Assembly (NCBI GenBank): GCA_024639455.1
Contig: JAHEIH010000005.1
Coordinates: forward strand, 62,001-126,000
Source of the DNA: Cellvibrionales bacterium
GTDB lineage: Bacteria; Pseudomonadota; Gammaproteobacteria; Pseudomonadales; JAHEIH01
Reading direction: 5' to 3'
Length of the DNA: 64,000 bases
In this document: positions 1-64,000 of the stretch, piece by piece
Numbering within the stretch: position 1 is the first letter of the stretch
Layout of the letters: every line of letters starts with the position of its first letter
Position numbers and translations under genes: made by a program
The notes under the pieces: model-generated
Told to the model about the DNA's origin: nothing
What the model saw: the letters and a program-made list of their open reading frames with translations, nothing else
Database searches by the model: none

Positions 1-1886
1 CGCTCGATTTCAAAATCGAGCTGACTACCGTCGCCACGGGGGCGGTTGATCATCTTGACCGCCCAATCGATGATAGTCAGCGTGCGCAGACCCAAGAAGT
101 CAAACTTCACCAGGCCGGCCTCTTCAACGTCGTTCTTATCGAACTGGGTCACCAGACCGGAACCCTCTTCATCGCAGTATAGGGCCGCAAAATCGGTCAA
201 TCGTGAAGGCGCAATCACGACCCCCCCAGCGTGCTTACCAATACCTCGGGTGACACCCTCCAACTTAAGCGCCATCTCCCAAATCTCTTGCGCCTCATCA
301 TCATTCTTGAGGAAATCGCGCAGGATCTCTTCTTGGTCGTAGGCCTTAGCGAGGGTCATACCGACTTCAAAGGGAATCATCTTTGATAGCTTGTCAGCCA
401 AACCGTAGGATTTGCCTTGCACCCGCGCCACGTCGCGTACCACCGCCTTAGCCGCCATGGTGCCAAAAGTCACAATCTGTGACACCGCTTCGCGGCCGTA
501 GTGATCGGCCACATAGCTGATCACCTTGTCGCGTTTTTCCATGCAGAAGTCGACATCAAAGTCGGGCATAGAAACACGCTCGGGGTTGAGGAAACGTTCG
601 AACAGCAGGTCGTATTGCAGTGGATCTAGGTCAGTAATCTTTTGTGCATAGGCCACCAGTGAACCCGCGCCCGAACCACGCCCTGGCCCTACAGGAATCC
701 CGTTGTCCTTGGCCCACTGGATGAAGTCCATCACAATGAGGAAGTAACCTGGGAACCCCATCTGAAGGATGATATCCAACTCAAAATCGAGTCGGTCTCG
801 GTATTCTTTTTGAATCGCGGGGAAGGTATCGGCGCTGGTATCAAAAAGGAAATCCAAACGCTCGTTTAATCCCTCATGAGAAATTTTGCGAAAGAATACG
901 CCCGTCTCAAGTTCTTTGGCATATTCCGGGGTCGATTCTTTGCCCTGCCATTTTTCGTGCAACACCTTGATGGTCTGCTGCTCAAGAATCTCGTAGCTAA
1001 TGTGCTCCTTGAAGAAAGGGTCATGGCGGAAATTCTCCGGCACAGGGAACTCTGGCAAATAGTACGTACCCAACTCAATATCAATCGAGCATCGCTTAGC
1101 AATTTCGACCGTATTGGCGATGGCGTCGGGGAGATCAGCGAATAGCTCGATCATCTCCTCAGGACTGCGCAGATACTGCTGTTCAGAATAGCGACGCTCA
1201 CGGCGTGGGTCGTCCAACGCAGCGCCGTCGTGAATACAGACTCTAGCCTCGTGTGCTTCAAATTCTTCAGACTTCAAAAAGCGCACATCGTTGGTAGCAA
1301 CGATGGGGCATGCCACTTCATCCGCCAGCGCGACAGCGCGCTCAATATAGATCGCCTCATTTTCTCGACCCGTTCGCTGCAACTCTAAGTAGTAGCGATC
1401 AGGAAAAAGGTCCATCCAATACTGCAATAGTTCGGCGGCTTCGTCGTGGCGACCAGCCACCAGAGCAGCGCCGACATCACCCTTGCGACCGCAGGAAAGT
1501 GCAATCAGCCCCTCGCCAAGATCTTTCAACCACTCGCGTTTGATGTAGGCCACACCGTGCCGCTGCCCCTCGCGATAAGCGCGTGATATCAACAACGTGA
1601 GATTTTTATAGCCTTTAAGGTTTTGCACTAGCAACGTCAAGGTGTGAACATCACCACTATCGCTGAGCATCCAAACATCGCTACCAGCGATGGGTTTCAC
1701 GCCACTGCCATTAGCCGCCTTGTAGAATTTAATGAGACCATAGAAGTTACACTGGTCGGTCAATGCCACAGCAGGCATCCCCATATCCGCAACCGCCTTG
1801 GTCAAACCTTTAACGCGCACCAAGCCATCAATCAGAGAAAACTCTGAATGCACTTTAAGATGAACGAACTGCGTGGGATTAGTCAT
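1..1886 (-). CDS. dnaE: DNA polymerase III alpha subunit (C-terminus cut by window edge)
   Basis: Replicative DNA polymerase catalytic subunit. The reading frame stays open from an ATG at 1886 to the left edge, giving about 628 residues of a protein usually near 1160. The N-terminal PHP domain starts with [15 protein letters not shown]. The palm motif PDFDVDF carries two catalytic Asp (about residues 442 and 444) and KFDFLGL the third (about 596). [11 protein letters not shown] lies between them. All three Asp sit about 41 residues later than in the E. coli protein because of an extra segment near residues 275-315, between [10 protein letters not shown] and [10 protein letters not shown]. It follows rnhB by 6 bases, the usual lpxB-rnhB-dnaE order. 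The identification is very secure; the C-terminal domains (tau-, clamp- and OB-binding) lie outside. Confidence 0.97.
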
Positions 1887-1892
1887 GGGACG

Positions 1893-2486
1893 TTATTGAT
1901 CCTCGAGAAACTTCTTAATGGGTCCATAGGAGCGTCGGTGTTCCGGCAAGATACCGTGCTTTTCGATTGCCGCTAAGTGTACCGCAGTTGGGTAGCCTTT
2001 GTGACCGGCAAAGCCATATTCCGGGTGACGCTGGTGCAATTCGACCATCTCGTTGTCGCGAGTAACCTTCGCTAAGATCGAGGCGGCGCTTATTTCCGCC
2101 ACCTTGCTGTCGCCTTTTACAACAGCTTCGCTACGGTAGTGCCATTGGGGTAATTTATTACCGTCAACCGACACAAAGTCGGGCTGAATATGCAATCCGT
2201 CCACTGCCCGTTTCATCGCCAATAAACTGGCGTGCAAAATATTAATCTCGTCGATCTCTTCTACGCTGGCTCTAGCCACGCAATAACTCAACGCTTTTTC
2301 ACGAATTTCCAATGCCAGTGACTCGCGCCGTTTTTCAGTAAGTTTTTTGGAATCCGCCAAACCTGCGATGGGCTTGTCGGGATCGAGAATGACCGCGGCG
2401 GCCACTACATCACCTGCTAGCGGACCACGACCGACTTCGTCGACTCCAGCGTGGTGAGTGATAGAGGCACCGTCAGTAGCGAACAT
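1893..2486 (-). CDS. rnhB: ribonuclease HII
   Basis: Endonuclease that removes ribonucleotides embedded in DNA and RNA in RNA-DNA hybrids. The motif [13 protein letters not shown] supplies the first acidic metal ligands, DGNKLP follows, and [13 protein letters not shown] is the conserved C-terminal block. The ATG at 2486 gives 197 residues, the normal size for the family. An in-frame ATG at 2552 would add 22 residues lying inside lpxB and matching no family feature, so I reject it. The chosen start lies one base after the lpxB stop, so the two are probably translationally coupled; no strong ribosome site is visible. Confidence 0.93.
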
Positions 2487-2487
2487 A

Positions 2488-3657
2488 TCAACCGGCTGCA
2501 CCACGCGCCTCCAGCATAGCGACAATGGCTTGCGCCGCCGTCTCACCGGCATTTAGGCGCAGTGAATGGTGCAAGGCCTCAAAGGCATCCAACGTTTCGT
2601 CACGGGCTACATCACTCGCTATCAGAGGCGTCAAGGCATCGGCAATGGCCGACGGTGTCGCCGCTTCTTGAATAAACTCCGGGACCAACTCTCGCTTAGC
2701 CAATAAATTGGGCAATGCAATGTAGGGTGTTTTCACCAGTCGCGACAGCAGCGCAAAGGACACACCACCCATTTTATAGGCCACTACCATAGGGCGACGT
2801 AGCAGCATCGCCTCTAACGTCGCCGTACCCGACGACAAAAGCACCGCATGCGCCGCCACCATCGCCGACTGCGACTGCCCCTGCAGCACAGCGATAGCAT
2901 CGCGATCTACCGGATCGAGTGCTGCGAGGCATTCATCCACTAGCGGCTGCAAGTGTGGCGCTGCAACCGGCAACAAGGCACGCAACGAATCATCGCGTGA
3001 ACGCAACAATTCAAACACCTGTAAAAATAATGGCAGCAGCAGCGAGACTTCACCGCGGCGGCTGCCGGGCAACATGGCTAGATAACGACTGGTGTCCTCA
3101 ATACCCAAGGCGTGTTTGGCCGCCACCGCATCACTCTGCAGAGGAATTTGCTCGGCCAGAGGATGGCCGACACACGTGACAGGGATACCGTGTTGGCGGT
3201 AGATGTCGGTTTCAAAGGGAAACAGCGTCAACATTAAATCGACGGCGCGGGCAATCTTGTGGATTCTGCCCTTGCGCCACGCCCAGACCGAAGGACTGAC
3301 ATAGTGCACAGCGGGGATATTACGCGCCTTTAAATGGGCTTCAATATTGAGTACAAAGTCCGGCGAGTCGATACCGATAAACACCAGCGGCGGATGGGCC
3401 GTAAAACGCGCCTTCAAATCGGCGCGTATGCGCAGTAATTCCGGCAAGCGCTTTAACGGCTCCACCAGACCCATCACGCTGAGTCGCTCGATAGGATAAT
3501 AACTCTCGAGCCCCTCAGCCATCATCTTGGGGCCACCAATACCGCAAAAGGAAGCATCTGGGAAATACTGTTTCAGGGCGCGAATTAAGTCGGCGCCGAG
3601 AATATCGCCGGAGGCTTCTCCGGCAACAATAGCTATGTAGGGTTTAGCCTCGCTCAC
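2488..3657 (-). CDS. lpxB: lipid-A-disaccharide synthase
   Basis: Glycosyltransferase (GT19 family) that joins UDP-2,3-diacylglucosamine to lipid X to form the lipid A disaccharide at the inner membrane. The N-terminus reads [19 protein letters not shown], the family signature; PGSRRGEV and GTATLEAML follow in the C-terminal half. I choose a GTG at 3657, five bases after the lpxA stop, giving 389 residues, near the family norm. An in-frame ATG at 3705 would add 16 residues overlapping lpxA and cannot be excluded. The lpxD-fabZ-lpxA-lpxB order is the standard lipid A operon. Confidence 0.93.
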
Positions 3658-3661
3658 GAGC

Positions 3662-4432
3662 CTAGCGGACAATGCCGCGGGTCGAACTATTGACCGAATC
3701 GACAAACACGGCCACTTCAGGGAAGGCTAGCGCTAGCGCATCCAAGTCGCCCTTGGCATCCGCTAGCGTGCGACCGCTGCGGTAGACAATTTTGTAAGCC
3801 TTGCGGATCGCATTGATAGCTTCCGCAGAAAAACCGCGGCGTTTCAAACCTTCGGCATTGATGGTCTTAGCCTCGGCGGGATTGCCAAACACCGTGACGT
3901 AGGCGGGGACATCTTTGTTAACCGCGGCGCCCATACCACAAAAGCTGTGCGCACCGATCTGACAGAACTGATGCACCAAGGAGTAGCCTGCCAAAATCGA
4001 CCAGTCCCCTACTACCACATGACCCGCCAATGCGGCATTGTTAACTAGAATACAGTGATCCCCCACCACGCAATCGTGTCCGATGTGGGCGTAGGCCATA
4101 ATAAGATTGTTGTTCCCTATGGTGGTTTCACCGCGATCCTGCACAGTCCCGCGATGAATAGTGACGCCTTCGCGAATGACGTTGTTATCGCCAATCACCA
4201 AACGGGTCTTCTCACCTTGGTATTTTAAGTCTGGGGTCGCTTCGCCCACGGTAGCAAATTGGAAGATATGGTTGTTCACCCCAAGTACGGTGGGACCCTG
4301 CAAAACTACGTGAGAGTTAAGCACGCAGCCATCGCCGATCTCAACATCCGGACCGACGACACAAAACGGGCCAATCGTCACATTGGTGCCAATGTTGGCG
4401 GAGGGGTCGATTACTGCACTCGGGTGAATCAT
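3662..4432 (-). CDS. lpxA: acyl-ACP--UDP-N-acetylglucosamine O-acyltransferase
   Basis: First step of lipid A synthesis: transfer of a 3-hydroxyacyl chain from ACP to UDP-GlcNAc in the cytoplasm. The 256-residue protein is a left-handed parallel beta-helix built of hexapeptide repeats ([20 protein letters not shown] at the start). AHIGHDC carries the catalytic His near residue 120, and LVHQFCQIGAHSF is the second conserved block. The ATG directly follows the fabZ stop codon with no spacer. Length and motifs agree fully with the family. Confidence 0.96.
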   Translation of the reverse strand: MIHPSAVIDPSANIGTNVTIGPFCVVGPDVEIGDGCVLNSHVVLQGPTVLGVNNHIFQFATVGEATPDLKYQGEKTRLVIGDNNVIREGVTIHRGTVQDRGETTIGNNNLIMAYAHIGHDCVVGDHCILVNNAALAGHVVVGDWSILAGYSLVHQFCQIGAHSFCGMGAAVNKDVPAYVTVFGNPAEAKTINAEGLKRRGFSAEAINAIRKAYKIVYRSGRTLADAKGDLDALALAFPEVAVFVDSVNSSTRGIVR

Positions 4433-4879
4433 TTATACCGCTCTATCTGCACACAAAATAGTGGCAGTTGTCGCCACTTGACCGTCGACACTAGCCGAAC
4501 ATTCAAACTTCCAAATGCCGCGTTTGGCAGACACAACCTTAACGTTCAGCTCCAGCTGGTCACCCGGCTCAACTTGACGCTTGAAGCGCGCATTTTCAAT
4601 CGCGGCAAACAAATAAATAGACCCATCTTCAGGGGTCTTATTCAGGGTTTTAAAACCGAGAATACCCGCCGCTTGCGCCATCGCTTCAACGATCAACACG
4701 CCGGGCATAATGGGCACCTGTGGGAAGTGTCCATTGAAAAAGGGTTCGTTCACCGTGACATTTTTAATAGCACGAATGTACTCGCCTTCTTTTAATTCCA
4801 ACACGCGATCAACCAACAAGAAGGGATAGCGATGCGGCAGGTAATTGCGAATTTCGCGAACGTCCATGATCTCTAACAT
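4433..4879 (-). CDS. fabZ: 3-hydroxyacyl-ACP dehydratase FabZ
   Basis: Dehydratase of the fatty-acid elongation cycle. It competes with LpxA for the 3-hydroxyacyl-ACP pool, so its place beside lpxA is functionally meaningful. The hot-dog fold contains [20 protein letters not shown], with the catalytic His and Glu. The 148-residue length is typical. An AGGAG ribosome site lies 6 bases before the ATG at 4879. The N-terminal [20 protein letters not shown] is also characteristic. Confidence 0.96.
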
Positions 4880-4898
4880 GAATACTCCTGAGCGTGGG

Positions 4899-5912
4899 TT
4901 ACTTATCGTTCAGCTTCTTTTCCAGTGCAATAACGCGTCGCACTGTCTCGTCGAGCTGATTAAAACGGGCAGCATTCTTCTTCCATTTGGAAGATTTTTC
5001 AAGGGGCGTGCCCGATGAATAGGAATTCTTTTCGGTCAGCGATTTACTCACCAGCGTGGTAGCGGTGATATGCACGCCGTCGGCAATGGTCAAATGCCCC
5101 GCAATAGCTGCGCCACCTGCGATAGTACAGCCCTTACCAATCGTTGTAGATCCAGCAATCCCGGTACAACCAGCAATGGCTGTACCATCGCCAATCACCA
5201 CGTTGTGGGCAATCTGCACCTGGTTATCGATAATGACGCCGTTAGCGATACGGGTATCTTCCAGGGCACCGCGATCAACCGTGGTATTGGCGCCGATTTC
5301 AACATCACTACCAATCTCCACGCCACCGAGCTGGTGAATTTTGACCCAACCGAGGTTGCTAGGCGCAAAGCCAAAGCCATCGGCACCGATCACACAACCG
5401 CTGTGGAGGGTCACGCGATCACCTAATCGAACACCGTGGTAAAGCGTTACATTGGCATACAACACGCAGTCTTCGCCCAATTGGCAATTGGCCTCTATGA
5501 CGACACCTGGATGGATAACACTGCCCGCACCGATACGGACGTTGGCGCCGATAACAGCGCGCGGACCAACCACCACACACCCCGCCAAACAGGCGCTTGG
5601 ATCGATCACCGCACTTGGATGAATCCCTTCAGCCACCGGCGGCACGTCGACAAAGTGCGAGGTCAACTGGGCAAAGGCCATGTAAGGATTGTCACACACC
5701 AGCGCATCACAAGGGGCATCAGCGAGCTGTGTTTCTTTAATCAACACGGCACCTGCGGCGGTATCTTTTAGCGCTGACAAATACTTGGGATTGACGAAAA
5801 AGGACAAATGTTGGCTCGTGGCAGAGCCGAGGGTGGCCAACCCCTCAATGGACCTCGAGGGGTTGCCGTGCACGCGGGCACCGATCAGTTCAGCGATCTC
5901 GGCCAGCGTCAT
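4899..5912 (-). CDS. lpxD: UDP-3-O-acylglucosamine N-acyltransferase
   Basis: Third step of lipid A synthesis: N-acylation of UDP-3-O-acyl-glucosamine. The 337 residues comprise an N-terminal uridine-binding domain ([18 protein letters not shown]), a long left-handed beta-helix of hexapeptide repeats from about residue 95 to 290, and a C-terminal helix ending [28 protein letters not shown] holds the catalytic His. The start lies 3 bases after the skp stop, in a tight operon. Secure. Confidence 0.96.
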
Positions 5913-5915
5913 AGA

Positions 5916-6458
5916 TTAGTTCTGCTTGTTAAGGCGATCGGTGACCTTGGCAGTGATGTCATAGCCAGTATCAACGTACAGGAACAATTGCTTCAATTGG
6001 GGAACCTGAGGCTGGGTCATCAGCAGGCCGATACCCTCTTCCTTGACGATCTCGTCGATCACTTTGCCCAAGTTAGGGCCCAATTCACGCTGAATATTAG
6101 CGATCAATTCACCCTGAGCCTGTTGCATTTTCTTCGCTTCGTACTGCATATCAGACTGAATGCCTTGAATTTTCTTTTGCAACTCGGCTTTTTGCTCGGG
6201 ACTCAAAATCGCTTCTTCGGCACGCAGTTTTTCAACCAACGTTTGGCCATCCTGCTGCAAGCGCTCCATGGTTTTATTTGATTCAACCGTATCCGCCTGG
6301 GCATTAAATGCTTCGATACGCGCCTTGGCAGCATCGGAGTTGTAAATCGCGCGCTCGATGTCAAGTACAGCGATTTTACCTTGTGCGTGTGCGGTGCCCG
6401 CCAGAGCGAACATAACCGCTGCCAAGGCAGCAAGAATGATTTTGTTAAATTTAAACAC
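5916..6458 (-). CDS. skp: periplasmic chaperone Skp/OmpH
   Basis: Periplasmic chaperone that holds unfolded outer-membrane proteins on the way to BamA. A signal peptide (hydrophobic IILAALAAVMFALAGTAHA, cleavage after AHA) is followed by GKIAVLDIERAIYNSD and a long charged helical tentacle region (EKLRAEEAILSPEQKAELQ). I choose the GTG at 6458 (180 residues), because a GGAG ribosome site lies 6 bases upstream; the ATG four codons earlier (6470) has no ribosome site and its own codon overlaps that GGAG. It sits 23 bases after bamA, the standard order. Confidence 0.9.
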   Translation of the reverse strand: MFKFNKIILAALAAVMFALAGTAHAQGKIAVLDIERAIYNSDAAKARIEAFNAQADTVESNKTMERLQQDGQTLVEKLRAEEAILSPEQKAELQKKIQGIQSDMQYEAKKMQQAQGELIANIQRELGPNLGKVIDEIVKEEGIGLLMTQPQVPQLKQLFLYVDTGYDITAKVTDRLNKQN

Positions 6459-6481
6459 AGTAAACTCCATTGTTTTCTAAA

Positions 6482-9139
6482 TTAAAAACCCTGACCCACA
6501 GAGAACTGGAAGATTTCTTTACGATCAAAGACGCCTTCGTTCATGGGGCGGGAAATACTAAAGGTCAGCGGGCCCATGGCGGTAATCCATGTCGCACCGA
6601 TACCCACTGAATAACGCAACTCGTTCAAATCGATATCGAAACAGTTGCGGGTAATCGAACCACAGGTCGAACTAAACACGTTACCAAAGTCAAAGAACAG
6701 ACCGGTACGGGTTGAACTGGTGTCCTCAATGAAAGGTAGGTTGAACAGCAATTCCATACTACCCTGGATCAAAACGTTGCCACCAAAGGGCTGAGGGTAA
6801 GATGAACGATCTTGTACCAGCAGTTTGCCATCGGCACCCATGACGTAACCCGTATTGGAGGGATCGCTACACAGAATGCTGTCTGGCTGAGCGATTTTAT
6901 TGACACCACTGACAACAATTTCTTGGTAGGCGCAATCGCTGATGTAGTTCTTAGACGGTGTCGCCAATGGGCCTAGTGTATTGTCTTTAAAACCACGTAC
7001 CGAACCAAAACCGCCGGCGTAGAAGTTTTGGAAGAAAGGCAGACCGGTGGTGTCACCGTAGCCATTGCCGTAACCCAACTCACCCTTCACACGGAAGGTG
7101 AAGATATCATTGATGGGAAACAACTGTTCACCGCTGTAATTAAACTTGTAGTACTCAAGATCACTGCCGGGCAGCGCCACCTCTAACGACAGGTAGTGTC
7201 GGCCACCACGGGTCGCCAAAATACCACGGTTGAGGGTAGAACGCACGTAGTTCAAATTGAGCGTATAGGTGTCGAAGTTACTACCATTCAGGTCAATAAA
7301 ACCTTCCGGCTGTTCCCAATACAGCGAGCTGCTAGGCAAGTCGGTAATGGGCGCCAACACACCATTGCTGCCCGGATCAACCGGGTTGCCATAGGGATCA
7401 AGCAGCACATTGCCACTGTTGTCCAACAAGGGTGTGACACGGGGTTCGGCAAAGTAGTAATCGACTGTACCGAAGGTGGCGGGATCAAAAGGCGTGCTGC
7501 GGATTTCTTGCACCGCGTACTGACCGGTTTTCACTTCGGTATTACGCCACGTCAAACCCAAGCCAATGCGCTCGATCTCACTGATTGGGTAACCCAAGTT
7601 CATACCTAAACCGTGCGAGTTGGTCGAGTAACTCGCCACGTTGATCTGATCGTAATCCAAATTTCGGTAGAAGGCGCTGAAACCACGGCTGACACCGTCT
7701 TCAGTGTAGTAAGGATCGGTATAAGACAGGTTGTAACTGGTCTGGAAAGCCGAGCGATTCAAACCGACACCGATCTGCTGGCCAGTACCAAGAAAGTTAT
7801 TTTGCTGCAAGTTAACACCCAGAATCATACCCACGTTTTGTGAGTAACCAATACTGGCACCGATGGAACCTGAATGCTGCTCCTCGACGGTGTATTCAAT
7901 ATCGATCATGTCATCGATACCCGCCACCTCAGTCGTTTCCACTTGCACTTCTTTAAAGAAGCCCAGTCGCTCCAAACGCACCTTCGTGTGTTCAATTCCC
8001 TGAGTATTCGCCGGCGCACCTTCGAGCTGACGCATTTCACGGCGCATCACTTCATCGAGAGTGGTGGTATTGCCACGGAACTCAACCCTGCGCACATAGG
8101 TACGAACACCGGGATCGATAAAGTATTGGATATCGACTTCTTGGGTTTCCTCATCGATATCGGGAATACCTTCAATTTTTGCGAAGTGATAACCCTCATT
8201 ACCTAGCAGGCTCTTAAGGTATTCCTCTGAGTTGGTGACCAGGGCTTGGGAGAAGTAATCGCCCTTCTTAGACAACAAGAAGGCCTTCAAGATGGCTTCG
8301 TCCAGCACGAGGTCACCACCCAAGGTCACGTCGCGAATCTTATGCTTTACACCTTCAGTAATGTTAATGGCGATATACACCGCATCTTTTTGCGGGGTGA
8401 TAGACACTTGCGTTGAATCGACATTGAACGCGACGTAACCACGGTCTTTGTAGTAGGCCTCGAGCGTCTCTAAGTCGCTTTTGAGTTTCTCACGCGCGTA
8501 TTTATCGTCCCCTGAGATAAACGACCATAAACCAGTTGAGCGCAGCTCGAACAACTTCATCAATTCTTCATCGTCGAAGACTTCGTTACCGACAATGTTG
8601 ATATGACTGATGCGCGCCGACGTACCCTCGTCAATGTTGATATTGACATCAACGCGGTTGCGCGGCTGCTCTACGACTTCGGTTTGGATATCAGAGTCAT
8701 AGCGGCCTTGCGACACGTATTGACGGCGCAACTCCATCTCCATCCCTTCCAGAGTTGAACGTTGGAATACCTCGCCCTGTGCAAGACCCGAACCTTTCAG
8801 GCCGTCCATCAAGGCTTCGGTTTCAATGGCTTTGTTACCTTCGATATTGATCTCGTTAATCGAGGGACGCTCGGCCACAACAATGACCAACGTATCGCCA
8901 TCGCGACCAATTTGGACATCGTCAAAGTTGCCAGACGCAAACAAACGGCGCACGGCGTTGCGCAGATCACCCTCATCGACAATCTCATTAACGCTAATAT
9001 TAAGTGCTGAAAACACCGCACCGCTGGAAATGCGCTGGAGACCCTGGACGCGAATGTCATCGACACGGAAGGTGTCGGCGTGGGCTTGGTGTTGCAGCAT
9101 AATCGCCGCTGCAATCGCCGTAAGATACCTAGACTTCAT
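6482..9139 (-). CDS. bamA: outer membrane protein assembly factor BamA
   Basis: Core of the beta-barrel assembly machine in the outer membrane. A signal peptide (ends HQAHA) is followed by FRVDDIRVQGLQRISSGAVF, the first of five POTRA domains (to about residue 420), then an Omp85 barrel ending in FSVGQGF with a C-terminal aromatic residue. GSVRGFKDNTLGP contains the VRGF lid motif. At 885 residues it is about 75 longer than the E. coli protein. The extra length is mainly an acidic, Gly/Pro/Asn-rich loop near residues 545-610 and an enlarged loop after the VRGF motif with two Cys. Another Cys pair lies near the C-terminus (STCGSITRNCFD). Confidence 0.96.
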   Translation of the reverse strand: MKSRYLTAIAAAIMLQHQAHADTFRVDDIRVQGLQRISSGAVFSALNISVNEIVDEGDLRNAVRRLFASGNFDDVQIGRDGDTLVIVVAERPSINEINIEGNKAIETEALMDGLKGSGLAQGEVFQRSTLEGMEMELRRQYVSQGRYDSDIQTEVVEQPRNRVDVNINIDEGTSARISHINIVGNEVFDDEELMKLFELRSTGLWSFISGDDKYAREKLKSDLETLEAYYKDRGYVAFNVDSTQVSITPQKDAVYIAINITEGVKHKIRDVTLGGDLVLDEAILKAFLLSKKGDYFSQALVTNSEEYLKSLLGNEGYHFAKIEGIPDIDEETQEVDIQYFIDPGVRTYVRRVEFRGNTTTLDEVMRREMRQLEGAPANTQGIEHTKVRLERLGFFKEVQVETTEVAGIDDMIDIEYTVEEQHSGSIGASIGYSQNVGMILGVNLQQNNFLGTGQQIGVGLNRSAFQTSYNLSYTDPYYTEDGVSRGFSAFYRNLDYDQINVASYSTNSHGLGMNLGYPISEIERIGLGLTWRNTEVKTGQYAVQEIRSTPFDPATFGTVDYYFAEPRVTPLLDNSGNVLLDPYGNPVDPGSNGVLAPITDLPSSSLYWEQPEGFIDLNGSNFDTYTLNLNYVRSTLNRGILATRGGRHYLSLEVALPGSDLEYYKFNYSGEQLFPINDIFTFRVKGELGYGNGYGDTTGLPFFQNFYAGGFGSVRGFKDNTLGPLATPSKNYISDCAYQEIVVSGVNKIAQPDSILCSDPSNTGYVMGADGKLLVQDRSSYPQPFGGNVLIQGSMELLFNLPFIEDTSSTRTGLFFDFGNVFSSTCGSITRNCFDIDLNELRYSVGIGATWITAMGPLTFSISRPMNEGVFDRKEIFQFSVGQGF

Positions 9140-9163
9140 TAAATGTAGTGAGCCTTATTCAAG

Positions 9164-9190
9164 GTGCCGCAAGCAGCGGCACAGTTTTTT
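9164..9190 (+). terminator. hairpin plus T-run pointing along the plus strand
   Basis: GTGCCGC (9164-9170), a 5-base loop and GCGGCAC (9176-9182) are followed by AG and six T. The arrangement is that of an intrinsic terminator for plus-strand transcription, yet rseP and bamA on either side are both on the minus strand. On the minus strand the hairpin is not followed by T. The T-run overlaps the rseP stop codon. Confidence 0.45.
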
Positions 9191-10544
9191 ATAAACGTAC
9201 AATATCGTTGTAAAAAGCAAAAATCATCAGACTGATCACCGCCACAATGCCAAATTGGTAGGCTAATTGCTGGATACGATCTGAGACAGGGCTGCCTTTA
9301 ATCCACTCGATGCCGTAGAACAACAAATGTCCGCCATCAAGAACTGGCACGGGCATCAGATTCAACACACCGAGGCTAACGCTCAACAGCGCGAGAAAAC
9401 TCAAATAGGCCTCTACACCGGAGCGTGCCGAATCGCCCGCCACTTTAGCAATGGTTATGGGTCCACTCAAGTTTTTCGGTGAGATTAATCCATTAATCAT
9501 CTTCCCAATCGAGCCGAGAGTAAACACACTTAACTCCCAAGTGCGTTCTGCCGCCGCAGAAATGGCACCCAAGGGGCCATAATGCATTTGTCGCAGCATG
9601 GATTCAGGCCAACTAGGAGGCAGCAACCCCATGCCAACACGGCCGTATTCGGCACCATCTTCGGCCCGGGTTAACTCGGGCTGAATCTGCATATCCAGCT
9701 GAACACCGTCACGCTCAACCATGATGTCGATTAATGCTGCTGGACGGGCACGCACATAGTTAACCCATGTTTCCCAGTCGTCCATCGCAACGCCATCAGC
9801 ACTAATGATGGTGTCGCCGCGCTGCAGACCTGCTCTTTCGGCGGGGCCTGAAGGGCTTAACTCTCCGACGATAGGCAGCAAGGCTGGGCGATAAGGCACC
9901 AAACCGATACCGCGCAGCAGATCGGGCTCTTCTTCGCCTTTTAACCACGCGTTTAAATACGTTTGAGTTTCAAAGCGCATGTCCCCATCGGGGTGCTTAC
10001 TGACAAAAGAAATCGTCCCGGTCTCACCCAAACGGTGCATCAGTTGGAGACTGACCGATTGCCAAGTAGGGGTATCCACACCATCCACCGCAACAATTTC
10101 ATGGCCAACTTCAATGCCCGCACGCTCAGCCACCGAGTCAGCGACAACGCTGCCGACCACCGGCGCCAAGCCAGTCACACCGGATACGAAAACGAACCAG
10201 AAAGCGACAATCGCCAAAATGAAATTTGCCAGCGGACCGGCGGCGACAATAGCGATACGCTTTTGTACCGATTGACGATTGAATGCATAGGGCTTGTCGG
10301 TCTCAGCGACGCTGCCCTCGCGCTCGTCAACCATCTTGACATAGCCGCCCAAGGGCAATGCCGCCACAACAAATTCAGTACCCTGTTTGTCATACCAGCG
10401 AAATAGCGGCGCGCCAAATCCAATACTAAAACGCAACACCTTCACGCCGCACCATCGTGCTACCTGAAAATGCCCATACTCGTGAAAAGCCACCAGAATA
10501 CCCAAGGTGACAATCATACTTAATATGGTTTGCAGTAATTCCAT
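9189..10544 (-). CDS. rseP: RIP metalloprotease RseP (site-2 protease)
   Basis: Inner-membrane zinc protease that makes the second, intramembrane cut in the anti-sigma factor RseA, releasing RpoE. HEYGH at residues 21-25 in the first helix is the HExxH zinc site; two PDZ domains follow (roughly residues 110-300); LMPVPVLDGGHLLFY supplies the third metal ligand in a later helix. The ATG at 10544 gives 451 residues and has AAGGG just upstream; a longer in-frame start at 10646 would lie inside dxr and precede the first helix. Its targets rseA/rpoE are at 53-54.6 kb in this same window. Confidence 0.95.
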   Translation of the reverse strand: MELLQTILSMIVTLGILVAFHEYGHFQVARWCGVKVLRFSIGFGAPLFRWYDKQGTEFVVAALPLGGYVKMVDEREGSVAETDKPYAFNRQSVQKRIAIVAAGPLANFILAIVAFWFVFVSGVTGLAPVVGSVVADSVAERAGIEVGHEIVAVDGVDTPTWQSVSLQLMHRLGETGTISFVSKHPDGDMRFETQTYLNAWLKGEEEPDLLRGIGLVPYRPALLPIVGELSPSGPAERAGLQRGDTIISADGVAMDDWETWVNYVRARPAALIDIMVERDGVQLDMQIQPELTRAEDGAEYGRVGMGLLPPSWPESMLRQMHYGPLGAISAAAERTWELSVFTLGSIGKMINGLISPKNLSGPITIAKVAGDSARSGVEAYLSFLALLSVSLGVLNLMPVPVLDGGHLLFYGIEWIKGSPVSDRIQQLAYQFGIVAVISLMIFAFYNDIVRL

Positions 10545-10548
10545 GCCC

Positions 10549-11709
10549 TTATAAATCCTCTTCTGCCAAACGGCGCGCGGTAAAGTCCGCCTCTTTGACA
10601 GCGTGAATGTCGCAGGGTTCACCACGATCTGCACGCGACATGACACGCTCGATCAAATTAGCGATTCCTAGAAAACTCAGACGTCGCTCTAAAAATGCTT
10701 GCACGGCGACTTCATTCGCCGCATTCATATATACGCTGCTATAGCCACGCTGTTCCGCAGCTTCGCGCGCCAACCGCAAACAGGGGAAACGCTGATAATC
10801 GGGCGCCTCAAAGTCCAAGCGCGCAATATCGATCAAACTTAAAGGCGCCACATCCGCGGTAATGCGCTGCGGCCACGCCATTGCATGGGCAATGGGTGTG
10901 CGCATATCGGGATTGCCCAACTGCGCCAACACGGAACCATCGATGTACTCAACCATTGAATGAATAACCGATTGTGGATGAACCACGATATCGATATCGG
11001 ATGCATCGCAGCTGAACAACCAACAAGCCTCGATCAATTCGAGCCCTTTATTCATCATACTGGCAGAATCCACTGAGATCTTCTGCCCCATACTCCAGTT
11101 GGGGTGCGCGACGGCCTGCTCTGGCGTTACATTCTGCAACTCAGCTAAAGTGGCGCGACGGAAGGGGCCTCCCGACGCAGTCAGATGGATTTTACGGATG
11201 CCCGACGCCACCAAACTGGCATTAAAATCGTGCGGCATACATTGAAAAATCGCGTTGTGTTCACTGTCGATAGGCAACAACACCCCGCCCGAGTGCTGCA
11301 CCGCACGCATAAATAAACCACCGGCGGTCACCAAGGTTTCTTTATTGGCTAACAGGATAAATTTGCCCGCCTGCGCCGCTGCCCAACAAGGCGCAAGACC
11401 CGCAGCACCAACAATAGCCGCCATCACCATATCGACGTCAGGCGCAGAAGCCACCTCGCACAGACCCTCCTCCCCCACCAAAATCTGGCTGGCTTGAGCG
11501 CCTAGCAAACCCTGTAACTGCTGTTTTGACTCAAGGTCGCGCACAACCGCATAAGGCGGAGAAAATGCTTTCACGATCTTTGCCAGCTTTTCTACATTAC
11601 TGAAGGCTGTGACCGCGTAAAGGGAAAATTTATCCGGATGTTGAGCGATCAAGTCGAGCGTCGATGAACCAATTGAGCCTGTCGCTCCCAGCACAGTTAG
11701 GGATCTCAT
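10549..11709 (-). CDS. dxr: 1-deoxy-D-xylulose 5-phosphate reductoisomerase
   Basis: Second enzyme of the MEP isoprenoid pathway, NADPH-dependent. The N-terminal [16 protein letters not shown] is the dinucleotide-binding loop; LTASGGPFR and [20 protein letters not shown] are the substrate/metal blocks. 386 residues is slightly under the E. coli length (398). It supplies precursors for UppS, encoded two genes upstream, so undecaprenyl carrier synthesis is grouped here. The gene ends 4 bases before rseP. Confidence 0.96.
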
Positions 11710-11711
11710 AT

Positions 11712-12539
11712 TTACACCAACTGACTGTGCAATAACACGCCGATAGCGATAACCGGAGCCGCCGCCATCACGCTGTCGATGCGATCGAGCACACCGCCAT
11801 GACCGGGCAACAATTGACTAGAGTCTTTCACCCCCGCGTGGCGCTTAAGCATACTTTCGGTTAGATCTCCCAGTACCGATAGCACCGAAGCAATCAACGT
11901 GACAACCAGCAACAGAGAAGTGCTGACCTCTTCGACCCAAACAGACGTTACCAAGGCGAGCACCACATTGGCACAAAGGCCACCCACAAAACCTTCCCAG
12001 GTTTTGCCGGGACTAACTTGCGGCAGCAATTTACGCCGACCAAAATTCACCCCAGCAAAATAAGCACCGGTATCGGCGCAAACTACCACTAAAAGGGTGT
12101 AAATCACCATGGCGAACCAGTAATCGTGTTGACGCAGATAACACAGCGCCAGTGAGGTACAAATCAACAGTGCAGCTCCTAAAGCGGCACGCAGGGCTGG
12201 ACTGCGCCAAAGCACCGTTGTACGAGGGTAGGTAATCACCAGGAACATCAACAACACCCACAGTGCCAAGTTAGCACTTAAAATGGGCTCGATGTAAGGC
12301 GCCAAACCCTCAAGGATATGCAGGCTATTAGCGGCAGCCACACCGGTCAAAGACACCAAGGCGGCATATACCAAACGATGGCGAGGATTGAGGATAGCAG
12401 CCAGTTGCGCCCACTCCCAGGCGGCCACTGTAAAAACGGCAGCGACCAGCAAATAAAAACCAATCGGCGGTAGCAAGGCGATAGCGGCGACTAGTACCAC
12501 CGCTAGAATAATCGCGGTTATGACGCGCTGTCTTAACAT
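11712..12539 (-). CDS. cdsA: phosphatidate cytidylyltransferase
   Basis: Integral membrane enzyme making CDP-diacylglycerol, the branch point for phosphatidylethanolamine, phosphatidylglycerol and cardiolipin. 275 residues with about eight hydrophobic segments, beginning [23 protein letters not shown]. The C-terminal family signature [16 protein letters not shown] is intact. Its start overlaps the end of uppS by 7 bases, and dxr begins 2 bases after its stop, so translation is coupled. Confidence 0.95.
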
Positions 12540-13273
12540 ACTGCATCCTCAGTGCGACCGCCGTAACGACGCTGACGGGTCGCGAATTCATCTATGGCCG
12601 CATCCAAGTCAGCGGCACCAAAATCGGGCCATAGGGTGTCGCAAAAATAGAATTCGGTATACGCGGACTGCCACAGAAGATAGTTACTAATGCGCACATC
12701 TCCACCCGTACGAATGAGTAAATCCGGCGCAGGCAGCTCAGACAAAGCCGTGTGGTGATGCACAGTCGATTCGTTAATGTCGGAGGGAGACAAGCGCCCC
12801 GCCGCGACCTCTTCAGCCAGAAGGCGGGCTGCATTGGAAATATCCCACTGACCACCGTAGTCAACGGCCAGATTAAGCCGAAACGCCTCACGATCGGCAG
12901 TGTCGCGCTCAGCGGCCTCGATCATGGCGACAATATCGTCTCCCAAGCGATCTCGACGTCCGATAAACGACAGACGAACGCCTTCTTGCTTTAGCTCTGC
13001 CACCTCGTTTGCGAGGTAGCGCTTCAGCAGTGCCATCAGCGCAGACACCTCATCGCTAGGGCGTTTCCAGTTTTCACTACTAAAGGCGTACACCGTCATG
13101 TAACGCACGCCGCGCGCTCGAGCTGCACGCAGTACAGTACGCAGGGCTTCAACCCCGGCGCGATGGCCGCGACTGGTACCCAAAATACGTTTTTTTGCCC
13201 AACGACCATTGCCATCCATAATGATAGCAAGGTGCTCGGGAACGATGGCAACGCCGTTGTTATTATTGGACAT
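12533..13273 (-). CDS. uppS: isoprenyl transferase (undecaprenyl diphosphate synthase)
   Basis: Cis-prenyltransferase that builds the C55 lipid carrier for peptidoglycan and O-antigen. IIMDGNGRWAKKR has the catalytic Asp and diphosphate-binding Arg; RTGGDVRISNYLLWQSAYTE is the second signature. 246 residues, normal for the family. The gene lies between frr and cdsA in the usual order. Very secure. Confidence 0.96.
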   Translation of the reverse strand: MSNNNNGVAIVPEHLAIIMDGNGRWAKKRILGTSRGHRAGVEALRTVLRAARARGVRYMTVYAFSSENWKRPSDEVSALMALLKRYLANEVAELKQEGVRLSFIGRRDRLGDDIVAMIEAAERDTADREAFRLNLAVDYGGQWDISNAARLLAEEVAAGRLSPSDINESTVHHHTALSELPAPDLLIRTGGDVRISNYLLWQSAYTEFYFCDTLWPDFGAADLDAAIDEFATRQRRYGGRTEDAVC

Positions 13274-13290
13274 TATCGGCTCAGAAATCC

Positions 13291-13848
13291 TTAGATTTCC
13301 ATCAGGTCGGCTTCTTTCTTAGCCAGCACCTTGTCGATCTCTGCCACGTACTTGTCAGTAATTTTTTGCACATCGGTCTGTGCGCGACGCTCGTCGTCCT
13401 CGCTAATTTCCTTGTCGTTTTGCAAGGCCTTTAGCTCGCTCAAAATGTCACGACGGGTGTTACGTACCGCGACACGTGCGTTTTCAGCTTCTGACTTAGC
13501 CTGCTTAATGAAACCCTTACGCGTCTCTTCGGTAAGCATCGGCAGGGGGATGCGAATCACGTCACCCGATGTCACAGGGTTCAAACCTAAGTCTGATTTC
13601 ATGATGGCTTTTTCAATTTCGGGCACCATGGGCTTTTCCCACGGCACGACGCTCAACGTACGCGCATCATCAACGTTAACGTTAGCTACTTGGTTCAAAG
13701 GCATGTCAGAACCGTAGTATTTCACTTGAATACCATCCAACAAGCTCGGGTGGGCGCGACCGGTGCGAATTTTGGCAAAGGCATTACCCAGCGCATCTAC
13801 CGACTTGGCCATGCGGGTTTCGGCTTGTTTCTTTAAATCTTCAATCAC
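13291..13848 (-). CDS. frr: ribosome recycling factor
   Basis: Cytoplasmic factor that, with EF-G, splits the post-termination ribosome. The 185 residues match the family length exactly. [17 protein letters not shown] and the C-terminal [14 protein letters not shown] are conserved. The start is a GTG at 13848, supported by GGAG 8 bases upstream (13857-13860). It follows pyrH by 41 bases in the same operon. Confidence 0.96.
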
Positions 13849-13889
13849 TGTAAAGCTCCGTAAATGCGAAGTTAAACGGGTATTCTACC

Positions 13890-14633
13890 CTAGTTGGTAC
13901 CATTATCCACCAAGGTGCCTTCATTTTCTCCCACAACAATATTCAGCAACGCACCAGGCTTGGTCATTTTGAAGACTTTAATGGGCATATCGTGGTCGCG
14001 ACACAACACCAGCGCGGTTAAATCCATAACACCGAGCTTCTGATCCAGCGCAGAATCGAAGGTTAAGTGGTCGTATTTAACAGCATTGGGATTCTTCATT
14101 GGGTCGGCGTCGTATACTCCATCTACCTTGGTCGCTTTCAAAACGATATCCGCTTCGACTTCGATTGCGCGCAAACAGGCTGCCGAGTCAGTAGTAAAGA
14201 AGGGGTTGCCAGTGCCCGCCGAGAAAATCACCACATCGCCTGCGCGGAGGTAGCGCATTGCCAAACGACGATCGTAGTGATCTACCACACCACTCATGGG
14301 AATGGCCGACATCACTCGAGAAGAAATATTGCTGCGCTCCAAGGCGTCGCGCATGGCCAGCGCATTCATCACAGTGGCCAGCATACCCATGTGGTCACCC
14401 GTCACACGATCCAAACCAGCTTCGCTTAAGGCGGCGCCGCGGAATAAGTTGCCACCACCAATCACCAGACCCACCTGAACACCAATGCCAACCAACTGAC
14501 CGATCTCAAGTGCCATGCGATCGAGAACCTTGGGGTCAATACCAAAACCTTCATCGCCCACGAGGGCTTCGCCGCTCAGCTTGAGAAGAATTCTTTTGTA
14601 TTTTTTATCACCTTGACGATGTGAATTTGACAT
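13890..14633 (-). CDS. pyrH: UMP kinase
   Basis: Phosphorylates UMP to UDP; hexameric enzyme of the amino-acid kinase fold. [12 protein letters not shown] is the ATP-binding N-terminus, [10 protein letters not shown] the GG loop, and [17 protein letters not shown] a uridylate-site block. 247 residues. An AAAGGAG ribosome site precedes the ATG at 14633. A strong terminator separates it from tsf upstream, so a promoter of its own or read-through must serve the downstream genes. Confidence 0.96.
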
Positions 14634-14657
14634 GACGCGCTCCTTTAAAATTCAGAC

Positions 14658-14695
14658 AAAAAAAACGCCGCTTCTGCTAGCAGACAACGGCGTTT
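14658..14695 (-). terminator. intrinsic terminator after tsf
   Basis: Read on the minus strand: AAACGCCG, a 17-base loop region that itself can pair (CTGCTAGCAG), CGGCGTTT, then a run of eight T including the arm end. It lies between tsf and pyrH and should end or attenuate rpsB-tsf transcription. Confidence 0.75.
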
Positions 14696-14776
14696 GATTT
14701 TAGGGAAAAGCCTTCCCCGACTGCGGACCCGTAAGCCCGCAGTTGCGCCCATACAAAACGATGGACGCCATAGGCA

Positions 14777-15640
14777 TTAGTTACCCGCAGCAGCTGCAGC
14801 AACTTCAGCAGCGAAGTCAACGACTTCTTTTTCGATGCCTTCACCCACTTCGAAGCGAGTAAAGCCAATCACTTCTGCGCCAGCTTTCTTAACCAGATTG
14901 CCTACAGTTGTGTCTGGATCCATAACGAAAGCTTGCTCAACCAAGCTGATTTCAGCCAGGAATTTACGGATACGGCCTACGATCATTTTTTCGATGATCT
15001 CAGCTGGCTTACCGCTCTCAGCCGCTTGCGCAGTAAAGATTTCTTTCTCTTTCTCTACTACGTCCGCAGGGACGTCGTTAGTAGACACGTACTGGGGATT
15101 AACCGCCGCCACGTGCATAGCGACTTGCTTAGCCAACTCAGTGTCACCGCCTTTCAGAGCCACCAACACGCCGATACGGTTGTTGCTGTGTACGTAGGTA
15201 CCTACCACGTCGCCAGACTGCACCGCGATGCGACGAGGCGTAATGTTTTCACCGATTTTTTGAACCAGCGCTTCGCGCGCTTCGCTCAACTCGCCAGCAA
15301 CAACAGCTGCCATGTCGGTTTCACCGGTCGCCAAAACTTTTTCAGCCACTTGATCAACATAGGCTAAGAAGCCAGCATCACGAGCAACGAAGTCAGTTTC
15401 AGAGTTAATTTCGATAACGTATGCCTGAGTGCCTTCAGCATTTGATTTAACTGTTACTACACCCTCAGCCGCCGTACGACCGGCTTTTTTAGCCGCTTTC
15501 ATACCACTATTTTTACGCAATTCTTCAATTGCCAATTCGATGTCGCCATTAGCTTCTTGCAGTGCTTTTTTGCACTCCATCATGCCCAAGCCAGTGCGGT
15601 CGCGAAGTTCTTTAACCATTGAGGCGCTAATCGCTGCCAT
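14777..15640 (-). CDS. tsf: elongation factor Ts
   Basis: Guanine nucleotide exchange factor for EF-Tu. The N-terminal [20 protein letters not shown] and the TDFVARD motif that contacts EF-Tu are both present. I start at the ATG at 15640 (287 residues), preceded by GGAGG at the right distance; the longer frame beginning at 15655 covers that ribosome site and is unlikely. It follows rpsB across an 86-base gap holding a hairpin. Confidence 0.96.
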
Positions 15641-15700
15641 GATTTGATCCTCCAAGGATATCTATATTCTGTGATCTACATGCCCGAGGGCAAATATGAA

Positions 15701-15721
15701 AGAGGCGCCGGAGGCGCCTCT
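15701..15721 (-). terminator. hairpin between rpsB and tsf
   Basis: A 9-base perfect stem (AGAGGCGCC / GGCGCCTCT) with a 3-base loop. On the minus strand it is followed by TTTCATATTT, a weak T-run, so it may act as a partial terminator or an RNA-processing and stability element that sets the S2 to EF-Ts ratio. The structure is clear; the role is inferred. Confidence 0.5.
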
Positions 15722-15726
15722 GCGAA

Positions 15727-16458
15727 TTACTCAGCAGCTTCTGGCGCTGCTTCTACGAATTCGTCTTTAGCAGCATCGCCGCTCTTACCTTCCAAGCAAG
15801 CATCAGCAACCGAACCAACGAACAGTTTAACTGAACGAATGGCGTCATCGTTGCCAGGAATAATGTAGTCAACACCATCGGGGTTGCTGTTGGTATCCAC
15901 GATACCGATAACAGGAATACCCAACTTGTTGGCTTCGGTAATCGCGATGCGCTCGTGGTCTACGTCGACAACGAACAGCGCGTCAGGCAGGCCGCCCATA
16001 TCCTTAATACCACCGATAGAACGATCCAGCTTCTCCATCATACGACGGCGCATCAACGCTTCTTTCTTGGTGATTTTTTCAAATGTACCATCTTGTGATT
16101 GAGTTTCCAGATCACGCAGACGCTTGATAGAAGCACGGATAGTTTTATAGTTGGTCAACATACCACCCAACCAACGGTGGCTTACGAAAGGCATGCCAGC
16201 ACGGATAGCTTCTTCACGGATGGTTTTGCTCGCAGCACGCTTGGTACCAACGAACAGAATTTTGTTTTTGTTAGACGCCAGCTTTTGTACGAAATCCAAT
16301 GCATCGTTAAATGCAGGTACAGTGTGCTCGAGGTTAACAATATGAATGTTGTTACGTGCGCCGAAGATGAACTTCGACATTTTGGGGTTCCAGTAACGTG
16401 TCTGGTGACCGAAGTGAACGCCCGCTTGGAGCATGTCACGCATTGAGACTTTAGCCAT
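15727..16458 (-). CDS. rpsB: 30S ribosomal protein S2
   Basis: Small-subunit ribosomal protein. The N-terminus [20 protein letters not shown] and [13 protein letters not shown] are unmistakable. The ATG at 16458 gives 243 residues and has AGGTGA 5 bases upstream; an open frame reaching 16626 lies in the leader and is not coding. The acidic, Ala/Glu-rich C-terminus ([11 protein letters not shown]) is usual in gammaproteobacteria. First gene of the long minus-strand cluster. Confidence 0.97.
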
Positions 16459-16591
16459 TTTTTCACCTATATAAAGTGGGTTATTCCTCCATACAATCCG
16501 CAGCCCAAACCTGTTTCCAGGCACCCTGAACAACGTGTGATTGCATGTGTGTCGTTGTGCTTTATGACGTAGTTCGCCATAAGCGGTGCGC
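16459..16591 (-). promoter_or_regulatory. rpsB 5' leader, likely S2 autoregulatory region
   Basis: A leader of roughly 130 bases lies between the putative -10 and the rpsB ATG. It contains a small stem CCTG-GAAA-CAGG (16510-16521) with a GNRA tetraloop inside a larger imperfect fold, and an AGGTGA ribosome site. Gammaproteobacterial rpsB leaders are known targets of S2 feedback; I infer the same here from position and structure only. Confidence 0.45.
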
Positions 16592-16600
16592 TTTATACCA
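16592..16600 (-). promoter_or_regulatory. putative rpsB promoter (extended -10)
   Basis: On the minus strand TGGTATAAA is an extended -10 element; a poor -35 (TTTATT) lies 17 bases upstream of TATAAA. It would serve rpsB-tsf and possibly more of the cluster. Confidence 0.45.
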
Positions 16601-16688
16601 TAAGACCCGAGTAAAATAAACGACATTTATCATTATTATCGTATTGGCGAGATAAACTTTCATTTACAGCCATTACCTTGTTCGATAG

Positions 16689-16718
16689 TTAACGCTAAGG
16701 CCGAGTGTGGGTTACAAT
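16689..16718 (+). promoter_or_regulatory. putative map-glnD promoter
   Basis: TTAACG (16689-16694), 18 bases, TACAAT (16713-16718), about 27 bases before the map ATG. Divergent from the rpsB promoter. Confidence 0.4.
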
Positions 16719-16744
16719 AGCTGCAGTTTTAAAAGGAAGCAGGC

Positions 16745-17524
16745 ATGGTATCGTTAAAGACCCCCGAACAAATCGAAAAAATGAAAATCGCAGGCCGCTT
16801 AGCCGCCGATGTATTAGAAATGATCGCACCCCATGTGGTGCCCGGTGTGAGCACCGGCGAACTGGATCGCCTATGTCACGACTACATCGTCAACGTGCAA
16901 CATGCTGTGCCTGCCCCGCTCAATTACCACGGCTTCCCAAAATCTATCTGTACCTCGGTCAACCACGTGGTATGCCATGGCATCCCCGCCGAGACCAAAA
17001 TTTTAAAAGACGGTGACATCATAAATATCGACATCACCGTTATTAAAGACGGTTGGTACGGTGATACCAGCAAAATGTTTTATGTCGGCGAGGTCAAACC
17101 GCATTTGGCTCGCCTATGTGACATCACCCAAGAGTGTCTCTACAAAGCCATCGATATCGTAAAACCTGGCACCCGCCTGGGTGATATCGGAGAGCTCATT
17201 CAAAAATACGCCGAATCCAACCACTACTCCGTTGTGCGCGAATACTGCGGCCACGGCATTGGCGACGTATTTCATGAGGATCCACAAGTCTTGCACTACG
17301 GTAAAGCCGGCACCGGATTAGAACTTCGCGAAGGTATGACCTTTACCATCGAGCCAATGATCAACTTGGGCAAACGTCACACCAAACTCAACCAAAAAGA
17401 CGGCTGGACGGTGACCACCAAAGATGGTCGTCACTCCGCCCAGTGGGAACACACGTTAGCGGTTACCGCGGATGGCTGCATCGTATTGACCGCACGCCCC
17501 GACGAACCCTACTACAACGTTTAA
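16745..17524 (+). CDS. map: methionine aminopeptidase, type I
   Basis: Removes the N-terminal Met from nascent proteins. The 259-residue pita-bread fold carries the metal ligands: INIDITVIKDGWYGDTS (two Asp), YCGHGIG (His), FTIEPM (Glu) and QWEHTLAV (Glu). AGGAAGC lies just upstream of the ATG. It faces rpsB divergently, the classic neighbour arrangement, and ends 4 bases before glnD. Confidence 0.97.
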   Translation: MVSLKTPEQIEKMKIAGRLAADVLEMIAPHVVPGVSTGELDRLCHDYIVNVQHAVPAPLNYHGFPKSICTSVNHVVCHGIPAETKILKDGDIINIDITVIKDGWYGDTSKMFYVGEVKPHLARLCDITQECLYKAIDIVKPGTRLGDIGELIQKYAESNHYSVVREYCGHGIGDVFHEDPQVLHYGKAGTGLELREGMTFTIEPMINLGKRHTKLNQKDGWTVTTKDGRHSAQWEHTLAVTADGCIVLTARPDEPYYNV

Positions 17525-17528
17525 ACAT

Positions 17529-20240
17529 ATGCCGTTGAGTCCAACCAGCCAAGAAAAGACCAGCGGCTACCGTGTACCGCTGAATTTTTTCAACCCCGAT
17601 GAATTTCGCTACCAACTCGCCGAAGACAGCAATTGGGTAATCAGTTGCCGCGCTAAAATCGCCACCGTCACTGACTTCCTAGCCACCGAATTTGAACGCG
17701 GCGTCGACGTCATTGATCTAGTGCACGCTCGCGCTGTATTCATGGACGGCCTGCTCTCTGCAGCCTGGACCCACGCTATCGGCGACCCAACGCCTAAATT
17801 GGCACTTATTGCAGTGGGGGGGTATGGCCGCGGCGAACTTCACCCCAATTCCGACGTCGACTTACTGGTCTTGGCTGAGGACGAAGATACGCTTGATAAG
17901 CATGGCGCCGGCCTGAGCTCATTCATCACCTTTTTGTGGGACCTAAAACTAGAAATCGGCCATAGTGTTCGCACCATAGATGAGTGCGCCAAAGCGGCCC
18001 GTGACGATTTGACCATCATCACCACGCTAGTGGAAACGCGTCACATCATTGGCGACCCTCGCCAACTGAAAAAACTTCACGACCAAGTATCGGTTAAGAA
18101 CATGTGGAACAGCCACGACTTCTTTGCCGCCAAGCGACGGGAACAACGCGACCGCCACCGCAAATACGCCAATACCGAGTTCAACCTTGAACCCAACATC
18201 AAGACCTCTCCAGGCGGTTTGCGTGACATCCACATTATTTCCTGGGTAGCGCGTCGTCACTACGATATCGATTCGCTGAGCGAACTTGTCAATTTAGGCT
18301 TTATGACCACCGACGAACTAGCAATCATCGAATTAAATATGAGCTACCTCTGGCGGGTGCGCTTTGCCCTGCACAACCTGACGGGTCGCCATGAAGACCG
18401 CCTGCTGTTCGACCACCAGCGCACGCTGGCCCAACAGTTCGGCTTTAGCGACAAACCCGGCAGCCTCGCGGTCGAGCAATTTATGAAGGCGTATTACCGA
18501 TGCGCCGCTGCCATTAGCGCCGTTAACGAGCTGCTCACCCAGCATTTTGAAGAAGCTATTTTGCGCGCCTGCGAAAGCGAAACCATCCTTAAAATTAACG
18601 ATCGCTTCCGTATTCGCAATGGCTATATTGAAGCGTCAAATGACCGCGTCTTCAGCGACAATCCCTCGGCACTACTTGAGGTATTTGTACACTTGGCGCA
18701 AACACCTAATATCCACGGTGTGAGGGCTTCCACGATTCGTCTGATTCGCCAAAGCGCCCATCTGATAGACGAAGATTTTCGCGGCGACCCCAAAAACACC
18801 GCAATTTTTGTGGATTTGATGCGCTCACCTTACAAGATCACCACGCAAATGCGCCGCATGACCCGCTACGGCGTGATGGGCAACTACATCCCCGCCTTCG
18901 GGCGGATTATCGGCCAAATGCAGCACGACTTATTCCACATCTACACGGTCGACGCACACACACTGCAAGTGATTCAAAACCTGCGCCGCTTTACTTACGA
19001 TGACCAGATGGAGGTTTTCCCCATCGCCTGCAACATTGCTCGACGCATGCAGAAACCCGACCTACTGTATATTGCTGGCCTGTTCCACGACATTGCCAAA
19101 GGGCGAGGCGGTGATCACTCCACCCTAGGCGCGGTCGATGCCTATGATTTTTGTATGCAACACGGCTACAGCAACCGCGATAGCAGACTTGTCGCCTGGC
19201 TGGTTGAGAAGCACTTGACGATGTCGTCAGTATCACAAAAACAAGACCTCTCTGACCCCGATGTCATTCATGCCTTCGCCAGCGAAGTCGGTGACCAACT
19301 TCACCTCGACTATCTCTACGCCCTAACGGTAGCCGACATGAACGCCACTAATAACACGGTCTGGAATACCTGGCGCGCCTCACTCTTACGCCAACTTTAC
19401 AGCGAAACTCGTCTCGCTTTGCGCCGCGGCTTGGAAAACGTCATCGACAAGAGCGAATGGATTGAGGACACCCGCCAACAAGCATTGAGTCTGCTAGAAC
19501 AACGAGGTATCAGTCGCGCTCGCGCAGAAGCATTGATCGGCGATCCTGGCGACGACTACTTCCTGCGTGAATCTGCTGAAGACATCGCATGGCAAATACA
19601 GGCTGTCGATAAGCACGACAATTTTGATGAACCACTCATCCTCTTAAAAGACTATGGCAAGCGAGCTTTTGAGGGTGCCACGCAAATGTTCGTACTGGCC
19701 AAAGACCGCAGCGGTCTATTTGCCGACATCACTAATGCGATTGAGTTGCTCGGTTTAGATATCCAAGACGCCAAAATCTACAATTCGCCCAACCGCAACG
19801 CGATCGATACCTTCATATTGCTAGATGAAGAGGGTAAACCAATTGGCGACGACCAAGCACGATTACAGCATATCAAACAAGTGATTCTGCAATCTCTTAC
19901 CCATCCCGAGCAAATTAATACCGTGCAGCGCCGCACGCCGCGACAAATGAAACACTTCGCTTCACCTACACGGGTCAACATCACCACCGACATTACTCGC
20001 AACCAATCGGTGGTGGAAGTGATTACCCCAGATCGCCCCGGCCTACTCGCGTCCATTGGCCGAGTATTTACTGAATTCAATGTCAGCATCCAAAACGCCA
20101 AGATTTCCACGTTAGGTGAGCGCGTGGAAGACGTGTTTTTCGTCACCGACCAGGACCTCAACCCGATCGCCGACCCTGAACTTTGTCGCACCATTCAAAC
20201 CACTATTTGTGAGCGCCTCGATCGGCGCGCGAGTCAATAA
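17529..20240 (+). CDS. glnD: bifunctional uridylyltransferase/uridylyl-removing enzyme GlnD
   Basis: Nitrogen sensor that uridylylates PII proteins under nitrogen limitation and removes UMP when glutamine is high. Domains in order: nucleotidyltransferase (GGYGRGELHPNSDVDLLVL, about residues 95-115), an HD hydrolase domain (LFHDIAKGRGGDHS, about 517-530), and two C-terminal ACT domains that bind glutamine (about 715-790 and 825-900). 903 residues, normal. The start is 4 bases after map with no clear ribosome site, suggesting translational coupling. Confidence 0.96.
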   Translation: MPLSPTSQEKTSGYRVPLNFFNPDEFRYQLAEDSNWVISCRAKIATVTDFLATEFERGVDVIDLVHARAVFMDGLLSAAWTHAIGDPTPKLALIAVGGYGRGELHPNSDVDLLVLAEDEDTLDKHGAGLSSFITFLWDLKLEIGHSVRTIDECAKAARDDLTIITTLVETRHIIGDPRQLKKLHDQVSVKNMWNSHDFFAAKRREQRDRHRKYANTEFNLEPNIKTSPGGLRDIHIISWVARRHYDIDSLSELVNLGFMTTDELAIIELNMSYLWRVRFALHNLTGRHEDRLLFDHQRTLAQQFGFSDKPGSLAVEQFMKAYYRCAAAISAVNELLTQHFEEAILRACESETILKINDRFRIRNGYIEASNDRVFSDNPSALLEVFVHLAQTPNIHGVRASTIRLIRQSAHLIDEDFRGDPKNTAIFVDLMRSPYKITTQMRRMTRYGVMGNYIPAFGRIIGQMQHDLFHIYTVDAHTLQVIQNLRRFTYDDQMEVFPIACNIARRMQKPDLLYIAGLFHDIAKGRGGDHSTLGAVDAYDFCMQHGYSNRDSRLVAWLVEKHLTMSSVSQKQDLSDPDVIHAFASEVGDQLHLDYLYALTVADMNATNNTVWNTWRASLLRQLYSETRLALRRGLENVIDKSEWIEDTRQQALSLLEQRGISRARAEALIGDPGDDYFLRESAEDIAWQIQAVDKHDNFDEPLILLKDYGKRAFEGATQMFVLAKDRSGLFADITNAIELLGLDIQDAKIYNSPNRNAIDTFILLDEEGKPIGDDQARLQHIKQVILQSLTHPEQINTVQRRTPRQMKHFASPTRVNITTDITRNQSVVEVITPDRPGLLASIGRVFTEFNVSIQNAKISTLGERVEDVFFVTDQDLNPIADPELCRTIQTTICERLDRRASQ

Positions 20241-20245
20241 GCACT

Positions 20246-21451
20246 ATGACCAACCCATATCTACACAAATTACAGCCCTATCCATTTGAAAAACTGCGTC
20301 AATTATTGGCCGGGGCGCAGCCGCCTGCCGAACTAACACACATCCCACTATCCATCGGCGAACCTAAACACCCGGCGCCTGAATTTGCTCTGCAGTGCTT
20401 GTTTGACAACGCGGACAAGTACGGACAATACCCTGCCAGCAAAGGCATTGCGCCACTGCGCGGCGCCATCGCAGACTGGCTGCAAAGCCGTTTCAACTTA
20501 TCTTCACTGGACCCAGAAACTGAGGTATTACCTCTGCAGGGCACGCGCGAAGGTCTTTTTGCCATTGCCCAGGCTTTGATCGAGCCCGCGCCTGACACCA
20601 CGGTGGTCATGCCGAATCCGTTCTATCAAATATATGAAGGCGCCGCGCTATTAGCGGGTGCAGAGCCGTACTTCGCCAACGCCACCCCGGAAAGCCATTA
20701 CTTGGCCGACTATGGCAGCGTTCCAGAAGACGTCTGGCAGCGCTGCCAAATGCTGTATATTTGCACCCCAGGCAACCCGAGTGGTGCGGTCATTAACGCG
20801 CAACAAATATGGCGCCTGATCGAGTTGGCCGACCAATACGACTTCACCATTATTAGCGATGAGTGCTATAGCGAAATTTACTTGGGCGACGCACTCCCCG
20901 TAAGTATTTTAGAAGTTTGTGCCCAACGCGGTCGCCACGACTACCGTCGTTGCCTGGCGTTCCATAGCTTATCGAAACGCTCCAACCTTGCTGGCTTACG
21001 CTCAGGCTTCGTCGCCGGCGACGCCGAGCTACTGGAAAAATTTGGCCTATACCGCACGTATCACGGTTGCGCCCTCCCTGTGCCCACCCAGTTGGCCAGC
21101 ACCCTCACCTGGGCCGACGAAGCCCACGTATTCGCCAATCGCGAGGCCTATAAAGCCAAATTTGACGCTGTCGCCCCTATTTTGCGAGAGGTGCTTGATG
21201 TACGGGTACCCGAAGCAAGCTTTTTTATCTGGCTAGAAACACCGGTCAGCGACGAGCTATTTTGTCGTGAGTTATTTGAGCAACAACATATCACTGTACT
21301 TCCTGGAAGTTACTTAGCGCGTGACACTGAGCGCGGCAATCCCGGCACAAACCACGTGCGTATTGCCCTAGTAGCTGAACTTGAGCAGTGTGTTGAAGCC
21401 GCCCATCGCATCGTCAAATACGTTAGAAATGCCCCATGGAAGACAAAGTAA
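20246..21451 (+). CDS. dapC: PLP aminotransferase, DapC-type (succinyldiaminopimelate transaminase)
   Basis: Class I/II pyridoxal-phosphate aminotransferase, 401 residues. The N-terminus NPYLHKLQPYPFEKLRQL resembles the DapC family of Pseudomonas. YICTPGNPSGAV, ISDECYSEIYLG and the PLP-lysine block FHSLSKRSNLAGLRSGF are intact. The nearby dapD and dapE support a role in converting succinyl-2-amino-6-ketopimelate on the lysine/diaminopimelate route. The specificity is inferred from similarity and neighbours. It overlaps nth by 16 bases. Confidence 0.88.
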   Translation: MTNPYLHKLQPYPFEKLRQLLAGAQPPAELTHIPLSIGEPKHPAPEFALQCLFDNADKYGQYPASKGIAPLRGAIADWLQSRFNLSSLDPETEVLPLQGTREGLFAIAQALIEPAPDTTVVMPNPFYQIYEGAALLAGAEPYFANATPESHYLADYGSVPEDVWQRCQMLYICTPGNPSGAVINAQQIWRLIELADQYDFTIISDECYSEIYLGDALPVSILEVCAQRGRHDYRRCLAFHSLSKRSNLAGLRSGFVAGDAELLEKFGLYRTYHGCALPVPTQLASTLTWADEAHVFANREAYKAKFDAVAPILREVLDVRVPEASFFIWLETPVSDELFCRELFEQQHITVLPGSYLARDTERGNPGTNHVRIALVAELEQCVEAAHRIVKYVRNAPWKTK

Positions 21452-22110
21452 AACAACCCGGTAAACGCGCCCGCGCGCAAATGATCATGGACACTCTGCA
21501 AGCGCTCTACCCAGAGCCACCGGTGCCCTTGGACCACCGCAGTCCCTACGAATTATTAGTCGCGGTGCTGTTATCGGCGCAATGCACCGACGAGCGGGTT
21601 AACCAAGTGACTCCGGCACTGTTTGAACTGGCAGACAACCCTTTTGACATGGCACTCCAGCCGGTTGAAAAAATCCGCGCGATCATCAAACCCTGTGGCT
21701 TATCACCGCGCAAAGCAGCGGCCATTAGCGAACTATCAAAGCGCTTAGTCGCTGAGCACGCCGGCGAAGTCCCTGCGGACATGGAATACCTTGAAACCTT
21801 GCCTGGCGTTGGCCATAAAACCGCTAGTGTGGTGATGGCGCAAGCCTTTGGCGTGCCGGCCTTTCCGGTGGACACCCACATTCACCGTCTCGCCCAGCGC
21901 TGGGATCTAACCAAGGGTACCAACGTTACCCAAACCGAGGCCGATTTGAAGCGTCTATTCCCCAAGGAACGCTGGAACGATCTGCACTTGCAGATCATCT
22001 TTTACGGCCGGGAGTTCTGCTCCGCGCGTGGCTGTGACGGCACCATCTGCGATCTTTGTCGACGCTGCGCACCGCAGCGCAAGCGCGCCAAGAAAACTCG
22101 CAAAGCCTGA
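21436..22110 (+). CDS. nth: endonuclease III-like DNA glycosylase/AP lyase
   Basis: Base-excision repair glycosylase of the HhH-GPD superfamily acting on oxidised pyrimidines. LSAQCTDERVN, the helix-hairpin-helix LETLPGVGHKTASVV with the catalytic Lys, and VDTHIHRLA with the catalytic Asp are all present in 224 residues. The C-terminal cysteine loop reads FCSARGCDGTICDLCRRC. Its spacing (C-X4-C-X4-C-X2-C-X2-C) differs from the C-X6-C-X2-C-X5-C of E. coli Nth, and the tail is very basic. It may belong to a different Nth subfamily. The start overlaps the upstream gene. Confidence 0.9.
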   Translation: MEDKVKQPGKRARAQMIMDTLQALYPEPPVPLDHRSPYELLVAVLLSAQCTDERVNQVTPALFELADNPFDMALQPVEKIRAIIKPCGLSPRKAAAISELSKRLVAEHAGEVPADMEYLETLPGVGHKTASVVMAQAFGVPAFPVDTHIHRLAQRWDLTKGTNVTQTEADLKRLFPKERWNDLHLQIIFYGREFCSARGCDGTICDLCRRCAPQRKRAKKTRKA

Positions 22111-22130
22111 GTCCAAGCACGCCACATTTC

Positions 22131-22139
22131 TGATATAAT
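22131..22139 (+). promoter_or_regulatory. extended -10 promoter of yffB-dapD-dapE
   Basis: TGATATAAT is a perfect extended -10 element 31 bases before the GTG of the downstream gene. No good -35 lies 17 bases further up, which extended -10 promoters tolerate. Confidence 0.55.
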
Positions 22140-22170
22140 GGCGCGCTTTGAAATCGAAGAGGCTGCGGCA

Positions 22171-22518
22171 GTGATTACTTTGTACGGCATTCCCAACTGC
22201 GACACCGTCAAAAAAGCTCGAGTTTGGCTCGAGCAACACAACGTTGAATTCAACTTCCACGACTTCCGCAAAGATGGGCTGGAGACCGCCACCGTGGAGG
22301 GTTGGTGCGGACGCATGGATTGGGAAACGCTTGTGAACAAACGCTCTACCACGTGGAAAAAAATCGATGCAGATATCCGCGACTCGCTGAGTCGTGACAA
22401 CGTAGTAGCGCTCTTAGTAGAGCACCCCACCCTCATCAAACGTCCCGTATTGGACACCCCAAACACCCTAGAAGTGGGCTTTAAAGCCGACCTCTACCAA
22501 TCTATTTTTGCAGCATAA
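22171..22518 (+). CDS. ArsC/Spx-family protein, YffB type
   Basis: Small thioredoxin-fold protein (115 residues) of the arsenate reductase/Spx family. It starts VITLYGIPNCDTVKKARVWL with a single Cys rather than a CxxC pair, and ends with IKRPVLDTPNTLEVGF; both blocks are typical of E. coli YffB. The GTG at 22171 is chosen because it matches the family N-terminus and has AGAGG upstream; an ATG at 22138 falls inside the promoter. The function is not established; glutathione-dependent reduction has been suggested for the family. It commonly precedes dapD/dapE, as here. Confidence 0.85.
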   Translation: MITLYGIPNCDTVKKARVWLEQHNVEFNFHDFRKDGLETATVEGWCGRMDWETLVNKRSTTWKKIDADIRDSLSRDNVVALLVEHPTLIKRPVLDTPNTLEVGFKADLYQSIFAA

Positions 22519-22535
22519 GACAATTAGGAGCATCT

Positions 22536-23564
22536 ATGAGCTTTCAAGCCCTCGGCGTAGGTATCGGCACTCAAAACAGTAAAGGCGAATGGTTAGAAGT
22601 TTTCTATCCCGCGCCACTTTTGGCGGATGATCTCAATTTGTCTTCGCTACTGAAGGACACTGAGTACAGTGGTGGCAACGCCGTATTGAGCGTCTCTCAA
22701 AACGACATGGCCGCCTTTTCGAGCAAACTGAATGCAGAGGGTCATAGCGATCAAGCCGCCGTCGCGGCGACATTGGCCAACAGCAAACGCCCCCTAGTGA
22801 TTACCGTGATCGCTAGCGATGACGCCCCCACCAGCGTGCCCGACATTTATTTGAAGCTGCAATTGATCTCACACCGTCTCGTTCGTCCCCACGGCGTAAA
22901 ACTGGACGGCATGTTTGGCCTGCTGCCCAACATCGCATGGACCAATCGCGGCGCGATCGACATCAATGAATTGCCCGCGGCACAAATCGAAGCTCGCGTT
23001 AATGGTGAAACATTGTCTGTCGACTGTGTCGACAAATTCCCCAAGATGACTGACTACGTGGTTCCCAAAGGCGTGCGCATCGCCGACACAGCACGTGTTC
23101 GCTTGGGCGCCTACCTGGGTGAAGGCACCACCATCATGCACGAAGGTTTCGTCAACTTTAACGCTGGCACCGAAGGCCCCGGCATGATCGAAGGCCGCAT
23201 TTCTGCCGGCGTATTTGTTGGCGCAGGTTCTGACCTGGGCGGCGGCTGCTCGACCATGGGCACGCTGTCTGGCGGCGGCAACATCATCATTTCGGTGGGC
23301 GATAACTGCCTACTAGGCGCCAACGCCGGCATCGGTATTCCATTGGGCAACAAGTGCACCGTGGAATCCGGCCTGTACATTACCGCTGGTACCAAAGTTT
23401 GTTTGTTAGACGACAGCGGCAACGTGACAGAAACTGTTAAAGCGCGTCAGTTGGCCGGCATGGACGACCTGCTGTTCCGCCGCAATTCTACCAACGGTGC
23501 GGTGGAGTGCTTGACCAATAAGAGCGCGATCGAACTTAACCACGCCCTACACGCTAACAACTAA
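22536..23564 (+). CDS. dapD: 2,3,4,5-tetrahydropyridine-2,6-dicarboxylate N-succinyltransferase
   Basis: Succinylates tetrahydrodipicolinate on the lysine/diaminopimelate pathway. At 342 residues it is the long Pseudomonas-type form, not the 274-residue E. coli form. A distinct N-terminal domain is followed by a left-handed beta-helix with hexapeptide repeats (GAYLGEGTTIMHEGFVNFNA, EGRISAGVFVGAGSDLGGG). A GGAGC ribosome site precedes the ATG. It lies 17 bases after yffB and 9 before dapE. Confidence 0.94.
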   Translation: MSFQALGVGIGTQNSKGEWLEVFYPAPLLADDLNLSSLLKDTEYSGGNAVLSVSQNDMAAFSSKLNAEGHSDQAAVAATLANSKRPLVITVIASDDAPTSVPDIYLKLQLISHRLVRPHGVKLDGMFGLLPNIAWTNRGAIDINELPAAQIEARVNGETLSVDCVDKFPKMTDYVVPKGVRIADTARVRLGAYLGEGTTIMHEGFVNFNAGTEGPGMIEGRISAGVFVGAGSDLGGGCSTMGTLSGGGNIIISVGDNCLLGANAGIGIPLGNKCTVESGLYITAGTKVCLLDDSGNVTETVKARQLAGMDDLLFRRNSTNGAVECLTNKSAIELNHALHANN

Positions 23565-23573
23565 GAGCTGATT

Positions 23574-24704
23574 ATGCACAACCCCACCGTCCAACTCGCT
23601 GAAGACTTGATTCGCCGCCCCTCGGTAACCCCCGAGGACGCCGGCTGTTTGACCATCATGGGTGAACGCCTTGAGGCTATCGGCTTCCATCTCGAAAAAA
23701 TGGACGTTGGGGACGTGCAGAACCTATGGGCCGTGCGCGGTAGCGAAGGCCCCATCTTAGCCTTTGCCGGTCACACCGATGTGGTGCCCACCGGCAATCC
23801 CGACAACTGGCGCTTCCCGCCCTTTGAACCAACCCACCAGGACGGTTTTTTATACGGCCGTGGAGCGGCTGATATGAAAGGCAGTTTGGCCGCAATGGTA
23901 ACGGCGTGCGAGCGCTTCGTTGCCGAGCACCCCAATCACCGCGGCCGCATCGCTTTCTTGCTGACCAGCGACGAGGAAGGCCCCGCCATTAATGGCACTG
24001 TGAAGGTGATGGAAACCCTCACCAGGCGTGGCGACTTTATCGACTACTGTGTCGTCGGCGAACCGTCCAGCACCACCACGCTTGGCGACGTGGTAAAAAA
24101 TGGTCGTCGCGGCTCCCTCAACGCCAGCCTCACGATTAAAGGGGTGCAAGGTCACGTGGCCTACCCGCACTTGGCGGACAACCCTATTCACCGGTTCAGC
24201 CCTGCGTTATCGGAGCTTTGCGCAGAGCAATGGGACGACGGTAACGACTTTTTCCCTGCGACTAGCTTTCAGGTGTCTAACATCAATGCCGGCACAGGGG
24301 CGACCAATGTCATCCCTGGCGACGTGCACTGCCTGATTAACTTCCGCTTCTCCACCGAAAGCACCGATAGTGGCCTGATGGCCCGTACCGAGGCCATCCT
24401 CGACAAACACGGTCTTGACTATCACATCGACTGGAATACCAGCGGCCAGCCCTTTTTGACCGATCATGGCGAACTCATCGACGCCACCGTGGCCGCCATC
24501 AAAGAGGTCACCGGCCAAGACACCGAACTGTCGACGTCGGGTGGCACCTCTGACGGTCGCTTTATTGCCCCTACCGGTACACAACTGGTTGAACTGGGCC
24601 CGCGCAATGCCACCATCCATAAGGTCGACGAGCGCATTGAAGCGGCAGATTTAGAGCCACTATCGGTCATCTACCAAGTAATTTTAAAAAATTTGCTGGG
24701 TTAA
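23574..24704 (+). CDS. dapE: succinyl-diaminopimelate desuccinylase
   Basis: Zinc peptidase-like enzyme (M20 family) giving LL-diaminopimelate. [11 protein letters not shown] carries the first metal His and Asp, [10 protein letters not shown] the bridging Asp, TSDEEGPA the catalytic and metal Glu, and GGTSDGRF a C-terminal block; the last metal His is in [13 protein letters not shown]. 376 residues, normal. It completes a yffB-dapD-dapE transcript. Confidence 0.96.
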
Positions 24705-24848
24705 CCTTGAAAAGGGGTTATCCAGCTCCAATTGTGAATCTCAGAGCTTGTTTATTTCCCTGAGCGCGTTACTCTTAGCCGCTCGGCAATAACAACGGCC
24801 GAGACCGCGATACACGCGGAGATACTTATAAAACTTGGAGTTACACGC

Positions 24849-25559
24849 ATGTTGAACCAACCTGTCCCTCTGTCGAACGAAGCCCACCGCAACACTCGCG
24901 TTAGGCAGACACCTACCATCGAGCACGTTAAAGACAGCCACCTGGCGTCAATCACCGTGCACGAGTTTATTGCTGCTGCCCCCGAATACCCCATTGCTTT
25001 TGTGCGCGCGCCTCAAAGCGGTACTATCCGTCCCGTCGTTGTATGGGGCGTAGAGCCTTCACAGAACCTGTTTGTAAAAGACGGCCAATGGCAAGGCGGC
25101 TACGTACCCGCGGCTGTTCGCTGCTTCCCCTTTGTCACCTCGCTGCAAGAAGTAGAAGGTGAGCGCCGCATTTTCGTGGGCATCCACGAAGACAGCGAGA
25201 TCGTTAACGAAGAAGAAGGCGAGCGCCTATTCGACGACGAAGGCAATGAAACCGAATGGTTCAAGAAGAACGTTGAGTTCATCAACACGGTGACCCAACG
25301 CGACGAGCAAAGCTTGGCTTTCGCTAAGAAATTGGACGAATTGGGCCTCATTCAAGCGCTGCAAGTAACGTTCAAAGATCCCGAAGGTAACGACCGTAAG
25401 ATCGAAGGTTTATTGGCGATTGATCCGAAGAAATTTGAAGCCCTGTCAGATGAAGATTTCCTGAGCCTGCGCAAGTCAAACATGCTGGATCCCATCTACG
25501 CGCACTTAATGTCGCTGGAAAACGTCAATAAACTGCTGTCTCGTCGCTACGCGGCGTAA
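24849..25559 (+). CDS. SapC-family protein
   Basis: Member of the SapC family (named from S-layer loci); molecular function unknown. 236 residues. VPLSNEAHRNTRVRQ near the start, VHEFIAAAPEYPIAFVRAP, and GYVPAAVRCFPFV are the typical blocks; an acidic stretch (NEEEGERLFDDEGNETEW) and a C-terminal FLSLRKSNMLDPIYAHLMSL follow. No signal peptide or membrane helix. In related marine bacteria SapC genes often sit near TonB receptors; here it stands alone between dapE and valS. TTGGAG lies 9 bases before the ATG. Confidence 0.85.
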   Translation: MLNQPVPLSNEAHRNTRVRQTPTIEHVKDSHLASITVHEFIAAAPEYPIAFVRAPQSGTIRPVVVWGVEPSQNLFVKDGQWQGGYVPAAVRCFPFVTSLQEVEGERRIFVGIHEDSEIVNEEEGERLFDDEGNETEWFKKNVEFINTVTQRDEQSLAFAKKLDELGLIQALQVTFKDPEGNDRKIEGLLAIDPKKFEALSDEDFLSLRKSNMLDPIYAHLMSLENVNKLLSRRYAA

Positions 25560-25568
25560 GCGGAAAAG

Positions 25569-25594
25569 CGAAGCTAGTCGCGAGGCTAGCTTCG
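25569..25594 (+). terminator. possible terminator after the SapC gene
   Basis: A 9-base perfect stem CGAAGCTAG / CTAGCTTCG with an 8-base loop, followed by TCTCTATCTC. The tract is only partly T-rich, so termination may be weak. Confidence 0.45.
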
Positions 25595-25810
25595 TCTCTA
25601 TCTCATCACCACAGTTTCCTAATTCTAGAAACTTGCCCGCTCCTTGCTGGGACATTATTCGCCCCATCCCTATGGCCTTCACGGATGCATTCACGGCGGT
25701 CCGTCGAAGTCTTGCCGTGAATAGACATACATGGACTATTCAACGACTCAAAGACACACCGAGCCAACGCTAAAAGGCATGAAAAAGCCAAGAAAATCAC
25801 CCCTATCGAC

Positions 25811-25839
25811 TTCTTGTAAGGCTCACATCGCGCTATAAT
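25811..25839 (+). promoter_or_regulatory. putative valS promoter
   Basis: TATAAT at 25834-25839 is a perfect -10; TTCTTG 17 bases upstream is a weak -35. The distance to the valS ATG is about 35 bases, with an AAGGT ribosome site in between. Confidence 0.5.
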
Positions 25840-25874
25840 TTTGGGCTTTCATACGCGCCCAACATAAGGTCATC

Positions 25875-28637
<2,763 letters not shown>

Positions 28638-29519
28638 TCAATCGTTTTCGCCGTGGCGCGCCAAGCGCGCCATGAGCGAGGACGTATCCCATCGTTTGCC
28701 GCCCAAGGCTTGCACCTCGCTGTAGTACCCATCAACAAGTTTGGTCACCGTCATATCAGCGCCACACTGCTCCGCTTCCGCCAACACAATGGCGAGATCC
28801 TTACGCATCCAATCCACCGCGAAACCAAACTCGTACTGGCCTTTGAGCATAGTGGCCGCGCGATTATCCATTTGCCAAGACTGGGCCGCGCCCTTGGAGA
28901 TGACATCCACCACGGCCTCCATATCGAGACCGGCGCGCTGACCAAAGTTTAATGCTTCTGACAAGCCCTGTAGTAAACCGGCAATACAGACCTGGTTGAC
29001 CATCTTGCACAACTGACCGGCGCCACTATCACCCAACAAGCGGCAGGCGCGCGCATAGGCTTGCATAATCGGCGCCGCGGCATCAAACACCGCTTGATCA
29101 CCGCCCACCATAATGGTCAGCATACCGTTTTCAGCACCGGCCTGACCGCCCGACACTGGCGCATCGAGGAAGCCGACTCCACTCTCATGAGCGGCCTGAA
29201 AGATCTCGCGTGCGACACCGGCCGAGGCAGTGGTGTGATCAACCAATATACTGCCCGCACGCATACCTAACAGCGCGCCATCAGCGCCACATAAAACCTC
29301 GCGCACATCGTTATCATTGCCCACACAGCTAAATACAAAATCTGCACCGCTAGCTGCCTCCGCCGGCGTTTCAGCCCTGCGACCACCGTATTGCTCAACC
29401 CATTGCACGGCCTTTGATGACGTGCGGTTGTAAACCACCACATCGTGGCCAGCGGCGGCCAAATGGCCCGCCATGGGGTAACCCATGACACCTAATCCAA
29501 GAAATGAAACAACGGCCAT
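28638..29519 (-). CDS. 3-hydroxyisobutyrate dehydrogenase-family oxidoreductase
   Basis: NAD(P)-dependent beta-hydroxyacid dehydrogenase, 293 residues. FLGLGVMGYPMAGHL is the Rossmann nucleotide loop, LDAPVSGGQAGAENG the substrate block, and GAGQLCKMVNQ carries the catalytic Lys. The exact substrate (3-hydroxyisobutyrate, tartronate semialdehyde, glyoxylate or another) cannot be told from sequence; no valine-degradation genes are adjacent. It lies 31 bases downstream of tsaB, possibly co-transcribed. Confidence 0.85.
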   Translation of the reverse strand: MAVVSFLGLGVMGYPMAGHLAAAGHDVVVYNRTSSKAVQWVEQYGGRRAETPAEAASGADFVFSCVGNDNDVREVLCGADGALLGMRAGSILVDHTTASAGVAREIFQAAHESGVGFLDAPVSGGQAGAENGMLTIMVGGDQAVFDAAAPIMQAYARACRLLGDSGAGQLCKMVNQVCIAGLLQGLSEALNFGQRAGLDMEAVVDVISKGAAQSWQMDNRAATMLKGQYEFGFAVDWMRKDLAIVLAEAEQCGADMTVTKLVDGYYSEVQALGGKRWDTSSLMARLARHGEND

Positions 29520-29550
29520 GCTAACTCCTTAGTGGCAAGAAGAAGGAAAC

Positions 29551-30237
29551 TTATTGCTCGGACAGTTTTTTCCAACTGACAGTATTGCGCACATATTCAG
29601 GCACTGCATCCGCTGCCAATGTGGTCTCACCCAGCTCAAAGCGCTGTAGTGCCAACGGCAAAAGGTCGTGCGCTTGGGGTGACAAATCGTGGTAGACCGC
29701 CGTCGCGTTAACCGCCATAGGCGCCAATGCTTCCAACCCCCATGCACTGCCAACGGCGATAAAGCCGCTCTGTAACTGGGGTACCGCCGCCAACGGCAAA
29801 ATCTCAACGTCGTCCTGTGGCTCGGCGCCATCGGCGGTGCTGGTGAAACACGCCCAGTACACCTCATCCATACGGGCATCAACCGCGACCGCGATAGATT
29901 GACCTGCCGCCACACCCAAGGTGCGCACCGCCGTCAATGCCAAGGCGTGTAGCGATGGTACCGCGACGACAGGTCTGTCGACCGCAAACGCCAAGCCCTG
30001 CACCAAGCCTACGGCGATGCGTAAGCCAGTGAACGAACCAGGTCCGGCACCAAAAGCATAGGCATCGATATCACCGAGCGCACAGCCGGTGTCTTGCAAT
30101 AAGCGGTCAACCAACGGCAACATCAATTTAGTGTGCTGTCGCGGTGCAAGCTCAAATAACTGCACAATCTCGCCATGCCTCAACAGTGCAACGGAACACG
30201 CGTCAGCTGAAGATTCAAGGGCTAAAATGGTTGTCAT
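29551..30237 (-). CDS. tsaB: tRNA threonylcarbamoyladenosine biosynthesis protein TsaB
   Basis: Non-catalytic partner of TsaD in making the universal t6A37 modification of ANN-decoding tRNAs. It has an ASKHA fold with ALESSADACSVALL at the start and FGAGPGSFTGLRIAVGLVQG in the middle, both diagnostic. 228 residues, near the E. coli length (231). It follows the RNase J-like gene across 52 bases. Confidence 0.95.
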   Translation of the reverse strand: MTTILALESSADACSVALLRHGEIVQLFELAPRQHTKLMLPLVDRLLQDTGCALGDIDAYAFGAGPGSFTGLRIAVGLVQGLAFAVDRPVVAVPSLHALALTAVRTLGVAAGQSIAVAVDARMDEVYWACFTSTADGAEPQDDVEILPLAAVPQLQSGFIAVGSAWGLEALAPMAVNATAVYHDLSPQAHDLLPLALQRFELGETTLAADAVPEYVRNTVSWKKLSEQ

Positions 30238-30289
30238 ATCGACTCCACATGAAAAGCGCCATCATACCGAGAATGGGACGCAAAAAAAA

Positions 30290-31663
30290 TTAATCGGGGC
30301 GGTAGATCCGGCCAACAGGTATGGCGCCGCGACGAATCCCCGGATAGGGGTAAAGGGTAAATAAATCGCCATTACGCCCCTGCAAGCCCTTCGGAATGCC
30401 ATGCTCACGACCCAGCGCCGCCTGCGCCTCCAAATGTTGCGGCTCACCGTGCACCGGTATCAACACCTCAGGCTGAACGCAGTCGTACATGGCGCGCAAC
30501 TCTTCGCGAGCGGGGTGTCCTGAGGCATGAATGGGCAATTCGCTGTCGTGTTCCTGCACCACATTAACCCCCTTAAGCTGTAACAAACGCACAAGGTTCT
30601 CTACCTCGTTTTCATTGCCGGGGATTACCCGAGAACTAAAAATCACCGTATCACCTGCGCCAACATCAAACGCACGATGGCTACCTCGAGCAAGGCGGGA
30701 CATCACTGCCCCCTTTTCACCTTGGCTGCCGGTGACAATCGCAAACACTTCTTTTTCGGGTAAATATCCCAGGTGTCCCGGGGGAACTAACGCCATATCT
30801 GCAGGCCACACATCGGCGAGGCGAGCGGCGGCGTGGAAGCGCTCGAGTGAACGCCCCAGCAAGGCCGGGTAGCGGCCACAGGCGCGCGCGACTTTCACCA
30901 GCGTGTGTAAGCGGCCAATATTGCTGCCAAAACAGGTGACCACTACCCTGCCTTCGGCGGCTTGCACGATTTTCTTCAACCCCTTGTAGAGTTCACCCTC
31001 GGTGTGGGAGCGACCCTCTACCGTGGCATTGGTAGAATCGCACACCAAAAAGTCTACCGGTTGTTGACTTAGGGCAGCGAAATGATCTTGGTTGTATACG
31101 GGATCGAGTACCGGGCGGCCATCAAACTTCCAATCGCCACTGTGAAATACACGCCCGAGCGCTGTCTCAATCAATAGACCTTGCGATTCAGGGGTGGAGT
31201 GATTGACCCCCACCCAGGTCACCGCAAAAGGCCCGATATCGAGCTGCGCGTCACGGCCGACGATGTACAGCGGCACGCTATCCAACAAACCCTGTTCGGC
31301 GAGCTTGCGCTTTAACACTTCGGCGGTAAACGCCGTGGTGTACACCGGACAACGCAATTTCGGCCACAAATACGCCACCGCGCCAACATGGTCCTCGTGG
31401 GCATGGGTAATCACCAATCCTACCAATTCTTCACGGCGTGCCTCGATGAAGCTGGCGTCGGGATAAAACACTCGCTGCCCTACTTGGTCGCGCTCAAAAC
31501 CGATACCGCAATCCACCATTAGCCACTGGCCGTCAGTACCATAGAGATTGAGGTTGGCACCAATTTCGCCACACCCCCCCAGCGGCAAGAACCAGAAGTC
31601 GCATGAGCCAGGCGTTGTGTGACGCCGTTGTTTAAGCCAGGGGGCTATTCCAGATGCAGCCAT
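30290..31663 (-). CDS. RNase J-like metallo-beta-lactamase/beta-CASP ribonuclease
   Basis: Probable zinc-dependent RNA nuclease, 457 residues. Motifs in order: LPLGGCGEIGANLNLY, HAHEDHVGAV (HxHxDH zinc motif), HSGDWKFDG, VCDSTNAT, VTGSQGEKGAVMSRLARG, SSRVIPGNENEV, HASGHPAREELR and PVHGEPQHL. These are the beta-lactamase and beta-CASP signatures of RNase J. It lacks most of the roughly 90-residue C-terminal domain of Bacillus RNase J1 (555 residues). The start overlaps the upstream metallo-hydrolase gene by 19 bases. Whether it is an active 5' exonuclease is unknown. Confidence 0.85.
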   Translation of the reverse strand: MAASGIAPWLKQRRHTTPGSCDFWFLPLGGCGEIGANLNLYGTDGQWLMVDCGIGFERDQVGQRVFYPDASFIEARREELVGLVITHAHEDHVGAVAYLWPKLRCPVYTTAFTAEVLKRKLAEQGLLDSVPLYIVGRDAQLDIGPFAVTWVGVNHSTPESQGLLIETALGRVFHSGDWKFDGRPVLDPVYNQDHFAALSQQPVDFLVCDSTNATVEGRSHTEGELYKGLKKIVQAAEGRVVVTCFGSNIGRLHTLVKVARACGRYPALLGRSLERFHAAARLADVWPADMALVPPGHLGYLPEKEVFAIVTGSQGEKGAVMSRLARGSHRAFDVGAGDTVIFSSRVIPGNENEVENLVRLLQLKGVNVVQEHDSELPIHASGHPAREELRAMYDCVQPEVLIPVHGEPQHLEAQAALGREHGIPKGLQGRNGDLFTLYPYPGIRRGAIPVGRIYRPD

Positions 31664-32406
31664 GGGAAACCGTTTTCCTGATCGGCCACGACCACCTTGT
31701 CTAGATTTGGCAGTACGCGCTGCATGGAGGCCATGACGCGATCGTGGTGATTATTCTTTTCGCTAATATGCGATACCACCACATGTTGCAGCTGTTGATA
31801 ATCGATATGCTGCAACAGATTGGCCGCTTGGTCGTTACTGAGATGCCCCCAATTACCGCCTACACGGCGTTGTAACGCCGGTGGGTAAGGCCCCTGAGCC
31901 AACATTTCAGGGCAGTGATTAAATTCCAACACCAAACTGTGGCAGTGGCGATAGTGATCGACTACGTGGGGAGTGATACTGCCCAAATCGGTCAGCACAC
32001 CTAACACTTTATCAGCGCTGCGAAAGACAAACTGGGTCGCTTCGCGCGAATCGTGTGGAACCGCCACGGTTTGTACATCGATCTCGCCCACGCTAAATGA
32101 CTGCTTACCGTGGATCAAATGATAGTTGGGCAGGCGCTGCCACTTGGTCGCGGTAAAAGTCCCGTGCGACATGTAGACGGGAATGGAAAAGGTTCGCGCC
32201 AAAGACTCGACGCCTTTGGCATGATCAGAGTGTTCGTGGGTGACGAGGATAGCATCGATATCACCGGGCACAAGATCGAGTCGGGCTAGCCTGCGCTGAA
32301 CTTCACGCAAGCTAAATCCGCAATCAATCATTAGGGTGGTGTGGCCTCGCTGCACCAGGGTGCAATTGCCTCGACTGCCACTACCCAGCGAGGCGAAAGA
32401 CAACAC
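31645..32406 (-). CDS. WalJ/YycJ-like metallo-beta-lactamase fold hydrolase
   Basis: 253 residues with LGSGSRGNCTLVQ at the start and THEHSDHAKGVESLA (HxHxDH zinc motif); LTDLGSITPHV and LEFNHCPEML follow. The closest known group is WalJ/YycJ of Firmicutes, proposed to act on nucleic acids, but the activity is not proven. It starts with a GTG overlapping the bamC stop (TAGTG). An MBL gene directly after bamC is a recurrent arrangement in Pseudomonas relatives. Confidence 0.8.
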   Translation of the reverse strand: MLSFASLGSGSRGNCTLVQRGHTTLMIDCGFSLREVQRRLARLDLVPGDIDAILVTHEHSDHAKGVESLARTFSIPVYMSHGTFTATKWQRLPNYHLIHGKQSFSVGEIDVQTVAVPHDSREATQFVFRSADKVLGVLTDLGSITPHVVDHYRHCHSLVLEFNHCPEMLAQGPYPPALQRRVGGNWGHLSNDQAANLLQHIDYQQLQHVVVSHISEKNNHHDRVMASMQRVLPNLDKVVVADQENGFPWLHLE

Positions 32407-33458
32407 TATGAGATATTGCTCTTGAGAATATCTAACAGCGTACGGCGATCTTCCTCTGGGAAGCCGGCCTGTTCGGGGACCAACTCGATGGTCACCGTAT
32501 CTTTGTTCAATTGGCGCAACACCAATTGGAAGGTCGTTCCGAAATGCTTGATTTGCTCAGCGTCACCACCGAACAGACTGCTCCAGAAACCCGATTGACC
32601 GTCTTCCTCAGACGCCACAGGCTTGTAGGTCATAAAGTAACGCCCCTGAGAGCGGTTGCGGTCATCGACTTCAAACTGGGTCTTTTTCAGAGCCAAGGTC
32701 ATGGCTGCCCAGGCGCGATCAAAGCCCAGTTGCAGCTCGATGAAGGCGGGCATACCCGCTTCTTCTACCACTTTAACGCGGCTCGCTTCACTGATGCCCT
32801 GTGCCAACAACGACACCGAGGCACTACTTGAATCCTGCACCAGATAGTTTGCCAGCTCCATCACCATCCAACGCTCGCGCTCGCTAGCGTCAGACACCGT
32901 ATCCCAGTCGAGAACGATGGTTTCCATATCGTCGCGCGATGACGCCTTTTGCTGCACGTGGATTTCAGCAGTGGCAGGCTGTACGCCGGGCTGCACGGCG
33001 ATTTGATAACGTTCAACCACCGAGGGATCAGTCTTGCTGGTCAACCAATTGGTTTCTAACACACCCGCTTGACCGTCCACTTGTTGGAGCGGTAAGCGAT
33101 TACCTTCAAAGAAGGCGCGAACGCGGGGCCACGCTTGACCGGTGGACAGCTCCATCACGATCCAGCTCTCGCCATCAAGCGCTTGAACACGAACAAACTG
33201 CTCCGCATCCGATGCCACCAGTGGCTTGGGCATGAGTTGATCTTCTTCAGCCATCAATGGCCCATCAACAGCATCGGGGAGTACATACAGATCATTCAAC
33301 GATGAACGCGTCATGCCCTCAGGCAGTTTTAACTCGGCCATCTCGCGAGCTTCTAAGTAGTACTTAGAGCGATCGGGAAAGGTCTCACTCAAATCGGGTA
33401 GCATTGAGCAGGCCGACAGGGCGCTGGTCATTGCAATCACGGCAACACGCAGTTTCAT
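32406..33458 (-). CDS. bamC: outer membrane protein assembly factor BamC (lipoprotein)
   Basis: Lipoprotein of the BAM complex (formerly NlpB/DapX). The ATG at 33458 starts a short signal peptide with lipobox LSAC (Cys17); the next residues SMLPDLSETFPDRSKYYLEA match the conserved unstructured N-terminus that lies along BamD. Two helix-grip domains follow, 350 residues in all. A longer frame from 33491 would put 11 residues before the signal peptide and is rejected. It lies 13 bases after dapA, the classic dapA-bamC pair. Confidence 0.93.
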   Translation of the reverse strand: MKLRVAVIAMTSALSACSMLPDLSETFPDRSKYYLEAREMAELKLPEGMTRSSLNDLYVLPDAVDGPLMAEEDQLMPKPLVASDAEQFVRVQALDGESWIVMELSTGQAWPRVRAFFEGNRLPLQQVDGQAGVLETNWLTSKTDPSVVERYQIAVQPGVQPATAEIHVQQKASSRDDMETIVLDWDTVSDASERERWMVMELANYLVQDSSSASVSLLAQGISEASRVKVVEEAGMPAFIELQLGFDRAWAAMTLALKKTQFEVDDRNRSQGRYFMTYKPVASEEDGQSGFWSSLFGGDAEQIKHFGTTFQLVLRQLNKDTVTIELVPEQAGFPEEDRRTLLDILKSNIS

Positions 33459-33471
33459 CAAAAGTTCCAAA

Positions 33472-34347
33472 TTACAGCAAGTTAGCGGCACGCATTGCGG
33501 CGCGCACGGTGTCGTGGTATTGGCTAGAAAGGGGGGTCAATGGCAGGCGAATACCACTACCACAGCGTCCCAATTGTTCTACCGTCCACTTCACGGGAAT
33601 AGGATTAGATTCGACAAACAATACCTTGTGGAGTTCCTCCACTTGGGCATTTAAATTATGCGCTTTGTCGGTATCGCCAGCGATAGCAGCCGCACACATT
33701 TGCGACATCACGGCCGGTGCAATATTTGCAGTCACCGAAATATTGCCCTTGCCGCCCAGCAGCATGAGTTCCAAAGCAGTGGCATCGTCGCCAGAATAAA
33801 CGAGCGCCTTACCCTCACAAGCCGCCAACACCTCGCGAGCGCGCTGCATATCTCCGGTCGCATCTTTAATACCGACCACGTTGTCGAATTCAACGATGCG
33901 CGCCACGGTCGCAGGCAGCATGTCACATGCGGTGCGGCCCGGCACGTTGTAAAGAATTTGCGGAATATCCACGGCCTCTGAAATAGCCTTGTGGTGCAGA
34001 TAGAGACCTTCTTGCGTGGGCTTGTTGTAGTAGGGAACCACTAACAAACATGCATCGGCGCCAGCCGCTTTAGCCGCCTCGGTCAGCTCGATCGCCTCGG
34101 TGGTCGAGTTGGCGCCAGTGCCGGCAATAATGGGACAACGCCCCGCACTGCGGCGCACGGTAGCTTCGATCACACGCTTATGCTCATCAACACTCAGAGT
34201 AGCCGATTCACCCGTTGTACCAACCGCAACAATGGCATTGGTACCCTGCTCGATGTGCCAATCGACGAGCGCGTCTAACGCGACCCAGTCAATGGCGCCA
34301 TCGGCGTGCATCGGGGTGACCAATGCCACCATACTACCCTGAAACAT
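33472..34347 (-). CDS. dapA: 4-hydroxy-tetrahydrodipicolinate synthase
   Basis: First committed enzyme of the diaminopimelate/lysine pathway, condensing pyruvate with aspartate semialdehyde. TIM barrel of 291 residues: VAVGTTGESATLS, YYNKPTQEGLYLH, LYNVPGRTACDM, and VGIKDATGDM with the Schiff-base Lys. With dapC, dapD and dapE this window covers four steps of the pathway at two loci. Confidence 0.97.
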   Translation of the reverse strand: MFQGSMVALVTPMHADGAIDWVALDALVDWHIEQGTNAIVAVGTTGESATLSVDEHKRVIEATVRRSAGRCPIIAGTGANSTTEAIELTEAAKAAGADACLLVVPYYNKPTQEGLYLHHKAISEAVDIPQILYNVPGRTACDMLPATVARIVEFDNVVGIKDATGDMQRAREVLAACEGKALVYSGDDATALELMLLGGKGNISVTANIAPAVMSQMCAAAIAGDTDKAHNLNAQVEELHKVLFVESNPIPVKWTVEQLGRCGSGIRLPLTPLSSQYHDTVRAAMRAANLL

Positions 34348-34375
34348 CTATTACTCCACTGCCTATATTTGCAAA

Positions 34376-34403
34376 AGCATAATGTTACTCAGTTGCGTGC
34401 CAA
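34376..34403 (-). promoter_or_regulatory. putative dapA-bamC promoter
   Basis: On the minus strand: TTGGCA (34398-34403), 16 bases, TATGCT (34376-34381), about 28 bases before the dapA ATG. Confidence 0.45.
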
Positions 34404-34524
34404 AAAGCCATGCAGGAAAAGGGCTTTGGGGCATTTAAATTCCAACTTTTGCCCTAATATAAGTAGCCATACCCTAGCGACCAAGACGCGACTGTGACAC
34501 CATGCCAGCCCGAAGGAGAAGATC

Positions 34525-35061
34525 ATGAAAAAAAGTCTAAAAGCCCTCGCCATCTGTGCGCTGCTCGCGACCATGCCTGTGGCTGCGCAACAACTCTCTT
34601 CGCCGATAACACCGGCCAACAAAGACAATAAATGGGAGCAAATATTCGAGTTCACCAATATCGATAAGGGGCACACTCAGCGGCAGCGCGCCAACATCGA
34701 CGATTTGGCGCGACGCTACCTGGGCAGCCAACTACGCGGTGAAAGGCACAATGATTTACGCATTTTACAGCGCTTGCTTGACCGAAAAATTGTCAACCCG
34801 AGCGACACCGCCCAATTGCAGGCGATGGGCGTGGTTCTGGGTGACATCATCGCCGCAGAGCTGGGTTTAAGCTGGGTGGTCTATGAGGATGACGACGGAC
34901 GCAACCGCGCCCTGCGTTACAAACAACAAAGCGAGGTTTTGTTTCCCATCACCATGATTTCTCGGCGCGCTGAAAGCGGCGCCAAGGTTAATGTCGAAGC
35001 GATCTTCAACAAAGCGGTAGAGAGCTATCGCCCCCTATTACCCGCCCTACCCTACAGCTAG
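34525..35061 (+). CDS. secreted DUF3806 protein
   Basis: 178-residue exported protein of unknown function. A cleavable signal peptide (KKSLKALAICALLATMPVAA, cut near VAAQQ) is followed by a conserved domain with ARRYLGSQLRGERHNDL, LQAMGVVLGDIIAAELGLSW and LFPITMISRRAESGAKVNV; these blocks resemble DUF3806. GAAGGAGA lies just upstream of the ATG. The stop overlaps that of the convergent dipeptidase gene by 2 bases. The assignment to the family is by recall of its pattern. Confidence 0.75.
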   Translation: MKKSLKALAICALLATMPVAAQQLSSPITPANKDNKWEQIFEFTNIDKGHTQRQRANIDDLARRYLGSQLRGERHNDLRILQRLLDRKIVNPSDTAQLQAMGVVLGDIIAAELGLSWVVYEDDDGRNRALRYKQQSEVLFPITMISRRAESGAKVNVEAIFNKAVESYRPLLPALPYS

Positions 35062-36254
35062 TTAGGCGCCAATGGGTGTGCCACACGCTCGTTGGCACGC
35101 CATACTCGCAGGGTATTGCCGCCAAGTATTTTACCGATATCCACCTCGCTGTATCCCCGCTGCAGCAGTCCTGATATCACATTGGGATACTGCGAGACAT
35201 CTTTGAAACCCTGCGGCAAGCTGTCGCCCACCCCGTCGAAGTCCGTTCCAATACCAACATAATCGACGCCAACCAATTGCACCACCCAATCAATATGGTC
35301 GAGTACATCATCGACATCGGCGTAGGGATAAGGATTCATTTCGCGGTAACGACGCTCATGTCCCGCCTCATCCCAGCCATCGAACTCGCCAAATGTGGCT
35401 TGTATCTCTTTTTTGGCGGCCGAAAAGTCCGTCGACCACTGTCTCGCTTCTGTGGTTAGAAAGGTTGAACCAATGTTGATTTGGATAACCCCCCCCTTCT
35501 CCGCCAAAGCACGAATCATGTCGTCGCTCATGTTTCGCTCCCAGCCTGGGGTAAAATGCCGCGCCGAGGAATGAGTGGCAATGAGCGGTGCCTTACTGAT
35601 CGCCAACACATCGTAAAATGCCGCATCGGACACATGAGAAATATCCACCATGATGCCGAGGCGATTCATCTCTGCCACCACCTTTTCACCGAAGAGACTC
35701 AACCCATCCCACTGGCGATTTTCGTCGTAGGACGAGTCACAGATCTGATTACTTTTGGAATGGGTCAGCGTGATGTAGCGCACACCACGATCATAGAAAT
35801 GCTGCAAATTTTCCAACTGGTACTCAATGGCACTACCATTTTCGATCCCCAATGCCAAACCGATCTTACCGCTTTGCAACAGCTCCGCGGCCTGATCCGC
35901 CGATGTCACCATGGCGAAGCTCTCCGGCGCCCTGGTGACCAAAGCCTCAACCTGATCAATCAACTGGTTGGCTAACAAAGCCGCACCACCCTCAACTTCT
36001 TTTGCGGCGGGGATGTATATCGACATGAAGGGAAGATTCAATCCACCGGCCATGGCCCGGGGCGCATCAAAGTCCCCTTTCGCGGTCGCTTGTGTAACAT
36101 CTTCCCAGTCTTCGGTGAGACGATAGGGAACGTCGATATGGGTATCGATAATGAGGTGCTGCTTGGCAAGCACCAAAGCGCGCTCATCGCTCGATTGCAC
36201 CGAGGCGTTGCATGCCAAGCACGCTAAGCATAGGGCAATAGCTGTTTTTGACAT
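35058..36254 (-). CDS. membrane dipeptidase family protein (peptidase M19)
   Basis: Zinc dipeptidase of the renal dipeptidase family, 398 residues, exported by an N-terminal signal peptide rich in Cys (IALCLACLACNAS). Metal ligands: LIIDTHIDVP (HxD), LGIENGSAIE (bridging Glu), IATHSSARH (His), with GIGTDFDGVG near the end. The ATG at 36254 has GGAGG 5 bases upstream; a GTG two codons earlier overlaps that ribosome site. No clean lipobox (Leu is not at -3), so lipidation is doubtful. Likely cleaves dipeptides in the periplasm. Confidence 0.88.
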   Translation of the reverse strand: MSKTAIALCLACLACNASVQSSDERALVLAKQHLIIDTHIDVPYRLTEDWEDVTQATAKGDFDAPRAMAGGLNLPFMSIYIPAAKEVEGGAALLANQLIDQVEALVTRAPESFAMVTSADQAAELLQSGKIGLALGIENGSAIEYQLENLQHFYDRGVRYITLTHSKSNQICDSSYDENRQWDGLSLFGEKVVAEMNRLGIMVDISHVSDAAFYDVLAISKAPLIATHSSARHFTPGWERNMSDDMIRALAEKGGVIQINIGSTFLTTEARQWSTDFSAAKKEIQATFGEFDGWDEAGHERRYREMNPYPYADVDDVLDHIDWVVQLVGVDYVGIGTDFDGVGDSLPQGFKDVSQYPNVISGLLQRGYSEVDIGKILGGNTLRVWRANERVAHPLAPN

Positions 36255-36267
36255 AGTCACCTCCAGG

Positions 36268-36579
36268 TTACTTTTTTGAACCGCCCATGCAGTTGGGACT
36301 GGTGGGCGCTTCGCCCTTCTCAGCCCATTCGGCCGGGGTATACAAGTGCAGCGCCAAGGCGTGCACGCCAGCGTCTAGCTCTGCCGCTAAGCAGCTATAA
36401 ACTTGCTGATGGCGAGCCACCTTGCGTACGCCGTCAAAGGCGTCGCTTACCAACACCACCTTAAAGTGTGTTTCGGAATTTTTGGCGACATTGTGGCCGT
36501 GGCTTTCATTATCCACGTTGAGCCACTGAGGGGAAAATGCACGTTCAAGCTTGCTTTCGATAATGGACTGGATGGACAT
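36268..36579 (-). CDS. bolA: BolA family protein
   Basis: 103 residues of the BolA fold: IESKLERAFSPQWLNVDNES, HFKVVLVSDAFDGVRKVARHQQVY and GVHALALHLYTPAEWAE. BolA proteins pair with monothiol glutaredoxins in iron-sulfur handling and act as stress morphogenes in E. coli. The ATG at 36579 has AAGGAGA upstream; the longer frame from 36606 is not supported. The tail NCMGGSKK carries one Cys. It precedes the dipeptidase gene by 13 bases. Confidence 0.92.
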   Translation of the reverse strand: MSIQSIIESKLERAFSPQWLNVDNESHGHNVAKNSETHFKVVLVSDAFDGVRKVARHQQVYSCLAAELDAGVHALALHLYTPAEWAEKGEAPTSPNCMGGSKK

Positions 36580-36661
36580 GGCGTCTCCTTGGATGAAAAA
36601 CGCCATGTATCATGCGGCAAAAGCGCGTCGTTGCCAAGGATGCAGACGCGCCATGTCAAAC

Positions 36662-37150
36662 TTAGTGGTGGTGATGACCACCTGGGCCATGAGCATGGCC
36701 ATGTTGCAACTCTTCGGCGGTAGCATCGCGAACATCCAGCACTTGTACTTCAAAGCGCACACTCTGTCCTGCCAAGGGGTGATTGGTGTCGAGATCGACG
36801 TTAAATTTACCCACTTTTAATACCGTCGCCGGGGCGGCACCTTGTTCAGTGTTGACACTGACCACCATACCTACTTGCAGACGCTTGGGTGCCCCAACTA
36901 AATGTTTAATCGGCACGCGGGCCACATGTCCCTCCTCGCGCTCGCCATAGGCCTCATCCGAAGATAGCGTCAAGCTGGCAGATTCACCCGCACTCAGCCC
37001 TTCAAGTTGCTTTTCAACCGAGGGCATCATGTTGTTGTGGCCGTGCAGGTACAACTGAGGCTGACCTTCATCGCTAGATTCGATCAATTGATCGTCAGCG
37101 TTATAAAGCTGATAGGCCATTTGCACGACCTTGTCTTTGCTAATTTGCAT
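36662..37150 (-). CDS. slyD: FKBP-type peptidyl-prolyl isomerase SlyD
   Basis: Cytoplasmic prolyl isomerase and chaperone with a role in nickel handling. The FKBP domain with the inserted IF flap (residues about 70-125: GEREEGHVARVPIKHL, NHPLAGQSVRFEV) is complete. The metal-binding tail is short, HGHAHGPGGHHHH, with no Cys, so it is simpler than the E. coli tail. 162 residues. AGGAG precedes the ATG. The adk terminator lies just upstream. Confidence 0.93.
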   Translation of the reverse strand: MQISKDKVVQMAYQLYNADDQLIESSDEGQPQLYLHGHNNMMPSVEKQLEGLSAGESASLTLSSDEAYGEREEGHVARVPIKHLVGAPKRLQVGMVVSVNTEQGAAPATVLKVGKFNVDLDTNHPLAGQSVRFEVQVLDVRDATAEELQHGHAHGPGGHHHH

Positions 37151-37161
37151 CGTATACTCCT

Positions 37162-37191
37162 AAAAAAAACGCCCCCATCTGGGAGCGTTTT
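37162..37191 (-). terminator. intrinsic terminator after adk
   Basis: On the minus strand AACGCTCCC, loop AGAT, GGGGGCGTT (one G-T pair), then a run of T. It ends adk transcription 18 bases after its stop. Confidence 0.8.
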
Positions 37192-37208
37192 GGGTCAGTA
37201 CAAAAAAC

Positions 37209-37982
<774 letters not shown>

Positions 37983-38075
37983 TTAATGCGTCGTATTTAA
38001 AAAATAACAGGTCGCATTACCCTATTTGACCTAATCACATTCCCTGCGATGCTCTCAAAGGCGCGAATAATCATA

Positions 38076-38081
38076 TATAAT
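38076..38081 (+). promoter_or_regulatory. -10 box of the ribB promoter
   Basis: TATAAT 28 bases before the ATG at 38109; the -35 region (TCTCAA) is poor. No FMN riboswitch consensus is visible between this site and the gene. Confidence 0.4.
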
Positions 38082-38108
38082 GTGGGCTCTTTGACACGGA
38101 AAGATGTT

Positions 38109-39227
38109 ATGGCACTCAACAGCATTAAAGAAATTATCGACGATATTCGTCAGGGTAAAATGGTCATTCTGATGGACGATGAAGATCGTGAGAACGAAGG
38201 CGATCTGATCATTGCTGCTGAAGCCGTCACCCCTGAAATTGTGACTTTTTTCGCACGTGAAGCCTGTGGTCTGATTTGCTTACCCATCACAGAAGAGCGC
38301 GCCATTCAACTCAATTTACCGCTCATGGTCGACCGTAACAAGTCCACGCACACGACCAATTTTACCGTGTCGATTGAAGCGGCAACCGGAACGACCACGG
38401 GTATTTCTGCGGCAGATCGCGCCCGCACTGTTCAGGCTGCCATTGCCCCCGACGCCAAGCCCGAGGATATCATCCAGCCAGGACATATCTTCCCCCTGAT
38501 TGCCAAACAAGGCGGCGTACTTAGCCGCGCCGGTCACACCGAAGCCGGCGTCGATTTGGCGCGCCTCGGCGGCTATCAGCCCGCGGCGTTGATTGTCGAA
38601 ATCATGAATGAAGACGGCACTATGGCGCAGCGCCCAGAACTGGAAACGTTTGCCGCTAAACACAATATCAAAATTGGCACCATCGCCGATCTGATTGAAT
38701 ACCGCGCCATGCACGACGCCACCGTCGAGCGTATCGAACAGAAAAACATCACCACCGCCTTTGGCGAGTTTGATCTGCATGTTTTCCACGACCGCGTCGA
38801 CAACACCCGCCACTACGCGCTTAGCAAAGGCGACATTCAAGCAGACAAGCCCACCTTGGTGCGTGTGCAAACCCTCAATACCCTGCGCGATCTTTTCCAA
38901 ACGGTATTACCAGAGACAACGACCACTTGGTCGCTGCCCCATTCCTTGCAGACCATCGCCGAAGCCGGCGAGGGCGTGTTAGTAATGGTTGGTCAACAAG
39001 AAAGCGACCAAAACTTGCTAGAACAAATTCGTTTGTTCCCAGAACTTCCCAAGCCCGAACCGCGCAGTGTGAGCGAGCAAGGCCAAATAGTGTTTCGCGT
39101 CATTGGCGCCGGCTCGCAGATTCTGACGCAATTGGGGGTAGGAAAAATGCGCCTTATGGGGCCACCATCCCGCTACAACGGCATTTCTGGCTTCCACTTA
39201 GAAGTGGTAGAGTTCGTCGAAAAATAA
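38109..39227 (+). CDS. ribB: 3,4-dihydroxy-2-butanone 4-phosphate synthase with degenerate GTP cyclohydrolase II domain
   Basis: Riboflavin pathway enzyme. Residues 1-205 are a complete RibB domain: [16 protein letters not shown] (acidic metal/catalytic loop), [27 protein letters not shown]. Residues about 210-372 align with the RibA-type domain but lack the zinc Cys and the RVHSECLTGD block; they read [20 protein letters not shown]. So the second domain should be inactive, as in several pseudomonad RibB/RibBA proteins, and a separate RibA is expected elsewhere. The ATG at 38109 (372 residues) fits the family start and has GGAAAG upstream. Confidence 0.9.
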
Positions 39228-39250
39228 AAAAGGGCCAAGAGGCCCTTTTT
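39226..39250. terminator. bidirectional terminator between ribB and the dioxygenase gene
   Basis: AAAAAGGGCC, loop AAGA, GGCCCTTTTT. The arms carry A- and T-runs on both sides, so it can end both convergent transcripts. Confidence 0.85.
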
Positions 39251-39269
39251 AATGCGTAATGTATAGCGA

Positions 39270-40337
39270 CTACCACTTACCGTCGACATCACCCACGCGG
39301 TCGTAAGATTCGCCAATTAATACACCCAATTCGCGCTCTTCGCCTGGCTGCAGGTGGATAGCAGGACGACCGTGTGCAAAGCGGTAGTTACAGATCAACG
39401 CGATATCTCCCACTTTCCACTCGATGGGCATACCATAATCGTCGTAGATTTTTAGGAACAGCGCCTTTTCCTCGGCGGTCATTTCACTGCCGTCGCCAAA
39501 GGTTAATTTCAAGGGGCGCTGATCAACCGGCAAGTGCTGTACCAGAGGCCATGTATCGAACCACACATGATCATCAGCCAAGCTACTGTAAAGCAAGTTA
39601 CGATCAAGCTCAGGGAAGTACTCAAACGCAGAGATGTAGAAGCGCGTTTTCAACAGCCGATTGGGGCCCCACTCCACGTCTAACCCACTATTTTTAGCGC
39701 GTTCAACCGCCACGTCTGGATCGTCGGTCATAAACGACTGCTGCCAGTGGTTGTACACACCAACATTCAAACGATCGATAAAATCCTCTCGATCAGTCAG
39801 GTCACGGTGATAACACAGGCCCAAACGCTTCAGTTTTTGGCCAAACTCGGTCGCCAACAGAGCATCGGTGGCTTTCACGTTATCCGAAACGAAGGTCTCA
39901 CCGCCCTTGGCAGGCATTTTGTTGGCCATAAAGCCCAACATGCGCGTGCTAGAACCAATGTAGGCCATTTCGTGATGGTAGTGCAGCCAAGCTTCCAGCG
40001 GCGCGCCAATCTCGTAGACGTTTTTGGTAATAGCGTTGCGGGGGTTGGAGCCACCATCGTATTGACGAGGTGTTTTCAGAACCTGGGTTGCCACGTCGCG
40101 CATATCTTGCAAATCGGTAAGGCCAGTATTGATCACGTGAACCAGGCCCACATCATCATAGGCAGTCTGCATTGCAGCAGCGAGCTCAGCGCTGGGAGCA
40201 AGCGGCGCACCATCGACACGGAACTTGTCGCCGTCAATGACAAAACGTTCCGCCGCGATGGGGGCTACCCCTGTCCACCACTTCGGTTCGATGATGTTTT
40301 GTAATGGCGCAAAGACGTCTTCAGCAGGCATGTTCAT
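39270..40337 (-). CDS. TauD/TfdA-family 2-oxoglutarate/Fe(II) dioxygenase
   Basis: Non-heme iron oxygenase, 355 residues, substrate unknown. YHHEMAYIG supplies the HxE pair (His-His-Glu), KGGETFVSD is the typical follow-on strand, and NYRFAHGRPAIH carries the distal His and HGR motif; the Arg in EERELG may bind 2-oxoglutarate. The HxE form resembles TauD relatives that hydroxylate amino acids or peptide intermediates more than taurine dioxygenase (HxD). The ATG at 40337 has GAGA upstream; a start at 40364 is possible. It stands alone between ribB (convergent) and mazG. Confidence 0.8.
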   Translation of the reverse strand: MNMPAEDVFAPLQNIIEPKWWTGVAPIAAERFVIDGDKFRVDGAPLAPSAELAAAMQTAYDDVGLVHVINTGLTDLQDMRDVATQVLKTPRQYDGGSNPRNAITKNVYEIGAPLEAWLHYHHEMAYIGSSTRMLGFMANKMPAKGGETFVSDNVKATDALLATEFGQKLKRLGLCYHRDLTDREDFIDRLNVGVYNHWQQSFMTDDPDVAVERAKNSGLDVEWGPNRLLKTRFYISAFEYFPELDRNLLYSSLADDHVWFDTWPLVQHLPVDQRPLKLTFGDGSEMTAEEKALFLKIYDDYGMPIEWKVGDIALICNYRFAHGRPAIHLQPGEERELGVLIGESYDRVGDVDGKW

Positions 40338-40476
40338 CAGCGTTATCTCATTAAAAATAAACAAAAGCGAGCTATTCTATTCACGCCATTGGTTATTTTC
40401 AATTCAATTATTATTACTTTTTGTTTTATAGATAGGCGAAAAGGCCAGACAATGACATACACAGGATATAAGCGGA

Positions 40477-41259
40477 TTAGAGCCCTTTCGATTTCGCCTC
40501 GTGCCACAGCGCATCCATAGCTTCCAACGAGCTGTCACTAAGGGGAACAGTAGAATTGTCTTCGATGTAATTAAAGCGACGTTCGAATTTTGCGTTGCCG
40601 TCGCGCAAGCACTGCTCGGCGTCTATGTTTAAATGACGTGCCAGATTGGCCGCGCACAACAGCACATCGCCGAGTTCCTCGGCACTATGAGCGGTATCGC
40701 CCGCTTCAATCGCCTCTTCCAACTCGACTATCTCGCTCTTAATTTGTGCCAACACCAGCTGGATATTGTTCCAATCAAAACCCACTGTCGCGGCGCGTTT
40801 AGTGAGTTTCTGGGCGCGTGTTAGGGCGGGTAAAGCGGCGGGGATGTCGTCGAGCACGCGGGTTTTCTGCTTACCGCTACGCTCCTCAAGCTTGATCGCC
40901 TCCCAATTACGTTTAACCTCCTCTTCGCTGATCGCGTCACCCTGAGGAGCAAATACGTGTGGATGACGGCGTATCAGTTTTGCGGTAAGAGTGTTAACAA
41001 TATCGGCAAAATTAAAACGACCTTGTTCTTGACCCATCTGAGCGTAAAACACCACTTGGAACATCACATCACCGAGCTCTTCAGCGATATGATCCCAGTC
41101 TTCTCGCTCGATGGCATCGACCAACTCGTAGACCTCTTCCACTGTCGAGGGAACGATACTGCGAAAGCTTTGCTTAATATCCCATGGACAGCCGGTATCT
41201 GGGTGGCGCAACGACGCCATGACACCTAGCAAGTCATCGACGCTATAACGCTCTGCCAC
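40477..41259 (-). CDS. mazG: nucleoside triphosphate pyrophosphohydrolase MazG
   Basis: House-cleaning NTP pyrophosphatase, 260 residues, two MazG repeats with the acidic metal motifs EELGDVMFQVVFYAQ and EELGDVLLCAANLARH. CPWDIKQSF near the start is typical. The GTG start overlaps the relA stop (TAGTG). In E. coli mazG also follows the relA locus, and MazG lowers ppGpp there, so coupling with RelA is meaningful. Confidence 0.95.
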   Translation of the reverse strand: MAERYSVDDLLGVMASLRHPDTGCPWDIKQSFRSIVPSTVEEVYELVDAIEREDWDHIAEELGDVMFQVVFYAQMGQEQGRFNFADIVNTLTAKLIRRHPHVFAPQGDAISEEEVKRNWEAIKLEERSGKQKTRVLDDIPAALPALTRAQKLTKRAATVGFDWNNIQLVLAQIKSEIVELEEAIEAGDTAHSAEELGDVLLCAANLARHLNIDAEQCLRDGNAKFERRFNYIEDNSTVPLSDSSLEAMDALWHEAKSKGL

Positions 41260-43487
41260 TAGGCGCGCTCCCGCTCGACGGAAATGATGTTCGGCAAACT
41301 ACCGAGACGATCGAACAAGCGCGACAATTCCGACATCTCGCGAATCTCCAAGGTAATGGTCATTTTCGCGGTATGATGCTTAGTATCGCTGCGGGTATTC
41401 ATGCCTAGCACGTTAACCTTGTGCACCGACAACAAGCCCGTAATATCTCGCAACAAACCTTGGCGATCGTAAGCCTCGATGTGGATATCGACAGGGTACA
41501 CATGACTTTCACCGCCGCCCCACGAAACTTCGATCATGCGATGGGGGTCCTGCCCCTTTAGGTGCAAGGCCTGGGCACAATCAGCGCGGTGGATCGAAAC
41601 GCCCCGCCCCTGGGTGATATAACCAACAATATCATCGCCTGGTACTGGCTTACAGCAACGCGCAAATTGCGTTAATAGCTTACCCACACCTTCGATGTGA
41701 ATATTGTCCGCTTTGCCAGAATCCTGCGACGGCTTGCGCTCGGTGATCACTGGTTTTTCTTGTTCGGCCGGAGCCAAGAACTGTTGCGCCACCTGCATCA
41801 CGTGGCTGAGACTGGTATCCCCTGCCCCAACCGCGGCGTACATGTCGTCGACCTTTTGGAAATGCAAGCGCTGTGAAATGGCTTTATAGTCTAAGCTTGT
41901 CAACGCCAACCGTTTGAACTCACGCTCAATCAACGCCCGACCGGCCGAGATATTTTCGTCACGGTTTTGTAGGCGGAACCAATACTGAATCTTGGATCGG
42001 GTACGCGACGAGCTGTAGAAACCGAGGTTTTCCCTCAACCAATCACGCGATGGTCCGCCTTCTTTTGCGGTCAGAATTTCGACCTGATCACCGGTTTGCA
42101 GCGTGTGGGTCAGCTGCACAATACGGCCGTTGACCTTGGCTCCGCGACAGCGATGACCAACTTCGGTGTGGATATGATAAGCAAAATCCAGCGGCGTGGC
42201 GTCTTGCACAAGATCAACCACGTGACCATCAGGGGTAAATACATAAATGCGGTCTTGAACAATATCGTCGACCGCATCGAGGTCGCTTTCGCCGCCCATA
42301 TCTTCGTGCCACTCGAGCACTTGGCGCAGCCAAGCGATTTTCTCTTCGTAGCTGTCGCCCTTACCCGCGGCGTTATCCGCTCCCTTGTATTGCCAGTGAG
42401 CACAGACACCAAACTCTGCATCTTCGTGCATGTCAAAGGTTCTAATCTGTACCTCTAATACTCTGCCATTAGGACCAATAACCGCGGTGTGCAGCGAGCG
42501 ATAACCATTGTGTTTGGGGTTAGCAATATAGTCGTCGAACTCATTGGGAATATTGCGCCACAACGTGTGAACAACACCCAGCAAGGCGTAGCAATCCTGC
42601 ACCGAGGGCACTAGAATACGCACCGCACGAATATCGTACACCTGCGAGAAGCTGATGTTTTTGCGCTGCATTTTGCGCCAAATGGAATATATGTGTTTTG
42701 CCCGACCCGCGACATCGCCCTCGATACCGAGGTTGTGAATTTCATCGCGAAGTATGCCCACCACTTCTTTGATAAAACTATCGCGTTCAATACGTTTTTC
42801 ATCCAGCAGGCGCGCAATTCGCATGTAGTTATCGCCATCGAGGTAGCGAAATGACAAATCCTCGAGCTCCCACTTGATGTGACCAATACCCAAACGATGT
42901 GCCAGTGGGGCGTAAATATTGGCGATCTCTCTGGCGACACGCTCGCGCTTGCCGGGGAAATTTTTTACCGCACGGATTGCGCAGGTGCGCTCCGCGAGTT
43001 TAATTAACGCCACTCGCACATCGTTAACCAGCGAGATCAGCATTTTGCGGGTTTTATCCGCCTGCGCCGAATCCTTACCGAATACCTGGCCTTCTTCGGT
43101 GCGTACCGAGGAGATAGCCGCCATGCGCAGCACACCGGTGATCAGCTGGGCAACTGAGCGACCGAACTCTTCCTCGACTTGCTCAATCCGCATTGAACCT
43201 TCACGTACCACTCGATAAATAATCGCCGCGACAAGTGTGTCTTGATCGAGCTTCAAATCTGACAGAATTTCGGCCATTTCAAGGCCGGTGAGAAAGGCAG
43301 AAGTATCCAGATCCCAAATATTTTGCGCTTTATGGGCTTCTTGCTCAGCACATTCAGCGGCCAGACAGGCCTTTACCACTTCGCCAAAGGAAACACCCTC
43401 ACGATCGGCCAGAATACGCTGCGCCCACGACTCGACGTCGACACGTCCGTCGTCTAATTGAGGATAATCTGCTCTAACCTTTACCAT
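41259..43487 (-). CDS. relA: GTP pyrophosphokinase RelA
   Basis: Ribosome-associated (p)ppGpp synthetase of the stringent response, 742 residues. The N-terminal HD-like domain appears degenerate (no intact HDxxED motif seen), as in monofunctional RelA; the synthetase region includes YDIRAVRILVPSVQDCYALLG and HNGYRSLHTAVIGPNGRVLEVQIRT in two stretches; a TGS domain (YVFTPDGHVVDLVQDATPLD) and a C-terminal ACT domain follow. It is encoded downstream of cysM; a hairpin (43507-43538, TGTGCCGT / ACGGCACA) lies in the leader. Confidence 0.95.
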   Translation of the reverse strand: MVKVRADYPQLDDGRVDVESWAQRILADREGVSFGEVVKACLAAECAEQEAHKAQNIWDLDTSAFLTGLEMAEILSDLKLDQDTLVAAIIYRVVREGSMRIEQVEEEFGRSVAQLITGVLRMAAISSVRTEEGQVFGKDSAQADKTRKMLISLVNDVRVALIKLAERTCAIRAVKNFPGKRERVAREIANIYAPLAHRLGIGHIKWELEDLSFRYLDGDNYMRIARLLDEKRIERDSFIKEVVGILRDEIHNLGIEGDVAGRAKHIYSIWRKMQRKNISFSQVYDIRAVRILVPSVQDCYALLGVVHTLWRNIPNEFDDYIANPKHNGYRSLHTAVIGPNGRVLEVQIRTFDMHEDAEFGVCAHWQYKGADNAAGKGDSYEEKIAWLRQVLEWHEDMGGESDLDAVDDIVQDRIYVFTPDGHVVDLVQDATPLDFAYHIHTEVGHRCRGAKVNGRIVQLTHTLQTGDQVEILTAKEGGPSRDWLRENLGFYSSSRTRSKIQYWFRLQNRDENISAGRALIEREFKRLALTSLDYKAISQRLHFQKVDDMYAAVGAGDTSLSHVMQVAQQFLAPAEQEKPVITERKPSQDSGKADNIHIEGVGKLLTQFARCCKPVPGDDIVGYITQGRGVSIHRADCAQALHLKGQDPHRMIEVSWGGGESHVYPVDIHIEAYDRQGLLRDITGLLSVHKVNVLGMNTRSDTKHHTAKMTITLEIREMSELSRLFDRLGSLPNIISVERERA

Positions 43488-43558
43488 GTCTGCCCCTCAT
43501 CTATTGTGTGCCGTGATGCTTCGACAACAAACGGCACAAAGAGTGCCAACTGCGTTAG

Positions 43559-44446
43559 TTAAGCAAAAACACCTGTCGACAAATACCTGTCACCGCGGTC
43601 ACAGATAATGGCAACAATCACCGCATTTTCCACTTCTTTCGACAATCGGAGCGCGCCAGCTACGGCGCCACCAGCCGACACACCGCAGAAAATACCTTCC
43701 TTAGAGGCCAGGTCACGCATGGTTTGTTCTGATTCTTGCTGGCTAATATCCATGACTCTATCGACCCGCGCGCGGTCAAAAATCTTCGGCAGATAAGCTT
43801 CAGGCCAACGGCGAATACCGGGAATTGATGAGCCATCCTGCGGCTGTAAACCGATGATTTGAATATCGGGATTTTGTTCTTTCAAATAAGCCGATACGCC
43901 CATAATAGTGCCAGTGGTGCCCATGGATGATACAAAATGGGTCACGGTACCACCCGTTTGGCGCCAAATTTCAGGGCCCGTGGTATCGAAGTGCGCGGTG
44001 GGGTTGTCAACGTTGGCAAATTGATCCAACACTAAGCCCTCGCCACGGGCTTGCATCGCCAGCGCTAAATCCCGAGCGCCTTCCATCCCCTCTTGCTGAC
44101 TTACCTCAATAAGCGTTGCACCGTAGGCAAGCATAGCCTGCTTTCGCTCCTCGCTCATGTGGTCGGGCATGATCAACACCATCTTGTATCCTTTGATGGC
44201 GGCCGCCATGGCCAGGGCAATACCGGTATTGCCACTGGTGGCTTCAATCAAGGTATCACCTGGTTTGATATCGCCGCGCAATTCGGCGCGGGTAATCATG
44301 CTTAACGCAGGGCGATCTTTCACCGAACCGGCGGGGTTATTACCTTCTAATTTTCCAAGAATGGTATTACTGGTGTCGCCAGGCAAACGCTGCAAGCGAA
44401 CCAGAGGGGTGTTGCCAACACAGGCTTCAATAGTCGGAAAATCCAT
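43559..44446 (-). CDS. cysM: cysteine synthase B
   Basis: PLP enzyme making cysteine from O-acetylserine with sulfide or thiosulfate. GNNPAGSVKDRPALSMI carries the PLP Lys, EATSGNTGIALAMAA the substrate loop, and FCGVSAGGAVAGAL a phosphate-site block. The short length (295 residues) and the NPAGSVKDR form favour CysM over CysK. A GGAGCC ribosome site lies upstream. In Pseudomonas cysM, rlmD and relA are adjacent; rlmD is absent here. Confidence 0.93.
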   Translation of the reverse strand: MDFPTIEACVGNTPLVRLQRLPGDTSNTILGKLEGNNPAGSVKDRPALSMITRAELRGDIKPGDTLIEATSGNTGIALAMAAAIKGYKMVLIMPDHMSEERKQAMLAYGATLIEVSQQEGMEGARDLALAMQARGEGLVLDQFANVDNPTAHFDTTGPEIWRQTGGTVTHFVSSMGTTGTIMGVSAYLKEQNPDIQIIGLQPQDGSSIPGIRRWPEAYLPKIFDRARVDRVMDISQQESEQTMRDLASKEGIFCGVSAGGAVAGALRLSKEVENAVIVAIICDRGDRYLSTGVFA

Positions 44447-44501
44447 AAACAGAAGGCTCCAGAGGAAATTTTTTGCGAGGCATCATAGCAGGCTTATTGG
44501 C

Positions 44502-44879
44502 TTATTTCGACAACACCACAAACGCCACGACGCTTTCTTGTTCGTCGGCCAAGCTCAGGTGGTAATTCATCGCCCCAAGTCGTTCAGCAACGGCTTGCGC
44601 CTCGCCGGACATATGCAGGCTTGGGGCGCCTAGCTCGTTGTGCTCGACCCAAAAATCGCGCCACGAAACACCCTGCCCAATGCCGGTGCCCAACGCCTTT
44701 GAGGCGGCTTCTTTGACCGCAAAACGCTTGCTCAAAAAACGTGCCGGCTGAGGATGTTGCAGGAAAACCGTCAATTCATCGGGGTGCAGGATCCGCTCAG
44801 CAAATCGCTGCCCATGCCGTTCAAGCACCGCCGTGATACGAGCGATGGTGATAATGTCTGTGCCGATACCGACGATCAT
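44502..44879 (-). CDS. acpS: holo-[acyl-carrier-protein] synthase
   Basis: Attaches the phosphopantetheine arm to ACP. 125 residues with IVGIGTDIITIARI and FLSKRFAVKEAASKALGTGI, the two metal- and CoA-binding signatures. Its ATG overlaps the recO stop (ATGA). The usual pdxJ gene between recO and acpS is missing. Confidence 0.95.
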   Translation of the reverse strand: MIVGIGTDIITIARITAVLERHGQRFAERILHPDELTVFLQHPQPARFLSKRFAVKEAASKALGTGIGQGVSWRDFWVEHNELGAPSLHMSGEAQAVAERLGAMNYHLSLADEQESVVAFVVLSK

Positions 44880-45571
44880 AGCTGGCTTCCTTGAGAAAAA
44901 AGTCCACGACTGCGCAGAGGTTTATCGCCTAGCAGGGGCTGCAGCGCTAACCGCATAAGGCGCTTAGCACTTCGCCGCGCGGCCTCATTGTGCCATTCGC
45001 CTTCACCAATCGCCAGTAACTCAGCGCCCAACAAGGCGCCCTCTTCCTGGCTTGCACACGCGACAAAACCCACTTGGTGGCTATAGCGATAATGACGTCG
45101 CGCCGACAACACCTCACCGTGGTGATCGGTTTCAAAATCTAGCTGATAACCCAACTCATCTAACAAGGCAATCTCGAACTGTCGTAGCGTAGGCTCCAGT
45201 GGCGCGCCTTCGGCGAGGGCGTCGAGGCACAGGCAGTAGTGATCAAAAAGATCCGGATGGGGCTGCTGTACTGGCAGTAATCGCACCAATAATTCGTTGA
45301 CGTATAGCCCTGCGAATAGTGCATTTCCCGCTATACCGTGGGGAATACCTGCCTGCTCGAGGTGAGAGAGGGTTTTGAGATCGCCACGACCATTCCACTG
45401 CGCGAACAAGGGGCTAAACTCACGCGCGACACCGCGCCATTTTTTGGACTTACCACCGTTGAGCACCGCGTCGACACGGCCATCATCGCGGCTAAAGACA
45501 TTGATTAATAGACTGGTCTCACGGTAGTCCCGCGTGTGCAAAATATAGATGGCACGCGGGTAGTCCGACAT
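44876..45571 (-). CDS. recO: DNA repair protein RecO
   Basis: RecF-pathway mediator that loads RecA with RecR. The N-terminal OB domain (AIYILHTRDYRETSLLINVFSRDDG) and an all-helical C-terminal part give 231 residues. No zinc-finger Cys set is present, as in most gammaproteobacteria. The ATG overlaps the era stop (TAATG). Confidence 0.93.
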   Translation of the reverse strand: MSDYPRAIYILHTRDYRETSLLINVFSRDDGRVDAVLNGGKSKKWRGVAREFSPLFAQWNGRGDLKTLSHLEQAGIPHGIAGNALFAGLYVNELLVRLLPVQQPHPDLFDHYCLCLDALAEGAPLEPTLRQFEIALLDELGYQLDFETDHHGEVLSARRHYRYSHQVGFVACASQEEGALLGAELLAIGEGEWHNEAARRSAKRLMRLALQPLLGDKPLRSRGLFSQGSQL

Positions 45572-46479
45572 TACACGTCGTCCATGTAACCTAGGCTGCG
45601 CAAAGCACGCTCGTCATCGGACCAACCTGATTTCACTTTCACCCACAGGTTGAGCATGACCTTTAGGCCAAACATCATTTCCATGTCCTTGCGAGCTTCT
45701 ATACCAATTTTTTTCAGGCGTTCGCCCTTGCTGCCGATAACAATGCGCTTTTGACTATCGCGCTCCACCAAAATAGTCGCGTGAATGTGCAGCGTACGAC
45801 CCTCGACCTTAAACTGCTCGATCTCTACGGTCATTTCGTAGGGCAGTTCGTCACCCAACTGGCGCATAATCTTCTCGCGCACTAGCTCGGCGGCAAAGAA
45901 GCGTTGGTTGCGGTCGGTAATTTGATCTTCCGGGAAGAAGTGAATTCCCTTCGGCAGGTGCTTGGCAACCGTTTGTTCTAACGCTTCAACATTGTTGCCG
46001 TGCAGCGCGGCCATTGGCACGATCTCGGCATTAGGCAGCCGCTTAGCAATATCTTCTATAGTTGGGATAATCGCGGCCTTGTCTTCAAGCCGGTCGATTT
46101 TGTTAATGGCCACCACCACGGGAAGCGATTGCCGCTCGATCATCTGCATGACGATTTCATCTTCATCGGTCCAGCGAGTGCGGTCGACCAAGAACACGAT
46201 CACATCAACATCGCGCAACGCCGTTGTCGCGGCACGATTCATCGCATGATTGATCGCCTTCTTACCAGTAGCTTTGTGGATACCGGGGGTATCTACATAG
46301 ATAAACTGATCTTTATCGATGGTGTTGATACCAAGCACTTGGTGGCGCGTAGTCTGGGGACGACGCGAGGTAATACTGAGTTTTTGGCCAAGGATGCGAT
46401 TGAGCAAGGTCGACTTGCCCACATTGGGGCGGCCGACCAAGGCGATGTATCCACAGCGGGTATCAAAATCAGGTTGCAT
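45571..46479 (-). CDS. era: GTPase Era
   Basis: Essential GTPase that assists 16S rRNA maturation at the 3' end. [12 protein letters not shown] (P-loop), DTPGIHK (G3) and INKIDRL (G4) form the GTPase domain; [20 protein letters not shown] lies in the C-terminal KH domain. 302 residues. It overlaps rnc by one base (TAATG), linking two rRNA-processing genes. Confidence 0.96.
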
Positions 46480-47165
46480 TAACGTTTCTCCACACCCAAT
46501 TCACGCAGCGCGTGACGGGCGGCCAACTGCTCGGCTTTTTTGCGGCTATTGGCGGTCGCCTTTACCGGCTCGCGTAAACCTTCCACGTGGCACAATACAT
46601 CAAATTCGGGGTCGTGGTCACCACCTCTGGTGGCAGCCACCTCGTAGTTGGGCAACGCCCTGCCTCGACCCTGCAAAAATTCCTGCAGACGGGTTTTGGC
46701 GTCCTTGGTGTCTTGTGCTAAGTTGAGGGCGGCTAGGCGCTCTTTGAACCAGGCCATTACCCGCTCTCGCGCCAACGCCTCACCGGCGTCTAAATAAATA
46801 GCTCCGATTATAGCCTCGACCGCATCCGCGAGAATCGATTCACGACGGTTCCCACCGCTCTTCATCTCACCTGAACCAAGGCGCAGGCAATCACCGATAT
46901 CGAGTTCGAGGGCGATCTCCGCCAGAGTCACGCCTTTTACTAAACTGGCGCGCAGACGGCTCAGACTACCTTCTTTAGTCGTTGGAAATTGCCGATAGAG
47001 GGCATCGGCAATGAAAAAATTGAGTAGCGAATCGCCGAGGAACTCGAGACGCTCATTGTTGCTTTTGGCAAAGCTGCGGTGTGTGAGCGCCAGTTGAAGC
47101 AGTTCGGGGTCGTTAAACGCGTGCCCTATGCTCTGACTCAGTTGCTGTAGACGAATCGTACTCAT
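46479..47165 (-). CDS. rnc: ribonuclease III
   Basis: Double-strand-specific RNase for rRNA and mRNA processing. [20 protein letters not shown] is the catalytic signature; the double-stranded RNA-binding domain runs from about residue 155 ([14 protein letters not shown] ... [16 protein letters not shown]). The ATG at 47165 (228 residues) has an AGGAT ribosome site; the frame extending to 47246 overlaps the upstream gene and is not used. Confidence 0.96.
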
Positions 47166-47178
47166 AAATCCTATGTGT

Positions 47179-47568
47179 TTAGCCTTTCGGGAAGGCGAAG
47201 TCGTGGGTAAACATAACCACGGCGTCGATATTCCCCACGATCCCAATGCGCACCTCGTAGTCGAGGTTGATAATCATCTCGGTATTAGCGCTGTAATCCA
47301 CCGTGAAATTATCCTTGCTGAGATAGTTGATATTGTTAGTGCGCAACTTGCGCGAAATCTGACTGGCAATATCGCCGGCCGACGGTTTGCGTTTCACGGG
47401 TTCCTCGGCGCTGTACAAGGCCTTCACGGCATCCTGTATCGCCATGTTATCGATATAAATAGGCACCAGTTTAATACCGGTACTCAACAATACCCCGCCA
47501 ACAAACAGAATAACCATCCATTCTAAGGCGCCGAAACCACGTTGGTGTTTTCTCGTTAACATACTCAT
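47179..47568 (-). CDS. DUF4845 protein with prepilin-like N-terminus
   Basis: 129 residues, function unknown. The short basic N-terminus followed by RGFGALEWMVILFVGGVLLS looks like a type IV prepilin leader (Gly-Phe cut site, Glu at +5, hydrophobic helix). The rest is a small soluble domain (KLVPIYIDNMAIQDAVKAL, VDYSANTEMIINLDYEVRI). The family sits between lepB and rnc in many pseudomonads, as here. A periplasm-facing membrane-anchored protein is the best guess. Confidence 0.82.
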   Translation of the reverse strand: MSMLTRKHQRGFGALEWMVILFVGGVLLSTGIKLVPIYIDNMAIQDAVKALYSAEEPVKRKPSAGDIASQISRKLRTNNINYLSKDNFTVDYSANTEMIINLDYEVRIGIVGNIDAVVMFTHDFAFPKG

Positions 47569-47607
47569 TCCCTGCTGTGTTAAAGAATGGTCTGAGTATA
47601 GAACGAA

Positions 47608-48414
47608 TTATTCAATTGAACCTGCCCGACTGAAACTTGGCAGACTAAAGAAGTTATCCCAGTGCATCCACACGGCCACCGCCTTGCCGACAATGGCGCT
47701 TTCGGGTACCTGCCCCCAAACGCGGCTATCGCTACTGTTATCGCGGTTATCGCCCATCATGAAGTAATGGCCAGGGCGAACCTCAACACGGAAATTATCG
47801 CGGAAGCGACGCGCATCGACCGTACGAATATCGTGCGTAACCTCGCCCAACTGCTCTTCTAGTAAGCTGTATTCGGGGTTGTTCACCGGCAATCGTGCCA
47901 GTAGTGTCTGCTCGGCTTGTTCACCATTGATGTACAGCACCTTGTTGCGGTATTCGATAATATCGCCTGGCACACCGATCACGCGCTTAATAAAGTAAGT
48001 GGTGGGCTTGTGGGGCGGGAAAAACACCATCACGTCGCCGCGCTCGGGCTGCCCAACGTCGACCACCTTGTTGCGCAACACCGGCAGGCGCAAACCGTAG
48101 TCATACTTGTTCACCAAAATGAAGTCGCCGACTGCCAGGGTAGGCACCATGGAGGTCGATGGAATTTGGAAGGGTTCGTACATGAACGAGCGAACCACTA
48201 GCACAATGGCCAATACTGGGGTAAATGACTTGGCGTATTCAACTGGCACCGGGTCGGCGCCTAGTTTGTAGAGCGTATCTTCGTTCGCCCCCGCCGCCTT
48301 GGCGTCGGCTACGCGTTGCTGGCGCTTTGAGGCGAAAAGCAAGGCATCGACAATCCAAATGATGGCCCCGGCAAACACAGCTACCACCATGATGAGTGGG
48401 AAATTAATATCCAT
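47608..48414 (-). CDS. lepB: signal peptidase I
   Basis: Inner-membrane protease that removes signal peptides from exported proteins. Two N-terminal membrane segments, then PFQIPSTSMVPTLAVGDFI with the catalytic Ser and RGDVMVFFPP ... FIKRVIGVPGD with the catalytic Lys. FMMGDNRDNSSDSRVWG is the last family box. 268 residues, shorter than E. coli (324). It starts 4 bases after lepA. Confidence 0.96.
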   Translation of the reverse strand: MDINFPLIMVVAVFAGAIIWIVDALLFASKRQQRVADAKAAGANEDTLYKLGADPVPVEYAKSFTPVLAIVLVVRSFMYEPFQIPSTSMVPTLAVGDFILVNKYDYGLRLPVLRNKVVDVGQPERGDVMVFFPPHKPTTYFIKRVIGVPGDIIEYRNKVLYINGEQAEQTLLARLPVNNPEYSLLEEQLGEVTHDIRTVDARRFRDNFRVEVRPGHYFMMGDNRDNSSDSRVWGQVPESAIVGKAVAVWMHWDNFFSLPSFSRAGSIE

Positions 48415-48418
48415 ATCC

Positions 48419-50221
48419 TTAGTCGTCCACTTTTAATACGGCGAGGAAGGCTGACTGCGGGATTTCCACGCTGCCCACCTGCTTCATGCGCTTCTTACCT
48501 TCTTTCTGTTTCTCAAGCAGTTTGCGCTTACGCGTCGCGTCACCACCGTAACACTTTGCGGTGACGTTTTTACGCAGCGCTTTAACGTTGGTACGCGCCA
48601 CGATCTGGCCCCCGATAGCTGCCTGGATGGCGACATCGAACATCTGCCTTGGAATCAGCTCTTTCATTTTTTCGGTCAACGAGCGGCCGCGGCGCTGCGC
48701 CCAATCGCGGTGAATAATCACCGCCAAGGCATCGACTTTCTCGCCGTTAATCAAGATATCCAGCTTCACCACGCTGGCTTGCTCAAAGCGTGTAAAGCTG
48801 TAGTCTAGCGAAGCAAAACCACGGCTAACCGACTTGAGGCGATCAAAGAAATCTAATACCACCTCACTCATGGGCAGGTAGTAGCTGACCGCCACCTGGC
48901 TACCAACAAATTGCAGATCCTTTTGTACACCGCGCTTTTCGACACACAAGGTAATTACCGCACCCAAGTAGGCTTGCGGCACCAGAATATTGGCTTCACA
49001 AATTGGCTCGCGAATTTCTTGAATCACACCGGGATCGGGCAATTTCGAGGGGTTGTCGACTGAGATGACGTCGCCGTCATTCTTAAGCACTTCGTACACT
49101 ACGGTCGGTGCGGTGGTAATCAAATCGAGGTCGTATTCTCGTTCCAGGCGCTCCTGGATAATTTCCATGTGCAGCATTCCCAGGAAGCCGCAGCGGAAAC
49201 CAAAGCCCAGAGCATCTGAGCTCTCGGGCTCGTAGAACAGCGAGGCGTCGTTCAGCGCTAGCTTTTCCAACGCATCGCGAAAATCTTCAAAGTCATCGGC
49301 ACTCACAGGGAATAAACCGGCGTAGACCTGTGGTTTCACCTTTTGGAAACCGGGCAGCGCAGAGACCTCTTCCATACCCTGCGCATGCACAAAGGTATCC
49401 CCCACAGGCGCACCTTGAATATCTTTGATACCGGCGATCACATAGCCTACTTCGCCCGCCTTGAGGACATCTGTCTGCGTCATTTTGGGGGTGAAAACGC
49501 CAACGTTATCCACGCCGTGCGCTTTACCAATGGTCTTGGCGGCAATTTTGTCTTTCTTGCGCAGCGTGCCTTGCTTAACACGTACCAGCGACACAATGCC
49601 TAGGTAGTTATCGAACCAAGAATCGATGATCAACGCCTGCAACGGTGCGTCAACATCGCCTTCTGGCGGGGGTACTTTAGCCACAAGATCTTCCAAAACG
49701 TCATCAATACCCAGGCCTGATTTAGCTGAGCATTTAACCGCGTCGGTGGCATCGATACCAATAATCTCTTCAATCTCACTAGCGACACGCTCGGGTTCCG
49801 CTTGGGGCAGGTCCATTTTGTTCAAGACAGGAATCACTTCCAAACCCTGTTCAATCGCGGTGTAGCAGTTAGCCACTGATTGCGCCTCAACGCCTTGCGC
49901 CGCATCCACGACCAACAGCGCCCCTTCACACGCTGCCAGTGAACGCGACACCTCGTAAGAAAAGTCCACGTGGCCGGGGGTATCAATGAAATTTAACTGG
50001 TAAGTCTTACCGTCGCGCGCATGGTAATCCAACGTAACACTTTGCGCTTTAATGGTAATGCCGCGCTCTCTCTCAAGGTCCATGCTGTCGAGCACTTGGT
50101 TTTCCATTTCGCGGTCGCTAAGGCCGCCACACACTTGGATAAAACGGTCAGCAATGGTCGATTTACCGTGGTCGATGTGGGCAATGATGGAGAAGTTGCG
50201 GATGTGGCTTAAATCAGTCAC
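48419..50221 (-). CDS. lepA: elongation factor 4 (LepA)
   Basis: Translational GTPase that acts on stalled ribosomes and in ribosome biogenesis. [17 protein letters not shown] (P-loop), [20 protein letters not shown] (G3), and [14 protein letters not shown] (G4); the LepA-specific C-terminal domain ends the 600-residue protein. The start is a GTG at 50221 with AGGTG upstream. It is first in lepA-lepB-DUF4845-rnc-era-recO-acpS. Confidence 0.97.
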
Positions 50222-50313
50222 TCAGTGTCACCTGTCAAAAACGTAGAAGGCGCGCAGGATAGCGCACTCACAAAGCGCGGGATTATATCACGGTGATTGA
50301 GAATTAGGCAGTA

Positions 50314-50346
50314 AAACGCGCCGCGAAAAAACATCACGGCGCGCCA
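50314..50346 (-). terminator. intrinsic terminator after mucD
   Basis: On the minus strand CGCGCCG, 13-base loop, CGGCGCG, then TTTTAC. It separates the rpoE-mucD operon from lepA. Confidence 0.6.
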
Positions 50347-50359
50347 TACTCGAGGGTCA

Positions 50360-51772
50360 TTAATCGTCGATACGCAGAGCGACGAAACCAGCGCGACCAT
50401 TGCGGATAATACGCATAGGAATGGCCTTGCCTGCTGGCAGATCAGCAATTGCTTGGCGATAGTTTTCCGCACTGCTAATGGGGCGGTTGTTGACCAGGGT
50501 AACAATATCGCCAGCACGAAGGCCGGCTCGCGACGCGGGCGAATCGGGCAGGACGCGGGTAATGACCACGCCACCCAACAAGCGCATACTGGCGCGCTGC
50601 TCATCGTTCAACTCTTCAATCATGGCACCGATACGGCCACCTGGGTCTTCACCGATGGAGGCAATGGTATTTTCGCCGTCGCCCTCGAGACTGCCCACAG
50701 TCACACCCAAGCGCACTTGATCGCCGTTGCGAGCCAACAATACGGGGACTTCAGAGCCCGCTTTCGTCAAGCCCACTTCATGCGGCAGATCGGCGGAATC
50801 CAATATTTCGGTGCCGTTAAACTCAAGAATAATATCGCCAATTTCGATACCCGACTTCTCTGCAGGACCGTCTTTTTCCATCTGGGCAATCAGCGCACCG
50901 CGCGGACGCTCCAGGCCATAGGCCTCGGCCAAGTCACTATCGACATCTTGGATGACCACACCCAACCAGCCACGCACCACCTGACCCTTATCCTTCAACT
51001 GCTCTACCACGTTCAGTGCCACCTCGATGGGAATCGAGAACGACAGGCCAATAGACCCCCCCGAACGGGTGTAAATTTGCGAGTTGATTCCGACCACCTC
51101 ACCACTCATATTAAACAGCGGGCCGCCAGAGTTACCTGGATTAATGGCGACATCGGTCTGAATGAAAGGCACGTAGTTTCCGGCCTCTTCGCTAGGCAGG
51201 CTGCGGCCTTTAGCACTGACAATACCGGCGGATACCGAGTAATCTAGACCAAATGGAGAGCCAATCGCCAATACCCACTCACCCACTTCCAGGTCGCGCG
51301 GCTTGCCAAAGGTCACCGTGGGAAAATCATCCTTGTCCTCGATCTTCAGTAGGGCTAAATCCGAGCGAACATCGGTACCCAACAGTTCGGCCTTGTACTC
51401 AGAGCGATCAGGCAAGCGAACGGTAATTTCGTCGGCGCCGTCAATGACGTGGTTGTTGGTCAACACGTAGCCATCAGCAGAAATAATAAATCCCGAACCC
51501 ATCGACTGCTGGCGCGGTTGCGGAGGCTGATTGGGCTGCTGACCGCGCTGCTGGAATAACTCACGGAAAATTTCAGGAATGCGAGGATCGTTAAACTGAT
51601 GGTAGGGATTTTGCGCCTGCTGCTGAGATCGCGCCGTGGTTGTGATCTTCACCACCGCGGGGGAATTCTTTTTAACAATATCGGTGAACTGCGGTAAATC
51701 GCGCGCTTGCGCAGACAGTGACAACACCAACAAACATAAACTTACCAGTGCGGCCGAGATGGATTGGCGCAT
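50360..51772 (-). CDS. mucD: periplasmic serine endoprotease MucD/DegP-like
   Basis: HtrA-family protease and chaperone of the envelope stress response. A signal peptide (ends SAQA) is followed by the protease domain with His108 (LTNNHVIDGAD), Asp138 (RSDLALLKI) and Ser215 (INPGNSGGPLF), then two PDZ domains. An extra Gln/Pro-rich loop (residues about 48-90) precedes the catalytic core. The ATG at 51772 gives 470 residues with GGAGT upstream. Last gene of the rpoE operon, as MucD is in Pseudomonas. Confidence 0.95.
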   Translation of the reverse strand: MRQSISAALVSLCLLVLSLSAQARDLPQFTDIVKKNSPAVVKITTTARSQQQAQNPYHQFNDPRIPEIFRELFQQRGQQPNQPPQPRQQSMGSGFIISADGYVLTNNHVIDGADEITVRLPDRSEYKAELLGTDVRSDLALLKIEDKDDFPTVTFGKPRDLEVGEWVLAIGSPFGLDYSVSAGIVSAKGRSLPSEEAGNYVPFIQTDVAINPGNSGGPLFNMSGEVVGINSQIYTRSGGSIGLSFSIPIEVALNVVEQLKDKGQVVRGWLGVVIQDVDSDLAEAYGLERPRGALIAQMEKDGPAEKSGIEIGDIILEFNGTEILDSADLPHEVGLTKAGSEVPVLLARNGDQVRLGVTVGSLEGDGENTIASIGEDPGGRIGAMIEELNDEQRASMRLLGGVVITRVLPDSPASRAGLRAGDIVTLVNNRPISSAENYRQAIADLPAGKAIPMRIIRNGRAGFVALRIDD

Positions 51773-51813
51773 ATAAAAGACTCCGTGTTTTCCAAAACTA
51801 TTCGGACAAGCGG

Positions 51814-52311
51814 CTAGTTGGAGAGTTCCACGATATTGGTAGGAATGTAACAATTTTTTTCAGTATCAGCCGATACCAACACTGGCTGGCTATCTGCATG
51901 CTTGGCCGCGCGATTCGAATACATACGCACCGCAAAAAAACCAAACACCAGCCCCAGCAACCCTCCCAAACCGGCGGCTAAATCCGTTCCAAACAAGCGA
52001 TCGGCGACCATGGCGCCCGCCAACATCGCCATTAAGGGTAAGATGTAGACGACCAGGGCAGATTTCAAGACCAATCCGTGAGGCACACCAATTTTTACGA
52101 AATCACCGGTGGCAAAGTCGTGTTTAAATACGCCATTAAAGGGTATTTTTAGATGGGTAGGACGTTGCGGATGTAGTTTATTGAGAGCGTATTGGCCACA
52201 CCCAGCGCGTTGCGAACAAGCATTGCAAGTACTGCGCTGAATGGTATCAACCCACAGTGCATCGTCGCTAATGGCGACAACGCGGGCGCTTTCGATATTA
52301 AGTGGCGACAT
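51814..52311 (-). CDS. rseC: RseC/MucC family membrane protein
   Basis: 165-residue inner-membrane protein with a cytoplasmic Cys-rich N-terminal region (CNACSQRAGCGQ) and two hydrophobic helices (ALVVYILPLMAMLAGAMVA and LAAGLGGLLGLVFGFFAV). The family tunes sigma-E activity and, in E. coli, SoxR reduction. The four-Cys cluster suggests an iron-sulfur centre, which is inference. A GAGGT ribosome site precedes the ATG. It lies between rseB and mucD in the standard order. Confidence 0.9.
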   Translation of the reverse strand: MSPLNIESARVVAISDDALWVDTIQRSTCNACSQRAGCGQYALNKLHPQRPTHLKIPFNGVFKHDFATGDFVKIGVPHGLVLKSALVVYILPLMAMLAGAMVADRLFGTDLAAGLGGLLGLVFGFFAVRMYSNRAAKHADSQPVLVSADTEKNCYIPTNIVELSN

Positions 52312-52317
52312 ACAACC

Positions 52318-53343
52318 TCACTGCTGCGTTGCAGGAGTCTCTGATAATACGCCTTCTGCTTGATTTGGCAAGACGACGCGAGCACTAGCCGAAACGCGCT
52401 CTATAGTGAGCAATGGCAATTCTCCCACCACGGTAAACACCACTTCTTGCAACGGCGGCGCCAGCCTTCTCGCCAGGGCCATGGTGCCACCCTGCTGGGC
52501 CCAGCCATCAACATCCCCCATTTCAAGCGACACTCGCTCTAGATAAACGCTAAAGACGGCCAAACCATCGCTGAACGTGATCGACTCGTAGCTTGGTTCA
52601 ATCGGCTCAACAGCTATAAAGCCACGCGGCAACCACTGAAAATCCACTAGATCTATCATGCGTTGGCCGGTCGGTTGTTCAGGCTGAACACCTGGTTCCG
52701 GATGGTGATTGGTCACGATAATGGGGTTGGCGGTTTCTGCCTCAAGCATCTCGGCTTCGATGGGGACACCAGCGGCAATGATCGAGAATTGGAATCGTTC
52801 TAGGATACGCCCTTGGTTATCATGCATGAGCGAACGCAACAACAGCCCAGAATTAGCGTCTATCGATAATACATAACTGTTGCGATAGTCGTCGTTGGCG
52901 CGCAAAATAATTTTGACCGCGCGACGCCCTGCCACCCGCTCTTCACCGGCGAGAGCAATTTGATAGTAAGACTGTAATTCCTGGTAATCAGCGCCAAAAC
53001 GTTCAGCCAAATTACGGCGAATCTGACGGCTATCTGAACGCATCAAGCGCGCGCCACTGTGAATGCAATCTGCCGGGTGCCCCTTGCGAATAATCTCGTG
53101 TGGCTCACCATCCATGTGCATCAAGCGCTCATATTCCAATCCGTCGCGCACGACATGGATCACGCGCAGGGTTTGGTTACTGGCACCGTGTTCGTAACTA
53201 AAGACCCCAAAGTAATCGAGCTCTCGCGAGGCGCGCGACATCCGATCGAGCCAGTCGGTGGCGGAGCGGTTATCTTGGGCGTGGGCGCAAAAAGAAAACG
53301 CTAGCCATATCAGCGATATGACTAGCGTACGTAGATTGAGCAT
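52318..53343 (-). CDS. rseB: sigma-E regulatory protein RseB/MucB
   Basis: Periplasmic sensor that binds RseA, shields it from the first protease, and lets go on sensing lipopolysaccharide or acyl chains. Signal peptide (ends CAHA), then LDRMSRASRELDYFGVFSYE, the conserved first strand of the lipoprotein-like domain, and a smaller C-terminal domain. 341 residues, normal. It ends 6 bases before rseC. Confidence 0.94.
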   Translation of the reverse strand: MLNLRTLVISLIWLAFSFCAHAQDNRSATDWLDRMSRASRELDYFGVFSYEHGASNQTLRVIHVVRDGLEYERLMHMDGEPHEIIRKGHPADCIHSGARLMRSDSRQIRRNLAERFGADYQELQSYYQIALAGEERVAGRRAVKIILRANDDYRNSYVLSIDANSGLLLRSLMHDNQGRILERFQFSIIAAGVPIEAEMLEAETANPIIVTNHHPEPGVQPEQPTGQRMIDLVDFQWLPRGFIAVEPIEPSYESITFSDGLAVFSVYLERVSLEMGDVDGWAQQGGTMALARRLAPPLQEVVFTVVGELPLLTIERVSASARVVLPNQAEGVLSETPATQQ

Positions 53344-53361
53344 AAACGTCCTTATTTAAAA

Positions 53362-53976
53362 CTATTGCTGCACTCGATCGTCGTTGACGCGGGCGTAGGG
53401 AATAACACCGAGGTTAGCGTTTAAAGTAGCCTGTTCAGCGTGCTGACTCATGAAGTCCTGCAGACGCGACTGGGCGTAAGGGCTGTGGCGACGAACCACA
53501 CGAACCACAGGTTGATTGTTGCGAGGATCGGGACGAGCTTGATCCGTACCATATGACGCGAAGGTTTCACCTTGTTGCAAGGTAATCGCCGGCAATTCAA
53601 CACCTTGCACCGCAGGGCGGTCCTGCGCAGCCGCCATGACATCAGCACCATCTGACAGCTGAGTATTGTAAACGCGGACTCCCACCATAATCGCCAAAGT
53701 GACAGAAGCAGCGACTGCCATACTCCCAATGGCGCGAACCCATGGCTTCTTGCCAACCGTCGACTCGCTGTCGACAGCCTCGCTGATAGCGGCAGAAATA
53801 TCGATATGGCTAAAGGATGAAACGTCGTTGCGCATGGCACTACGTGCTATGTGGTAGCGCGACCAGCGAGCGCGCAGCTCGGAGTCTTGGCTTTGACTTA
53901 ACAGGCGATGCAGTTCAAGTTCGTTCGCCTCGTTATCCATCAAGGCGGACAGTGACTCAGCTTGCTTTTCGCTCAT
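53362..53976 (-). CDS. rseA: anti-sigma-E factor RseA/MucA
   Basis: Single-pass membrane anti-sigma factor holding RpoE inactive. The cytoplasmic N-terminal domain starts ESLSALMDNEANELELHRLL (RseA_N signature) and includes RWSRYHIARSAMRND; one membrane helix lies near residues 81-102 (IGSMAVAASVTLAIMVGVRV); the rest is periplasmic. 204 residues. It is the expected target of RseP at 9-10.5 kb. A 40-base gap separates it from rpoE. Confidence 0.94.
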   Translation of the reverse strand: MSEKQAESLSALMDNEANELELHRLLSQSQDSELRARWSRYHIARSAMRNDVSSFSHIDISAAISEAVDSESTVGKKPWVRAIGSMAVAASVTLAIMVGVRVYNTQLSDGADVMAAAQDRPAVQGVELPAITLQQGETFASYGTDQARPDPRNNQPVVRVVRRHSPYAQSRLQDFMSQHAEQATLNANLGVIPYARVNDDRVQQ

Positions 53977-54016
53977 AATGACCTCTCGTTTGAGATGAGA
54001 CTCTGGCTTTTATAGC

Positions 54017-54604
54017 TCAGAGATCTCCATTCATCAAGCGTTCGACTTGTTTATCGACCGCTTCCCTCGCTCTGAAAATACGTGACCGGACAGTTCCCAC
54101 GGGGCATTCCATCACGGCGGCAATTTCTTCGTAACTCAATCCGTCGTACTCGCGCAGGGTTAATGCTGCGCGTAAATCCTCAGGTAGTGCCTTAATGGTC
54201 GTTTCCACCAATTCGCGCAATTCGCCAGCGGCCAATTGCTCGTCGGGGGAATCGACGTCTTTTAATGCACCACCCATTTCCAAAAATTCAGCGTTTTCCG
54301 CGTCGATGTCAGACCCTGGTGGTCGACGGCCGCGAGCGACAAGGTAGTTCTTGGCGGTATTCGCCGCAATGCGATACAGCCAGGTATAAAATGCACTGTC
54401 GCCTCTAAAGCGTTCGATGGCGCGGTAGGCCTTAATAAAAGCTTCCTGCGCAACATCTTGTACTTCGGCACTGTCCGACACATAACGCGATATCAAAGAC
54501 ATCACTTTGTGCTGGTACTTCAATACCAGCAGATCAAACGCACGTTTGTCGCCCTGCTGTACCCGTACTACCAATTGTTCATCAGTGTCTCGCTGATTTG
54601 TCAC
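54017..54604 (-). CDS. rpoE: RNA polymerase sigma factor RpoE/AlgU
   Basis: Extracytoplasmic-function sigma factor for envelope stress (ECF02 group). Region 2: FDLLVLKYQHKVMSLISRYV and DVAQEAFIKAYRAIERFRGD; region 4: LREYDGLSYEEIAAVMECPVG TVRSRIFRARE with its helix-turn-helix. 195 residues, near the E. coli and P. aeruginosa lengths. Two sigma-E-type promoters precede the gene, so it should activate itself. First gene of rpoE-rseA-rseB-rseC-mucD. Confidence 0.97.
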   Translation of the reverse strand: MTNQRDTDEQLVVRVQQGDKRAFDLLVLKYQHKVMSLISRYVSDSAEVQDVAQEAFIKAYRAIERFRGDSAFYTWLYRIAANTAKNYLVARGRRPPGSDIDAENAEFLEMGGALKDVDSPDEQLAAGELRELVETTIKALPEDLRAALTLREYDGLSYEEIAAVMECPVGTVRSRIFRAREAVDKQVERLMNGDL

Positions 54605-54652
54605 TCACATTCCTTAATTAAGCGAAACGCCAATAAACGTCGGCGTTGTTGA

Positions 54653-54679
54653 TATGACCCTGTTGAAAGTCAAAAGTTC
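54653..54679 (-). promoter_or_regulatory. sigma-E-type promoter P2 of rpoE
   Basis: On the minus strand GAACTT (54674-54679), 16 bases, TCATA (54653-54657). A perfect -35 with a one-base-off -10; leader of about 45 bases. Confidence 0.65.
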
Positions 54680-54700
54680 TCATCCTTTGAAATATTTTTT

Positions 54701-54727
54701 TCAGACGCGCGTTTTATTGAGAAGTTC
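54701..54727 (-). promoter_or_regulatory. sigma-E-type promoter P1 of rpoE
   Basis: On the minus strand GAACTT (54722-54727), 16 bases, TCTGA (54701-54705): an exact match to the sigma-E consensus. It lies about 100 bases before the rpoE start and predicts autoregulation. Confidence 0.85.
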
Positions 54728-54741
54728 AAACGTATAGATGC

Positions 54742-54768
54742 ATATTAGCACGGTTGCCATGCTAATAT
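54742..54768. promoter_or_regulatory. palindrome between rpoE and nadB, possible operator
   Basis: ATATTAGCA, 9-base spacer, TGCTAATAT: perfect 9-base arms, centre about 86 bases before the nadB ATG and 15 bases beyond the rpoE P1 -35. The shape is that of a dimeric repressor site or a hairpin; the binding protein is unknown. Confidence 0.5.
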
Positions 54769-54840
54769 AGGCGGCTTTTAAGACACTGCCTTGAAAAGCG
54801 TCTCGTTAGATCGTCATCTTGTAGGGAATTTTCATCACTT

Positions 54841-56424
54841 ATGGGTCAGTCCTTCTCATACGATGTTTTAGTCATTGGTAGCGGTAGCGCCGGTCTTTCT
54901 GTTGCCTTAAATTTACCCAAGAACCTGCGTGTGTGTGTGGTGGCCAAAGCCGACATCCAAGAGGGCTCGACTTACTACGCCCAAGGCGGTATCGCCGCGG
55001 TACTGGACGACAAGGACAGCATCGAGAAACACATCGCCGACACCTTAGTGGCCGGCGCAGGGCTTTGCCATGATGACGCCGTGCGCTTTACTGTCACCAA
55101 TAGCGCCGCCGCCATTAACTGGTTAGTCGACATCGGGGTGTCCTTCACCACCCGTGTTTCCGCTAGTGGCAAAGAAGAATTGCACCTTACCCGCGAGGGT
55201 GGTCACGGTGAACGACGCATTGCACACGCCGCCGACGCCACCGGCAAAGCGGTGTCTCAGGCACTGATCGAGCAATTGGCGCTGCACGACAACATCGAGG
55301 TGATGGCAAAGCGCGTCGCGGTCGACCTTATTGTCAATGATGGCCGCTGCCAAGGTTGCTATGTACTAAACCTCGACAGCGATAGCGTTGAAACGATGAA
55401 CGCCAAAACTGTCGTGCTAGCCACCGGTGGCGCCAGCAAGGCCTACTTGTTTACTAGCAACCCCGACGGCGCCACTGGCGACGGTATTGCCCTAGCCTGG
55501 CGTGCAGGCTGCCGCGTCGCCAACATGGAGTTCAACCAATTCCACCCCACGACGCTATATCACCCCAATGTGAAATCGTTTTTGATTTCAGAGGCGGTGC
55601 GCGGTGAAGGCGGTCGACTACTGCTACCCAATGGTGAACGTTTCATGCCGCGATTCGATGAACGCGGGGAACTGGCGCCGCGCGACATTGTGGCGCGCGC
55701 CATCGACCACGAGATGAAGCGTTTGGGTGCCGATTGTATGTACCTCGACATCAGCCACAAAGATCCCGACTTTGTGCGCGAACACTTCCCCACCATCAGC
55801 CAAACCTGCCTGGAATTTGGCATCGACATCACCCAACAACCTATTCCGGTAGTGCCCGCCGCACACTATACCTGTGGCGGTGTCATGGTCGACGAATGCG
55901 GCCGCACCGATGTCGACGGACTATACGCTGTGGGAGAAACCACCTTTACCGGCTTGCACGGCGCCAACCGTTTGGCGAGCAACTCGCTGCTGGAATGTAT
56001 CGTTTATGGTGTCTCTGCGGCTAAGCACATCGCCGCGCGCATCGACACCCTCCCCACCACCAATCAAGCACCCGACTGGGATGAATCCCGAGTGACCGAT
56101 TCCGACGAGGACGTGGTGATTTCGCACAACTGGGACGAGTTGCGCCGTTTCATGTGGGACTACGTTGGCATCGTGAGAACCGACAAGCGCCTCAAGCGCG
56201 CCCTCAACCGTGTGACAGTGCTTCGCAGCGAGATCGCCGAGTACTACAGCAACTACCGCATTTCGAACGATCTGCTCGAGCTGCGCAACCTCGCACTGGT
56301 ATCGGAGTTAATCATCCGCTGCGCCATGCAGCGCAAGGAAAGCCGCGGCTTGCATTTCACATTGGACTACCCTGAGTTGGCCGCCGAGGTGACAGACTCC
56401 ATGCTAGTACCCGAGCAAGCCTAA
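54841..56424 (+). CDS. nadB: L-aspartate oxidase
   Basis: FAD enzyme for the first step of de novo NAD synthesis, oxidising aspartate to iminoaspartate. [16 protein letters not shown] is the FAD loop; [34 protein letters not shown] and [19 protein letters not shown] are conserved substrate blocks. 527 residues. It faces rpoE divergently, as in Pseudomonas and E. coli. The ribosome site (AGGGA) is rather far from the ATG. Confidence 0.96.
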
Positions 56425-56425
56425 G

Positions 56426-56824
56426 TTAACAACCGTGGATTAAGCGAATACGCAGCCGGCGCAGCGCGCTGGCCTCGCCGCTATCGCGCCACAGTGTCAG
56501 CCGCCACACCCGCCAACCGCGTCGAAACATCAGCATCAATGAAACATCGCGCCACAACGCCTTGTCTATGAGACTCACCTCTATCCAATCGTCATCGATC
56601 ATAAGCCACCAGGCATCGGCGTCGAATTTAATTTGCTGCACCGCACGTTTGGAAAGCATGGCTATATCGCGCCATAAATAATAACCGTAAGCGTTGCACA
56701 CTACGCCAAAGAGCAGCTGTAGAAAAATACTGAGGGGAGAAAAAAGCAGCAGCGCGTTCAGCAACAGCATAAGGCCGATAAATGCGCGCTGTTGACGCGG
56801 CGACACGCGCCGCACCACTATCAC
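56426..56824 (-). CDS. YgfX family membrane protein
   Basis: 132 residues with two N-terminal hydrophobic helices (AFIGLMLLLNALLLF and IFLQLLFGVVCNAYGYYLW) and a basic, Trp/Arg-rich C-terminal half (GWRVWRLTLWRDSGEAS). This is the layout of YgfX/CptA. The E. coli protein was described as a toxin affecting MreB/FtsZ, with the adjacent SdhE once proposed as antitoxin; later work made SdhE a flavinylation factor. The GTG start overlaps the sdhE stop (GTGA). Sequence conservation is low, so the call rests on topology and position. Confidence 0.75.
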   Translation of the reverse strand: MIVVRRVSPRQQRAFIGLMLLLNALLLFSPLSIFLQLLFGVVCNAYGYYLWRDIAMLSKRAVQQIKFDADAWWLMIDDDWIEVSLIDKALWRDVSLMLMFRRGWRVWRLTLWRDSGEASALRRLRIRLIHGC

Positions 56825-57075
56825 GATTTGTTTTGGCGTGCGTACTCGCGAATCATGCCAACAATTCGGCGATGATCGGGATCTTGCGGTTCTTCACGCC
56901 CCATCAACCAGACAAACAAGTCTTGGTCTTCACAGTCCAACAGGGCTTCGTAACGCTTTCTATCTTCGGCGTCTAAATCGCCAAAGGCATTGGCAGCAAA
57001 GGGTGTCAGCACTAAATCTAGCTCCAACATGCCGCGTCGGCTTTGCCAATATAAACGTTTCTGTTCATTGTCCAT
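56821..57075 (-). CDS. sdhE: FAD assembly factor SdhE
   Basis: 84-residue helical protein promoting covalent FAD attachment to succinate dehydrogenase. LYWQSRRGMLELDLVL holds the essential RGM(xE) motif, and YEALLDCEDQDLFVWLMG follows. It is divergent from ygfZ and upstream of ygfX, the same trio as in E. coli. Confidence 0.93.
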   Translation of the reverse strand: MDNEQKRLYWQSRRGMLELDLVLTPFAANAFGDLDAEDRKRYEALLDCEDQDLFVWLMGREEPQDPDHRRIVGMIREYARQNKS

Positions 57076-57146
57076 CTTGAATCTCTATAATATGGCCGCA
57101 TAAAAGGCGTAGTATATCGATTTGCCCGCAGCAATACAGGTTGTTT

Positions 57147-58118
57147 ATGAACACATTATGGACGCAAGCCCTAACCTCAGCCGATGTTAGCTTGACCGAA
57201 TCCCCCGCCGCTACTGACACATGGGTCAGCCAGCTGACGGGTTTTGCCGCCCTGTCGGTGGTCGGCCCGGATGGACAAAAGTTTCTGCAAGGGCAATTGA
57301 GCTGCGACGTCGCCGCGCTTAATGACACCATGGCTGGGCTTGGCAGCCACTGCAATCCGCAGGGCCGCATGGTCAGCAACTTCCGCATCTTTAGCCCCGA
57401 ACCGCAGCACTATGTTATGGTCATGCGCGATGATCTGCGCGACATCGCGCAAAAACAGCTGCAGAAATACATCGTCTTCTCCAGGGCCACCCTGTCACAA
57501 GTTGACGGTTTGGTGGGTATTGGCTTGCACGGCCCCGAGGCCAGCCAGCGTGTGGCGGAACTGTTTGAGATTGCCCCCAACACGCAAAACAGCTGCGTGC
57601 AAAGCGAGTTGGGCCTAGCCATTCAGGTCGACGCTGATAAACAGAGCTATGAACTGCACCTTTCACCCCAACACGCGGCAGACGTACTTGCAACACTATT
57701 AGCGGCATGCCTAGCCTGCGACGCCGCACACTGGGAGGCCGCCCTGATTCAGCACGGCCTGTTATACATCCACGGCGATCAAAGCGGCGAACACATTCCA
57801 CTCGTGATCAACTTCGACCAACACGGCGGCATCAATTTCAAAAAAGGGTGCTACACCGGCCAAGAAATTATCGCCCGCATGCACTACCGCGGCAAGGCTA
57901 AGCGCAGCATTTATGCCCTTGCAGCGCCCGCCGACAGCGAAGTAGCGCGCGGCCAACAGATCGTTCACAGCGACGATGGCAAAGCGATGGGTGAAATTGT
58001 GAGCTGCGCCGCAACAAAAAACCTGACAAGCCTGCTAGCTATACTAAACTTATCTGCAGATGAGGCGCTGCCGGCGCTTCAATTGGAAAATTCAGGCCCC
58101 ACGCTGACCGCCTTATAG
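57147..58118 (+). CDS. ygfZ: folate-binding protein YgfZ
   Basis: Folate-dependent factor for iron-sulfur cluster assembly or repair, related to the glycine cleavage T-protein. The signature NFKKGCYTGQEIIARMHYRG contains the conserved Cys. 323 residues from the ATG at 57147, with AGG upstream; a TTG two codons earlier is the only longer start. It lies divergent from sdhE, so two cofactor-insertion genes share a promoter region. Confidence 0.93.
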   Translation: MNTLWTQALTSADVSLTESPAATDTWVSQLTGFAALSVVGPDGQKFLQGQLSCDVAALNDTMAGLGSHCNPQGRMVSNFRIFSPEPQHYVMVMRDDLRDIAQKQLQKYIVFSRATLSQVDGLVGIGLHGPEASQRVAELFEIAPNTQNSCVQSELGLAIQVDADKQSYELHLSPQHAADVLATLLAACLACDAAHWEAALIQHGLLYIHGDQSGEHIPLVINFDQHGGINFKKGCYTGQEIIARMHYRGKAKRSIYALAAPADSEVARGQQIVHSDDGKAMGEIVSCAATKNLTSLLAILNLSADEALPALQLENSGPTLTAL

Positions 58119-58145
58119 CTCGTGGGGCCCATGCTTGGAGCCCCC

Positions 58146-58979
58146 ATGAGCGATATCGCCGAAAAAGTTTTACTGGCCATTACCAAGTCGATCCAAAACG
58201 ACGAAATGGTCTTGCCGACCCTGCCCGAGGTAGCCCTTCAAGTCCGCGATGCAGCGGAAGACGAAAACGCCGACGTACCGACCCTATGCAAAGTACTACA
58301 AAACGATACCGCGCTTTCTGCACGCGTCATCAAAGTGACCAACAGCCCGCTGATGCGCACCCATCAAACCATCACCGACCTACGCACCGCTGTCAGTCGA
58401 CTAGGCATTAAGTACACCGCCAACCTCGCCATGGGCTTGGCCATGGAACAAATGTTCCAAGCCACCAACGACAGTATCGACCAATTACTGCGCGACAATT
58501 GGCAAAAGAGCACCGAAATTGCGGGTATCTGCCACGTATTGTGCCGCCACTACACGAAATTAGCCCCCGACCAAGCCACGCTGGCAGGCCTTGTACACCG
58601 CATCGGTGCCCTGCCAGTACTTACTTTCGCTGAAAAGCATAGCGCCCTTCAAAAACCCAAGGTACTCGAAGCTTTAATCGAGAAACTGTCGCCCACGCTG
58701 GGTGCACTGATCTTGAAACACTGGGATTTCCCCGTTGAGCTGCAAAATGTGCCAAAAGAATACCTACGTTTTTCACGCGACAACGCCACTGTGGACTATG
58801 CCGATATCGTAATGGTAGCCATGCTACAAACCAAAATTGGTACCGACCACCCCTATGCGCAAATGGACTGGAACGAGGTCAGCGCCTTTAAGCGCCTTGG
58901 CTTAGACCCCAACATCGCCATGATGGAAGTGGAAGACCTCAGCGAGGATATGGAAGCCGCCATGGCTTACCTCGAATAA
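58146..58979 (+). CDS. HDOD domain protein
   Basis: 277 residues with an HDOD domain over about residues 20-215 (LPTLPEVALQVRDAAEDENA at its start, LVHRIGALPVL in the middle). HDOD proteins are degenerate HD-type domains that act in signalling and regulation without proven catalysis. No partner GGDEF or response-regulator domain is fused. The ATG at 58146 has TTGGAG upstream. It is 27 bases from ygfZ and may share its transcript. Confidence 0.85.
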   Translation: MSDIAEKVLLAITKSIQNDEMVLPTLPEVALQVRDAAEDENADVPTLCKVLQNDTALSARVIKVTNSPLMRTHQTITDLRTAVSRLGIKYTANLAMGLAMEQMFQATNDSIDQLLRDNWQKSTEIAGICHVLCRHYTKLAPDQATLAGLVHRIGALPVLTFAEKHSALQKPKVLEALIEKLSPTLGALILKHWDFPVELQNVPKEYLRFSRDNATVDYADIVMVAMLQTKIGTDHPYAQMDWNEVSAFKRLGLDPNIAMMEVEDLSEDMEAAMAYLE

Positions 58980-59005
58980 TCCCTTCCTTGATGCGCCGGA
59001 TTTGG

Positions 59006-59033
59006 TTGATCCTAAGTCCGGCTCTGGTAAAAT
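59006..59033 (+). promoter_or_regulatory. putative purC promoter
   Basis: TTGATC (59006-59011), 16 bases, TAAAAT (59028-59033) preceded by TGG, an extended -10. It is about 73 bases before the purC ATG. Confidence 0.5.
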
Positions 59034-59105
59034 CCCCTTTTCTTTGAATGCGTTGGCATCCAGACCAATTCCATCCATGCTTTTTTACCAATAGGCTGCA
59101 TCCCG

Positions 59106-60215
59106 ATGAGCAAGGCATACGCTGTTCTATCTATTAACGACGATCTACCCATTCGCACCGACCGCCCCGTCCACAGCGGCAAAGTACGCTCGGTATACTG
59201 GCTGACCAAAGAAGATAGCGCCCGTCTCATTACTGAACGCGGCTACGATGTCGACGCCAACGCCGAGCTGGCCATCATGGTGATCAGCGACCGCCTATCC
59301 GCATTTGAATGCCTATGGCACTTCGAAGGCGACGTGCGCGGTATCCCCGGCAAAGGCGCCGCACTCAACGCAGTGTCAAACCACTGGTTCAAACTGTTCA
59401 AAGAAAAAGGCCTGGCCGATAGCCACATTGTAGACGTACCCCACCCACTGGTGTGGATCGTACAGAAAGCCCGCCCCATTATGATTGAAGCGATTTGCCG
59501 CCAGTACATCACCGGCTCGATGTGGCGCAGCTACGCCAAGGGCGAACGCGAGTTTTGTGGTATCGCCATGCCAGAAGGCCTAGGCAAAGACCAGAAATTG
59601 CCCGAACTGCTGATCACACCATCCACCAAGGGTATTTTGAAAGGCCTGCCCGGCGTACCCGAGCAAGACGACGTCAACATTACTCGCAAGAACATCAGCG
59701 ATAATTTCACCGCGTTTAACTTCAACCGCGAGGAAGACATCGCCCAGTACGAAAAACTACTCGCCGAAGGCTTCAACGTCATTAGCGACGCGCTGGCCGA
59801 GATCGACCAGATTTTCGTCGACACCAAATTCGAGTTTGGCTACGTGACCGATAAGAGCGGCCAACAGAAGTTGATCTACATGGACGAAGTGGGCACCCCT
59901 GACTCATCACGTATTTGGGACGGCCCCGAGTACCGCGCAGGTAAGATTGTGGAAAACTCCAAAGAAGGCTTCCGCCAGTTGTTGCTCAGCCACTTCCCCG
60001 ACCCCGACATTCTGCTCAACAAAGACCGCATGGATGAGCGCTACGCCCTCGCCTGCGACAACGCCCTTCCCGCTGAAGTGATGAACCAAGTGTCCGATAC
60101 CTACGTGGGCTTGGCAGAAAAGATCATCGGCGAAAAGCTGCCCCGGTCGGAAAACCCCAAAGCAGAGATTATTGATGTGCTGGATCGCGAGCTTGGATTG
60201 ATAGACAAGTCTTAG
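59106..60215 (+). CDS. purC: phosphoribosylaminoimidazole-succinocarboxamide synthase, long form
   Basis: Makes SAICAR in purine synthesis. 369 residues, the long form known from Vibrio and Shewanella relatives rather than the 237-residue E. coli type. [12 protein letters not shown] (ATP-binding start), [25 protein letters not shown] and [15 protein letters not shown] are SAICAR-synthase motifs. In Pseudomonas a short purC sits beside bamC; here the long gene is elsewhere. Confidence 0.93.
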
Positions 60216-60258
60216 GCCAAATACTTGCCAAACTATCCCCCCTTAATGGTAGACTCTA

Positions 60259-60287
60259 AGCGTCGTTAAATTGACAACAACGACGCT
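60259..60287. repeat. inverted repeat upstream of the cold-shock-domain gene
   Basis: AGCGTCGTT, 11-base loop, AACGACGCT: a perfect 9-base stem between purC and the cold-shock gene, 36 bases before the latter's ATG. No T-run follows on the plus strand (AACACGCTT), so it is a poor terminator; it could be a 5' leader structure or operator. Confidence 0.5.
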
Positions 60288-60323
60288 AACACGCTTAAAA
60301 CTATAACAATTCGTGAGACATCT

Positions 60324-60710
60324 ATGCGACCACTACTACAGGCAATTATTGCTGCGGTCACTGCAGCAGCCATTACACAATTCTTCTACCACATCGACAA
60401 TCCATTCCTGCAGGGTGCCGGTATTTTCATTTGTATCGTGGCATTCAAATACCTCGCCGACTTGATTCCCGAACAGTTCAGCCTGCCGTCAAGCAACAGC
60501 GAGATTGGCCAGGTCAAATGGTTCAATGTTAGCAAGGGTTTTGGTTTTATTACCCGCAAAAACGGCGAAGATATTTTCGTTCACTACCGCTGTGTGCGCG
60601 CCAATGGCCGCGGTCGTCGCGTGTTGGAAGACGGCCAAACCGTGCGCTTCGATATTGGAATGGGTGACAAGGGGCCACAGGCGGAAAACGTCCGCCCGGT
60701 GAAAGGCTAA
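60324..60710 (+). CDS. membrane-anchored cold-shock-domain protein
   Basis: 128 residues. Two hydrophobic N-terminal segments (residues about 4-22 and 28-47) lead into a cold-shock domain: GQVKWFNVSKGFGFITRKN (RNP1) and EDIFVHYRCV (RNP2), ending GPQAENVRPV. The nucleic-acid-binding aromatic residues are intact. Known cold-shock proteins are about 70 residues and soluble, so this one should hold RNA or single-stranded DNA at the inner membrane. Function unknown. It ends 2 bases before the convergent slyX stop. Confidence 0.85.
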   Translation: MRPLLQAIIAAVTAAAITQFFYHIDNPFLQGAGIFICIVAFKYLADLIPEQFSLPSSNSEIGQVKWFNVSKGFGFITRKNGEDIFVHYRCVRANGRGRRVLEDGQTVRFDIGMGDKGPQAENVRPVKG

Positions 60711-60712
60711 GA

Positions 60713-60931
60713 TTAATAATGCGGTGGCGGCTCATTGGCCGCTGGCGAATCGCCGTCGCCATCAGCCATGTTGCGCATCGTACGCACTAAGTATTGCATC
60801 TGCATTTGCAGCACATCCATTTGCTGATTCAAACTGGCAACCTGTTCGTTCAAGCCGTCGATAATGTCGTCTTGGTAGGCAAGGCGCACTTGAAGTTCGA
60901 CCACTTCTTCACGTAGATCTGAATCGCTCAC
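60713..60931 (-). CDS. slyX: SlyX family protein
   Basis: 72-residue coiled-coil protein of unknown role. LQVRLAYQDDIIDGLNEQVA forms heptads and the protein ends EPPPHY, the family's conserved tail. The GTG start at 60931 has a clear AAGGAGA ribosome site. It is divergent from yciH. Confidence 0.9.
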   Translation of the reverse strand: MSDSDLREEVVELQVRLAYQDDIIDGLNEQVASLNQQMDVLQMQMQYLVRTMRNMADGDGDSPAANEPPPHY

Positions 60932-61025
60932 GTTGCTCTCCTTGTTGTGTCGGTGATCGGTTGGTGGATAATTGAGGGTTGATTATAATGCAAATCCTCC
61001 GCCGACTGACAAAGAGACTCGCGTA

Positions 61026-61379
61026 ATGGCTAAAAATTCTCGCCTCGTATATTCCACCGACAGCGGACGCATGTGCCCCGACTGCGGCGAACCAGCCCAC
61101 GTTGGCCCCTGTGCCAAAATCTCGACAGTGCCCTCGGGTGACGGTATTGTACGCATCAAACGCGAGACCAAAGGCCGCAAAGGCGCGGGCGTAAGCTTAG
61201 TGGAGGGGGTTCAACTGGCAGAAAAAGAATTATCCACCCTCGCCAAACGCCTCAAGCAGGTCTGCGGTTCGGGCGGCGCCTTGAAAAACGGTGTGATTGA
61301 GATCCAGGGGGATCACAGGGAAAAACTTAAAGCCGAGCTCGAAAAGCAGGGCTTTAAGGTCAAACTGGCTGGCGGCTAA
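61026..61379 (+). CDS. yciH: SUI1-family translation factor YciH
   Basis: 117-residue homologue of eukaryotic eIF1. A short N-terminus with CPDCGEPAHVGPC (three Cys and a His, possible zinc knuckle) precedes the SUI1 domain (LAKRLKQVCGSGGALKNGVI, IQGDHREKLKAELEKQGF). The ATG at 61026 has AAAGAGA upstream; a longer frame from 60972 is not used. Its stop overlaps that of the convergent fleR by 3 bases. Confidence 0.9.
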   Translation: MAKNSRLVYSTDSGRMCPDCGEPAHVGPCAKISTVPSGDGIVRIKRETKGRKGAGVSLVEGVQLAEKELSTLAKRLKQVCGSGGALKNGVIEIQGDHREKLKAELEKQGFKVKLAGG

Positions 61380-62824
61380 GCGTTAACAATGGCATCCACC
61401 GCGATGCCGTTGTCACGCATACGCGCCAATTTGTAACGCAGGGTGCGCGGACTAATACCCAACTGCTCTGCCACCACCTTGCGACAACCATTTTCGCGTT
61501 TCAGCGCCGCCAAAATAATCTCAAACTCACGCTGTTTCACCTCATCGCCCAAAGCGCCATCGGCGATCTCTGCTGCTGACATGACAGGCGCTGCACTTGC
61601 GTTCATTTCACTTTGCAAGCTAGCCATCTGTCGTTCTGTGTTTGCCATAGCTGGCATCACATTTTGCAACACCGCTTGAGCTTGCCCGTCCGCGAAAGGA
61701 TCGATGCGCAGGTCAACTTCGCTAATGGTCGCCCCACCTTGCATGATTAAGGCGCGTTGAATCACGTTGTCTAATTCACGCACATTGCCGGGCCAGGTGT
61801 GGCGATTGAGCGCCGCCTCGGCGCGAGTATCAAAACCCACCGCGCCGTGGCGCATTTTGGCGGCGTGCTGCTGTAACAAACGTTTTGCCAAAGGCACAAT
61901 GTCTGCAGGGCGCTCACGCAGGGCGCGCCAATGCATGGGGAATACGCTGAGGCGGTAGTACAAGTCTTCGCGGAACCGATGCGCTTGCACTTCGTTAATC
62001 AACTGGCGGTTAGTGGTGGCGAGAATACGCACATCCAACTCGATAGTTTTTCGGCCTCCCAGACGCTCAACCTCACGTTCTTGAATCACTCGCAGTAGCT
62101 TGGCCTGCAGGGCGAGATCCATCTCGCTAATTTCATCCAATAATAGGGTGCCACCGTTGGCCTGTTCGAACTTACCAGGGGCGCTGGCGTAGGCGCCGGT
62201 GTAGGCTCCCTTCTCGTGACCAAACAGGGTCGCTTCTAACATATTCTCTGGAATAGCCGCACAGTTGATCGCCACAAAGGGCTGCCGAGCACGCTTGGAT
62301 TTACGGTGAATATAGCGCGCCAACACTTCCTTACCTGTGCCGCTCTCGCCTGAAATCAATACCGTTGAATCCGATTGAGCCACCCGCTCTGCTAGCTGGA
62401 ATAATTGTTGACTATAGCGATCAACCGCCACTGGTTCGTCGTCATCACCCACTTGGTGATCGACAAACTTGCCAATAATGCTGACCAATTCCTTGGTCGG
62501 AAAAGGCTTCACCAAATAGTCGACAGCGCCGTTCTTGATCGCGTCGATCGAGGCGTCGATAGTGGCGTAGGCCGTGACCAATAGCACCGGCATTTGGGGC
62601 CAATGTTTCTTTATTTGCGCCAATAACGCATGGCCGTCCATACCGCCCATATTGACGTCTGACACCACCATGTCAGCACTGTGCTTTGCCATCCAAGCGA
62701 GCGCGACTTCTGCGGATTCGGCTTGAGCACAGCGATATCCGGCAAGCTCAATGGTATCGGCCACCGCTTCACGCAGATGGTGGTCGTCTTCGACGACTAA
62801 AATACAGGGCTTATTCGTTGCCAT
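61376..62824 (-). CDS. fleR: sigma-54-dependent response regulator, FleR-like
   Basis: NtrC-type activator, 482 residues. Receiver domain (VVEDDHHLREAV; phospho-Asp in VVSDVNMGGMDG; YLVKPF), AAA+ domain (GESGTGKEVLARYI Walker A; GHEKGAYTGAY sigma-54 loop; LLDEISEMDLALQAKLLRV Walker B), and a Fis-type helix-turn-helix (KVVAEQLGISPRTLRYKL). The loop reads GAYTGA rather than GAFTGA. Close overall similarity to Pseudomonas FleR suggests control of middle flagellar genes, but no flagellar structural gene follows. The ATG overlaps fleS by 14 bases. Confidence 0.85.
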   Translation of the reverse strand: MATNKPCILVVEDDHHLREAVADTIELAGYRCAQAESAEVALAWMAKHSADMVVSDVNMGGMDGHALLAQIKKHWPQMPVLLVTAYATIDASIDAIKNGAVDYLVKPFPTKELVSIIGKFVDHQVGDDDEPVAVDRYSQQLFQLAERVAQSDSTVLISGESGTGKEVLARYIHRKSKRARQPFVAINCAAIPENMLEATLFGHEKGAYTGAYASAPGKFEQANGGTLLLDEISEMDLALQAKLLRVIQEREVERLGGRKTIELDVRILATTNRQLINEVQAHRFREDLYYRLSVFPMHWRALRERPADIVPLAKRLLQQHAAKMRHGAVGFDTRAEAALNRHTWPGNVRELDNVIQRALIMQGGATISEVDLRIDPFADGQAQAVLQNVMPAMANTERQMASLQSEMNASAAPVMSAAEIADGALGDEVKQREFEIILAALKRENGCRKVVAEQLGISPRTLRYKLARMRDNGIAVDAIVNA

Positions 62825-64000
62825 GCGAGGTCTCCTTGGAATGTATAAGTGGGAGTTTCATGCCTACTTTGGCACCCGTTGAAGGCTTTTCGATTAAAAA
62901 ACGGCCGTGGTGGGCGGCAGCTACCGCGCGCACCACGGACAAACCGAGGCCTGTGCCTGTAGATTTGGTGGTAAAGAAGGCTTCCTGAATTCCCAGTAGC
63001 GCTTCCTTTGTAAACCCGGGGCCGTTATCACGCACCCACAGATAAAGACTGTCGCCGTCTGATTGCACCGACAGCGTCACCCATTTTGTATCGCGCTTTG
63101 CATCCTGCAGCGCTTGGCAGGCGTTGTTAACCAGATTAGTCATGGCCCCCAACAATATATCTTTATTACAGGCCACCAGCACGTCTTGCAGCTGATCATC
63201 GCCATCCAATTCAAGGGTCACCGCATGGTCACGTGCGATGTCCAAGGATTGTTCTAGCCAGATATCCGCCAACTGCTGACCCGACATTACCTCGCTGATG
63301 TCTACTTCACCGCGGGCAAACACCAACATGTCGCGCACTTGCGCCTCAAGATTTTGTAACCGCGATAACACCTTACCCGCAAAACGACGCGTCATCTCAG
63401 GGCTTAATGCTTCGTTGTGTAAATGCTCGGCATACAACATTGCAGAAGACAAAGGCGTGCGGATCTGATGCGCCAGTGACGACATCATTTTACCCATGGC
63501 AGATAAGTGTTGGTGGCGACTCAACAACCCCTGCAAACGGCGTGTTTCGGTCTGATCGGTCAACAGCACAATTTGGCCGTTGCCGTCAGGCAGCGAACTG
63601 GTTGCCAAGCTGACACGGCGACCATCTTTTAAAGAAATTTCACAGCCGTCGTCATTTCGTGGTGCAAAATTGCGCTGAATAATATTTGTCCAGCGCTCAC
63701 CGCATAATGGCTCACCTAAGAAGCGAATCGCTACCGGATTACATTCAATGACCACCCCGTGGTTGTCGATAATCACCACCCCGCCCGGCAAAATTTCCAG
63801 CAAACTGGCAAAGCGGTCATTGAGCATCCGCTTATCGAGTTGGGCCTGATCAACTTGTAGGTTGACTTCTTGCAACTGATCGGTGAGTTCGCAAACTCTA
63901 TGCTCAAGAAATGAATACGACTGACTCAATTGCTGCGACATGGCGGTAAAACTATCCACCATTTGGTCTAAAGCTTGATCTCGTGAGGCAATAGGTGGCA
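62811..64000 (-). CDS. fleS: sensor histidine kinase, FleS-like (N-terminus cut by window edge)
   Basis: Cytoplasmic kinase partner of FleR. A coiled coil (VCELTDQLQEVNLQVDQAQL) leads to a PAS domain (ILPGGVVIIDNHGVVIECNP), the phospho-His block SLAHQIRTPLSSAMLYAEHL, and ATPase boxes NLVNNACQAL, VRDNGPGF and GTGLGLSVVRA. The frame remains open past the ATG at 63962 to the right edge (reading PPIASRDQALDQ), and FleS proteins have residues there, so the true start is probably outside. No membrane segment is visible. Confidence 0.85.
   Translation of the reverse strand, partial: PPIASRDQALDQMVDSFTAMSQQLSQSYSFLEHRVCELTDQLQEVNLQVDQAQLDKRMLNDRFASLLEILPGGVVIIDNHGVVIECNPVAIRFLGEPLCGERWTNIIQRNFAPRNDDGCEISLKDGRRVSLATSSLPDGNGQIVLLTDQTETRRLQGLLSRHQHLSAMGKMMSSLAHQIRTPLSSAMLYAEHLHNEALSPEMTRRFAGKVLSRLQNLEAQVRDMLVFARGEVDISEVMSGQQLADIWLEQSLDIARDHAVTLELDGDDQLQDVLVACNKDILLGAMTNLVNNACQALQDAKRDTKWVTLSVQSDGDSLYLWVRDNGPGFTKEALLGIQEAFFTTKSTGTGLGLSVVRAVAAAHHGRFLIEKPSTGAKVGMKLPLIHSKETSHGNE

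Follow-up and report, generated by a model that had tools for sequence, protein, structure and literature searches.

A predicted membrane-anchored branch of the CspA family in a Cellvibrionales bacterium, Pseudomonas and their relatives

A cold-shock-domain gene of a Cellvibrionales bacterium is, judged from its sequence, a genuine member of a conserved and apparently unnamed branch of the CspA family, the proteins of which are predicted to be anchored in the membrane. The gene lies within a 64,000-nucleotide stretch of contig JAHEIH010000005.1 (assembly GCA_024639455.1), hereafter the window, and its features and those of its surroundings are listed in Table 1. Taken as a whole, the gene is probably an ortholog of the branch that includes PA0961 of Pseudomonas aeruginosa, encoding a hairpin-anchored protein with a cytoplasmic RNA-binding domain that would act as a tethered RNA chaperone.

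Table 1. Features of the cold-shock gene and its surroundings (coordinates of the window)
Feature	Position	Strand	Basis
SAICAR synthetase gene (purC), upstream neighbour	59106..60215	+	Pfam SAICAR_synt, E 1.8e-37
Promoter-like sequence TTGCCA-N19-(TGG)TAGACT	60225..60255	+	By eye, weak
Perfect 9-base inverted repeat, 11-base spacer, not shared by the relatives examined	60259..60287	no strand	Repeat scan and controls
Membrane-anchored (predicted) cold-shock-domain protein, 128 aa	60324..60710	+	ATG-start ORF, Pfam CSD, AlphaFold model
Predicted transmembrane helix 1, residues 4-22	60333..60389	+	Kyte-Doolittle 1.68; AlphaFold helix 2-22; hydrophobic segments in relatives
Predicted transmembrane helix 2, residues 31-49	60414..60470	+	Kyte-Doolittle 1.69; AlphaFold helix 27-47
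Cold-shock domain, residues 62-125	60507..60698	+	Pfam PF00313, E 1.2e-22; Foldseek
RNP1-like motif	60534-60551	+	By eye in translation
RNP2-like motif	60573-60587	+	By eye in translation
Convergent gene of the SlyX family	60713..60931	-	Pfam SlyX, E 2.4e-20
SUI1/YciH translation-factor gene, just beyond slyX	61026-61379		Pfam SUI1

A sequence-only reading had described two N-terminal hydrophobic segments joined to a complete cold-shock domain with both RNP motifs, and this architecture was confirmed by the Kyte-Doolittle profile, the Pfam CSD match and the AlphaFold model. The region it delimited begins at 60259, the first base of an inverted repeat, with the gene itself beginning at 60324. 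The two segments are only modestly hydrophobic as 19-residue means, and the match of the domain to PF00313 reached 80 bits against a cut-off of 27. Both motifs are visible in the translation, KGFGFI (residues 71-76) being taken here as RNP1-like and IFVHY (84-88) as RNP2-like. With an alignment of 13 anchored proteins as input, AlphaFold modelled the two helices followed by a five-strand barrel at residues 59-125 (mean pLDDT 87.4, pTM 0.58), with Foldseek returning as the top folds the cold-shock domains of CspA (first), CspC, YBX2 and CspE. In an alignment of 13 anchored proteins, columns G62, V64-N68, K71-G72, G74-F75 and F85-H87 were invariant. The GC content by codon position (N-terminal part 0.53/0.38/0.55, domain 0.61/0.41/0.61) is compatible with both parts of the protein being coding. 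No Pfam family matched the N-terminal helices of the window protein. In one relative (L007, 1207-1824) a sub-threshold match to DUF4345 was found in the N-terminal part (E 4.4e-5), and given this DUF4345-like N-terminus the anchor may there have been swapped for another membrane module.

It is very unlikely that the gene encodes an ordinary soluble CspA-type protein whose hydrophobic N-terminus is either untranslated or not inserted into the membrane. Such a protein would be in keeping with the modest hydrophobicity of the helices, with the weakness of the only ribosome-binding candidate 5′ of the ATG (GTGAGA) and with the presence of two further in-frame start codons upstream of the domain, GTG at codon 39 and TTG at codon 47. 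Neither of these codons is preceded by a clear ribosome-binding sequence and the relatives retain the helices, so that a downstream start removing the helices, the danger to which the sequence-only reading had pointed, is possible on paper and unlikely. The helices were moreover modelled with block pLDDT values of 73-87 over residues 1-60, which argues against a soluble product, as do the tree and the charge pattern described below.

Of the 37 genomes of the order that were searched (the source genome, one of the same genus and 35 more), 25 have the layout of a cold-shock domain behind N-terminal hydrophobic segments. In this survey the best hit of 30 genomes and 20 further chosen stretches were read, while G003, G009, G015, G032 and G033 were not read and were scored as without the anchor in the count of 25; two of the 25 (L029 and L121) have only one segment over the threshold. 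The same layout is present in named genomes of Stutzerimonas, Pseudomonas, Halomonas, Marinobacter and Reinekea, as seen in the best 80 of at least 591 confirmed loci found with patterns drawn from anchored proteins. The Pseudomonas loci with the layout encode proteins of 195-208 residues with four hydrophobic segments. From a class sample of 229 genomes the 30 best loci were read, and of the 27 from outside the order four carried the anchor (L139, L141, L144 and L167, with one segment over the threshold in L139), so the layout is not strictly confined to the order. The rarity implied by the sequence-only reading was therefore mistaken, the layout being widespread in the order, and a fusion unique to the source genome was rejected by the finds across the order and the named genomes. 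A search of plasmids gave 1540 matching records, one of which (NZ_CP131792.1) was examined for the anchor. In L018/L117 (G035:C17) the anchored gene directly follows a soluble 70-residue cold-shock gene on the same strand, the two forming a tandem, and a second, soluble cold-shock gene also lies near the anchored one in L023 and L139.

Hydrophobic segments were called by a threshold and not by a trained predictor, with the longest ORF start taken, and as a result L016 was wrongly called anchored; it was placed with the soluble set in the tree and in the slyX count and kept among the 45 proteins of the charge averages. L147 and L155 were read as soluble, each having a single hydrophobic stretch in an N-terminal part that is over-long. 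Rows with identical domains were removed before the charge, tree and slyX counts were made.

In a tree of 131 non-identical domains, based on 65 columns and with a bootstrap that had not settled, the 44 anchored domains formed one branch (97/97) apart from the 87 without an anchor. The window gene (L004) falls inside the anchored branch, pairing with L006 from the same genus (91/82). All 44 domains of the branch have N-terminal hydrophobic segments; these segments define the label "anchored", and the point of the tree is that the two labels separate, which is difficult to reconcile with a soluble product of the window gene. The domains also differ in composition. With the miscalled L016 included among the anchored set (n = 45, against n = 86 for the rest), the mean net charge of the domain was +1.2 in anchored proteins and -1.1 in the rest, the mean number of arginines was 6.2 against 2.2, and a basic stretch of the FR(S/A)IR type after FVH was present in 41/45 against 13/86. 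The basic, arginine-rich character of the anchored domains fits a predicted role in nucleic-acid binding, although the contrast in charge and arginine content is partly plain descent.

The distribution of charge around the helices was counted in 30 two-segment proteins, taking up to 15 residues before helix 1 and 15 after helix 2. Ahead of helix 1 the averages were 1.5 for lysine plus arginine and 0.37 for aspartate plus glutamate; the loop gave 0.37 and 1.57, and the residues following helix 2 gave 1.37 and 1.3. The pattern suggests a hairpin whose two ends are both cytoplasmic, with the cold-shock domain facing the cytoplasm, although the nearly balanced charges following helix 2 speak against this. 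The flanks carry more positive charges than the loop, which is a further point against a soluble protein. The membrane anchoring put forward in the sequence-only reading is as such supported by computation, through the AlphaFold model, the segments of the 44 related proteins and the charge pattern, with N-terminal transmembrane segments in an N-in/C-in arrangement being predicted.

In the proposed working of the protein, the inner membrane would be spanned by a hairpin of the two N-terminal helices, in an N-in, C-in arrangement that keeps the single arginine-rich cold-shock domain on the cytoplasmic side. This domain would be expected to bind single-stranded RNA and possibly single-stranded DNA. 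The protein would then be a membrane-tethered RNA chaperone for transcripts undergoing translation or turnover at the membrane. As a proposal, RNA tethering at the membrane is plausible. A wider proposal, which is tentative, is that Pseudomonas and its relatives possess a single-origin family of inner-membrane RNA chaperones acting on mRNAs where membrane proteins are made or decay; if real, this family has been hidden under the name "cold-shock protein". No title pointing to a membrane-anchored bacterial cold-shock protein was found in the open-access literature. The location of mRNA in the bacterial cell, and the proteins that bring mRNAs to the membrane, are an open question, and a conserved, membrane-fixed, cytoplasmic RNA-binding domain in Pseudomonas would make the question of mRNA location directly testable.

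The anchor could alternatively serve mainly for meeting a membrane partner or for keeping a reserve that is released by cleavage, in which case RNA binding at the membrane would not be the main job of the protein. The linkers between helix 2 and the domain differ greatly in length and make-up (alignment A1), and the number of hydrophobic segments varies, being mostly two or four, which suggests that the hydrophobic part may have no function beyond anchoring. Set against these observations is the gene neighbourhood, in which the sole recurrent neighbour tested for and found was slyX, on the opposite strand, and this alternative is considered unlikely.

The tethered-chaperone reading draws P. 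aeruginosa into the comparison through NZ_CP131792.1 (locus L115), in which aspS, Dps and a 204-residue "cold-shock protein" with four hydrophobic segments are followed by a convergent SlyX gene. This matches the order PA0963 aspS, PA0962, PA0961 cold-shock and PA0960 given in an earlier report (PMC2771283), identifying the cold-shock gene of L115 as PA0961. Like the window gene, PA0961 has a C-terminal cold-shock domain of the same branch, N-terminal hydrophobic segments and a convergent slyX; it differs in size and segment number (the window protein having 128 residues and two segments) and in having dps and aspS as neighbours where the window gene has purC. Locus L115 (NZ_CP131792.1 628652-636858) comes from a record of 847 kb that is labelled as a conjugative plasmid and also bears aspS and proline--tRNA ligase genes that look chromosomal.

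In published studies, PA0961 is one of five CspA family proteins, with the mutant of each gene growing normally in LB (PMC9239060), and a PA0961 insertion mutant had wild-type virulence in worms (PMC3406104); the lack of a phenotype in these studies counts against the tethered-chaperone reading. Little or no expression of PA0961 was seen under the conditions used, at 25 and 37°C (PMC13086522), a result that argues against its acting in cold shock in P. aeruginosa. PA0961 was also present in a four-gene clone from a cryptic-resistance screen (PMC2771283), and since the clone holds four genes nothing can be assigned to PA0961 from that screen. In Grad-seq, PA0961 was reported to sediment mid-gradient, unlike CspA, which was interpreted by the authors as a sign of stable RNA or protein complexes, with PA1159 sedimenting likewise and both proteins called strong candidates for stable complexes (PMC8545117). 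Mid-gradient behaviour is therefore not specific to PA0961 and is compatible with protein complexes too, as would be expected were the anchor mainly for meeting a membrane partner. An anchor could nevertheless help explain the difference in sedimentation between PA0961 and soluble CspA. The passages on PA0961 in these five papers (PMC9239060, PMC8545117, PMC13086522, PMC2771283 and PMC3406104) make no mention of membrane anchoring of PA0961.

Among known proteins, CspA, CspC and CspE of E. coli and Salmonella share the cold-shock fold and RNP-like motifs with the window protein, but their solved chains are of about 70 residues and have no anchor, against 128 residues and a predicted anchor. 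All of the named NCBIfam Csp models (CspA, C, D, E, G, F and H) scored the window protein below their own cut-offs, the best being the CspE model with 80.5 against a cut-off of 120. Proteins combining a cold-shock domain with DUF1294 likewise join a cold-shock-type segment to hydrophobic helices; in these the cold-shock part comes first and the helices are PF06961, the reverse of the order in the window protein. The sequence-only reading had described the DUF1294 layout in this way, and it was seen as such by eye in the two loci translated of the six, DUF1294 having been found in 6/37 genomes searched. PF06961 was absent from both the window protein and the source genome, and with the reversed order a relation of the window protein to DUF1294 proteins was rejected.

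The gene slyX was found 6-271 bases away on the opposite strand in 27/44 anchored loci (16 convergent, 11 divergent) and was not found in the examined flank of the other 17, these flanks extending over 3 kb for named genomes (4 kb for L115) and 1.5 kb for the others, with less at contig ends. It was present in the flanks of only 2/87 other loci, at 875 and 1087 bases, and one of these, L023, has the anchored gene in between. As a neighbour of the anchored family slyX is frequent, not universal. Nothing joining slyX, cold shock and Pseudomonas was found in the open-access literature. On the upstream side, purC was found near a homolog in this genus only, among the loci examined by tblastn. In L006 purC is separated from the cold-shock gene by a minus-strand gene (approximately 510-1165) that by eye resembles ElbB, and a similar ORF start is visible where the SUI1/YciH gene sits in the window.

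The perfect 9-base inverted repeat noted in the sequence-only reading is real, with arms AGCGTCGTT/AACGACGCT at 60259-60267 and 60279-60287 and its end 36 bases 5′ of the ATG. It is not exceptional, as the window contains 16 perfect 9-base inverted repeats, this one included, whose arms are 3-20 bases apart; this amounts to roughly one every 4 kb, where 20 Markov-1 control sequences gave 4.3 repeats on average. The repeat was absent within 130 bases upstream of 17/17 homologs, including L006 from the same genus, four of the 17 having other 8-base repeats that are different in sequence. The repeat hairpin has a predicted stability of -11.2 kcal/mol at 37°C and is modelled as folded throughout 5-75°C, leaving the start codon uncovered, the predicted openness of the start region being flat (0.55-0.60 from 5 to 45°C). 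The leader had no match in Rfam and folded only slightly better than its shuffles (z-score -1.73). The suggestion that the leader is temperature-responsive consequently failed, and an RNA thermometer or cold-shock leader was rejected, the start region being predicted neither to open nor to become covered with temperature; cold induction or a thermosensing leader is not supported. In L006, the leader of which lacks the repeat, predicted openness is 0.44 at 5°C and rises to 0.63 at 45°C. This opening of the L006 leader carries no weight, since most leaders with a weak fold melt. A role of the repeat as purC terminator was also rejected, there being no T-run after it and the terminator scan being empty at this place.

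The repeat might still be a functional operator, or a 5′-terminal hairpin stabilising the mRNA, that controls the cold-shock gene. The stability of the hairpin would suit such a role, which is nonetheless judged distinctly improbable in view of the absence of the repeat from the homologs, the 16 similar repeats in the window, the lack of an Rfam match and the slight fold z-score. A genome search allowing up to three mismatches gave five sites against two for the control, with no clear regulon, so that an operator with a regulon found no support. As far as the evidence goes, the repeat is incidental to the gene. A further point in favour of a regulatory role comes from the promoter-like sequence upstream, a weak candidate read by eye which, if used, would start the transcript near the repeat and place the latter at or just past the transcription start. 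A consensus promoter scan did not return 60225-60255; it found another plus-strand site, 60198-60225, with no excess over shuffles. A similar sequence, TTGTCA-N19-(TGT)TAGACT, precedes the L006 ortholog despite the different upstream gene there, the pattern common to the window and L006 being, by eye, TTGYCA-N19-TGnTAGACT.
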